Source: Bdellovibrionales bacterium | GTDB lineage: Bacteria; Bdellovibrionota; Bdellovibrionia; Bdellovibrionales; UBA1609 | Direction of reading: 5' to 3' | DNA length: 46,613 nt | Assembly: GCA_007128005.1 (NCBI GenBank) | Contig: SKYF01000080.1 | Span: 1-46,613 of the forward strand | Shown: positions 1-46,613 of the stretch, piece after piece | Layout of the letters: every line of letters begins with the position of its first letter | Position numbering within the stretch: the stretch's first letter is position 1 | Notes under the pieces: generated by a model | The model's input: the letters and a program-made list of their open reading frames with translations, nothing else | The model's database searches: none | What the model was told of the DNA's origin: nothing | Translations under genes and position numbers: made by a program

Positions 1-193
1 AAGAGTTAACTGTCATCTCTTACTTCGTCGCCAAGCCCCTTTGACTTGAGGCTCCCTTGCGATTTTTGGCCCCTTGTCCTGAAGCTCTAGACCATTTGAG
101 GGGTCCAAGCAGGAGAAATCTACCCTCCGGTGCTTAAAGTGCTCCATAATAAGACATCTTGCCAAGTTCGGGGATTTTAACTAAAACGAGCCC

Positions 194-499
194 ATGCTTA
201 TCATGCGCTGGCAAGCCCCTATAGTTCCCGATCGCCAACAAATTTTGCTTATGTTTGAGGCGGAGGGATTGACGCCCTTTGAAGAGAATTTCTCTCCGCA
301 AACTTTTATTTCTGACCACCGTCACCCTTTCGATGAAGTGAGAATGGTTGCACAAGGAGAGATGCTCCTAGACATCGCAGGGAATAAGCTGTTACTCCGC
401 GCGGGAGACCGAATTGTGATCCCCGCCAACACAAAACACTCAAAGACAGTGGATGGTCCAGAAGACTGCCTTTGCATCTGCGCTTTTAAGCCTTTTTAA
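194..499 (+). CDS. Small cupin-domain protein
   Basis: 101 aa; HRHPFDEVRMVAQGEMLLDIAGNKLLLRAGDRIVIPANTKHSK matches cupin motifs (HxH...E, G-D...P...H). Start may be the ATG at 203. Confidence 0.8.
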   Translation: MLIMRWQAPIVPDRQQILLMFEAEGLTPFEENFSPQTFISDHRHPFDEVRMVAQGEMLLDIAGNKLLLRAGDRIVIPANTKHSKTVDGPEDCLCICAFKPF

Positions 500-507
500 G
501 GCACATT

Positions 508-1899
508 TTAAGCCTTTAAGGAGCCCTTCATCCAATCCAGATACTCGCGGATCTTAGCCTCAAATCCTCTGGACGATGGCTCATAAAGCCGACTGCCCTC
601 CAGCCCCTCAGGGAAAAACTCTTGGGAAACCCAACCCGTAGGTCCATCATGGGAGTATTTATAACCCTCTCCAAAACCCAACTCCCTACTCAAAGCTGTT
701 TGAGCGGATCTTAAAGACTTAGGGATAGGCTTTTGTCCAGTTTGCTGCACTAAAGACTGGGCCTTTTTCAAGGCCATATAGGCACGATTGGATTTTGGGG
801 CAGATGCCAAGTATGTGGTCACCTGCGCGAGATTAATGGCTCCCTCGGGCAAGCCAACGAGTTCCACCGCCTGAAAGCCTGCCACCGCGAGACTGAGGGC
901 TCGTGGATCGGCATTGCCCACATCCTCCGAAGCCAATATGACCAATCTTCGCGCTATAAACAAAGGGTCCTCACCCCCGGCGAGCATCCTGGCCAAATAA
1001 TATATAGCTGCATCAGGATCACTCCCCCTAATGCTCTTTATCAGAGCCGATGCACAGTCATAGTGCTCGTCTCCGCTTTTGTCATAGTACAGGGGGGTAG
1101 AGCCAAGAAGCTCCTCAAGTTGCTCTGCAGACAGGGGAGCCCTCCGCTTCGGCTGGCTTTCGCCTTCTTCCGAGCTCTTGTCAAATTTCCGATAAGGACC
1201 ACTGCTCACCTCCTCGGATACCATAACCTGACCAAGAATTTGCTCGGCCAAGTTGAGCAGCTGCCGAGCATCCCCATTGGCCCGACGACACAAAAGCTCT
1301 TGTCCCTCTTTAGAAAAAACTCCCTCTACAGGGAGTCCGTAGTGCAGGCAGGCCCGATCCAACAAAGACTTTAAAGCCCCCTCTGTAAGACGCTCAAACA
1401 GAATCACCTTACAGCGACTCAAAAGTGCCCTGTTCAACTCGTAGCTAGGGTTTTCAGTGGTGGCACCAATCAAGGTGAGATCTCCACTTTCGGTAAAGGG
1501 CAACAGCACATCTTGCTGGGCCTTGTTGAGGCGGTGGATCTCATCAATAAACAAAAACGTTGACTCGCCATACTGAAGGCGATGCTGGCGAGAGGCTTGA
1601 CCGATTTCTCTAAGACGCTTTGCCCCTGTATCGACTGCGTTGACGGACAGGAACCGCGCCTTCAAGTGGCGAGATAAAATATGGGCAAAAGAGGTCTTTC
1701 CACTTCCTGGAGGACCCCAAAGAATCAAATTGGGAAGACTTTGGCCTGAGCCCAGAGCTTGGCCCAAAAATGTACCGGGCCCTAAAACTCCCTCTTGACC
1801 CAAAAAATCACTGAACTCTTGAGGCCTTAACCTCTCAGCAAGGGGGCGACCACCACCCCCCTTATCTCCTCTTCGCTCACCCAACTCAAAAAGATCCAT
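508..1899 (-). CDS. rarA: Replication-associated recombination protein A (RarA/MgsA), AAA+ ATPase
   Basis: [12 protein letters not shown], Walker [13 protein letters not shown], Walker [29 protein letters not shown] and the C-terminal MgsA region ([41 protein letters not shown]). Confidence 0.95.
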
Positions 1900-1931
1900 A
1901 TCCCGGGCACTTTAGCCCAATTGTGAGCCGA

Positions 1932-4223
1932 TTAAAAGTCCCCAAAGTCTCCAAAGTCCACGTTGCCCCCGCTCTGTTGAGCCGAGTCAAACTGATTCTG
2001 TAAGTTCAGTATCCGAGGTGTTAAAAACAATAGGAGCTCATTTTTGGTTCGCTCCATATTCCTCGCTTTGAACAGCCAGCCAAAAATGGGCAAATCCTTG
2101 AGCCAGGGCACGCCGGTATCTGATTGCAAAGTGTCACTCTGATAAATTCCACCGATAACAGCTGTCTCTCCATTGCGCACCAGGATTTTGGTGTTGGCAC
2201 TTCGACTGTTGATCTCCCTTGCCAAGCTCTCTGCATCAAGCAGGGGGCCCGGAAACTCTCGCTTCAAGTCCACATCCATAATAATACTGCCGTCGGCTGT
2301 GATCTGAGGAGTCACGGCCAATTCTACCACAACAGGGGTTCGCACCACAGACCGAGTGCTCTGTCCTTGCGAGTCGACAACTGTAGAAAAGGTCACGTTC
2401 TCACCTTTCTGTGTGATTTGGGCCCTCTCCTTGTTCATGGCCACCACTCGAGGTGATGAGAGCACACGAACCAAAGTATCCGTTTCTGCCAAGGAGAGGC
2501 GCGCGTCTAGATTCCCAAAAAAGTTCAGTTGACCAATTCTGAGCCCCATCGAAAGAGGCGACTCCTGTAGGACTGCGCCAGCCACTGGGGTCGAGCCCAC
2601 GTTGGTGATCATATTTATCGGACTCCCGCCAAGCCCTCCGCTGGGCGAAAGCTGAAGTGGTACGCCATCATAACCCCAATTGATCCCAATTCTCCTTTGA
2701 AAAGTCTCACTGGCTTCGACAATTCGCCCTTCAATCAGCACCTGAGCGGGCGCTGTGTCCAGGTCTCTAATTAACCTCTCGACACGCCTGAGAACATCAT
2801 CTGTGTCAGTGATGATCAAAGAGCTCGTCCTCACATCCGCTACAACCTTCCCTCGGTCTCTGGTCAAAAAAGTCTGCACCTGATTGACCATATCCTCCAC
2901 TCGAGCGTAACTGACGGGAATGACCTTGACCCGTAGAGGGGCCAAGGCTTTCTGAGAGTCCAAAATGGATTTTGCTGTTGCTGCTTCCTGTTGCAGATTT
3001 GAAAGTGACGAAATCCGAATCACGTTTCCTTGACGAATGTAGCCGAGATTTCGGGCCCGCATCACGGTGATAAGGGCTTGGTCCCAGGGAATTCTTCTCA
3101 GCTTCAGGCTGAGTTTGCCCGTGACCTCTTCAGAGATCACCATATTGATCCCACTCTCATTGGCTATGAGAGCTAGGACATCCCGAATGTCGGCATCTCT
3201 GACTTCAATCGAGATCTCCCGACCGTAGAAGACATGGCTTCCCGTCAAAAACTCATCCAAAGTTCTAGCACCGAGAGCTTTTTCATCACGGCTTGCTCGC
3301 TCAACATCATAGGAGCCCATCCACTCCCTATCATCAACCTGCATCTGAGGTTGTTGACCTGGCGTGGGCCCTGCATCTGCGATAACTGGCTCCTCATAAC
3401 CAGAAAAAAAATCATCTTCAAGCAGATCTGAACTTGCTGGGATGACTGCCAGAGTGAGGCCCTCCTGCTGGACAATGGGTTGAGGGGTTCCAGGAGCACG
3501 AAGCTGAATCACCACGCGAGCTGTCGTTGAGCCCTGGCTTTGATAGGCATTAATGGATGCAAAAGGACCATCGAAATCCCTCATAATGTAGGGTCTTTTA
3601 AGCCTATCTGGCAATCTGACATCGCTCACCTCAATAATATACTGGTTGGTCTCTTCATTGAATCGAGTCTGGTAGGGCATGGGTGCTGAAGTCTCTATAA
3701 CTACAGTTCCCCCATTTTGGTTGGCCAGATAGCGAATGTCGGTCACCTCGGCTACAGGGGATGGAGGTGGTGTTGGGGCCAACGGCTCTGCAGCAAAAAG
3801 GTCCTCTTCAAAAAAGCTCTCCTCAGGAAAGCTCTCTTCGGCATCGCCAAAAAAATCATCAAAATCGAATTCACTTTCCTGAGCTGCTAAATCCTGGGCT
3901 GCGAAGTCTTCTGTAAAAGGCTCCTCCTCAAAATCATCGAAGGCAAAGTCATCAAAAGTCGTATCTTGAGGTTCAGAGGGAAAGGGATCCTCCTCGAAGC
4001 CCTCAAAGGCAAAGTCTTCAGCAAAAAAATCGTCTTCCTCTAACCCAATTGCGGCAAAGTCTTCGGCAAAAAAGTCATCACCATCAGGAAAACCCTCCGC
4101 AGAGTCAAAGTCAAAGCTCAAAAGTGCATCTTCATCTCTGGTGTCTACAGACGTGCAGGCAGAAAGCCCCACTAGAAGGGTCAATAAGAGAATTCGCTTT
4201 ATATTTTTTTTCATTGGCATCAT
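1932..4223 (-). CDS. pilQ: Type IV pilus secretin PilQ with predicted lipobox and acidic Phe-rich N-terminal linker
   Basis: Secretin/STN signatures (ISIEVRDADIRDVLALIANESGINMVIS; VLIEGRIVEASETFQRRIGINWG; GGIYQSDTLQSDTGVPWLKDLPIFGWLFK), AMIN-like region, position after pilMNOP. Lipobox LVGLSAC near the N-terminus. Confidence 0.95.
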   Translation of the reverse strand: MMPMKKNIKRILLLTLLVGLSACTSVDTRDEDALLSFDFDSAEGFPDGDDFFAEDFAAIGLEEDDFFAEDFAFEGFEEDPFPSEPQDTTFDDFAFDDFEEEPFTEDFAAQDLAAQESEFDFDDFFGDAEESFPEESFFEEDLFAAEPLAPTPPPSPVAEVTDIRYLANQNGGTVVIETSAPMPYQTRFNEETNQYIIEVSDVRLPDRLKRPYIMRDFDGPFASINAYQSQGSTTARVVIQLRAPGTPQPIVQQEGLTLAVIPASSDLLEDDFFSGYEEPVIADAGPTPGQQPQMQVDDREWMGSYDVERASRDEKALGARTLDEFLTGSHVFYGREISIEVRDADIRDVLALIANESGINMVISEEVTGKLSLKLRRIPWDQALITVMRARNLGYIRQGNVIRISSLSNLQQEAATAKSILDSQKALAPLRVKVIPVSYARVEDMVNQVQTFLTRDRGKVVADVRTSSLIITDTDDVLRRVERLIRDLDTAPAQVLIEGRIVEASETFQRRIGINWGYDGVPLQLSPSGGLGGSPINMITNVGSTPVAGAVLQESPLSMGLRIGQLNFFGNLDARLSLAETDTLVRVLSSPRVVAMNKERAQITQKGENVTFSTVVDSQGQSTRSVVRTPVVVELAVTPQITADGSIIMDVDLKREFPGPLLDAESLAREINSRSANTKILVRNGETAVIGGIYQSDTLQSDTGVPWLKDLPIFGWLFKARNMERTKNELLLFLTPRILNLQNQFDSAQQSGGNVDFGDFGDF
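3786..4145 (-). other. Acidic, Phe-rich low-complexity segment of PilQ (about residues 27-146)
   Basis: Repeated DDFFAEDF / EEDPF / FDDFAFDDFEEE motifs, almost no basic residues. Confidence 0.85.
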
Positions 4224-4247
4224 CCTTGATACACGGTTATTTGTTTT

Positions 4248-4934
4248 TTAACGGTTGAGGCGAATGACTCGACTTGAGTACATCAGCTCATTCTGCGCCT
4301 CTGTGGTTTCAATAATCACAACCTCACCCTCCCTTATCACAGCTATGTAGCCATTATTCCTACCTATTCTATCATCTTTTCCAACCAAATGTACATTCGC
4401 ACCGGGGTCTAGAAACATGGCTTTAGGCTCAGTGACATCCCAAATAATCCCTACCAGTTTAAGCTGATCTAAATCGAAGCGCTGAAGCGGAAGAAGCGGG
4501 CCTAAGACTTCACCACTGACAGTGATGCGCACTTCCTCATAGGGCTGAAAGGGATCACGACGTCCCTCCGCAGAGTAATTGAACTGCTGCAAGAAGGCCT
4601 CTAGCTCTGAAATCCCTACAACCCTTCTTCGCAGCGAAGCCAGATCTCCCGTGGGGGCATTAGGAGTCTGAACAGGATTTTCGCCAAGCTCCGCATTAGG
4701 GGTCTGATCAGCCAGTTGATTGGCCTCAGGAGCTAAAGCAGCCACACCCCCCTCTTCTTCTCCATCTAGTTCTCCATCTCGTTCTCCATCTTCTTCCCCA
4801 GGTTGGGTCATGGGCGTCGCTGTATTGGCAGAAAAAACGGGATGCACTAAAGAAGTCGTCAGCCACAGGCTTACCAATATCGACATCAGTCCGACAGTGA
4901 GGTAACTGAGATGGGAGAGTATGGTCCTTATCAT
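4248..4934 (-). CDS. pilP: Type IV pilus assembly protein PilP
   Basis: GRRDPFQPYE and LDQLKLVGIIWDVTEPKAMFLDPGANVHLVGKDDRIGRNNGYIAVIREGEVVIIE are PilP-like; operon position between pilO and pilQ. Confidence 0.9.
   Translation of the reverse strand: MIRTILSHLSYLTVGLMSILVSLWLTTSLVHPVFSANTATPMTQPGEEDGERDGELDGEEEGGVAALAPEANQLADQTPNAELGENPVQTPNAPTGDLASLRRRVVGISELEAFLQQFNYSAEGRRDPFQPYEEVRITVSGEVLGPLLPLQRFDLDQLKLVGIIWDVTEPKAMFLDPGANVHLVGKDDRIGRNNGYIAVIREGEVVIIETTEAQNELMYSSRVIRLNR
4758..4793. repeat. Three tandem 12-bp units (TTCTCCATCTNN) inside pilP
   Basis: Plus strand ttctccatctag/ttctccatctcg/ttctccatcttc; encodes GE-rich acidic stretch GEEDGERDGELDGEEEGG. Confidence 0.8.
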
Positions 4935-5521
4935 CGGCTGGCCCCATTTTGTCTTGCCAAAACTCGGTAGCCCAAAACATCTGCAGAGAAGCTGACTTGC
5001 ACTGGCCCCTGGCCCCCCCCCTGACTCTGAGCCCTGATACTGACGTTACTCACTGAGGTGACCGTACTCAGCCGAGTCAGACCCGCCAAAAAACTGAGCA
5101 TCTGTGGAAAACTGCCACGAAACTCCACCGACACCGTGAGAGCGTCATAGGCCTCTGTTCTGACACCAGACCTGCCCTCAGACACTCTAACAATATTGAC
5201 CCCTACAGCTGTGGCCTCATTTGAAATTGCCCGCATCAACTGCGATGAATTCAAGTCGCTCGGAAGAAGCTCCGCCAATATAGAGTAGCGTTCTCCAAGC
5301 TCTTCGACTTGGGCCTTGTATTGAAGGGCCTCTTGATAGCGCCTCTCCTCCTGTTGGATGGATTGCTGAGTCTGTTCGATCTGCGCCCGTTGACTATTTA
5401 CGGCAATCTTTTCCCTTTGCCCCCCATTGAATAACACGAAATAGTAGAGCACAGCCAGAACTGCACCGACGCCCACACTCATGGCTCTGGTCATGGAGTT
5501 GATTCGCTCCTGAAGGGTCAT
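4931..5521 (-). CDS. pilO: Type IV pilus assembly protein PilO
   Basis: N-terminal TM, coiled coil, LAELLPSDLNSSQLMRAISNEATAVGVNIV; operon position; overlaps pilN and pilP ends. Confidence 0.9.
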   Translation of the reverse strand: MTLQERINSMTRAMSVGVGAVLAVLYYFVLFNGGQREKIAVNSQRAQIEQTQQSIQQEERRYQEALQYKAQVEELGERYSILAELLPSDLNSSQLMRAISNEATAVGVNIVRVSEGRSGVRTEAYDALTVSVEFRGSFPQMLSFLAGLTRLSTVTSVSNVSIRAQSQGGGQGPVQVSFSADVLGYRVLARQNGASR

Positions 5522-6120
5522 GCTCCCCCCTCCAGCCCTGCTGAAAGTTCAAAGACTTTGACGGTACCTTGTGAGCCGACTGAGTCTTCCGACTTAAGCA
5601 AGACAACTCCTTTGAAGTTTACACTCCCCTCCATCCGATTGATCAACTGAGTCAGGTCATCATCACCGATCGCAGATCCATTGATGTCTATTTTATCGTC
5701 CCTGATCTGTATGGAGGTAAACCATACTCGCTGTGGCGTAATGGACTGGAGAAAGTCCAGAGTTCTTAGCTCCGCCATACGCAACTTTGAAAGCTCTGAG
5801 ACCGCCTCAATTCGCTGAGAGAGGAAGGTCGCTTCAGCCTCCATTCCAGAGAGCTCGCTAACCTGCTGCTGCTTTGCGGCCAATTCTTGCTGAAGGCTGT
5901 TGGCTTGAGCAGAGACCTGTCTAAGTTCCTGGCGCGCCTTGTTTAATTCATGTCTGTCATAGAAAAAAAACAGCACTGGAAACACCAGCATCAAGACCAC
6001 TTTCAAGGCGATTTCCTTCTGATCTATATCGGAGTCATCGGAGGCGTAGACCTTTGCCTCTGCCTCCTCGGAAGCGCCTTCAATTTTGACCTTACTCTTA
6101 ATTAAGTTGATTTTAATCAT
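5518..6120 (-). CDS. pilN: Type IV pilus assembly protein PilN
   Basis: MIKINLI start, single TM, coiled coil, LDFLQSITPQRVWFTSIQI; operon position. Confidence 0.9.
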   Translation of the reverse strand: MIKINLIKSKVKIEGASEEAEAKVYASDDSDIDQKEIALKVVLMLVFPVLFFFYDRHELNKARQELRQVSAQANSLQQELAAKQQQVSELSGMEAEATFLSQRIEAVSELSKLRMAELRTLDFLQSITPQRVWFTSIQIRDDKIDINGSAIGDDDLTQLINRMEGSVNFKGVVLLKSEDSVGSQGTVKVFELSAGLEGGA

Positions 6121-7172
6121 GCGTCGCCCACCTGACGCAGCCCCAAGCCCACCGCAACTGCTGCAAAGTTTTTAATCTCCTTCAGGTAGCTATCTGACAA
6201 GCCTTTGCCTTTGGGCTTGACCCTGAAAAAGGGATCAAAGGGCTCACAGGGAACACCCGTCACACGAGAGATCGCCTGAGCGAGCCCCGGCAAAGTGACT
6301 GAGCCACCGGTCAGGTACATCTGGACAATGCTCCCACCTTGATTGGTGTTGAGAAAGAAATCCACACTGCTGTTGATTTCCTCGCAAACACCTTCATGGG
6401 CATTCTGAATTAAACTCTGAGCCTCATCTGGTGCTGCCTGACCTGTAGAAACACTGAGCTTCATGGCTTCGGCCTCATCTACACTCACTCCCATACCTCT
6501 TTGGATCTCAGCTGTGTAGGTGCCCCCGCCCACGGGAATGTCTCGACAAAAGACTGTCTTGCCATCATCAATCACAACAAAGTTAGTAACACTTGCACCC
6601 ACGTTGAGCAGAGCCACAGTCTGCCCCTTGATAACACCGTAGTTTCTCTCAAAGCAGTTGGCCAAGGCAAATCCGGGGACATCGAGAACTGAGCACTCCA
6701 ACTGCGCTCCACTGATGAGCTCCAAAAACTTGAATACATATTCGTGTCGTGCAGCCACCAAGAGCACATCCATGATATCTGACCCAGCCTCTGAGCTCCC
6801 CAAAATTTGGTAGCTGATATTGACCTCATTGACATCAAAGGGAATGTACTGTTCAGCTTCCCAACTGAGCTGCTGCTCAAGAATGTTTTTATCAGCAGCC
6901 TGAACACTGATTTTTTTGACAATAACAGCACTGCCCCATAGAGATGCTGAGACACTCTTTCGCTTGGTCTTAAGTTCTGCAACCATTTCCACGAGCGCGT
7001 CAGAAATTGAGCCCAGATCTACAATCTCTCCACCCTGAATGGCTCCTTCAGGGGTTCCCACCATACTGAAGCCCAATAGACTGGCTCCGGACTTCGAGAC
7101 ATCGAGCTCGGCCATTTTTATGCTGCTTGTCCCTATGTCCAGCCCAAGGACTTTTTTTGATTTAAACCACAT
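6117..7172 (-). CDS. pilM: Type IV pilus assembly ATPase-like protein PilM
   Basis: GLDIGTSSIKMAEL, EAEQYIPFDVNEVNISYQIL, YLTGGSVTLPGLAQAISRVTGVPCEPFDPF. Confidence 0.95.
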   Translation of the reverse strand: MWFKSKKVLGLDIGTSSIKMAELDVSKSGASLLGFSMVGTPEGAIQGGEIVDLGSISDALVEMVAELKTKRKSVSASLWGSAVIVKKISVQAADKNILEQQLSWEAEQYIPFDVNEVNISYQILGSSEAGSDIMDVLLVAARHEYVFKFLELISGAQLECSVLDVPGFALANCFERNYGVIKGQTVALLNVGASVTNFVVIDDGKTVFCRDIPVGGGTYTAEIQRGMGVSVDEAEAMKLSVSTGQAAPDEAQSLIQNAHEGVCEEINSSVDFFLNTNQGGSIVQMYLTGGSVTLPGLAQAISRVTGVPCEPFDPFFRVKPKGKGLSDSYLKEIKNFAAVAVGLGLRQVGDA

Positions 7173-7261
7173 CTTCTGCTTGCCCTCATCTTTGGAAGAT
7201 GTCTTGCGGCGCAGTAACTGCCCTCACCTTCTAAAGATTAAATCTTGAGCACCTATAATTG

Positions 7262-8077
7262 TCAATTGACTGGGCTAAGAGAGGGGACAAATAGGTGGAA
7301 ATACCATTCGGCAATCTCCTCACCTGCAAAAATATAAATCAAGGCGGCAATAACCAGGTAGGGGCCAAAGGGAATTGCCGACTTTAACCCGCCTTTGGTC
7401 TTGAGTGCTACCCCAAGCCCCACAAGACTTCCCACTAGACTTGAGGCCAGGATCACAAAAGGTATGGACATCCAGCCCAAAACTGCCCCTATCCAGGCTA
7501 ACAGCTTGATATCCCCTCCACCCATGCCTTCTTCTTTGCGAAGCAGGAAGTACACTGCAGCCACAGCCCACAAAAACCCACCCCCCATCAGCATCCCTCC
7601 CAGGGCGTTTAAAAAGCTCCTGTCGGGATTAAGGGCGGCTCCCACCAAGCCAATCACGATGCCTGAGAGGGTGAAAATATCGGGTAAAATCATGTGATCA
7701 AAATCGATAAAGGTCACAACAATCAGGGCAAAAGAAAATATCATGTACTCCACTAAAAGCCACTGCCAGCCCAGCTTTAAATAAAGACCACAAAACACCA
7801 CCGCCGTGATCAACTCGACGAAGGGGTAGCGCCAGGAGATCTTTACCCCACAGTGTCTGCATCGAGCCCCTAGAAGCAACCATGAGAGTATGGGAATATT
7901 GTCGTACCACCGAATGGTCTTCTTACAAGAGGGGCAGCGACTTCGCGGGCTGACCACACTCTCTCCCTCAGGGATGCGCAAGATCAACACATTGGCAAAA
8001 CTGCCTAACACCGCCCCTACCAGAAAAAAAAGCAGGGCAAAGTACCAAACAGGCATCAAACTCAGCGCTTCAAGCAA
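7262..8077 (-). CDS. pilD: Prepilin peptidase PilD (leader peptidase/N-methyltransferase)
   Basis: GSFANVLILRIPEGESVVSPRSRCPSCKKTIRWYDNIPILSWLLLGARCRHCG plus aspartyl motifs TFIDFDHMILPD and GGGDIKLLAWIGAVLG. Confidence 0.95.
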   Translation of the reverse strand: MLEALSLMPVWYFALLFFLVGAVLGSFANVLILRIPEGESVVSPRSRCPSCKKTIRWYDNIPILSWLLLGARCRHCGVKISWRYPFVELITAVVFCGLYLKLGWQWLLVEYMIFSFALIVVTFIDFDHMILPDIFTLSGIVIGLVGAALNPDRSFLNALGGMLMGGGFLWAVAAVYFLLRKEEGMGGGDIKLLAWIGAVLGWMSIPFVILASSLVGSLVGLGVALKTKGGLKSAIPFGPYLVIAALIYIFAGEEIAEWYFHLFVPSLSPVN

Positions 8078-8837
8078 AGTCCCGTCTCCCGAAAATAAAG
8101 GCCGTCAGAACAATCAACAGTCCAAACCAAGCAAAGGCATTGACCCCCGCCCAAAGCACCTGGGAAAGGGGAATGGGGTCAGCGTAGATGACATATTCGC
8201 GCCAATTGAAGTTCTCCAAGTCAGGGACAATGGCCGTCACCACTTGACTCATAACTGAAAACTCTAAAGATTGACTCTTCTCGGCAAAAAAACGCAAACT
8301 CCCAAGCCAGTGGCCAATCAAAAATAAACTGGCTGAAAATACCACCGTCATCATTGGGGTGGTGAAGCTGGAGAAAAATAAGGTGATTCCCAACAAGACC
8401 AAGGACTCAAAAAGAACTCCTATCAAAGCTCCTGCCAAAATCAGATTGAGTTCCATACCCAAATAACTTAGCACTGCCACCAGCACAAGAGCGAGGCCAC
8501 TGACTAGAGTTGCAATAACAAGGCTGAGCCCCAAGGCCTTACCAGCAACAAACTGCACACGACTCACTGGCCTTACAAGCAAGGTGAGAATTGTCTTTTT
8601 ATCAATCTCACGGCTCACCAGTGTTGAGCCGACAAATATGGACAATATAACGGCACTGAGATGAATTCCCGTCAGGCCAAAATTCGCAGAGATTCTGGTC
8701 TGCTCAGCAAAGCTCAACTCCCCCAGAGCCAAGCTGACTCCAATTAGCAACAAAGCAAAAACTAAGAGGCCATAGAGAATGCGATCTCGCAAAATCTCTT
8801 TATAGGTGTTCTTCCCAATCACCCAGACCTCTCTCAT
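8070..8837 (-). CDS. ABC transporter permease (ABC-2 type)
   Basis: 255 aa polytopic protein, EIDKKTILTLLVRPVSRVQFVAGKALGL; coupled to downstream-numbered ATPase gene. Confidence 0.88.
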   Translation of the reverse strand: MREVWVIGKNTYKEILRDRILYGLLVFALLLIGVSLALGELSFAEQTRISANFGLTGIHLSAVILSIFVGSTLVSREIDKKTILTLLVRPVSRVQFVAGKALGLSLVIATLVSGLALVLVAVLSYLGMELNLILAGALIGVLFESLVLLGITLFFSSFTTPMMTVVFSASLFLIGHWLGSLRFFAEKSQSLEFSVMSQVVTAIVPDLENFNWREYVIYADPIPLSQVLWAGVNAFAWFGLLIVLTAFIFGRRDFA

Positions 8838-9760
8838 GACGTCTTCTCTCCCCTAAGAGCCATTTCCACAAATGCCTCCTCCAATGAGATCTGTTTGCGA
8901 CGAACCTCGTGAACGCTCACGCCCTTCCTGACCAGATCAGAAAGTTGAACCTGAAGCTCAGCCTCTCCCATCACTGTCTTTGTCTTTAACTGGCCATTTT
9001 CTCTAAATATGATTTCGACCTCGGGGTCCACCTCACTCAATAGCTGCTTCGTCTCTCCTTCAAAAATCACCAAGCCCGACTTGATAATCACCAGATTTTC
9101 ACAGAGCTTCTCCGCATCGTGAAGCAAGTGGCTGCTGAAAAATACCGTAGTCCCTTGGCTCGCCAACTCTCTGATTATCTCGCTGATATAGTAGCGACCG
9201 TCAGGATCCAGGCCGGCCTTAGGCTCATCTAAAATAACCAGGTCTGGGCGATGAATAAGGGCTTGAGCTAGACCGATTTTTTGCAGCATTCCCTTAGAAT
9301 AGTTTCGCAGCTTAACATCTTTTGCGTGGCTCAGGTCCACTCGGGCCAGAAGTTCGGCAATGCGCCCGTTCAACTGAGAACGAGACATCCCTCCTGATAG
9401 CTCCCCGTAAAAACGCAAAAACTCATAGCCCGTGAGATACTCATAGAAATAAGGGCGCTCCGGCAAAAAACCTATTCGCCTCTTCACATCTCCAGACAGG
9501 CTTTGACCATCAAAAAAGAGAATCTGCCCCTCTTTGAAGAAGGTCAGACCCAAAATACACTTCATGGTCGTAGTTTTTCCGGCCCCATTGGCTCCCAAAA
9601 AGCCCGTAATGCTGCCCTTTTTTAAGCTAAAATTAAGACCCTTCAGAACATCATGGGACTTTGGGATAAAGCCCTTTTTGTAGGATTTTTTAAGCTCAAT
9701 AACTTCCAGAACTTTTTCCATGGCTTTTTGAATTGCAGCACAGCTTTCACTGCTCGGCAA
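8834..9760 (-). CDS. ABC transporter ATP-binding protein
   Basis: Walker A GANGAGKTTTMKCILGL, signature YSKGMLQKIGLAQALIHRPDLVILDEPKAGLDP. Start may be MEKVLEVIEL (9721). Confidence 0.93.
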   Translation of the reverse strand: MPSSESCAAIQKAMEKVLEVIELKKSYKKGFIPKSHDVLKGLNFSLKKGSITGFLGANGAGKTTTMKCILGLTFFKEGQILFFDGQSLSGDVKRRIGFLPERPYFYEYLTGYEFLRFYGELSGGMSRSQLNGRIAELLARVDLSHAKDVKLRNYSKGMLQKIGLAQALIHRPDLVILDEPKAGLDPDGRYYISEIIRELASQGTTVFFSSHLLHDAEKLCENLVIIKSGLVIFEGETKQLLSEVDPEVEIIFRENGQLKTKTVMGEAELQVQLSDLVRKGVSVHEVRRKQISLEEAFVEMALRGEKTS

Positions 9761-9766
9761 GTCGGA

Positions 9767-12700
9767 TTAAGACATCTGGGTGAGGTTGAGCGGGCTGACT
9801 TGGATCTTTCCACTCATTTTTCTCTTAAGGGCCAGAACAAAGGCCTCAGCCGCATCACTTTCCGTGATACAGGGAACTGCATAATCAACACAACTGCGTC
9901 GAATTCCAAAACTGGCCTCTATTGAAGTCCGACCTGATGTGGTGTTGATCACAAAAGCCACTTCGCCGGAGCGGATACGATCCACACAATGAGGGCGTCC
10001 CTCGTGAACCTTCTTCACCACCTCGCAGTTCAACCCCTGCGAGCTCAAGAGTTGTGCCGTTCCCTGGGTTGCGGAGAGGCTATAGCCCATGGCAACCAAC
10101 TCTCTGGCCAAGGGCAAGAGCTCCTCCTTGTCCTTTTCTCTCAAAGACAGGAAAACCTCACCTGAATCCGGCAATATAAAATGGCTTGAGACAAAGGCCT
10201 TTTCCAAGGCCTCGGCATAGTCCTCGCCCCTTCCCATGGACTCACCCGTAGATTTCATCTCTGGGCCCAATATGGAGTCAGCCTCGGCAAACTTCTTAAA
10301 GGGAAAAACCACGCCCTTGACGCAGACCTTTTCCATTTGCCTCCAGTCAAATCTCTCAGGTCTAACTTCAGTTTTATTTAAACCCAAGATGGCCTTGACA
10401 CCGAGGTCCACCAGGGGCACTCCCGCTGCCTTGGCAATGAAAGGCACACTGCGAGAGCTTCTGGGGTTGGCTTCAAGCATATAGATTTCGTCATCTCTGA
10501 TGGCCAACTGAAGGTTAAGAAACCCCAAAATTCCCAATGAGTTTCCCAACTCCAAGGAAAGAGCTTCTATCTTGCGACCCACCTCATCTTTCAACCTCTG
10601 AGGAGGCAAAACCCCCATGCTATCACCACTGTGCACTCCAGCGGCCTCAATATGCTCAATGACTCCCCCCACCACTGACCAGTCTGATCCCCTAACCAGA
10701 TCCACGTCTACCTCTAGAGCCCGGTCTAGAAACTGATCCATTAAGCAGGGATTTTTTTCCGAAACGAAAGCCCCATGCCGCTCAAAATAGGACTCCAACT
10801 CATCCAAACTCTCAATAATCTCCATTCGCCGCCCTCCCAGCACATAACTGGGTCGACAAATCAGAGGGTAGCCAATCTGCTCAGAAATCTCACGGGCCTG
10901 CTCCAGCGACTGGGCCATTCCGGACTGGGGAATCTGAAAACCCAGCGTTCTACAGACCTCAATAAATTTTCCCCTGTCCTCAGCAAGATCTATAGTGTCA
11001 AGACTTGAGCCCAAGAGCTCAAAGCCATCCTCCACCAAGCCGGGCGCCAAGGTGATGGGTGTTTGCCCTCCCAGTTGAGCGACAAAGCCTAGGGGTTGGA
11101 TATGTCGCAGAACCTCTCCCACATGCTCTCGGGTGAGGGGCTCAAAAAATAGTTCGTCTGACGTGTCATAATCCGTTGAAACTGTTTCAGGATTGGAGTT
11201 GATCATGGCCACTCTATAACCATTTTTTTGAAACTGTTTTACGCTCCGCACACAACTGTAATCAAATTCAATTCCCTGGCCAATTCGGTTGGGGCCACTG
11301 CCGAGAAGGGCCACAAGGCGATCTCCACTTTGTCGCTGTTGAGCTTTGCCCCAGTAGGTTGAGTAATAATAGGGGGTGCTAGAAGCAAATTCCCCCGCAC
11401 AGGTATCTACTTGGGAGAAGAAAGGCTCTATGCCCCACTGCCTGCGCAAACTACGCACCTCTTCAAAACTCAGACCTTTCAACTCTCCAAGGGACTGATC
11501 CGAAAACCCTTTGCGCTTTGCTCTCAAAAGAATTTCTGGAGTGAACTCAGGCAATTGCTCCAGCTTCTTCTCCATCTCAACCAAATCACTGATCTGCTCC
11601 AAAAACCAGGAATCTATCTGGGTCTTTTCCCTGACTTCATCGATGCTCCACCCCTGACGAAAGGCCTCAGCTATGTAAAGCAATCTGCGACTGTTGGGAA
11701 AGGCCAGTTGAGATTCAATGAAACTCACCGGATGAAAGCCTCTCTCGTCAGCCTCCATCGAAAGTAAAGCCTTCTGCAAAGACTCTTGAAAAGTGCGGCC
11801 TATTCCCATGACCTCTCCCACACTTTTCATATGAGTGGATAAGATGTCCTTGGCTCCAGCAAACTTCTCAAAGGCAAAGCGAGGAATCTTCGTTACCACG
11901 TAGTCCAAGGCGGGCTCGTAACAACAGGGGGTTGTCCCAGTGATATCATTGCGAAGCTCATCTAAGCGGTAACCCACCGCAAGCAGCGCTGCAATCTTAG
12001 CAATAGGAAAACCTGTTGCCTTGCTCGCCAGAGCAGAAGACCTTGACACCCTAGGGTTCATTTCAATAACAACTCTCTCCCCTGTTTCTGGGTGAACTGC
12101 AAACTGGACATTGGCCCCTCCCGTTTCAACTCCCACGGCCTCAATGATTTTTCGGGCCTCGTTACGCATGGCCTGATATTCAGCATCGGACAGTGTCTGC
12201 TGAGGCGCCACAGTAATACTGTCTCCTGTGTGCACTCCACAGGGATCCATGTTCTCAATCGAGCAGATAGTGACAAAGGTCCCTGCGCGATCCCGCATCA
12301 CCTCAAGTTCAAACTCTTTCCAACCCAAAATACTCTCTTCAACTAAAACCTCATTGGTGGGGCTCTCACGCAAGGCCTGAACCAGCTTATGCTCGTATTC
12401 CTCTCGGGAATAGGCCACACCACCCCCTCCGCCCCCTAGCGTATAATTAGGCCTTAGGATCAAGGGCAAACCAAAGCGATCAGCCAACTCTAGGCCCTGC
12501 TCAAAGCTTCGCACCATTTCGCTTTGTGGAGCCCTCGCGCCCACTGAGTTGAGAATCTCTTTGAATCTCTCCCTGTCTTCCGCAGCCCGGATCGTCTCTG
12601 GGCGCGCCCCAAGCATCTCTACACCCAAGCGGCTCAATACTCCCTGTTGATCCAAAGCCAAGGCCAAGTTGAGAGCCGTTTGCCCTCCCAGGGTTGGAAT

Positions 12701-12958
12701 CAGAGCATCTGGTCTTTCTAGCTCTAAAACTTTTTCCACATAGGCTGGGGTTAAAGGTTCCACATAAACACGAGTGGCCAGTTCCGGGTCGGTCATGATT
12801 GTAGCCGGATTGGAGTTGATCAAAATCACCTCCAAGCCCTCCTTCATCAGAGCCTTACAGGCCTGGGTACCCGAGTAATCAAACTCACAGGCCTGACCAA
12901 TCACAATGGGTCCACTTCCCAAAATTACAACTTTTTGAATATGCTTAGCTCTTGGCAA
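9767..12958 (-). CDS. carB: Carbamoyl-phosphate synthase large subunit
   Basis: 1063 aa; two ATP-grasp halves ([56 protein letters not shown]), C-terminal MGS-like domain. Confidence 0.98.
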
Positions 12959-12959
12959 T

Positions 12960-13616
12960 TTATAGCCTCAACTTTGACTCATTCGAGTATATTTCTAAGA
13001 CATCTACATGACGATACTGATCATACTTGCTGCGCATTCGAAACAGCCGGGCAATCAATCTTTTTCTCGCCTCCGACTGCTCCTCTGCAGGCAACTTTTT
13101 TACATCTTTGACTTCCTTGAGAATAAACTTATATGCCTGAGCCGGATGAAAACAAAAAGCTTTGGAGAATAAAAAGTAATCCTCATGGGGAATAATTCTA
13201 GCCTCAAAAACTTGCCCACGATCAAACCCCTCGGTCACAGGGGAATTCTTAACAATATGTTTGTAGCCCGAAAATAGATCCTGAATATGAACGTCAGATC
13301 CCTTTATTTTTTTAAATTCAAACAGGCTGTGTCGATGGTTTATCAGGTTGACCAGAGCCCCCTGCTCTTCCGGAGTGAGCTTTAGCCCCTGCTCCCTTGC
13401 AGCCAATTCCACTGGAGTTCTTTGACTCTGTTTGTCGGTACGTGAAAATACATACCAGTCCATAAACTGGCCTGCCTTCCACTCGAACTCATCGCTGGTC
13501 TCATCAAAAACACCCGCCTGCTCAAAAAACTCCTTTTTAGCCTGAATCACCTCTGGAGTGTGATCTCCCGAACTGTAGTGCTGCATGATTTTTTCAACTA
13601 GGTTTTCGTAAATCAT
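12960..13616 (-). CDS. Conserved-looking hypothetical protein encoded between carA and carB
   Basis: 218 aa ORF, starts within the carA stop (overlap 13613-13616) and ends 2 nt before carB; no family recognised. Confidence 0.85.
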
Positions 13617-14686
13617 TGGATCTGCTTTATAAAAAAATCAAAGAGAGCCTCGGCATCATGGGGACCTGGCCGGCTTTCAGGGTGAAACTGAACCCCCAGA
13701 CAGCGCGAGGACTCTGAAAAAATACCCGCAACACTTCCATCATTCAAGTTGATATGAGTGACCCTCACGCCTTTGGGCAAAGTCTCCCTGTCCACCGCAT
13801 AACCATGATTCTGGCTGGTGACATAGACCCGGTTGAGCAGCTCATCCCTAATGGGATGATTGGCCCCTCGATGTCCAAACTTGAGGCGATAGGTCTTTGC
13901 CCCCAGAGCGCGGGCCAAAATTTGATGACCCATACATATCCCAAAAATGAACTTTTTCCCCAAAAGAGCCTGAACCGTTTCAGCGGCCTGCACCACTTTC
14001 GCGGGGTCTCCGGGACCATTTGAGAGAAAGACCCCGTCTGGCCCCCAAGCCATAACTTCCTCTGCTGGAGTTCGACTGGGAAAGACCCGCAATGCCGAGC
14101 AGCGAGATTGCAGCTCCCGAAGACTGTTTTCCTTACAGCCAAAATCCAAGACAGCCACCTTGGGGCCTTGAGACAGCAACCCCTTCAGGTCCTCAACCGA
14201 ATTCCGGCTCACTGCATTCACCCAATCGCCGGGGCCACGCTGCGCCTCAGAAATTAATGCTTTTGCCCTTTTGCGAGCATCCTCTTGGTCTGAACCTTTC
14301 ACCATGGCCCCCCAACAGGTGCCTCGTTCGCGCAGCGTCAAAGTTAGAGTCCTGGTGTCCACTTCACTCATGGTGGGGATAGAGTGTTCCTTGAGTCTGT
14401 CCACCCAGCCTCGTTCGCGCTGTGATTCCTGCATCACCAAACAGACAAATCCAGAAATCCATAGCTTCCGAGACTCCCAGATACTGGCGTCCACACCATA
14501 ATTCCCCTGCATAGGGGCCGTGATCATAAGAATTTGCTGGAAATAGGACGGGTCGGTGGCCATTTCTTCGTAACCACTGTGGGAGGTGTTAAAAACCACC
14601 TCTCCTGCCCTTTCCTGCCCCCCATGCCAAACTCCCGGAAAACACTCTCCCGAGTCCAAGACAAGAAAGGCAGAACCTTGATTCAC
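13613..14686 (-). CDS. carA: Carbamoyl-phosphate synthase small subunit
   Basis: VFNTSHSGYEEMATDPSYFQQILMITAPMQGNYG; glutamine amidotransferase motifs GICMGHQILARALGA and GVQFHPES. Confidence 0.97.
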   Translation of the reverse strand: MNQGSAFLVLDSGECFPGVWHGGQERAGEVVFNTSHSGYEEMATDPSYFQQILMITAPMQGNYGVDASIWESRKLWISGFVCLVMQESQRERGWVDRLKEHSIPTMSEVDTRTLTLTLRERGTCWGAMVKGSDQEDARKRAKALISEAQRGPGDWVNAVSRNSVEDLKGLLSQGPKVAVLDFGCKENSLRELQSRCSALRVFPSRTPAEEVMAWGPDGVFLSNGPGDPAKVVQAAETVQALLGKKFIFGICMGHQILARALGAKTYRLKFGHRGANHPIRDELLNRVYVTSQNHGYAVDRETLPKGVRVTHINLNDGSVAGIFSESSRCLGVQFHPESRPGPHDAEALFDFFIKQIQ

Positions 14687-15654
14687 TGCTCTTTTACCTC
14701 AAGTCCCAACATCATCGTTAGCAGCGCAGCACGAATAAAGACACCATTTTCCACCTGCTCGAGAATCTTATTCCGTGGATCTTTTAGGACTGTCGAGGAA
14801 ATCTCAATTCCTCGAATCACGGGTCCCGGATGCAGAAGAAGCCCATCTGGCACCAGACACTCCAATTGACTGGTGCCTATCCTGTAACGCTCCCTGTATT
14901 CTGCCATGGAGAGCCCTATCCCCTTAGCAGTGTGCCTCTCCTTCTGTATGCGTAAACCCATACATACAGTGGCCCACCTCAATGCTTCCTCAAGATCATC
15001 AAAGCGCTGCACCTGCTTCCACCGGCCGTCCTTAGGGGCAAACTCCGGTGGTGCACAGTAGGCCACATCAGCTCCAAGCTGCTGCAGCAAGGTTAAATTC
15101 GAATTCGCCACACGACTGTGAAGTACATCGCCAACAATCACCACTCTCTGATTTTCAAGATCCCCACGATTTTCCAAAATTGTAAAGGCATCCAGGAGAG
15201 CCTGCGAGGGGTGCTCCCTAGTGCCACTGCCTGCATTGATCACAGGGACATTGAGCTCTGACAGACACTCATCCATTTCATCGGATATCCCATAACGAAC
15301 GCAGAGAACATCCGGGCTCATAGCTGCAATATTTTTAATTGTATCCGCCAGAGACTCACCCTTGCTCACGCTGGAGATTGCAAGGTTGTCAAAGGTTGTG
15401 GCTTTTATTCCTATACGGTAGGCCGCCAGTTGAAAGCTCAATCGCGTTCTCGTGCTGGGTTCAAAGAAAGCCACCGCCAAGACCATCTGATCGACCCCAT
15501 CCCCACTGACGAGGTGATTGAACTTTCTGCGCTTTTTGAACTCCTCTTTAAAAAGCCGAGCCCTCTTGAAAATATGCCCGATTTCGTCAATAGATAGCTG
15601 GCTGGTGGAGATAAAGGATTGGTCTTTGAGTTTCATCGCCGAAACTATACTCAA
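14683..15654 (-). CDS. pyrB: Aspartate carbamoyltransferase catalytic subunit
   Basis: FFEPSTRTRLSFQLAA, GSGTREHPSQALLDAFTI, LLHPGPVIRGIEI; overlaps carA by 4 nt. Confidence 0.95.
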   Translation of the reverse strand: MSIVSAMKLKDQSFISTSQLSIDEIGHIFKRARLFKEEFKKRRKFNHLVSGDGVDQMVLAVAFFEPSTRTRLSFQLAAYRIGIKATTFDNLAISSVSKGESLADTIKNIAAMSPDVLCVRYGISDEMDECLSELNVPVINAGSGTREHPSQALLDAFTILENRGDLENQRVVIVGDVLHSRVANSNLTLLQQLGADVAYCAPPEFAPKDGRWKQVQRFDDLEEALRWATVCMGLRIQKERHTAKGIGLSMAEYRERYRIGTSQLECLVPDGLLLHPGPVIRGIEISSTVLKDPRNKILEQVENGVFIRAALLTMMLGLEVKEQ

Positions 15655-15669
15655 CCCCCCTAGACCCAG

Positions 15670-16278
15670 TCAATGAATCCACTGAAAAAGACGCTCCCAA
15701 CGCACCGAGGGCCATTGCCTGTGCTCTGTCCCCCTGTCCCAATCTAAGGATAGCCAAATCATAAGAACCCTGCCGTCCAAATCCTCAACCCTAACGGCCC
15801 CCCAAGATCTGGAGTCTTCTGGGCTCTGCAAATCATCTGAAAGAGCAAAAAAATGCCCGGGAGGCACCACAACAGGGCCATAGGCAGCCAAACCAGCTGA
15901 AGCAGGGGGGAACCCCTGAGCTTTCTCATTGATGAAGAGCCCGCCTTCCCTGATCTCAAGCCTGTCCCCCTCCACTGCGGCCACTCTTTTCAGACAGCGC
16001 TTTTGCCTAAAACCTGGGCAGCGAAAAACCACTATCTCACCTCGTTTTGGCGGACGGCCCTGCCATGTCTTTTTCTCGACAAAGGGCCAACGCAGCCCAA
16101 AGGGAATTTTGTAGGCGAGGACAAAATCTCCCCTTACCAAGGTGGGAGCCATACGATCCGAGGGAATCCGATAGGCCCCGACAACAAATAATCTCACCAG
16201 CAAAGCCAAGACAATGGCGAGAATCAGACTTTCAGCGTAGTCACGCAGAACAATTCTAAGGGACTCACTCAATCCCAT
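15670..16278 (-). CDS. Signal peptidase I-like paralog, predicted catalytically inactive (Ser to Arg)
   Basis: S26 fold motifs AYRIPSDRMAPTLVRGDFVLAYKIPFGLRWPF, CLKRVAAVEGD, DSRSWGAV; expected PSGSM reads PSDRM (R42). Confidence 0.88.
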   Translation of the reverse strand: MGLSESLRIVLRDYAESLILAIVLALLVRLFVVGAYRIPSDRMAPTLVRGDFVLAYKIPFGLRWPFVEKKTWQGRPPKRGEIVVFRCPGFRQKRCLKRVAAVEGDRLEIREGGLFINEKAQGFPPASAGLAAYGPVVVPPGHFFALSDDLQSPEDSRSWGAVRVEDLDGRVLMIWLSLDWDRGTEHRQWPSVRWERLFQWIH

Positions 16279-17020
16279 GAAAAAACCGATTCCAGCGCAA
16301 CTTCAGTGGATGACACAGAAATGGTAAAAAAGGCAAGGTCTCCTCACAGCTCAGCCAAACAAACATGGCTCGTCCCAAAAGCTTATCTTCAGGCCAACTC
16401 CCCCAAGCTCGACTGTCCTTGGAATTATCGCGACTGTCACCCATCAAAAACAGGTGACCATCAGGAACAATAAAAGGGCGATCACTCCACCGATAGCTTT
16501 GCTTCATAAACATAACCCGATAAGAGCCTGCGTCCAGAGTCTCCTCGTAAAACCTAAAGACATCAAAAGGCCCACCCAAGTCAGCTGGGGTCGCAGGATA
16601 ATAAGGGGCCTGATCCCCATTTTCCGGCGAGGGCAAAGCCGTTCTAGGCACTGGCTCCCCATTGATAATCAGCTCCCCGTCTGAGCTGTATTCCACCTTA
16701 TCCCCCCCAATACCTATCACCCTCTTGATCATAAAGTACTCTGAGCTGTTGGGAGCATAGGGCTCTTTAAAGCGAAAGACGACGACTTCTCCTCTTTTGG
16801 GACTGTCTCGCTTTAAAAGCCAACGGTCCGTAAAAGGGACACGCACTCCGTAGGCCAATTTATTTACCAAAATATGATCATGAATCAAAAGAGTGGGAAT
16901 CATGCTCCCTGATGGAATCACATAGGGCTCCACCAAGAGCCAACGCAAAGTGAGTATGGCTAGTATAGCTAAAGCAAACGATAGGAAACTTGAAGCTAGG
17001 CTCTGTCTATTCTCATCCAT
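16265..17020 (-). CDS. lepB: Signal peptidase I
   Basis: VIPSGSMIPTLLIHDHILVNKLAYGVRVPF, FMIKRVIGIGGDKV, GDSRDNSKDSRAWG. Confidence 0.95.
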   Translation of the reverse strand: MDENRQSLASSFLSFALAILAILTLRWLLVEPYVIPSGSMIPTLLIHDHILVNKLAYGVRVPFTDRWLLKRDSPKRGEVVVFRFKEPYAPNSSEYFMIKRVIGIGGDKVEYSSDGELIINGEPVPRTALPSPENGDQAPYYPATPADLGGPFDVFRFYEETLDAGSYRVMFMKQSYRWSDRPFIVPDGHLFLMGDSRDNSKDSRAWGSWPEDKLLGRAMFVWLSCEETLPFLPFLCHPLKLRWNRFFHGIE

Positions 17021-17041
17021 TTATCCCCACCTCTGTGCCGA

Positions 17042-17803
17042 TTACTGCACTCTATGAAAGAACCGCCCCCACCGCAAATGAAAGGGGTGACATAAAAAGG
17101 TCAAAACAGGGAGCGTCTGTTCACAACTCAGCCAAACGAACATGGCCCTACCCACCAAGTGATCTCTAGGCACAAAGCGCTTATCCTCCCCCCAAGCCCG
17201 ACTGTCTTGCGAGTTGTCTCGATTGTCTCCCAACACAAAAAAATGCCCTTCGGGTACGGTGTAGGGCCCAAAAGAGAGGTTCACCGGCTCTCCTTTGCGC
17301 AAGAGTGTGCTGTACGTGCGCTCTCCTAAGGACTCCTCCCAATGCACGTAGTTTTGCACAGCGCCTGACGCTTCCTCCCCCAAAAAGTCTGCATCCCTCA
17401 ACCAGGCTGCATCCCCAGCCCTCTTTTGGGGAACTCTTTTTTCCACTAAACGCTCATTCACATAGAGGTTTCCATTCTCATAAAAAATTCGGTCCCCTGA
17501 GACTCCAACAACCCTTTTTATGTAAAATTGGCTGATATCTTGGGGGTACTTAAATACGACAACCTCCCCGGGTTGAGGCTCGTTGAGTCTCACTATCCAC
17601 CTTTCGGTAAAAGGAACCCTCACCCCATAAACCACTTTATTCACAAATATGTGATCCCTTACCAATAGGGTGGGCAACATGCTGCCAGAGGGAATGACGT
17701 AGGCCTCCATAAAGGCCCAGCGGACAAGAAGAGCAATGGCTATGGCAATAATGAATGAGCCGAGGCCCTCGGTCCAAAACCTCCTTTTGCTCACCCTACT
17801 CAA
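17042..17803 (-). CDS. lepB: Signal peptidase I
   Basis: [58 protein letters not shown]. Confidence 0.95.
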
Positions 17804-19599
17804 TCCTCCACTTTTAAGATTGCCAAAAACGCCTCCTGTGGAACCTCCACTCGGCCAATCTGCTTCATACGTTTTTTACCCTCTTTTTGCCGTTCAAGAA
17901 GTTTGCGCTTTCTACTAATATCGCCCCCATAGCATTTTGCTGTCACGTCTTTTCTCAAAGCCCCTATGGTTTCACGAGCTATGATCTTGGCTCCCACGGC
18001 AGCCTGAATCGCAACTTGAAACTGCTGCCGGGGAATCACCTCTTTGAGCTTAGCTACAAGAGCTCTGCCTCGAGCATAGGCCTTGGATCGGTGAACAATC
18101 ACCGAAAGAGCATCCACAGGCTCGGTGTTGAGAAGAATGTCCATTTTTACTAAGTCGGCAGTTTCATAGCCTACCAACTCATACTCCATCGATGCATAGC
18201 CCTTAGAGATCGACTTCAAGCGATCATAAAAATCCATCACCATTTCATTGAGCGGAAGTTTATACTCAATCACAACCTTGGTGGAGGTAATGTACTCCAT
18301 CTTTTGCTGAAGGCCTCTTTTTTCCTCACAGAGCTTGAGAATGCCCCCAATGTACTCAGAAGGCGTGTGCAAGCTGAGTTTTACATAGGGCTCTTCAAGA
18401 TGCTCAATCAAATTGGCCGCAGGCAACTGGGCAGGGTTCTCCAACTCGAACTGCTCACCCCCAGTCGTGAATACCTTATAAACCACCGATGGAGCCGTCG
18501 TGATCAAGTCCAAGTTGAACTCGCGCTCCAATCTCTCCTGAACGATCTCCATATGCAGTAAACCTAAAAAGCCACAGCGAAAGCCAAAACCTAGCGCCGC
18601 AGACTTCTCTGTTTCAAAGCTCAAACTGGAGTCATTGAGGGTCAGCTTTTCTAAGGCTTCTTTTAGAGCCTCAAAATCTGAGGACTCTACAGGAAAAATC
18701 CCTGAAAACACCATGGGCTTCATCGGCTGAAAGCCCGGCAAGGGTGCTTGAGCCCCCTGCTTGGCGTGAGTGACTGTGTCCCCTACCTTGACATCGCGGA
18801 TATCTTTAATCCCACAGATAAAAAACCCAACTTCGCCCGCCGCCAAAGCCTCCATGGGTTGGGAGAAGGGAGCAAAAACCCCGAGCTTCAATATTTGATA
18901 GCTGCGATCTGTTTGCATAAAGCGGATCTGATCTCCCACCCGCACCTGTCCATCCACAATCCGACATAGGACGATCACGCCCTGATAAATATCAAACCAA
19001 GAGTCAAAGATAAGAGCCCTGAGGGGCAGTGCTCTGTCCGCCTTTGGAGGAGGAACTTTCTGAACAATGGCCTCAAGAATTTCGTCGATCCCCTTCATCT
19101 CTTTCGCACTGGCTAAAATAGCCTCAGAAGCATCTAAGCCAATAGCATCTTCGATCTGCTGCTTGACTCCATCGGGGTCTGCGGCAGGGAGATCAATTTT
19201 ATTGATCACCGGAATGATTTCTAAGTTATTATCTAGAGCCAGATACACATTGGCCAAAGTCTGCGCCTCTACTCCCTGAGCTGCGTCTACAACCAGGAGC
19301 GCCCCCTCACAGGCCGCCAAGGACCTCGAGACCTCATAGGAAAAATCCACATGTCCAGGAGTATCAATCAAGTTTAACTGGTACTCCAACCCATCACGAG
19401 CCCGATAAATCAAGCGGACCGTCTGGGCCTTAATAGTAATTCCCCTCTCACGCTCTAGATCCATATTGTCGAGAAATTGATTTTTTTTCTCACGATCAGA
19501 AAGCGTTCCGGTTGACTGAAGCAAGCAGTCCGCCAAAGTCGACTTCCCATGGTCAATGTGCGCTATAATTGAGAAGTTACGAATATTTTCCGGCTTCAT
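17800..19599 (-). CDS. lepA: Elongation factor 4 (LepA)
   Basis: [38 protein letters not shown]-terminal [21 protein letters not shown]. Confidence 0.98.
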
Positions 19600-19614
19600 G
19601 GCCGCCCTTATTAT

Positions 19615-20778
19615 TTAAACTTTATTGACTGCTTCGCGCAGCTTATCCACTTTGTCCAGGCGCTCCCAAGTGAACTCCGGCTCCTCACGCCCAAAGTGGC
19701 CGTAGGTGGCCGTGGGGCGATAGCGCGGCTTGAGCAAGTCCAACTCTTCAATGATATCGGCAGGCTTTAGCGTCCAAACCTGTCGAACTGCCTTCTCTAG
19801 GGCCTCTGGCCCCAAGCTGCTTGTTCCAAAGTCGTTGACCATAATACTGACTGGCTCAGCAACCCCAATTGCATAGGCCACCTGGACCAAACACCTTTCA
19901 GCCAAACCTGCTGCTACCACATTCTTAGCAATGTGCCGGCAGGCATAAGTCGCCGAGCGATCCACCTTCGATGGGTCCTTGCCCGAAAAGGCTCCTCCAC
20001 CATGGGCCCCGTGCCCACCATAGGTGTCGACTATAATCTTCCGGCCGGTCAGTCCACAATCCCCTTGAGGCCCCCCTATCACAAATCGGCCCGTCGGGTT
20101 TATATGGAAACGGGTCTGAGCATCCATTAGCTCCCGTGGCACTACAGCGTTAATCAGCTCCTCAATAATAAAAGACTTTAACTGATCCTGACTGACATCC
20201 GGAGAGTGCTGGGTCGAAATCACAATCGAGTCGATCCTTTTCACTTTTCCGTCTTCATACTGAACCGTGACTTGGCTCTTGCTGTCCGGTCGCAAAAAAT
20301 CCACTCGCCCTGACTTGCGCAAATGTGCCAGTTCTCGCACAAGTTTATGGGACAGAGAGATGCTCAGGGGCATAAACTCCGGAGTTTCATTGATTGCATA
20401 TCCAAACATGATTCCCTGGTCACCAGCCCCTTGCTCTCGACCGTTGTCAACCCCCATAGCGATGTCGGGACTCTGCTGATCAATGGCTGTAAAAACAGCA
20501 CAGGAGTGGTGATCAAAACCCTTCTCGCTGCTGTCATAGCCAATATCTCGAACGACATCACGAACTGTCTTCTGCAAATCCACATGGGCCTGAGTGGAGA
20601 TCTCACCGGCCAAAGTGACAAAGCCTGTAGAAACCATAGTCTCACAGGCCACTCGACTCTTGGGGTCTTGAGCGAGCAAGGCATCCAGCACAGCATCGCT
20701 GATTTGGTCCGCCATCTTATCAGGATGACCTTCTGACACGGATTCACTAGAAAATAAGTAGTCTCTCATATTGCCCAT
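19615..20778 (-). CDS. metK: S-adenosylmethionine synthase
   Basis: [58 protein letters not shown]. Confidence 0.98.
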
Positions 20779-20787
20779 GCTCCACGG

Positions 20788-20877
20788 AAGTTCAGAGTTT
20801 TAGGTGTTGTTCAGAACTCGGGAACTTATCAACAGGAGTCCTAGGGGGTCAACCGAGAAAACCCCCAAGCCTCCCTG
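20788..20877 (-). promoter_or_regulatory. Two-hairpin metK 5' leader (possible regulatory RNA)
   Basis: Minus-strand arms AAGTTC..GAGTT / AACTC..GAACTT (20788-20827) and CAGG(G)AG..GGGGGT / ACCCCC..CTCCTG (20833-20877), directly upstream of metK. Confidence 0.45.
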
Positions 20878-20932
20878 GCCGGACAAATGAATGAAATGAA
20901 TACTTAGAGGAGAACAGAGACTCGCTCAAACC

Positions 20933-21277
20933 CTAGGCAGCCGCCTTGCGCCAGCGCTCCACCTTTTCCCAATGAGTATTAGGGTGGCACTTATGGTCCT
21001 GAATTCGGCTTTTCTTGCGAGCCATCTGCCGAGACATTCTCTCAAGAGCCATATCCACGGCCTCGTAAAAAGTCTCTCCACTGGCCCTTGCCCGAAGTTT
21101 CATATCTCCGCTGCGAAGGTGCATATCCACAAGATGCTCATTGTGCCCTGCGGTAAAAGTCACCGTGATTTCAAATGGCTTGGTTTGGTGTTTTCTGAGC
21201 CTGAAGGCTCTCTCCTCGAGATAATCGACAAGGTCATCTGACCAAGACATCTTGCGGAATTGGTAATCTAATCTCAT
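20933..21277 (-). CDS. hpf: Ribosome hibernation promoting factor, short form (HPF/RaiA family)
   Basis: 114 aa; VDYLEERAFRLRKHQTKPFEITVTFTAGHNEHLVDMHLRSGDMKLRARASGETFYEAVDMALERMSRQMARKKSR; adjacent to rpoN as in many proteobacteria. Confidence 0.92.
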   Translation of the reverse strand: MRLDYQFRKMSWSDDLVDYLEERAFRLRKHQTKPFEITVTFTAGHNEHLVDMHLRSGDMKLRARASGETFYEAVDMALERMSRQMARKKSRIQDHKCHPNTHWEKVERWRKAAA

Positions 21278-21340
21278 CTGAGGTCCCCTTTCTGGAAATG
21301 TACGACATTGGTCTTAACCTCAGTATCGCCAGAAAAGGGG
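21278..21340 (-). promoter_or_regulatory. Structured hpf leader that can sequester the ribosome-binding site
   Basis: Minus-strand CCCCTTTTCTGG pairs with CCAGAAAGGGG (contains the SD-like GGGG) and CTGAGGT pairs with ACCTCAG immediately before the ATG. Confidence 0.5.
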
Positions 21341-21439
21341 GCTGCTCGCGACAAAAACCATCTCGAAATCTCACATTGAAACAAACTTTTTTAAATTAGA
21401 GGGAACTCTGTTGCCAAAAGCCCTTGGTCCCTATCAGGA

Positions 21440-22882
21440 TCAAAAGAACTTTTTTCTCTTCGAGGAAGGTAAAATCTTAAGCATTTCTCGATACTTAGCA
21501 ACTGTCCTGCGGGCAATTTTTATCCCATCCAGCTTGAGTTTTTCCACAATGTCTTGATCTGAGAGAGGCCTCTTCGGGTTTTCCTGACCCACCAATTGCT
21601 TGATCTTGAGCTTTACTGACTCACTGGCTAAAGAGTCCCCATCCGTCTTACTGATTCCAGAGTTGAAAAAGTACTTTAGCTCAAAAATACCCTGAGGAGT
21701 GTGCACATACTTGTTAGTTGTCACCCGGCTCACCGTGGATTCGTGCATTCCGATATCTGCAGCAATGTCTTTGAGGATCATGGGCTTAATAAAAGCTGCA
21801 CCCTTATCAAAAAAGTCCCTTTGGTGCTTAACAATACTTTCAGTGACTTTATAAATCGTGCGCTGTCGCTGATGGATCGACTTAATCAGCCAAACCGCTG
21901 AGCGCAATTTGTCCTGAATGTACTCCTGAGCATTTCCATCTGCTGATTTTCCATCAGACTTTAAAATGTTCTTGTACAAATTCGAAATCCTCAGCCGCGG
22001 CAACCCGTCTTCATTCAACGAGACAACGTAATCTTCGCCCACTTTGTAAACGTAAACATCTGGAGTCACAAATTGCACATCAGGAGTCACATAGGCTCTT
22101 CCTGGCTTCGGCTCCATCCCATAAATAATTTTGCACATTTCAATGACATCATTGATCTCAAGGTTCATCGCTTTAGCAATTCCAGGATAATTCTTTTTTT
22201 CAAGATCATGTAAATGCTCGTTAATTATCTTCACTAGATCATGGGTGTCCTCTTCAAGATGTTTTGCTTGAATCAGCAGACACTCCTTTAGATCTCTCGC
22301 TCCCACCCCCGGAGGATCAAACTCTTGAACAAAGGGTAAAATCTCCTCTAGTTCCTGGACCTCCACTCCCTCATCCACAGCAATACTTTCAAGAGAAACC
22401 TTTATATAGCCATCGTCATCGATGTAGCTAATGAGCAGAGCTAAGAGCGATTCTTCCTCATCATTGAACCCCCCTAAACTCAACTGCCACATCAAGTGAT
22501 CGTGAAGAGTCTGGCTAGTTGAAATAATGTTTTCGTAATTCATTATCTCTTCACTGCCAGAACCAGTCGACTGAACTGGTCTGGTGGAATTATCTACATA
22601 GTTTTCCCATTCAAACTCCTCTTGTCTTCGTGGATCGGCACTCTCTGCCGTATCTCCAGCGCTAGCAGTGTCTTGGGCAGTTTGACTGTCAATCTTAGAT
22701 GATCTCTCGTCCTCAACAGTCTCTTGAAACTCCTCGAGGACGGGGTTTTCAATAAGCTCTTTTCTCACAGCATTCTCAAGCTCCATTCTAGATAACTGTA
22801 AAAGCTTAATTGCCTGCTGCAGCTGCGGGGTCATGCGCAGTTGCTGTGAGAGCTTCAAACTGGTCTTTAATTGCATCGCCAT
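21440..22882 (-). CDS. rpoN: RNA polymerase sigma-54 factor
   Basis: SLKLSQQLRMTPQLQQAIKLLQLSRMEL, IGMHESTVSRVTTNKYVHTPQGIFELKYFF, RPN box ARRTVAKYREML. Confidence 0.98.
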   Translation of the reverse strand: MAMQLKTSLKLSQQLRMTPQLQQAIKLLQLSRMELENAVRKELIENPVLEEFQETVEDERSSKIDSQTAQDTASAGDTAESADPRRQEEFEWENYVDNSTRPVQSTGSGSEEIMNYENIISTSQTLHDHLMWQLSLGGFNDEEESLLALLISYIDDDGYIKVSLESIAVDEGVEVQELEEILPFVQEFDPPGVGARDLKECLLIQAKHLEEDTHDLVKIINEHLHDLEKKNYPGIAKAMNLEINDVIEMCKIIYGMEPKPGRAYVTPDVQFVTPDVYVYKVGEDYVVSLNEDGLPRLRISNLYKNILKSDGKSADGNAQEYIQDKLRSAVWLIKSIHQRQRTIYKVTESIVKHQRDFFDKGAAFIKPMILKDIAADIGMHESTVSRVTTNKYVHTPQGIFELKYFFNSGISKTDGDSLASESVKLKIKQLVGQENPKRPLSDQDIVEKLKLDGIKIARRTVAKYREMLKILPSSKRKKFF

Positions 22883-22899
22883 GAGTCTATCCTCTATGC

Positions 22900-23625
22900 T
22901 CAGTCTAGCTTAAAATTTTCGCCCAGGTAAAACTTCCTCGCCACTTCAGATTCCGCCACATTTTGGGCAGACCCCTCTACTTCTATTTTACCCTCTTTTA
23001 GGATATATGCCCAGTCACAAATCCCTAGAGTCTCGCGCACATTGTGGTCAGTTATGAGAACTCCCAGACCCCGTTTCTGCAGACCTCGGACAATTGCCTG
23101 AATCTCACCCACTGCAATCGGATCAATCCCAGCAAAAGGCTCGTCCAATAAAAGGAATTTAGGCTCCCCAGCCAAAGCCCGGGCAATTTCGACCCTTCTT
23201 CGCTCACCTCCAGAGAGAGCATAACCATAACTGGACCGCACATGGTCGACTCTGAAATCTTCTAGCAAAAAGTCCAGTCTTTCCCTTTTCCTTGAACCCG
23301 AATAGCCATGGGCCTCCAAGGCCACCAAAATGTTCTCTGCGACAGTGAGACGTCTAAAAACACTGGCCTCCTGAGGGAGGTAACTCAACCCCATTCGAGC
23401 TCGCTGGTACATCGCTAGCTGACCGATGGATTGGTCATCCAAAAAAACGTCTCCTTGATCCGGTCTCACCAAACCTACGACCATATAAAAACTGGTTGTC
23501 TTGCCTGCCCCATTCGGGCCCAATAGCCCCACAATCTGGCCGCTCTCAATGGCAAAAGAAACATCTTTTACCACCTGCCGCTGCTTGAAGCTCTTGCTAA
23601 TTGTGGTGACTTTTAACTGATTCAA
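22900..23625 (-). CDS. lptB: LPS export ABC transporter ATP-binding protein LptB
   Basis: GPNGAGKTTSFYMVVGL, GLSYLPQEASVFRRLTV, LSGGERRRVEIARALA, FLLLDEPFAGIDPIAV; upstream of rpoN. Confidence 0.96.
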   Translation of the reverse strand: MNQLKVTTISKSFKQRQVVKDVSFAIESGQIVGLLGPNGAGKTTSFYMVVGLVRPDQGDVFLDDQSIGQLAMYQRARMGLSYLPQEASVFRRLTVAENILVALEAHGYSGSRKRERLDFLLEDFRVDHVRSSYGYALSGGERRRVEIARALAGEPKFLLLDEPFAGIDPIAVGEIQAIVRGLQKRGLGVLITDHNVRETLGICDWAYILKEGKIEVEGSAQNVAESEVARKFYLGENFKLD

Positions 23626-24617
23626 TTCACTTTCTCCAAACTTTCCTTCTCTACTCTGGCCCTGGCTCTTTCGACTATCACTTGAGTCCCCCCATCAAGA
23701 AGGACTATTCTCTCACCCTGTAGCTCATCTCTATCCTGTACAACTCGAGGCTGTCCTTCAAAGACAAAGCGCCGTTCACTCAGATAAGCCCGTACTGTCT
23801 TGGAAGTCACTCTCTTTTCATCGTCCCAAGCACGCACGCCACCTCCCACCAGCACTCTCTTAACCTGTTGAGTGGGGGCATCATACTCGAACTCAGCCCG
23901 ACTTCCAGTCACTCGCATATTGTCCCAATCCATCACCACATTGCCCACAAAAACACCCATTCTCTTTAAGCCACTGAACTCGGCGGTGTGGCTTCTAATA
24001 TCGAATTCTCTGCCTCTTTCCAAGCCTTGAACCCCATGCACATTTCCCTGTACAAAAACCTGAGAGGTTACCAAATCAGCATCCAGAGAGTCACCCGTCA
24101 AACTTAAGCCCTGTCCAAACTCATTTCTCGGCTCAAGCATCTTAACCTGAGTGGGACTATTCAGACGGCGGTCCTCAGAAGAGTAAATGACTGTTTCGGT
24201 TCTATACTCGTAGCCATTGGCTGAACGAATCAGCACCTCTCCCTCCACACGGATGTTCTTAGTCAACAGCTCCACCACCCCCCGAGCTCCCGTCACAGTG
24301 AACTGAGCTCCCTCTGCGGAAAAAAACACCGCCTTTACCTCAAACAGATTCCAGCGCTCTTGCCCTCTGAGGCTCTGAGCCTGATCTGCCCAGAGTTCCC
24401 ACTCCCTCAATCCCTGGCGAGCTTCGACCAAATGCACTGAACTCATCACCTGCTCGATATCCTCAGCCAAAGGCTGCCAACCCACCTTGCTCTTCTCAGC
24501 CTGAGTCGAGATTTCATTCACATCCCGAGGCCAAATTATGACAAGCTGCACCACCAAGAGGGTTAGAAGAACAAGCAAAGAAAGTCGCCCCACCTGAGGG
24601 GTCCAAAAGCTCCTCAT
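23622..24617 (-). CDS. Fused LptC-LptA-like LPS transport protein
   Basis: 331 aa; N-terminal TM plus LptC-like region followed by OstA/LptA-like beta repeats (VFVQGNVHG..., TGSRAEFEYDAPTQQVKRVLVGGGVRAWDDEKRVTSKTV); only one gene where lptC and lptA are expected. Confidence 0.75.
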   Translation of the reverse strand: MRSFWTPQVGRLSLLVLLTLLVVQLVIIWPRDVNEISTQAEKSKVGWQPLAEDIEQVMSSVHLVEARQGLREWELWADQAQSLRGQERWNLFEVKAVFFSAEGAQFTVTGARGVVELLTKNIRVEGEVLIRSANGYEYRTETVIYSSEDRRLNSPTQVKMLEPRNEFGQGLSLTGDSLDADLVTSQVFVQGNVHGVQGLERGREFDIRSHTAEFSGLKRMGVFVGNVVMDWDNMRVTGSRAEFEYDAPTQQVKRVLVGGGVRAWDDEKRVTSKTVRAYLSERRFVFEGQPRVVQDRDELQGERIVLLDGGTQVIVERARARVEKESLEKVN

Positions 24618-24672
24618 GTCGCCATGATATCATAATTTGCCAGAAATTTTGCCGACTTTGCTAAAGAGCCTC

Positions 24673-25407
24673 ATGATTTCTTCCGAAGATGATTCAGCAA
24701 TGGAAAATTGGTTCATATGTCAAAATGAGGAAGTTTCAGGGCCCTTTCTGACTGAAGAGGTCAAGGTTCAACTAAAAAATGGCCTGATCTCGAAAAACAG
24801 CCTGATATGGGGCCGTCTGCACCCTTCCTGGCTGCCGGCCAAAAGTTGGCTCCGACACCTGGACCACCTTGTTACTCAATCCCTAAAGTCTAGCTCACCG
24901 CCAGATCAGTGGCACTATGCACTCAATGGGCAATCTTATGGTCCCTTCACACAAGAAGCTCTGGTACAGGAGCTGTCTTCGACCGGACCAATTGAGAGTA
25001 TTCTTCTCTGGACCAAGGACATGAAGAACTGGGCGCCGATCTTTGAATTCCCAGAAATTTTAGACGCCATCGGGGTCAACAAGCGTCAGTTCCCCAGGGC
25101 TCCTTTAACTGGAGAGGCAAAGATTCAAAGCCAGCCACAACAGACCGGCCAGCTGCAAAGTGTTAGCGAGGGCGGGCTTTCTCTCAGTGGAGTCTTTCTG
25201 CCTATAGGAGAAGTCTTTTCTTTGGAGATTCTCAGCAATGACCTTCAGTCCTCAATTCAATGCAAAGCTCAAGTCCGGTACCGCAGCGAAACGGGGATCA
25301 CAGGGCTCAAGTTCACTCTGTTGCCTCAAGAGGGAAAGAATATCCTGATTCAGTACTTAAAACAGGCCATTCCCGAAGACACCACTACCATCACTCAGGC
25401 TGCTTAA
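24673..25407 (+). CDS. GYF_2-GYF_2-PilZ domain protein (ORF opens at 24637)
   Basis: WFICQNEEVSGPFLTEEVKVQLKNGLISKNSLIW and WHYALNGQSYGPFTQEALVQELS...LLWTKDMKNWAPI are tandem GYF_2-like units; C-terminal RQFPR (RxxxR) and SVSEGG (D/NxSxxG-like) fit PilZ. Start site uncertain. Confidence 0.75.
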   Translation: MISSEDDSAMENWFICQNEEVSGPFLTEEVKVQLKNGLISKNSLIWGRLHPSWLPAKSWLRHLDHLVTQSLKSSSPPDQWHYALNGQSYGPFTQEALVQELSSTGPIESILLWTKDMKNWAPIFEFPEILDAIGVNKRQFPRAPLTGEAKIQSQPQQTGQLQSVSEGGLSLSGVFLPIGEVFSLEILSNDLQSSIQCKAQVRYRSETGITGLKFTLLPQEGKNILIQYLKQAIPEDTTTITQAA

Positions 25408-25975
25408 AGTCGGGGCGCTGAATGACAGCGAAATTGATCTGTACGATTCCTGCTTCTGTGGCTGTGTACATGACTTTCTTAAGAGACAAAAAGTCGATTT
25501 CTTTGTCTGCCTGAATAGTGATTTTGCGAAAATCATCTAGAGCATCGGCGGCTGCCCCTCTGGCTTCGCTCACAGCTTGGCGGATCCGCTCAGGGACCCT
25601 GTCCTTTTCCCTCTCCCCTTCGGCGATGAGCTCCACAAGTCCCCTACGCAGAGGCTCAACCAGCCAGTCCTCCTGGGCCTTTACTTGATCAAAAGAGGCG
25701 AGAGTCACATTGTTCAGCTGTAGATTCAATGGCGACAAAGTCACCACATTGGAAGGCCTTAACTCCCTCGTCTCTCTGGCGTCGGGAAGGGAGACCTCCT
25801 TGGGGATAAAGATCACATCTCCCGTGGTGGCATAGTTCTGCAGAAGAAACACCACCAAAACAGTGAACAGATCCACCATTGCCGTCAACTGCAACACAGC
25901 TACGACCTTGCGCTTGTTACCACCTTTAGGGCGCCCTCTCTTGTCACGACCACCGCCGGGTATGTAAATTGGCAT
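25391..25975 (-). CDS. ExbD/TolR-type biopolymer transport protein (AglQ/AglS-like)
   Basis: LQLTAMVDLFTVLVVFLLQNYA with the TM Asp, periplasmic domain. Likely start MPIYIPGGG (25975) rather than the longer ORF. Confidence 0.88.
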   Translation of the reverse strand: MPIYIPGGGRDKRGRPKGGNKRKVVAVLQLTAMVDLFTVLVVFLLQNYATTGDVIFIPKEVSLPDARETRELRPSNVVTLSPLNLQLNNVTLASFDQVKAQEDWLVEPLRRGLVELIAEGEREKDRVPERIRQAVSEARGAAADALDDFRKITIQADKEIDFLSLKKVMYTATEAGIVQINFAVIQRPDFKQPE

Positions 25976-26445
25976 TACTGAACCCCTCCCGTCGCGACCG
26001 AAATTTGCGGAAATCCCGCTGCAAGCAGGGAGTCCATGCCCCAAATAAGGGTTTTATAAGGCAGCTCGTCCTCCACTGTAATCACCGCATCGACCTTCTC
26101 TGGATAAAGCTCTTTCACTCGCCTGAGCTCCCTCAACAGCCCACTTAAATCGTACTCACCTTCGACCTTTTCTATGCGCTGAGATTCTCTACCTACCACA
26201 ACCCGATAGCCATCGGCCCGGACATCCACGCGAAAGGGAATATCTGCCTGGGGAGGGATATCCACTGGTTCATCGGATGTCCTTTTGCCGTACATGGAGC
26301 TGCCGATCTGAATCATCGACACCTGAGTCCACACGGCAGTGATCAGTAGAAAAATAACAAGAACACTCATCAGGTCGATAAAAGGGACAATGTTGAGATC
26401 CACATTTACCTGCCGCCCTGTGTCCTTCTCCTGAATTTCAGCCAT
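25975..26445 (-). CDS. ExbD/TolR-type biopolymer transport protein (AglQ/AglS-like)
   Basis: VNVDLNIVPFIDLMSVLVIFLLITAVW, typical N-terminal TM with Asp; TolR-like periplasmic region. Confidence 0.92.
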   Translation of the reverse strand: MAEIQEKDTGRQVNVDLNIVPFIDLMSVLVIFLLITAVWTQVSMIQIGSSMYGKRTSDEPVDIPPQADIPFRVDVRADGYRVVVGRESQRIEKVEGEYDLSGLLRELRRVKELYPEKVDAVITVEDELPYKTLIWGMDSLLAAGFPQISVATGGVQ

Positions 26446-26452
26446 AGTCTGA

Positions 26453-27133
26453 TTAATCCTTCATTTTGTCTCTGTTGGCGACCACGACGTTCATCATGCT
26501 CATACTGCTTTCAAGCATATCATTGATGGCCCGACCAATACGGATCTGAAAAAATCCAAAGGCCACAATCGCGATGATCGCCACAAGAAGTCCAAAGGCT
26601 GTACAGTTCAGTGCCGCCGAGATACCACGAGAGAGCATAGCGGCTTTTGTCGCAGCATCAGCCTCGGCCACCCCCGAGAAAGAAATAATCAAGCCCATGA
26701 TGGTTCCAAGCAGCCCTACCAAAACCCCTAGGTTTCCAAATATCGCCAAAAACGAGGTCCAGCCTTCAAGCCTAGGAGATTCACGTAAAACTGAAGCATC
26801 CATGGCCACCTGAACCTCTTCATCAGGCCGACGGTTCAAAACTTGAATCAGTCCCGCCTTCAGCGTGTTGGTTAAGGGTGTTGGACGACTGTCACAGTAG
26901 GCGATCGCCTGCTTCAAATCCCCCCTAAGCAACATGGCAAAGAGGTTCTCACTGACACTCGCCCGATCAACTGTGAGCCGCTGTAGTGTCAGCATCCTCT
27001 CCACAATCAGGAACAAAGCCGCTATCCCAACCAAGGCAATGAGGAACATCACTGGCCCCCCCTCGCAGAAAGCCTTGGTCACAAAGTTATTGTAACCTGC
27101 ACATCTATTCATAATATCTATTGCTGGATCCAA
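26453..27133 (-). CDS. TolQ/ExbB/MotA-type proton channel protein (AglR-like)
   Basis: FLAIFGNLGVLVGLLGTIMGLIISFSGVAEADAATKAAMLSRGISAALNCTAFGLLVAIIAIVAFGFFQ. Confidence 0.93.
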   Translation of the reverse strand: MDPAIDIMNRCAGYNNFVTKAFCEGGPVMFLIALVGIAALFLIVERMLTLQRLTVDRASVSENLFAMLLRGDLKQAIAYCDSRPTPLTNTLKAGLIQVLNRRPDEEVQVAMDASVLRESPRLEGWTSFLAIFGNLGVLVGLLGTIMGLIISFSGVAEADAATKAAMLSRGISAALNCTAFGLLVAIIAIVAFGFFQIRIGRAINDMLESSMSMMNVVVANRDKMKD

Positions 27134-27152
27134 GCTAATACCCTCCCCTTAT

Positions 27153-29222
27153 TTATTGTGACGTAAAAACAAACGGAAATAAGACCCGACCAATCTGGTC
27201 CGGTGGCATCTCCGGAAACCTCCAGGTTCTCAACAGCCGAATCACACACTCTGCCACACTGTTTGTCCCCATATCATTGCTATTGATCACGGCCCGAATC
27301 ACCCTTCCCCTCTCATCAATGTCCCACTCCAAAACAACTTTTCCGTAGAGGTTGGGGTTGCGGTTGAGCTGGGTTTCATAGCAAGAGCGAATAGCCGAAC
27401 GATTGTTGAGAATGACCCTGCGAATGGCCTCTCGATCTATGGTTGGCGAAAATTCAGCCTCAACTCCCTCAACGTTGATATTGACAGTTCCCCTCTGGCC
27501 AAGGGCACCACCTGTTCCATAGCCAAAGCTTCCTGATCCCCGCCCTTTGGTTCCCACTCCGGAAAGACCCTCTGTGGCAGCACCCTTGCCGCCTCCAGTG
27601 TCCCGCAGTCTTCCACCTATTCCATCACCCGCCCGATCCTCTGCCTGGCCGGTGCGCCCCGTAGCCCTATCGGCAAGACCTGTCAGCTCCCCACTGCCCT
27701 CAAAGGCCCGGTCCAACCTTTCACGAGTGCCCCCGCCCCCAAAGGCCCCAAGCAAACCCATTTTACTTGGGTCGGGCCTCTGACTCTTGGCGCTGGCCCC
27801 TTCTTGCTCACCTGTTTTCACAGAACCCCCTTTAGGCCTGGCCGACACCTTGGTGTCTTTGGGGGCCGGTCTTGCGGCTGGCTTGACCTCCGCGGCTTTT
27901 CCGGGATCCTTGGGCTGAGTAATCTGAGGTCTTTGTTGGGCCTTGGGTTTTTGTTCCGTGATTTGAACCACTTTTTTCTCCCTCACCTCACGCTTTTCTT
28001 CCGCCACGGGGACCACCTGGGGTGGGGGCTTAGGCTTAGGCCTAGGTGGCTGAAAGGTCACCGTGGCTTTCCTAAGGGGCTCCTCAATCAAGCTGCCATC
28101 ATCCAAAGGGGCCGGCTCATAAACCTGGATGTATAAACCCAGAATCAGCGCCACGAGGAAGGCTAGAGCCACTCCCGTTAGCTCTGAACTAGATAGGTCG
28201 ATAAGGGGGGCAACCAAGGCCTTAGGCGTTGCTGCAGAATATCTAATAAAAAGAGAAATCATCTCCCCCGGCAGATCCAGCCGTAGCATCTCCCCTTGAC
28301 GAAGCTCAAGCTCCCTCAAGCCTCCCTGACCGCGAAATCGACTAGCAAGCGATGGGTCGGAAAGAGCCAGGCTTTTAACTGAATCCAACCACAACTGGCC
28401 CTGAATACCTGTTGTCAAAGAAATAAGAGCATTGCCTTCTAAACGAATGAGAGGAAAACCCGCTCCATTGGACTTTAGACCTGGAACTTGAACTTCTGCA
28501 TGGGCTCCCGCCCCAATCCGAATCACTCCTCGGTCCTTAAAGTGCTGGGTCGACAACACTCGATCCTTCCACACAACCAGAACTTCTAAAAGAGGACCTT
28601 TTTGAGGTTTCAAGACCTCTGAAAGGTCCCTAATCTGACTGGGGGGAGCAAAAGTTTTCCCCCTCTTCTTTTTCTTAGTCCAGGTCTTGGCAGCTAAAGC
28701 CACTCCGCCGGTAGGCGTCCCACTGACCGAAGCTGGACTCTCTTTGGTCATGGTGACCACTGGGACTGCTGGAGCTGCAGGAGCCACCGCAGGCTTTGCA
28801 GGCGCCGGTGGCACCGGAGGCTCCGCTTGCTCTGGCACCGGAGGCTCCGCTTGTTGTGGCACCCGAGGCACCTCTACTTGCGGTGGCGCTGGCGGCTCCG
28901 CTCGAGGAGGTGCGACTGGCTTGGGAACTCCAATAAAGAATTCGATTCGGTAGGCACCCATTCTAAGCTCATCGCCAGACTGGAGAGGTTCATCTAAAAC
29001 GCGCTGACCACGCAGAATCGTTCCCGTCCGAGAACCCAGGTCTGAGATGTAGTAGCCTGACTGGCGATCTTCAATAATGGCGTGCAGAGGCGACACGCTT
29101 TCATCTTGGAGGTCCACCTGGACATCGGCGTTTCGTCCAAAAACAATCTGCTCCTGGTCAAACTGCTTCACCGACTCCAGTTGATCATTCTTGTAGATGC
29201 GTAAAAGCACTGGTGGTTTCAA
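27153..29222 (-). CDS. FHA-domain, TonB-like gliding protein (PglI/AgmX C-terminal domain; GltG-like)
   Basis: FHA motif IVFGRNADVQVDLQDESVSPLHAIIEDRQSGYYISDLGSRTGTILRG; Pro-rich linkers; TM; C-terminal AIRSCYETQLNRNPNLYGKVVLEWDIDERGRVIRAVINSNDMG...LLRTWRFP. Confidence 0.85.
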   Translation of the reverse strand: MKPPVLLRIYKNDQLESVKQFDQEQIVFGRNADVQVDLQDESVSPLHAIIEDRQSGYYISDLGSRTGTILRGQRVLDEPLQSGDELRMGAYRIEFFIGVPKPVAPPRAEPPAPPQVEVPRVPQQAEPPVPEQAEPPVPPAPAKPAVAPAAPAVPVVTMTKESPASVSGTPTGGVALAAKTWTKKKKRGKTFAPPSQIRDLSEVLKPQKGPLLEVLVVWKDRVLSTQHFKDRGVIRIGAGAHAEVQVPGLKSNGAGFPLIRLEGNALISLTTGIQGQLWLDSVKSLALSDPSLASRFRGQGGLRELELRQGEMLRLDLPGEMISLFIRYSAATPKALVAPLIDLSSSELTGVALAFLVALILGLYIQVYEPAPLDDGSLIEEPLRKATVTFQPPRPKPKPPPQVVPVAEEKREVREKKVVQITEQKPKAQQRPQITQPKDPGKAAEVKPAARPAPKDTKVSARPKGGSVKTGEQEGASAKSQRPDPSKMGLLGAFGGGGTRERLDRAFEGSGELTGLADRATGRTGQAEDRAGDGIGGRLRDTGGGKGAATEGLSGVGTKGRGSGSFGYGTGGALGQRGTVNINVEGVEAEFSPTIDREAIRRVILNNRSAIRSCYETQLNRNPNLYGKVVLEWDIDERGRVIRAVINSNDMGTNSVAECVIRLLRTWRFPEMPPDQIGRVLFPFVFTSQ
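28810..28857. repeat. Two tandem 24-bp units in the Pro/Ala/Glu linker of the FHA/TonB-like gene
   Basis: ggcaccggaggctccgcttgctct followed by ggcaccggaggctccgcttgttgt, then degenerate copies; encodes repeating (Q)AEPPVP. Confidence 0.8.
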
Positions 29223-29503
29223 TCGCCGCTCCTGCCTCTAGGTACATCTTCAGCTGTCCTCTGCATCTCGGGAACAAAGTTCTCCCTCAATCGAATCAGC
29301 CTCTTGTAATTAAACTGTCTTTGCTGCAGCAAATAGAGCAATTCCGGCTTAGCTGCCTCACCTTCAATGAGCTCATCTTCAAAATCAATAGTCGTCCGAC
29401 GTCGTCCATCAGGCTCCTCTGCTAATAGCAGCCCCCCCCAGGTCAATATAATAAGCCCTATCAATAATTTTGCTGTCCAACTGCCCATCTTCATCAATTC
29501 CAT
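29219..29503 (-). CDS. Small exported protein in gliding cluster
   Basis: 94 aa with hydrophobic signal LLIGLIILTWGGLLLAEE; overlaps the next gene and directly follows the large TPR gene. Confidence 0.75.
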   Translation of the reverse strand: MELMKMGSWTAKLLIGLIILTWGGLLLAEEPDGRRRTTIDFEDELIEGEAAKPELLYLLQQRQFNYKRLIRLRENFVPEMQRTAEDVPRGRSGD

Positions 29504-29504
29504 T

Positions 29505-32500
29505 TTATCGTAGCGCTCTTTCTAGCTGTTCCACTCGCCGTATCATCTGCGGATCATCTGTTACAAACTTAACTCTACTAATCACTCCTCTTGCCTCGTC
29601 GAAGCTCTGCAATCGCTCAACCAGGAGAATGGCGTAATTGTAAAGCACCGTCACATTCCTCGCGTCGTTGTCCAAAATATCTTTATACAAATCCCTTGCT
29701 CTTCGAAACTCTCCGGTACCACTTAAGGCTACCGCATAGTTGTTAGCAATTTCCACTGCTGATTGCTCACCTCGACGTAAGCCTCCGCGAACCGATCGAT
29801 AGGCCTGCTCCAGAGGGGCCAAAGCTCGACCAAAGTCCTTATGCTCTAAATATATAGAGGCTAAATTGGTTGCTCCAGTTAAATAATCTGATTTTACTTC
29901 AAGGCTTCTTCTAAAATTGGAAATAGCTCTGCGCATATTGCCTTTACTCAACTCAATAACCGCCAAATTATTATACAGCCCTGGTTCATTTGCATGCTTC
30001 TCAATAGCTCGGTTAAGGATAATCCTAGCCAAACGCGGCCGCCCCTGACGGAAGCTAAACATCGCAAGAGAATTCAAAGCCAGAAGATGATCAGGGTCCT
30101 TGGCCAAAATTCTCGAAGCCGCCTCCACCATCGCCTCTTCATTTTGGCCAGTACGAGCTGCGACCAAAGACTCGATCTCTGCCCGTGAAAACTGGTCTCC
30201 GATAGCGCTCCTGGTCATGTGATCCATCCAATCTATCAGTTTGGTCAGTATCACCCTCTCACCCCTATCCGCACTCTCGCCAGGGCGGAGAACAGAGAGC
30301 TCTGAGGATGCTATAATTGCCCATTCGTTGTAGGCCTCCATGCGCGAAGCGCTTTCCAAGGCAGCTCGATAATTGGTCACAGCTTCCTCTTGAAAGGGTT
30401 TGGCAATTTCCTCGACCCCAGCTCTATACTGTTGCAGCTCCTCTTCATTGAGACCTGCTGGTACGGGGGCTCGAAAGAGTGCTGAAGCTATATGCTGTAA
30501 GGCCTGCCCCAAAAGGGTCAATGAAGCCACAACCATGGGCCCATCATCATAGACGATCACAGACCTTAGTTCGTCTTTAAGTCGCTCAACGAGAGCTAAC
30601 TTTCGATTGACTACTTGAGCCTGACGGGCGGGATCTGCTGGTATTTCTAAACTTCTAAGCTCTTCATAGGTCCTGTACACTTGCTTAAATCGAGCCTCAG
30701 CGGCAAAGGCGACCCCCACTCTCTCCCCTCGATTGGCCAGATTGCGCTGTATGACCACTGTTCGGTTATAAGCATCCTGAGCCGCCTTGGTTCTTTTGAG
30801 CCTTTCATTGAGCTGTCCAATACGAAACGAGGCCTCTACCATCGCTTGTCCATTGGGAGAATTGCTCTCCATAAAGCGGTTGTAATGTCCCAAAGCCTGG
30901 GTGAGGCGCCCCTGTCTTTTCTGCAAAGCTCCCATCAGCATCAGAACCTCAAATCGATTTGCATCACGACTGAGCTCTAGGTACCTCTCATAATTCCTCT
31001 GGGCGGCTTGATAAAAGTTCATTCCATCTCTTATGATGGCTGCATTGTAAAAGAAGGCCGCCGCATCCTGGTCTTTGAGATTGCCGTTAGCGTAGGATTC
31101 AAAGGCATCTGCAGCCCTTGCATACTGACCCGTCTTCTCGTAAAGGGCCGCAACAAATCGACTGGAATTTCTTCTCAACCCCTGATGGGCCTCCGTCCTT
31201 GTCCCCAGCACTGCATTATAAAGAGCGATCGCCTTTGCCAAATTCAAGCTCTTTTCATAGTTAACAGCAGCATTGTAGGCAGCCCGGACGCCTAAGTCAG
31301 ACTGAGGGTGTGCCCTTGCAAAGGCCTCAAAGGCCTCAGCACTCTTCTCAAACTCCCCCTCCTTCTCCAGGTCTTGAGCCATTGAAAAAGAGGCTTCCTG
31401 CATAACTCGGGTGACTTGAGCCCCCACAGGGGATGCAGCTAAAGTAGGAATTGCAAGCATTTTTTGGGCGGCTTTTTCTAGGCCTGAGAAATCTCTTCTC
31501 AGATTGTAGCTATCGAGGATAAGGTTCGCAGAAAAATCAGCGTACTCCGACCCCGGGGCATCCTCGATCACCTGCTGAAACATGGCAACCGCTTTGTCAA
31601 ATTGATTGTAGTAATAATAAAGAGTCCCCAAGCGATAGCGAATGGCGACAGTGTCATCTTTTTTTGGAGCAATTTCAAAATACCTCAAAGCGGCGGATTC
31701 AAAGTTCCGAATGCCTCGATCAAATTCCAAGGGCTGGGTCGTATTCCCCACAATCCTGCGTATTTCATCGGGAGTGGGGAGCCCCTTTTCCAGAGCTAAG
31801 ATGGCATTCAAGGTCGCCTTTTCAAGATATTCACTCTCTGGAGCATTTTCTGTCACCCAGAGATAACTAGATGCAGCTCTATCAAACTGCTCCATTTCAA
31901 ATAGCAGTTCCCCAAAAAAGAATCTCATTTCATGGGTCTTTGGGGTTAACTTAAAAGTGTTAAAATAGAGCTCATAGCCCAAGCCAGCTCGCCTTTGAAT
32001 CTCAGGGTTGCGGGTATTTTGTGCCACCTGATGCTGTTGCAGGACATAATTGCGAAGAGTGGTCTCCATCAACTGGGAGGACTGCACAATGAGCTCTCGA
32101 TTGCTTGCATTGGCCCGGGCCCAAGGGCTCTCAGGCCCAAAGCGATCGATCCACAAGAAAAGCTCTTGCCGGAATGCCTGAGTGTCCCCTTGGCTGCCAA
32201 AAAGGGTGACAATCTGATATTGGTAATCGAAAGCCTTAGGAGAGCTGGGGCGCTCTGAGATCAAGTCCTTAAATAAAAAGACGGCTCCCTCACGTTGGCC
32301 TCTGTCAGCATAGTGATAGGCCAGTCTTTCCACCATTCCTGACACTCCCCCTTGTCCCACCACCGAGGAAAAATATTGGCGGGCTCTCCGGTAGTCTCCC
32401 GACTCCGCATAAAAAACCACTAGATCCCTCATAGCCTCACTGGCCAATCGGATACGACTTGCCCCGGCCTCCCCCTGTGACTGTGAGCCCTGCGCCACCC

Positions 32501-33404
32501 TTCCCGCTCGAATCACCTGTTCTAGTGAACCAATGGCATTTCTCAACTGCCCCAACTTGTACTGACACCATGCCAATTTATAGAGCGCAAAAGAATACAG
32601 CCTTGACTCCCTATTGCTGGCCACTTTCTCATAGCGCTGACCTGCCTCCCGCCAACGGTTGTTTTCAAAGTAGTACTCACCTATGGCAAAGTTACTCTCA
32701 TCTACATAGGGTGAGCGAGGGTGCTCCTGAGCCAGGCGATTGTAAAATCCCAAACCCCTTTGCACTTCTCCCAATTCAAAGTAATTGTAGCCCAAGAAAA
32801 ACAGGGCTTGGTCTACCTTAGGGTCATTGGGAAAATCCCTTAAAAACCATTCATAGAGTTGAATCGCCCGTCTATTGTACTCGACCGCCGGCTGCAAATT
32901 GAGTTCAGGTTGCCTCGACAGCTGGCCAGCATGGAATGCCTCTAAGCGCCTTTGATGTTCAGTGAATATTCGTGACTGAATCAGGCGACCTTTTTCGACA
33001 TACAGCTCGGCGAGTCGCAGCCAAAGCTCTCCTCTGCGAGGACTATTGCGAAACTGTTGGGTCAGACGGAACAGCTGAGCAATGCCCTCGTCAGTCACTC
33101 TTTCTAGTTCTGCCTCATCAGTGCCTGGCTCAAAAAAAAGCTGTTGTCTTGCTGGGGGTTGAACCTCCCGCAAATCCCTGCGCTCCTGTCTCTGAGGAAT
33201 TTGCTGAGCTTGTGGAAGCTCACTCCGGCCCCTTTTTATGTCTGTCGTCTTACCTCTTCTCTCAATATCTCTCAGAAGATCACTGACGGTCCTCTGCTGA
33301 CCCCATAGGCTCTCACCTATGAAGGCTCCCGCAACAGCTGTGGCAACAGCTAACCCCACCGCTCCAAAGCCCTTTGCCCTTTTTTCTTTCCTCTGTCTAA
33401 TCAC
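29505..33404 (-). CDS. Large TPR-repeat protein, gliding-machinery type
   Basis: 1299 aa; N-terminal TM, many TPR units (e.g. ALFFLGYNYFELGEVQRGLGFYNRLAQEHPRSPY; AIRYRLGTLYYYYNQFDKAVAMFQQVIEDAPGSEY). Confidence 0.85.
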   Translation of the reverse strand: MIRQRKEKRAKGFGAVGLAVATAVAGAFIGESLWGQQRTVSDLLRDIERRGKTTDIKRGRSELPQAQQIPQRQERRDLREVQPPARQQLFFEPGTDEAELERVTDEGIAQLFRLTQQFRNSPRRGELWLRLAELYVEKGRLIQSRIFTEHQRRLEAFHAGQLSRQPELNLQPAVEYNRRAIQLYEWFLRDFPNDPKVDQALFFLGYNYFELGEVQRGLGFYNRLAQEHPRSPYVDESNFAIGEYYFENNRWREAGQRYEKVASNRESRLYSFALYKLAWCQYKLGQLRNAIGSLEQVIRAGRVAQGSQSQGEAGASRIRLASEAMRDLVVFYAESGDYRRARQYFSSVVGQGGVSGMVERLAYHYADRGQREGAVFLFKDLISERPSSPKAFDYQYQIVTLFGSQGDTQAFRQELFLWIDRFGPESPWARANASNRELIVQSSQLMETTLRNYVLQQHQVAQNTRNPEIQRRAGLGYELYFNTFKLTPKTHEMRFFFGELLFEMEQFDRAASSYLWVTENAPESEYLEKATLNAILALEKGLPTPDEIRRIVGNTTQPLEFDRGIRNFESAALRYFEIAPKKDDTVAIRYRLGTLYYYYNQFDKAVAMFQQVIEDAPGSEYADFSANLILDSYNLRRDFSGLEKAAQKMLAIPTLAASPVGAQVTRVMQEASFSMAQDLEKEGEFEKSAEAFEAFARAHPQSDLGVRAAYNAAVNYEKSLNLAKAIALYNAVLGTRTEAHQGLRRNSSRFVAALYEKTGQYARAADAFESYANGNLKDQDAAAFFYNAAIIRDGMNFYQAAQRNYERYLELSRDANRFEVLMLMGALQKRQGRLTQALGHYNRFMESNSPNGQAMVEASFRIGQLNERLKRTKAAQDAYNRTVVIQRNLANRGERVGVAFAAEARFKQVYRTYEELRSLEIPADPARQAQVVNRKLALVERLKDELRSVIVYDDGPMVVASLTLLGQALQHIASALFRAPVPAGLNEEELQQYRAGVEEIAKPFQEEAVTNYRAALESASRMEAYNEWAIIASSELSVLRPGESADRGERVILTKLIDWMDHMTRSAIGDQFSRAEIESLVAARTGQNEEAMVEAASRILAKDPDHLLALNSLAMFSFRQGRPRLARIILNRAIEKHANEPGLYNNLAVIELSKGNMRRAISNFRRSLEVKSDYLTGATNLASIYLEHKDFGRALAPLEQAYRSVRGGLRRGEQSAVEIANNYAVALSGTGEFRRARDLYKDILDNDARNVTVLYNYAILLVERLQSFDEARGVISRVKFVTDDPQMIRRVEQLERALR

Positions 33405-34995
33405 AGCTCTGCGTTCCTACGTAGTGATAGTTGCCGATCTCATCAAGCCAATACTCGCCTCTAAAAGGCCAATACTCGAACCCATTTTGTATGTAGTAGT
33501 CTCGTCGAGTGGCTTGATCTATTTGGGTTTGTGGCAAATCCCGTCCTGCTATTCTCTTTTGTATGGCTTGTCTCTTGCCACTGATCATTTCATAGCGAAT
33601 AAACCCTTCTTGTTCAAATAAGTCGAAGAGTTCTAATTTAATACTCTCTAGATGGGCCCGCACTTGCCTGCCCGCCCGCTCTCGAGCTCGAGCGATCCGT
33701 GTTTGCAAGATCCGCTGCGCATACTGGCCGATAGCCGCTTCACGCCAGTCTGCTGGCATCTGACTCACTCGACGGCTTTCTTCTAAAAGCCTGGTAATGT
33801 AATTATAAGAGGTTTGAAAGTCGCCTTCTCTGAGAATCCGTCGCCCCACTAAATAGGGAATCTGATAACTTCCACTGCTGCCCTCTTCCCCTTGGGTCTT
33901 TTTATCACGAATAATCCTCACCATATCATTGAAAAACGCAGTTGGATCCGCTCCAGAATCCAGCAGACGATCAATTTGGTTGTAGACAGGACGATAGATC
34001 TGGTTAAAAAGATTCAACACCTTTTCCATTTCTTCATACTTGCAAATGTACAAGTAGACGATGGACCGCAGAAGCAGGGATTCGGGAATAAAAAAGTCCT
34101 CATAGTAGGAGGAGTGAAGGGAGTGAAAGTTACTGAGTGCGCTGCGAAAGCGCCCAGACCTGAGCATAGCCCAGCTGGATTCAAAGAGGGTGTCATGCCA
34201 GGCCTCGGTATCGCGGGGAACACTACGATAAGTATCGATAGCTCGAGCCCAGTTACGCTGCTGGTAATAGACCCTAGCGATACCCATTTGCGCTGCGACT
34301 CTCGACGGGTCAGTTGGGCCAAAGGCCCGGCGCGAGTCAAAGAGATCTTCAAAACTACGCAGTGCCTGCGGCAGCTGATTGGCCTGAGTTAAGGCCACCC
34401 CTTGTAGGTATTTTGCTTTGGCAAATAGAGGGCTCGTCCTTTGAACTCTGGAAAAACTTTGCGCCGCTTCAACAAACTGATTGTTGCGCAGCTGAAACTC
34501 CCCAATCCTATATGACAACATATCTCGGTGAATTCTAGGAAAGTCATCCACCCTCACTCTTCCCAGAGCATAATTCAACAGGGTGTCATCCCCCAAGTTA
34601 TCTGCGGCCAGCGACAACTTCTCAAGGGCCTGCCTGAGATACCGGGATTCCCCTTCACGCACTACGCTAATAAACTGAAAAGCGGCGACTTGGTTCAGGT
34701 TCATTTGAAATAGGTTCAGCCCCAAAATATAGCGAATTTGATTGCGTCGACTGCGAAACCGCGGACTATAACTCAGCTGAAACAAAAGAATGGAGGAATC
34801 TTTGTAATTGCCTGCCTGTGCAAGCCTTAAGGCTTGAGCGAGAACGTCCTGCCCCATCGGGGCCTGCCGGCCCTGAGGATTTCCTCTCTGTGTCTGAGCA
34901 AGGACTTGGCTTAACTCTTGTTCAGCCGACGCAAAGGCTGCCACCGGACACATCATGAGAATAAGGAGAAGCTTTCCTAAATGACCTCTATTCAT
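33397..34995 (-). CDS. Periplasmic TPR-repeat protein, gliding-machinery type
   Basis: 532 aa; signal peptide LLLILMMCPVAAFA; TPR units (RVYYQQRNWARAIDTYRSVPRDTEAWHDTLFESSWAML). Confidence 0.82.
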   Translation of the reverse strand: MNRGHLGKLLLILMMCPVAAFASAEQELSQVLAQTQRGNPQGRQAPMGQDVLAQALRLAQAGNYKDSSILLFQLSYSPRFRSRRNQIRYILGLNLFQMNLNQVAAFQFISVVREGESRYLRQALEKLSLAADNLGDDTLLNYALGRVRVDDFPRIHRDMLSYRIGEFQLRNNQFVEAAQSFSRVQRTSPLFAKAKYLQGVALTQANQLPQALRSFEDLFDSRRAFGPTDPSRVAAQMGIARVYYQQRNWARAIDTYRSVPRDTEAWHDTLFESSWAMLRSGRFRSALSNFHSLHSSYYEDFFIPESLLLRSIVYLYICKYEEMEKVLNLFNQIYRPVYNQIDRLLDSGADPTAFFNDMVRIIRDKKTQGEEGSSGSYQIPYLVGRRILREGDFQTSYNYITRLLEESRRVSQMPADWREAAIGQYAQRILQTRIARARERAGRQVRAHLESIKLELFDLFEQEGFIRYEMISGKRQAIQKRIAGRDLPQTQIDQATRRDYYIQNGFEYWPFRGEYWLDEIGNYHYVGTQSCD

Positions 34996-35822
34996 CGGTA
35001 CGCAGCCTCCGGAAAGAAAAAGCTCAAGCCAAAGGCCAGAAGCAGGTCGTCTTGATTGCTTTTTGACTCAAGGCCCGACTGCAGCTGTGACTGAGCCTGA
35101 TAAAAGTTCCAATTGAGATCCCAACGAAAAGCAAGACTTTTACTGATAGCAAAAACCTGTCCAGTTGAAAGATGAATCGTGGGCTCAGTGGATCCACTTT
35201 CGGTTTCAGTCACCCCGCCTCCCACAGCGAAATTGAAGTCAAAGGGTATAATTCGCTGATTGAACCAGGTCACCTTTCCATAAATAGGATTCCAGCGAAA
35301 GGCTGCGCCCATAAAGTTTCTCGCTGTCACCAATGTCTTTGTATCAATACTTCTTTCTTCAGCGAGATCTCTGGTCACAGCACGTTGGGTATTTGCGAAG
35401 AGCATATAAATCAGCTCCACTCCATAGCGCTCTCTGAAATAGTAAGAGGCTCTTGCGGCCACTCCTACACTGTTAAAAAATGGATTGTTGAGGCCCGTCG
35501 CTCCAGAAGCTGTCAATTCAAAGCGCTGGGTCTTTGGCAAAAACCGCCTTTGAATCACTGCGATGTCTTCAAATGGGGCAAGGGTGGAGAGCTCGCCCAG
35601 ACTGGGAAGGGGCTGGCTCAGCCTCTGTCTCTGTTGACGAAGACGTCCCTCTGTTCTCTGCTGTTCTCTTTGATCAAAGACCTCATAAAGCCCCTCCACT
35701 TCGCTGTCAGGACCTTGACCTCCCCTTGATGCACCAGGAGTCTCATCAAATTGAGCCCAGGATATATGGGATAAAACAAAGGCCGATGTCACAATGATGA
35801 GTTTCACAATATTTGTTTTCAT
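34992..35822 (-). CDS. Outer-membrane beta-barrel protein (GltA/GltB-like)
   Basis: Signal peptide; RFELTASGATGLNNPFFNSVGVAARASYYFRERYGVELIYM; alternating beta pattern. Confidence 0.75.
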   Translation of the reverse strand: MKTNIVKLIIVTSAFVLSHISWAQFDETPGASRGGQGPDSEVEGLYEVFDQREQQRTEGRLRQQRQRLSQPLPSLGELSTLAPFEDIAVIQRRFLPKTQRFELTASGATGLNNPFFNSVGVAARASYYFRERYGVELIYMLFANTQRAVTRDLAEERSIDTKTLVTARNFMGAAFRWNPIYGKVTWFNQRIIPFDFNFAVGGGVTETESGSTEPTIHLSTGQVFAISKSLAFRWDLNWNFYQAQSQLQSGLESKSNQDDLLLAFGLSFFFPEAAYR

Positions 35823-35956
35823 TTTTACCTAACTCAATTCGCAAAAATCTAGGACGCCTTCATCTCAAGGATAGCAAAATAGCCAAGTCATCTTCTAGAT
35901 ATATCTGATAATCTGGACCATGAGGCTCACCCCCCCGGGGCCCCAGAGCAGTAGTC

Positions 35957-36700
35957 CTAAAGAATATAAACTAGACCTAGGTTCAATAGAGTGTTGAAAA
36001 AGAAGTCCTGACCAAAAGAGTCAGGAGGAGGTGGGGGCAGAGCTGGATCAAGATCAAGGGTCGTAGGATCAGGCCCGCGATAGGCAAAAAAACGAAGGTC
36101 AAACCTAAAGGCGAGAGAGGGAGTAAAGTAGACCTTCTGCCCCACCCCAGCATGGGCTCCTATCTTGTACCCCCCTTCACGACTGAGTCCCACAGCTCCC
36201 AGGCCAGCCAGGCCATAGATGGAGAGATTCATGACCGTCTGTTTAGTGAGACTAATCTTTCCATAGTAGGCAGTATTTTGATAGTTAAGGGCAATAAGGC
36301 TCTCCGGAGAGGGCGCTAAGGAGGGATCAAAGGCGGGAAAGCCCTGACCTGCGCGCAACTGAGTCCCATAGCTAGATAGCCCGTCCAACCAATGAGTGTA
36401 GGACAGGTTGATGCCGTGGACTTCTGTCATATGATAGGTTAAATTTCCTACTAAGTTTTGGGGATTATAAAAGGGCTCATTTAAAGATATCCCTCCCCCA
36501 AGGCCCAGCTCAAAACGCCCGCTCTTGGCCACAATGCGGTCCCTGACGCTCACGGAGGGCTCAAAGACAGGCAAGACTGTCTCTGCCGCCAACTCGTCTA
36601 CTGAAAACTCGATAACATCGGCCTCGGCCTGAATGCCAAAAAGGGCTGAAAAACAGCACAGAGCATAACTTAGAATCAATTTATGATAACTTTTTGCCAT
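35957..36700 (-). CDS. Outer-membrane beta-barrel protein (GltA/GltB-like), paralog of the neighbouring gene
   Basis: Signal peptide; RFELGLGGGISLNEPFYNPQNLVGNLTYHMTEVHGINLSY aligns by eye with the neighbouring barrel protein. Confidence 0.75.
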   Translation of the reverse strand: MAKSYHKLILSYALCCFSALFGIQAEADVIEFSVDELAAETVLPVFEPSVSVRDRIVAKSGRFELGLGGGISLNEPFYNPQNLVGNLTYHMTEVHGINLSYTHWLDGLSSYGTQLRAGQGFPAFDPSLAPSPESLIALNYQNTAYYGKISLTKQTVMNLSIYGLAGLGAVGLSREGGYKIGAHAGVGQKVYFTPSLAFRFDLRFFAYRGPDPTTLDLDPALPPPPPDSFGQDFFFNTLLNLGLVYIL

Positions 36701-36723
36701 GATCCACTCACCCCTCCATGGAA

Positions 36724-36729
36724 AGTATA
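36724..36729 (-). promoter_or_regulatory. Candidate -10 element (TATACT) upstream of the gliding cluster
   Basis: Minus strand TATACT about 25 nt upstream of the first barrel ORF; no convincing -35. Confidence 0.25.
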
Positions 36730-36756
36730 GAGGAGTTTTTGATGGCTTGACCAGAG

Positions 36757-36786
36757 AAAGGAAAAAGCCCGACCTAGGTCAGGCCC
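36757..36786 (-). terminator. Rho-independent terminator of pyrG
   Basis: Minus strand GCCTGACCTAGGTCGGGC hairpin (palindromic core GACCTAGGTC) followed by TTTTTCCTTT, just after the pyrG stop. Confidence 0.75.
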
Positions 36787-36807
36787 CTCACTCGTCAGAG
36801 ATAAAGT

Positions 36808-38601
36808 CTACTGAGACCTACCTGCACTCCGAGTATCGGATTCACTCAAATTTATCTGCTGTCGATCTCTACTTGCTGAAACAAAAGCTCTAAACAGTGG
36901 ATGGGGTGACATGGGCTTTGACTTAAACTCTGGGTGAAACTGAACTGCAATGAACCAAGGGTGTTCACTGATCTCTACAATCTCAACTAAATCTCTCTCC
37001 TCACAAACTCCCGATAGGACCATTCCATGCTTCTCAAAAATGGCTCGAAACTTATTGTTAAATTCATAGCGGTGACGATGGCGCTCAAAAATAGTGGGCT
37101 TATCGTAAACACTCCGAGCTCGAGATCCTGGAGTCAAAGAGCAGGGATAAGCTCCTAAACGCATCGTCCCGCCCTTGTCCTTAATACCTCTCTGCTCTTC
37201 CATAAAATCGATTACCAGATTGCGGGCTCCATTCTTGGGCTGCGAAAACTCCCTGCTCGTCGCATCCCGAATGCCACAGACATTGCGAGCAAACTCAATG
37301 GCCGCAAGCTGCATTCCAAAACAAATCCCAAAAAAAGGCACTAAATTTTCACGCGCATAGCGAATCGCCTGAATTTTCCCCTCAGCCCCCCTTTCCCCAA
37401 AACCTCCGGGAACTAGAATCCCATCAACACTTCCCAATTTCTCGTCGACATTACCCGCACTGAGTTGCTCGGAATCAATGTAGACCAAATTGACCTTAAG
37501 CCGATTGGCAATTCCTCCGTGGACAAGGGCTTCGTTGAGTGACTTGTAACTCTCCTTCAAGTCGACATACTTTCCCACAAGCCCTATACTGACTTCACCC
37601 TGGGGATTCTTGAGAGTGTCAACCATCTGTTGCCAGCCCAAAATAGATGGTTCTCCTGTCTGTAGCCCCAGCCGTTGTACAACTTTTTGGTCCAAACCCT
37701 CCTTGTGCAACACCAAGGGAACTTCATAAATACTGCTGGAGTCCGTAGCTGCAATCACATACTCAGGTCTTACGCTGCAGAACAGACCGATTTTTGATTT
37801 CAACTCCGGCGAGATCTCTTTTTCACTTCGGCAAATTAAAAAATCCGGCTGAATACCCACTTCTCTTAATTCCTTGACCGAGTGCTGAGTGGGCTTGCTT
37901 TTTAACTCTCCAGCGGCTGCGATATAAGGCACATAAGTCACATGAATAAAAATAGAATTTTCAACACCAACGTCTACGCGCATCTGCCGAATGGCCTCAA
38001 TAAAGGGAAGCCCCTCTATGTCTCCTACCGTGCCTCCAATTTCAACAATGGTGACCTCAGCTCCTTGAGCAGCTTCGAAAATGCTGGATTTGATCTGGTC
38101 TGTGATATGGGGAATGACCTGAACTGTCCCACCTAAATAATCTCCACGCCTCTCTTTGGCTATAACAGTCTCATAAATCTGGCCAGCTGTGATACTGTTA
38201 CTGCGATTGACGCTGACCTGAGTAAAGCGCTCATAGTGACCTAAGTCCAAGTCTGTCTCAGCTCCATCTTCGGTAACATAGACTTCCCCATGCTGAAGAG
38301 GAGACATCGTCCCGGGATCCACGTTGATATAGGGATCACACTTCATCAAACTGACCTTCAAGCCCCGCGACTCAAGGAGAGTTCCAAGGCTTGCCGCAGA
38401 AAGCCCCTTACCAATGGAAGACACAACTCCACCTGTCACAAAGATGTATTTGGGAACCAATGGCTTGGTAGTGGACCGGATAGGAGAGGAAATCTTCTTT
38501 TTTCGGCCAGCGGCACCCATTGCCGTTTTTTCTCTATTTTTGGCTGCTGCCTTTTTCATCATAGATTTCTGAGCCTTAGTTTTTTTACTTTTTTTCATCA
38601 C
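36808..38601 (-). CDS. pyrG: CTP synthase with Lys-rich N-terminal extension
   Basis: [76 protein letters not shown]; GATase [17 protein letters not shown]. The ORF opens with GTG at 38601; next in-frame ATG is 38598. Confidence 0.97.
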
Positions 38602-38649
38602 ATTCCGCCTCTACGAAACTCAAATCGCCTGAACTCACACCAACTCATT

Positions 38650-39396
38650 TTAATCGACATAAGACTCGGCCTTCTTCAATAAACTCTCTATTATTTCGAC
38701 GTCCTCTGGTCTATCCAATCCATGAGAGGCATGCTCTGTCATCACTACACGAATCCGTCCCCCTAAATAAAGAGCTCTGAGTTGCTCCAGACTCTCCGCC
38801 AACTCCAATTCAACAGGGGCATTAGCGCAAAAATTTTCTAAAAAGCTCTTTCTAAAGGCATAGATTCCAATATGCTTGGCTGCGCCCGTAGGCACAGCCT
38901 TAAAATTCAGCCGCGAAAAGGGTATGGGATAGCGACTAAAATAGAGCGCGTCCGACTTTAGGTTACAAACAACTTTGACAACGTTGGGGTTGTCCAAATC
39001 TTCTATGGCGAGCCTATTTGCCAGGGTCGCCATTTCCAAAGTCTCATCCTCTATAAATGGTTCAATCAGTTGATCCAAAACCTCTCCTTGAATCAGAGGC
39101 TCATCTCCCTGAATATTCAGAACAATGTCGGCGGACAGATCCTTAACAGCAGCCCAGACACGATCAGTTCCACTGGGAAGTTTTGAATCTGTCATCAAAG
39201 CCTTCACTCCAAGTGCCTCCGCCAGTCTGAATATCTCCGAATGGTCTGTAGCCACAATAAGCTCATCTAGCTTCTGACTCTTTTGTGCTCCTCTCACGAC
39301 CCACTCCAAGAGAGGACGGCCCAAAATCGGGGCTAAGGGCTTTGCTGGAAAACGCGTCGATGCATAGCGACTGGGAATCACGCCAACAATCTTCAT
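38650..39396 (-). CDS. kdsB: 3-deoxy-manno-octulosonate cytidylyltransferase
   Basis: VIPSRYASTRFPAKPLAPILGRPLLEWV, NIQGDEPLI, HIGIYAFRKSFL, GLDRPEDVEIIE. Confidence 0.96.
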   Translation of the reverse strand: MKIVGVIPSRYASTRFPAKPLAPILGRPLLEWVVRGAQKSQKLDELIVATDHSEIFRLAEALGVKALMTDSKLPSGTDRVWAAVKDLSADIVLNIQGDEPLIQGEVLDQLIEPFIEDETLEMATLANRLAIEDLDNPNVVKVVCNLKSDALYFSRYPIPFSRLNFKAVPTGAAKHIGIYAFRKSFLENFCANAPVELELAESLEQLRALYLGGRIRVVMTEHASHGLDRPEDVEIIESLLKKAESYVD

Positions 39397-40004
39397 GCTT
39401 CACCCCCATGTCGTTGCTTGATCCAGTTTTTAAACACAAACTCCTCCACCTCGGTGACTCCGAGCCGTTTAGAAGCTGAGACCACAAATACTTGGCTTAC
39501 GCCAACCGCCTTTGCCTTTAGATCTCTCAAAACTTTTGCCTTTTCATTGTTACCAACTTTATCAGCCTTATTCAGAACCACAACCACTGGCATGGAGCGC
39601 TGAGAAACCCAATCGACCAACTCCTGCTCTTGAGCTGTCCACTGGCGTCGAATGTCCATAATAAGTACAAGTCCTTGGAGACTCCCCCGCAGGGCCAGAT
39701 AGGACTCAACCATCTGCCGCCAGGACTCCACCTCAGCCCCCGAGCGGGCGGCATAACCGTAGCCGGGCATATCCACCAACCGATAGTGGTCCCCAATTAA
39801 AAAGAAGTTCAACAACCGGGTCTTCCCTGGCCGACCACTCACTTTGGCCACTAAGCTGAGGCCAAGGGCGTTGATAAAAGAGGACTTTCCCGCATTGGAT
39901 CGGCCCGCAATCGCCACTTCAGGCAGGTCTGGGGCCGGACAGCCCTTGAGGTCTTTTGCACTTTTAATAAATCTTATACTGCGCAGCACAGACTCATTTA
40001 TCAC
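39393..40004 (-). CDS. engB: Ribosome biogenesis GTP-binding protein YihA/YsxC/EngB
   Basis: GRSNAGKSSFINAL, RPGKTRLLNFFLI, LVDMPGYGYA, VLNKADKV. Confidence 0.95.
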   Translation of the reverse strand: MINESVLRSIRFIKSAKDLKGCPAPDLPEVAIAGRSNAGKSSFINALGLSLVAKVSGRPGKTRLLNFFLIGDHYRLVDMPGYGYAARSGAEVESWRQMVESYLALRGSLQGLVLIMDIRRQWTAQEQELVDWVSQRSMPVVVVLNKADKVGNNEKAKVLRDLKAKAVGVSQVFVVSASKRLGVTEVEEFVFKNWIKQRHGGEA

Positions 40005-40120
40005 GCCGAGTCTTTGGGATCAACCGCTTGAGGAGTCCAAACTTTAAGACAAACTGTGCCAGGTTGTAGACTCCACTCCCCCTTTTAGACGAAGGACAGA
40101 CCCTTGCTCCCCTGTTCAGT

Positions 40121-40136
40121 TGGCACGGAGATTGAA
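40121..40136 (+). promoter_or_regulatory. Near-consensus sigma-54 promoter upstream of the FHA-type activator
   Basis: TGGCAC-GGAGA-TTGAA; -24 perfect, correct 5-nt spacer, -12 TTGAA versus TTGCA. Confidence 0.4.
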
Positions 40137-40203
40137 ATCCTAGACTTATGAACTCATAGGCCCTGTCAATTTTTCAAGGATACAAGGAAAGGATTTTAGC
40201 ACT

Positions 40204-41562
40204 ATGTCCACCCAGCCCCTCCCCGGAAACCCGCCCCCCCATTCCACCGACAAAAATCTCACCCCCTTTTTGATCCCTCAAAACCCAGAGAGTCTAAATA
40301 ACCAGGGGCACCAAGCCCCCTGGGCCATTCCACCCTTTGCCCTCATCGGCAGACAGACCGATTGCCATGTGCAAATTGACGACCCCTTTGTCTCCTCCCG
40401 ACATGCCCGCATAGAACAGAAAGCGCAGAGCTTTGTGCTCAAGGACCTCCGAAGTACCAATGGCACATTCGTCAATGGCCTCCGGGTGAATGAAGCTCCC
40501 CTCAAAGACAATGACTCTATCCAAGTCGGAAAGACTCACTTTATTTTTTCACTCAATCGCCCAGAAACCGCATCCATTCGCCCTTTTTCCTCCCGGGATG
40601 CCTTGTGGCAACGCCAGCTTGATAAACTGCCCCACTTTGCCAAGAGTGAACTTCCTGTACTTATTCTGGGCGAGTCTGGAACGGGCAAAGAGCTTTTGGC
40701 CCAACAGATTCACAAGCTCTCATCGCGGCGACGCTTTCCCTTTATCAGTGTCAACTGCTCTGCCTTAAGTGAATCTCTCGTCGAAAGCGAACTGTTCGGC
40801 CATGTGAGAGGAAGCTTCACTGGTGCTCACTGCGATCGCCGAGGAGCCTTTGAAGCTGCAAACGGAGGAACTCTTTTCCTAGATGAGATAGGTGACCTTC
40901 CCCTGAACCTCCAGCCCAAGCTTCTCAGAGCTCTTGAGAACTCTGAGATACGTCCCCTGGGCTCCGACAAAGTTCGCACCATCGATGTCAGAATCGTAGC
41001 AGCTACTCATCAGAACCTGGTCTCTGACGTGGAATCGGGAAAATTTCGCCTGGACCTGTACTATCGCCTTCACGTGCTGTCTATCCACCCTCCTCCTCTA
41101 CGCCAGCGCATTGCAGACCTTGAGTCCCTCCTCTATGGGTTCTCCCGCCAACACAGAGTGAGCTTCTCAGTTGAGGCTCTACGCACACTGAAAGCCTACT
41201 CCTGGCCCGGAAACATACGAGAGCTCAAGAACTTTGTGGCGCGCTGCGGAGCCCATAAAGGCATTGGAACCCAGATTGAGGAGTCTGATTTGGAGGACTT
41301 GCTACAAGCTCCCCTCGCCCACATCCCCCAGACCATGAGACAGGACTGTCGACGCAGGACTGCGAGAACCTCATCACTCATAAAAGAGATTGAAAAAGAC
41401 CTGATCCTTCGAAGTCTAAAGGCAAACAAAGGCAATCAACGAAAAACCGCCTACGAACTGGGAATTCCAAAGAGCACTCTTCATGACCGGCTCAAGGGCT
41501 ACAGCCTCCAACAAGACCTCAATCATTCGCCCCAATCTGAGCCTAAGGCTTTATCACCATAG
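40204..41562 (+). CDS. FHA-domain sigma-54-dependent transcriptional activator
   Basis: [55 protein letters not shown]+: [48 protein letters not shown]-terminal Fis-type [26 protein letters not shown]. Confidence 0.95.
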
Positions 41563-42475
41563 TATTAATATGAACGTCCATGACTCTACCGTGAGTCAGG
41601 GTTTGATTTAATTCCGATTGGACTGAATCCCTGAGCAGATCTACCCCTCCTGGTCCATTGATCTCGGGATAAGTGAGGGCCTCCACAGCTCTTTGTACCC
41701 GATCAAGAAGCTCCCTCTCGCGCCGTTGAACCTCAACAGCCCCTTCGCGAGTGTCCAAACTTAAAAAAAACTCAAAGGCTCCCATCGGATTTTCATTCCA
41801 TCCCGGCCGTCGGCTCAGGTTCACAATGACCTTTGCAAACAAGACTGTGTAACGAGCCTCCGGAAAAACCAAGAAAAGATCTACAGGAGACGCTGATGGG
41901 TCAATCTTAGATACTAGAATTCCACTGTCTGCAAGTCCAGTCACGGGCACTCCTCCCAGTCCAGGAAACCAAATGCCCCGAATATTCCTCTGGGCCATAA
42001 GGGCGGTGGCTAAAACAAGAGAAAAGAATAAAATACCCGTGATCTTTTTAGCTCTGGGCCAACTTCTAAATACTCCTATCGGTTTTTTCATTTGACTGAC
42101 TAAAGCCGGGCTCATCACCTTCAAATAGGATAAAAACTCTTTAGGTCTGGTCTTAAAAACCATTTTTAGATAGCGGACTTTTATCCACAACCCAAGGACT
42201 AGTGACCACAGCCGATCAAGAGCTCGATCAAAAATAGTGAAAAGGCGATACAGCCGCGGCCATTTCTCAGCCCATTGACTTTGAAATGTAGGATCTATCT
42301 CGCCGGTCATAGACTCATGGTCAGTCAATGAGGACTCTATCGACAAGTTGGAAAAGTCTTCTCCTTCCTTCGGTTGAATATCCCCCAGAGATCCCATGAA
42401 CTCAGGATCACTCTCACTGAGAAGGCTATCCAAATCTTCGATTTCATCTGTATGGCTTCCGGCTTGCTCTGTCAT
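41543..42475 (-). CDS. FliL-domain membrane protein with long cytoplasmic N-terminus
   Basis: [20 protein letters not shown]-terminal [23 protein letters not shown]...[55 protein letters not shown] is FliL-like. Confidence 0.7.
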
Positions 42476-42575
42476 GAACCCATTATGACAAAAATTTACA
42501 CAAACTTGGACTTAATTTTTTCCCTCAGTGACCGATACTTATCCAAATATTCGCGATTTGAGAAGGAGCTCAAGG

Positions 42576-43133
42576 ATGAAACAGCTACTCAACTCCATTT
42601 TAATAGTTCTAGCTACAGGGCTTTCGGCCTGTGTCCATCTAGACCGGCACCCTAATTCTGGCTACGCTCACAAGGGACTACAATCTGCCCCAGGGGCTCA
42701 ACTCAGTGAGCGCGCTCAATTGATCCATGCTGAAAGACTGCTGAACCAGAGAACACTGAGCGAACGCCGCCAGTACTATCGCTATCGATCTGCCTTAAAG
42801 TCCGATCGCGAGAGATTGGCCTTCCTGGCAATTCCAAGCCTGGAAGCCAGAGAGCGTTGGGCTCTAAATAGAGGCTTGGTCCAAAGCGATCAGGCCCACT
42901 CTGAACAAATAGCTGATCTCATCGAAAGCAAAGACATTGCTCTGGGAATGGGAAGAACAGCCGTACAACAGAGCTGGGGCGAACCTGAAAGCATTGAGTT
43001 TTCTGGAGATCCCATTTACGGCAACGAAAGATGGCGTTACACCCGACTTATTGGCTCCCAGGCAGGATACAATCGGCAAATTCGCTACGTTTACTTTGAG
43101 TCCGGAAGGGTCATTGGCTGGGAGAGCCTTTAA
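42576..43133 (+). CDS. Lipoprotein with SmpA/BamE-like C-terminal domain
   Basis: Start MKQLLNSILIVLATGLSAC (lipobox) with upstream AAGGAG; IALGMGRTAVQQSWGEPESIEF...ERWRYTRL...RQIRYVYFESGRVIGW. The listed ORF opens at 42528. Confidence 0.72.
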   Translation: MKQLLNSILIVLATGLSACVHLDRHPNSGYAHKGLQSAPGAQLSERAQLIHAERLLNQRTLSERRQYYRYRSALKSDRERLAFLAIPSLEARERWALNRGLVQSDQAHSEQIADLIESKDIALGMGRTAVQQSWGEPESIEFSGDPIYGNERWRYTRLIGSQAGYNRQIRYVYFESGRVIGWESL

Positions 43134-43151
43134 AAAAAGGTCCTTAGATCC

Positions 43152-45671
43152 TTAACCCTCCAACCAATTCTTCCGCCAACTCACATTGACTTTCAGAGAA
43201 ACTTTGAGGTCAGTAATTCCCTCCATAATCTCTATGATACGAGGAACTGCTTCATCGACTACTGACTCCTCCGCCTCGAACAAAATTTCATCATGGACTT
43301 GAAGCAACATGGGAATATCTAAATGGGCATCTAGATCTATCATCACAAGCTTCATAATATCACTGGCTGTGCCCTGAATGGGGGCATTGATTGCCGCCCT
43401 CTCCCCAAAACGGCGAATGTTGCCGTTTTTTGACTTAAGCTCCTCAATGTATCGTCTACGCCCAAACAAGGTCTCCACATATCCATGACGATTGGCATGA
43501 TCGATACTTTCGTCCATATACTCCTTCACCCTAGAAAAACGGCGAAAATAACGATCAATGATATCCTGGGCCTCCACTCTGCCAATATTTAAAGATTCTG
43601 ACAGTCCATAGGCACCTTGTCCATAGGCGATACCAAAGTTGACGGCCTTGGCAGCACGTCTGAGCTCAGGTGTCACCTCATCCAGCGGAACCAAAAATAT
43701 CTCACTGGCCGTGGCTTGATGGATATCTAAATCCTCAGAAAAGGCCTTACACAAACCCTCATCTCCCGTGATATGAGCCAAAATTCTCAGTTCGACCTGA
43801 CTGTAGTCTGCCGAAATAAAAACACAGCCCTGCCTGGCTACAAAGGCCCTGCGCACCTGGCGCCCTCTTTCTGTCCGCACAGGAATATTTTGAAGATTGG
43901 GGTTGAAGCTGGAAAGTCGTCCGGTGGTGGTTGCAGCCTGTCGAAAATGGGTATGAATCCTGCCCGTTTTAGAGTTTACCAGCTGGGGCAGAGCATCCAC
44001 ATAGGTCGATTTCAATTTGCTGAGTTCTCGGTAATCAAGAACCAATCTTGCAATGGGGAACTGGGTAGCGAGCTTTTCCAGAACCTCACTTCCAGTGGAA
44101 TAGCCCGTCTTTGTCTTTTTTCCCTTGGGAAGGCCCAGCTTATCAAAAAGGATATTCGCTAGCTGTTTGGGGCTGGCCACATTGAAAGACTCTCCGGACA
44201 GGCTGTGGATTTCCCCCTCCAACTGAGCGATATCCGTTTCCAGCTCCAAACTCAAACGATTCAACTCGGCGACATCAATGCCAATGCCCTCGTCTTCCAT
44301 CGCAACAAGAATGGGAATCAGAGGCAATTCCATTTCATTCAGGATTTTTTCCCCATTGACCGGCACCAATCGCTTTTTAAGTTCTGCAAACAACTCTAAG
44401 TGACAGGCAAACACTTGCTCAGGCGAGGCCAACTCGGGAATCTTTTTGCTTAAAGTCTCCTGGTAAACCTGGGCCAAACTCTCTACAGACCTTGGCCTAA
44501 GAACGTAACTGGCCAACATTTGATCCCACAGAGCCCGACCTCTTGAGACCCCCTCGCTACCTAAGCCCAAGACCTTAAAGGCCTCTTTCAAATCATAACC
44601 CAGCCAGCGAAGGTCCTTCACAGAAAGCACCCGGCCCACGTCTTTGGGGTCCACTCCATCTATTCGTAGAACCTGTCCCTTAAATCCCAAATATATGCCG
44701 CGGTCCAAAGCAAACACCCACAGCTCAGACTCCTTAGGCAGATTTTCCTCTAAGTCTTTTAAACTCCAGTTGACCACTTCGGGCAACTCCTTTGCCCCAT
44801 CAACAGAGTCTGTGTCCTCTCCCAGCAGCCCCCTCTCAAAAGACTTAAAAGACAGCTCCTCTAAGAGGCCCTTTAACACAGGCCGATTGACTTCACGCAG
44901 TTTTAGATCTGCAAGATTCACCTGCCAATCAATTTCCTTAGGTATAGTCACTAGCTTTTGCGACAGATAGGCCATATCTTTGCTGTTCAACAATTTGGTC
45001 TTCACCGACTTGGAAGTTATTTTTTCAATACTATCGTAAATGCCATCCAAGTTCTTGTACTGCTGAAGAAGATGGACTGCAGTCTTTGGACCTACACCTT
45101 TCACCCCAGGAATATTGTCGCTGCTGTCTCCCACCAAAGCCAGGTAATCAATCATTTGGTTGGGGCGAACACCCCATTTGGCCAGTACAGCCTCTTCATC
45201 ATAGTGAACTTCCTTCATCGTATCATACATGGTCACCATAGGACCTATTAGCTGAGTAAAGTCCTTATCCCCGCTGACAATGACCACTTCCAAGTTCTCG
45301 CGCCGTCCAAACTCCACGAGGGCTCCAATGAGATCATCCGCCTCAAAGCCAGGTTTTTCAAACCGAGCAATTCCTAAGGCATCTGTTATCTTTTTTACGT
45401 ATGGCACCTGGGGAACCAGATCCGCCGGCATCTCCTCCCTATGGGCCTTGTATTCAGGAAAAAGCTCGGATCTGAAGGACGGCTCTTTGACATCAAAACA
45501 GAAGGCCAGGTAGTCCGGCTTTATGCTTCTCAAAAGTTTGACCGTCATGGATAAAAATCCATACAAAGCATTTGTTGGCATTCCCTGTTCATTGCTCAAA
45601 TGAGGAATGGCAAAAAAGGCGCGAAAAAAAAGAGAACTCACATCAACAACATAGAGTTTTTTTATAGCCAC
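43152..45671 (-). CDS. polA: DNA polymerase I
   Basis: 5'-nuclease (ALYGFLSMTVKLLRSIKPDYLAFCFD, GDSSDNIPGVKGVGPKTA) and family A polymerase motifs (SADYSQVELRILAHITGDEGL, RRAAKAVNFGIAYGQGAYGLS, LLQVHDEILFEAEE). Confidence 0.97.
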   Translation of the reverse strand: MAIKKLYVVDVSSLFFRAFFAIPHLSNEQGMPTNALYGFLSMTVKLLRSIKPDYLAFCFDVKEPSFRSELFPEYKAHREEMPADLVPQVPYVKKITDALGIARFEKPGFEADDLIGALVEFGRRENLEVVIVSGDKDFTQLIGPMVTMYDTMKEVHYDEEAVLAKWGVRPNQMIDYLALVGDSSDNIPGVKGVGPKTAVHLLQQYKNLDGIYDSIEKITSKSVKTKLLNSKDMAYLSQKLVTIPKEIDWQVNLADLKLREVNRPVLKGLLEELSFKSFERGLLGEDTDSVDGAKELPEVVNWSLKDLEENLPKESELWVFALDRGIYLGFKGQVLRIDGVDPKDVGRVLSVKDLRWLGYDLKEAFKVLGLGSEGVSRGRALWDQMLASYVLRPRSVESLAQVYQETLSKKIPELASPEQVFACHLELFAELKKRLVPVNGEKILNEMELPLIPILVAMEDEGIGIDVAELNRLSLELETDIAQLEGEIHSLSGESFNVASPKQLANILFDKLGLPKGKKTKTGYSTGSEVLEKLATQFPIARLVLDYRELSKLKSTYVDALPQLVNSKTGRIHTHFRQAATTTGRLSSFNPNLQNIPVRTERGRQVRRAFVARQGCVFISADYSQVELRILAHITGDEGLCKAFSEDLDIHQATASEIFLVPLDEVTPELRRAAKAVNFGIAYGQGAYGLSESLNIGRVEAQDIIDRYFRRFSRVKEYMDESIDHANRHGYVETLFGRRRYIEELKSKNGNIRRFGERAAINAPIQGTASDIMKLVMIDLDAHLDIPMLLQVHDEILFEAEESVVDEAVPRIIEIMEGITDLKVSLKVNVSWRKNWLEG

Positions 45672-45711
45672 AGAAGAAGGCCCTCTCTAGGGTGATTCTA
45701 AAAGGAAAGAT

Positions 45712-46011
45712 TTAAACACCTTGCTCCCAAGAGAACTCTTCAGAAGAGACCTCTTCATGAGCTACCTGATCCCAGTTATTTTCAGTGAGAATTCTATCAG
45801 CCAAGGGTTGAGTTCTCAGCTTTTCCATCTGCTGCTCCAAAAGCCCCTGAATTCTATGCAACTGCCGGCAGCTCTCTTCATCGGGCTCTGTGAGATCCCT
45901 CTCCCAGCTCACCACACAGGCTCGCGTCACGGCCATTCGGCGAGCTAGGTCACAGATTGTCCAACCCATTCTTAAACGCAGTCTCTTTATTTGAGGACCC
46001 GTCAGTTTCAT
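45712..46011 (-). CDS. XRE-like helix-turn-helix protein
   Basis: MKLTGPQIKRLRLRMGWTICDLARRMAVTRACVVSWERDLTEPDEESCRQLHRIQ; probable start at 46011 rather than the 46257 ORF opening. Confidence 0.7.
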   Translation of the reverse strand: MKLTGPQIKRLRLRMGWTICDLARRMAVTRACVVSWERDLTEPDEESCRQLHRIQGLLEQQMEKLRTQPLADRILTENNWDQVAHEEVSSEEFSWEQGV

Positions 46012-46117
46012 GAACTTTTCCCTCCAGCTAGACAGTTTCCTTATAACACAATCTGGAAAAATTGAGAGAGATAATCTAAAAGAAATGAACACAAAAAAGA
46101 AGTTAAGGGGCTTTGAA

Positions 46118-46426
46118 CTAATCCCCAGAAAACACAAATATAAGTTCTCCCTCGTTGACCAAGTCGAAGCGATCTCTCGCCTGCTGTTCAATAAAACGAG
46201 GGTCGAGAGCTCGATCAATTTGGCTCTGCAAAACTTCAGATTGGGACCTAAGCTCATCGATCTGACTCTGAATTCGAGTCTGATCTCGGTGAAGACTCCA
46301 GAGCCGAAGCAAAGTCCCGTCTAAAACAAGATGGATGAAGGCAAAGCCCAGGCAGGTGAGCAATACGGCCATAGGCCTATGTAGCCAGCCATTGACAGCT
46401 GAAAATAAAGAGTAAAGAAACCTCAC
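46118..46426 (-). CDS. FtsB/DivIC-like septum formation protein
   Basis: 102 aa: N-terminal TM, coiled coil QSQIDELRSQSEVLQSQIDRALDPRFIEQQARDRFDLVNEGELIFVF. Confidence 0.75.
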   Translation of the reverse strand: MRFLYSLFSAVNGWLHRPMAVLLTCLGFAFIHLVLDGTLLRLWSLHRDQTRIQSQIDELRSQSEVLQSQIDRALDPRFIEQQARDRFDLVNEGELIFVFSGD

Positions 46427-46478
46427 ATTGATATGATAGAGTTTGAATGGGCTTGCGCCAAGGCCAGTTATCTACTTT

Positions 46479-46613
46479 GTGACTGGCGCGAAAGTGACTG
46501 GCGATAACCGCCAAAGACAAGGCGCCCGGCTCAAATCGAACGGAGGCGTACTTGAGCGGTACGTTGGAGTGAGATTTGAGACGAGCAACGCTGTATTTGG
46601 CGGTTTCGCGCCA
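46479..46613. repeat. Nested inverted-repeat element at window edge
   Basis: TGGCGCGA (46484-46491)/TCGCGCCA (46606-46613); AACCGCCAAA (46506-46515)/TTTGGCGGTT (46596-46605); CTCAAATC (46530-46537)/GATTTGAG (46573-46580); CGTAC (46547-46551)/GTACG (46559-46563). Confidence 0.8.

What the first reader, a model, noticed from the sequence alone, without database searches (positions are those of the whole stretch)
15670..16278. Signal peptidase paralog with catalytic Ser replaced by Arg
Three type I signal peptidase genes lie in tandem. The first two have the canonical PSGSM box and IKR Lys motif. The third reads IPSDRM (codon 16153-16155 = Arg42), so the residue matching E. coli LepB Ser90 is Arg, while the Lys-containing motif (CLKRVAAVEGD) and DSRSWG box are kept. 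The frame is intact and overlaps its neighbour by 14 nt, which suggests selection for a non-proteolytic function such as a regulatory subunit or substrate-holding pseudoprotease, rather than recent decay.
Basis: partly seen in the sequence, partly recalled or inferred. Interest (0 to 1): 0.75.

Follow-up and report, generated by a model that had tools for sequence, protein, structure and literature searches.

The report
Dead signal peptidase with cysteine clamp
A bacterial gene that looks like the enzyme cutting export tags off proteins has lost its cutting residues, and so have most of its counterparts in one family of Bdellovibrio relatives, yet it is still preserved and carries a unique pair of cysteines, so it probably kept a job that needs no cutting.

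Summary
P3 (15670-16278, -) is the third of three tandem type I signal peptidase genes and has Arg42 at the position of LepB Ser90. The active site is more broken than reported: Gly272 is Ser147 and Ser278 is Pro153; only Lys97 stays. The window lies in Bdellovibrionales, where lepA-adjacent P1-P2-P3 triplets are widespread. In other families P3 usually keeps the complete catalytic set (53 of 69). In the window's family only 1 of 24 does: Ser90 is absent in 20 of 24, replaced by A, T, N, M, V, I, L, H, D or R. Arg itself is not conserved; the same-genus copy has Ser but also lacks Gly272 and Ser278. These copies are under purifying selection, and all 24 carry two cysteines (C87, C95) flanking the hairpin loop before Lys97, absent from every other P3, P1 and P2 examined. 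I read this as a non-proteolytic signal-peptidase-fold protein, probably disulphide-stapled, kept for a binding or partner role beside the still active P1 and P2; the partner is inferred, not shown. Inactive signal peptidase homologues are known from Gram-positives (SipA, SpsA), so this is a new variant of a known kind. The gene is accessory: about half of the family lacks it.

The parts
15670..16278 (-). P3: signal peptidase I-fold protein, 202 aa, catalytic Ser replaced by Arg
16153..16155 (-). codon of Arg42 (position of LepB Ser90)
16018..16020 (-). codon of Cys87 (LepB Tyr135 position), first of the conserved Cys pair
15994..15996 (-). codon of Cys95 (LepB Tyr143 position, two before the Lys), second of the pair
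15988..15990 (-). codon of Lys97 (LepB Lys145, general base), kept in 19 of 24 family members
15838..15840 (-). codon of Ser147 at LepB Gly272
15820..15822 (-). codon of Pro153 at LepB Ser278
16265..17020 (-). P2: intact signal peptidase I (PSGSM, IKR); Ser kept in 35 of 35 P2 of the family
17042..17803 (-). P1: intact signal peptidase I (PSGSM, IKR)

Best explanation
P3 of this family of Bdellovibrionales is a pseudo-signal peptidase: a protein with one N-terminal membrane helix and a periplasmic signal peptidase fold that no longer cleaves signal peptides. It descends from a third, originally active copy in the lepA-P1-P2-P3 cluster. At the base of the family it gained two cysteines that flank the hairpin loop leading to the Lys strand, most likely forming a disulphide that staples the fold; after that the catalytic Ser, the Gly272 and Ser278 contacts and in some lineages the Lys were free to drift. 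What is kept is the scaffold and the hydrophobic cleft residues, so the protein most likely acts by binding, either as a non-cutting partner of P1/P2 made from the same gene cluster or as a holder of exported precursors. Shown: loss of catalytic residues, orthology, purifying selection, Cys-pair conservation, predicted fold. Inferred: lack of activity, the disulphide, the order of the changes, the binding partner.
For: Complete catalytic set in 1/24 family P3 against 53/69 other P3, 31/35 and 34/34 of the family's P1 and P2. Ser90 column is among the more variable (78th percentile of entropy) in family P3 while Arg146, Asp273, Ser281, C87 and C95 are invariant. Cys pair 24/24 in family P3, 0 in other P3, P1, P2, kept even where Ser and Lys are both lost (G033, G006, G023, G035, G130); the loop between them varies from 6 to 16 residues. 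Holding family P3 as one clade raises the likelihood by 16 (AU p 0.78), so one gain is enough. Sister family f11 in the same class has PTGSM or PSNSM and no Cys pair, so the active form is ancestral. Low dN/dS in Ser-less copies. AlphaFold2 model pLDDT 91; best PDB matches are LepB (E 1.8e-11), and SipA, an inactive homologue, with TMt 0.77. S1/S3 hydrophobic positions kept.
Against: P3 evolves faster than P1/P2, is absent from roughly half of the family's genomes (mostly small ones) and is degenerate in G012, so a slow decay is not excluded. Four family copies still have Ser, one (G008) with the complete catalytic set plus the Cys pair. No interaction or activity data.
Confidence: 0.62

Rival explanations
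1. SipA-like chaperone: P3 uses its intact peptide groove to hold particular exported precursors or pilin-like proteins without cutting, independent of P1/P2.
For: S1/S3 hydrophobic positions are kept in family P3; SipA is an inactive signal peptidase homologue required for pilus polymerisation and matches the model.
Against: Residue 42, at the mouth of the S1 pocket, takes large side chains (R, M, H, L, I) in some species, so the pocket is not uniformly preserved; no pilus or sortase genes seen beside it; the gene is beside P1/P2.
Confidence: 0.2
2. Slow decay: P3 became redundant once P1 and P2 covered all substrates, lost the active site first, and is being lost lineage by lineage.
For: Recurrent Ser loss, faster evolution than P1/P2, absence from about half of the family, degenerate copies in G012 and, outside the family, G038, G040, G089.
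Against: Purifying selection with saturated dS, intact frames, 17 invariant columns and a fully conserved newly gained Cys pair in Ser-less copies.
Confidence: 0.14
3. A different catalytic centre: P3 is still a protease with Cys95 (two residues before the Lys) or another residue as nucleophile.
For: Cys95 is invariant and, by strand alternation, points to the same side as Lys97 (inference); it replaces the residue at LepB Tyr143.
Against: Cys87 is equally invariant, which fits a disulphide; Lys97 is lost in 5 of 24 while both Cys stay; Gly272 and Ser278 contacts are lost in most.
Confidence: 0.04

Closest known systems
Streptococcus pyogenes SipA (PDB 4n31; PMC4049620)
   Same: Signal peptidase I fold with Ser90 replaced (Asp48) and no detectable peptidase activity; Gly272 and Ser278 also replaced; predicted model of P3 matches it
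   Different: SipA also lost the Lys (Gly85) and lies in a Gram-positive pilus locus; P3 keeps Lys, has a Cys pair, and lies beside two complete signal peptidases in a Gram-negative
Staphylococcus SpsA (PMC12445088)
   Same: Inactive, dispensable signal peptidase I paralogue accompanying an active one, SpsB
   Different: Lacks two catalytic residues; no Cys pair is mentioned in the passages read; different phylum
Bdellovibrionaceae-like family f8 P3
   Same: Orthologue at the same place in the triplet
   Different: Mostly PTGSM with YVKR, complete catalytic set in 39 of 47, no Cys pair
E. coli LepB (1b12, 9nlo)
   Same: Fold, Lys145, Arg146, Asp273, Asp280-Ser281-Arg282
   Different: P3 has one membrane helix and lacks Ser90, Gly272 and Ser278

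Membership tests
Peptidase S26A / signal peptidase I (as a fold family) | sequence match to PF10502 / TIGR02227 above cut-off | tested here: met
   107.7 bits vs 22.9; 118.6 vs 47
Peptidase S26A / signal peptidase I (as a fold family) | signal peptidase fold | tested here: met
   AF2 pLDDT 91; LepB and SpsB among the top PDB matches
Active signal peptidase I | catalytic Ser at LepB 90 | tested here: not met
   Arg42; Ser in 4 of 24 family orthologues
Active signal peptidase I | general base Lys145 | tested here: met
   Lys97; 19 of 24
Active signal peptidase I | Gly272 and Ser278 around the Lys | tested here: not met
   Ser147 and Pro153
Active signal peptidase I | cleavage of pre-proteins | not testable with these tools
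   needs a bench assay
SipA-type inactive homologues | signal peptidase fold without a Ser-Lys dyad | tested here: met
   Ser missing, so no dyad, though the Lys is present
SipA-type inactive homologues | role in sortase-built pili | not tested
   no pilus gene among the immediate neighbours seen; genome not searched

The most novel reading that the evidence does not exclude
Family P3 is an obligate, disulphide-stapled non-catalytic subunit of P1 or P2, making a heteromeric signal peptidase in a Gram-negative bacterium that selects or holds substrates for the active subunits.
Probability: 0.25. Interest if true: 0.75.

Novelty: new variant of a known kind. Interest (0 to 1): 0.5.

Why it matters
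Signal peptidase I is treated as a stand-alone enzyme in Gram-negatives (general knowledge). A conserved, apparently dead paralogue beside two live ones in Bdellovibrio relatives, with a clade-specific Cys pair and closely related families in which the same gene still has a complete active site, is a natural series for asking how a protease becomes a pseudoenzyme and what non-cutting job the fold can do.

Tried and rejected
Rejected: sequencing error (two adjacent residues changed, and relatives show the same loss). Rejected: alternative Ser nearby (positions 39-41 are variable in the family; Ser156 and Ser177 are also nearly invariant in P1/P2, so structural). YN00 dN/dS failed on most saturated pairs. 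Literature searches for Bdellovibrio signal peptidases or pseudoenzyme signal peptidases found nothing relevant in the held library; absence there is not proof of absence. Disulphide geometry could not be measured because coordinates are not returned. The free quick P3 tree scatters the family's P3 on weak branches; the one-clade test was run to settle this.

Full report
What is there. On the minus strand lie lepA (17800-19599), P1 (17042-17803), P2 (16265-17020), P3 (15670-16278), then pyrB, carA and carB (names of the non-peptidase genes by their sequence, from general knowledge). P1-P3 are the only PF10502 proteins in the genome. P3 is a clear family member by profile, with Arg42 where LepB has Ser90. 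[quoted passage not shown]

Relatives. Triplet loci were fetched from genomes of the same order. The order is Bdellovibrionales: contig G138:C393 has the length (8083) of JAGRAK010000082.1, titled Bdellovibrionales bacterium, and a Pseudobdellovibrio locus carries the same triplet. A tree resolves P1 and P2 and a faster-evolving P3 set. In P3 outside the window's family the dyad is mostly intact, and strictly PTGSM in the large genus g38. In the window's family (f1) 24 usable P3 copies have S90 in 4, K145 in 19, G272 in 8, S278 in 10 and all four in 1 (G008). The four Ser copies include the same-genus G001 (PSDSM), but G001, G034 and G135 lack G272 and S278.

The Cys pair. Every usable f1 P3 has C87 and C95, and no other P3, P1 or P2 examined has the pair. 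Both cysteines remain where Ser and Lys are gone. They bracket a loop of 6 to 16 residues between two predicted strands (82-86 and 94-101), which fits a disulphide at the base of a hairpin, in the periplasm (inference). Forcing f1 P3 to be one clade improves the likelihood, so one origin is sufficient; the free quick tree had weak deep branches and scattered them. P3-like proteins in a sister family of the same class have Ser, Lys and no Cys pair.

Selection. Synonymous sites are saturated, but nonsynonymous change is low: window vs G001 P3 dN 0.30, dS 2.80; G004 vs G140, both Thr at the site, 0.216 and 1.953. One-ratio codon omega is 0.033 for Ser-less P3, 0.071 for P2, 0.061 for P1; the values are rough because of saturation. 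The Ser90 and Ser278 columns are in the 74th-78th percentile of variability in f1 P3 while neighbouring structural residues stay fixed. This is the pattern of a fold kept and a catalytic centre released.

Mechanism. P2 keeps Ser in all 35 f1 copies and P1 in 32 of 35, so cleavage is covered. P3 keeps the membrane helix and fold and the hydrophobic cleft positions. A non-cutting partner or precursor holder is the simplest account; between these the data do not decide. Decay is the main rival because P3 is missing from about half of the f1 genomes and degenerate in one, but decay does not explain a newly gained and then invariant Cys pair.

Place among known things. Inactive signal peptidase homologues exist in Gram-positives (SipA, PMC4049620; SpsA, PMC12445088). 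This differs in lineage, in keeping the Lys, in the Cys pair and in standing beside two complete paralogues. I file it as a new variant of a known kind.

Noticed in passing
L035:4582-5592, L044:3050-4090, L047:3058-4098: P1 itself has lost the catalytic Ser in three other genera of the family (STSDM, SSQGM, PLQGM; the last also Lys to Arg), leaving P2 as the only complete signal peptidase of the cluster there.
   Followed up: partly
L045:5095-5604, L070:3225-3752, L073:1879-2457, L229: Short or strongly diverged P3 copies, apparently decaying, in G012, G038, G040 and G089.
   Followed up: no
L227 (G083): Four signal peptidase genes in the cluster instead of three.
   Followed up: no
L215 (G070): P1 and P3 are about 4 kb apart, so something may lie inside the usually tight triplet.
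   Followed up: no
window family f1: Genomes without P3 are mostly the small ones (about 1.2-2.1 Mb), those with it mostly 2.4-4.2 Mb; incompleteness was not corrected for.
   Followed up: partly
window:16265-17803, C-terminal SCExTLPxxxFLC of P1 and P2: P1 and P2 share a different conserved Cys pair near the C-terminus that P3 lacks.
   Followed up: no
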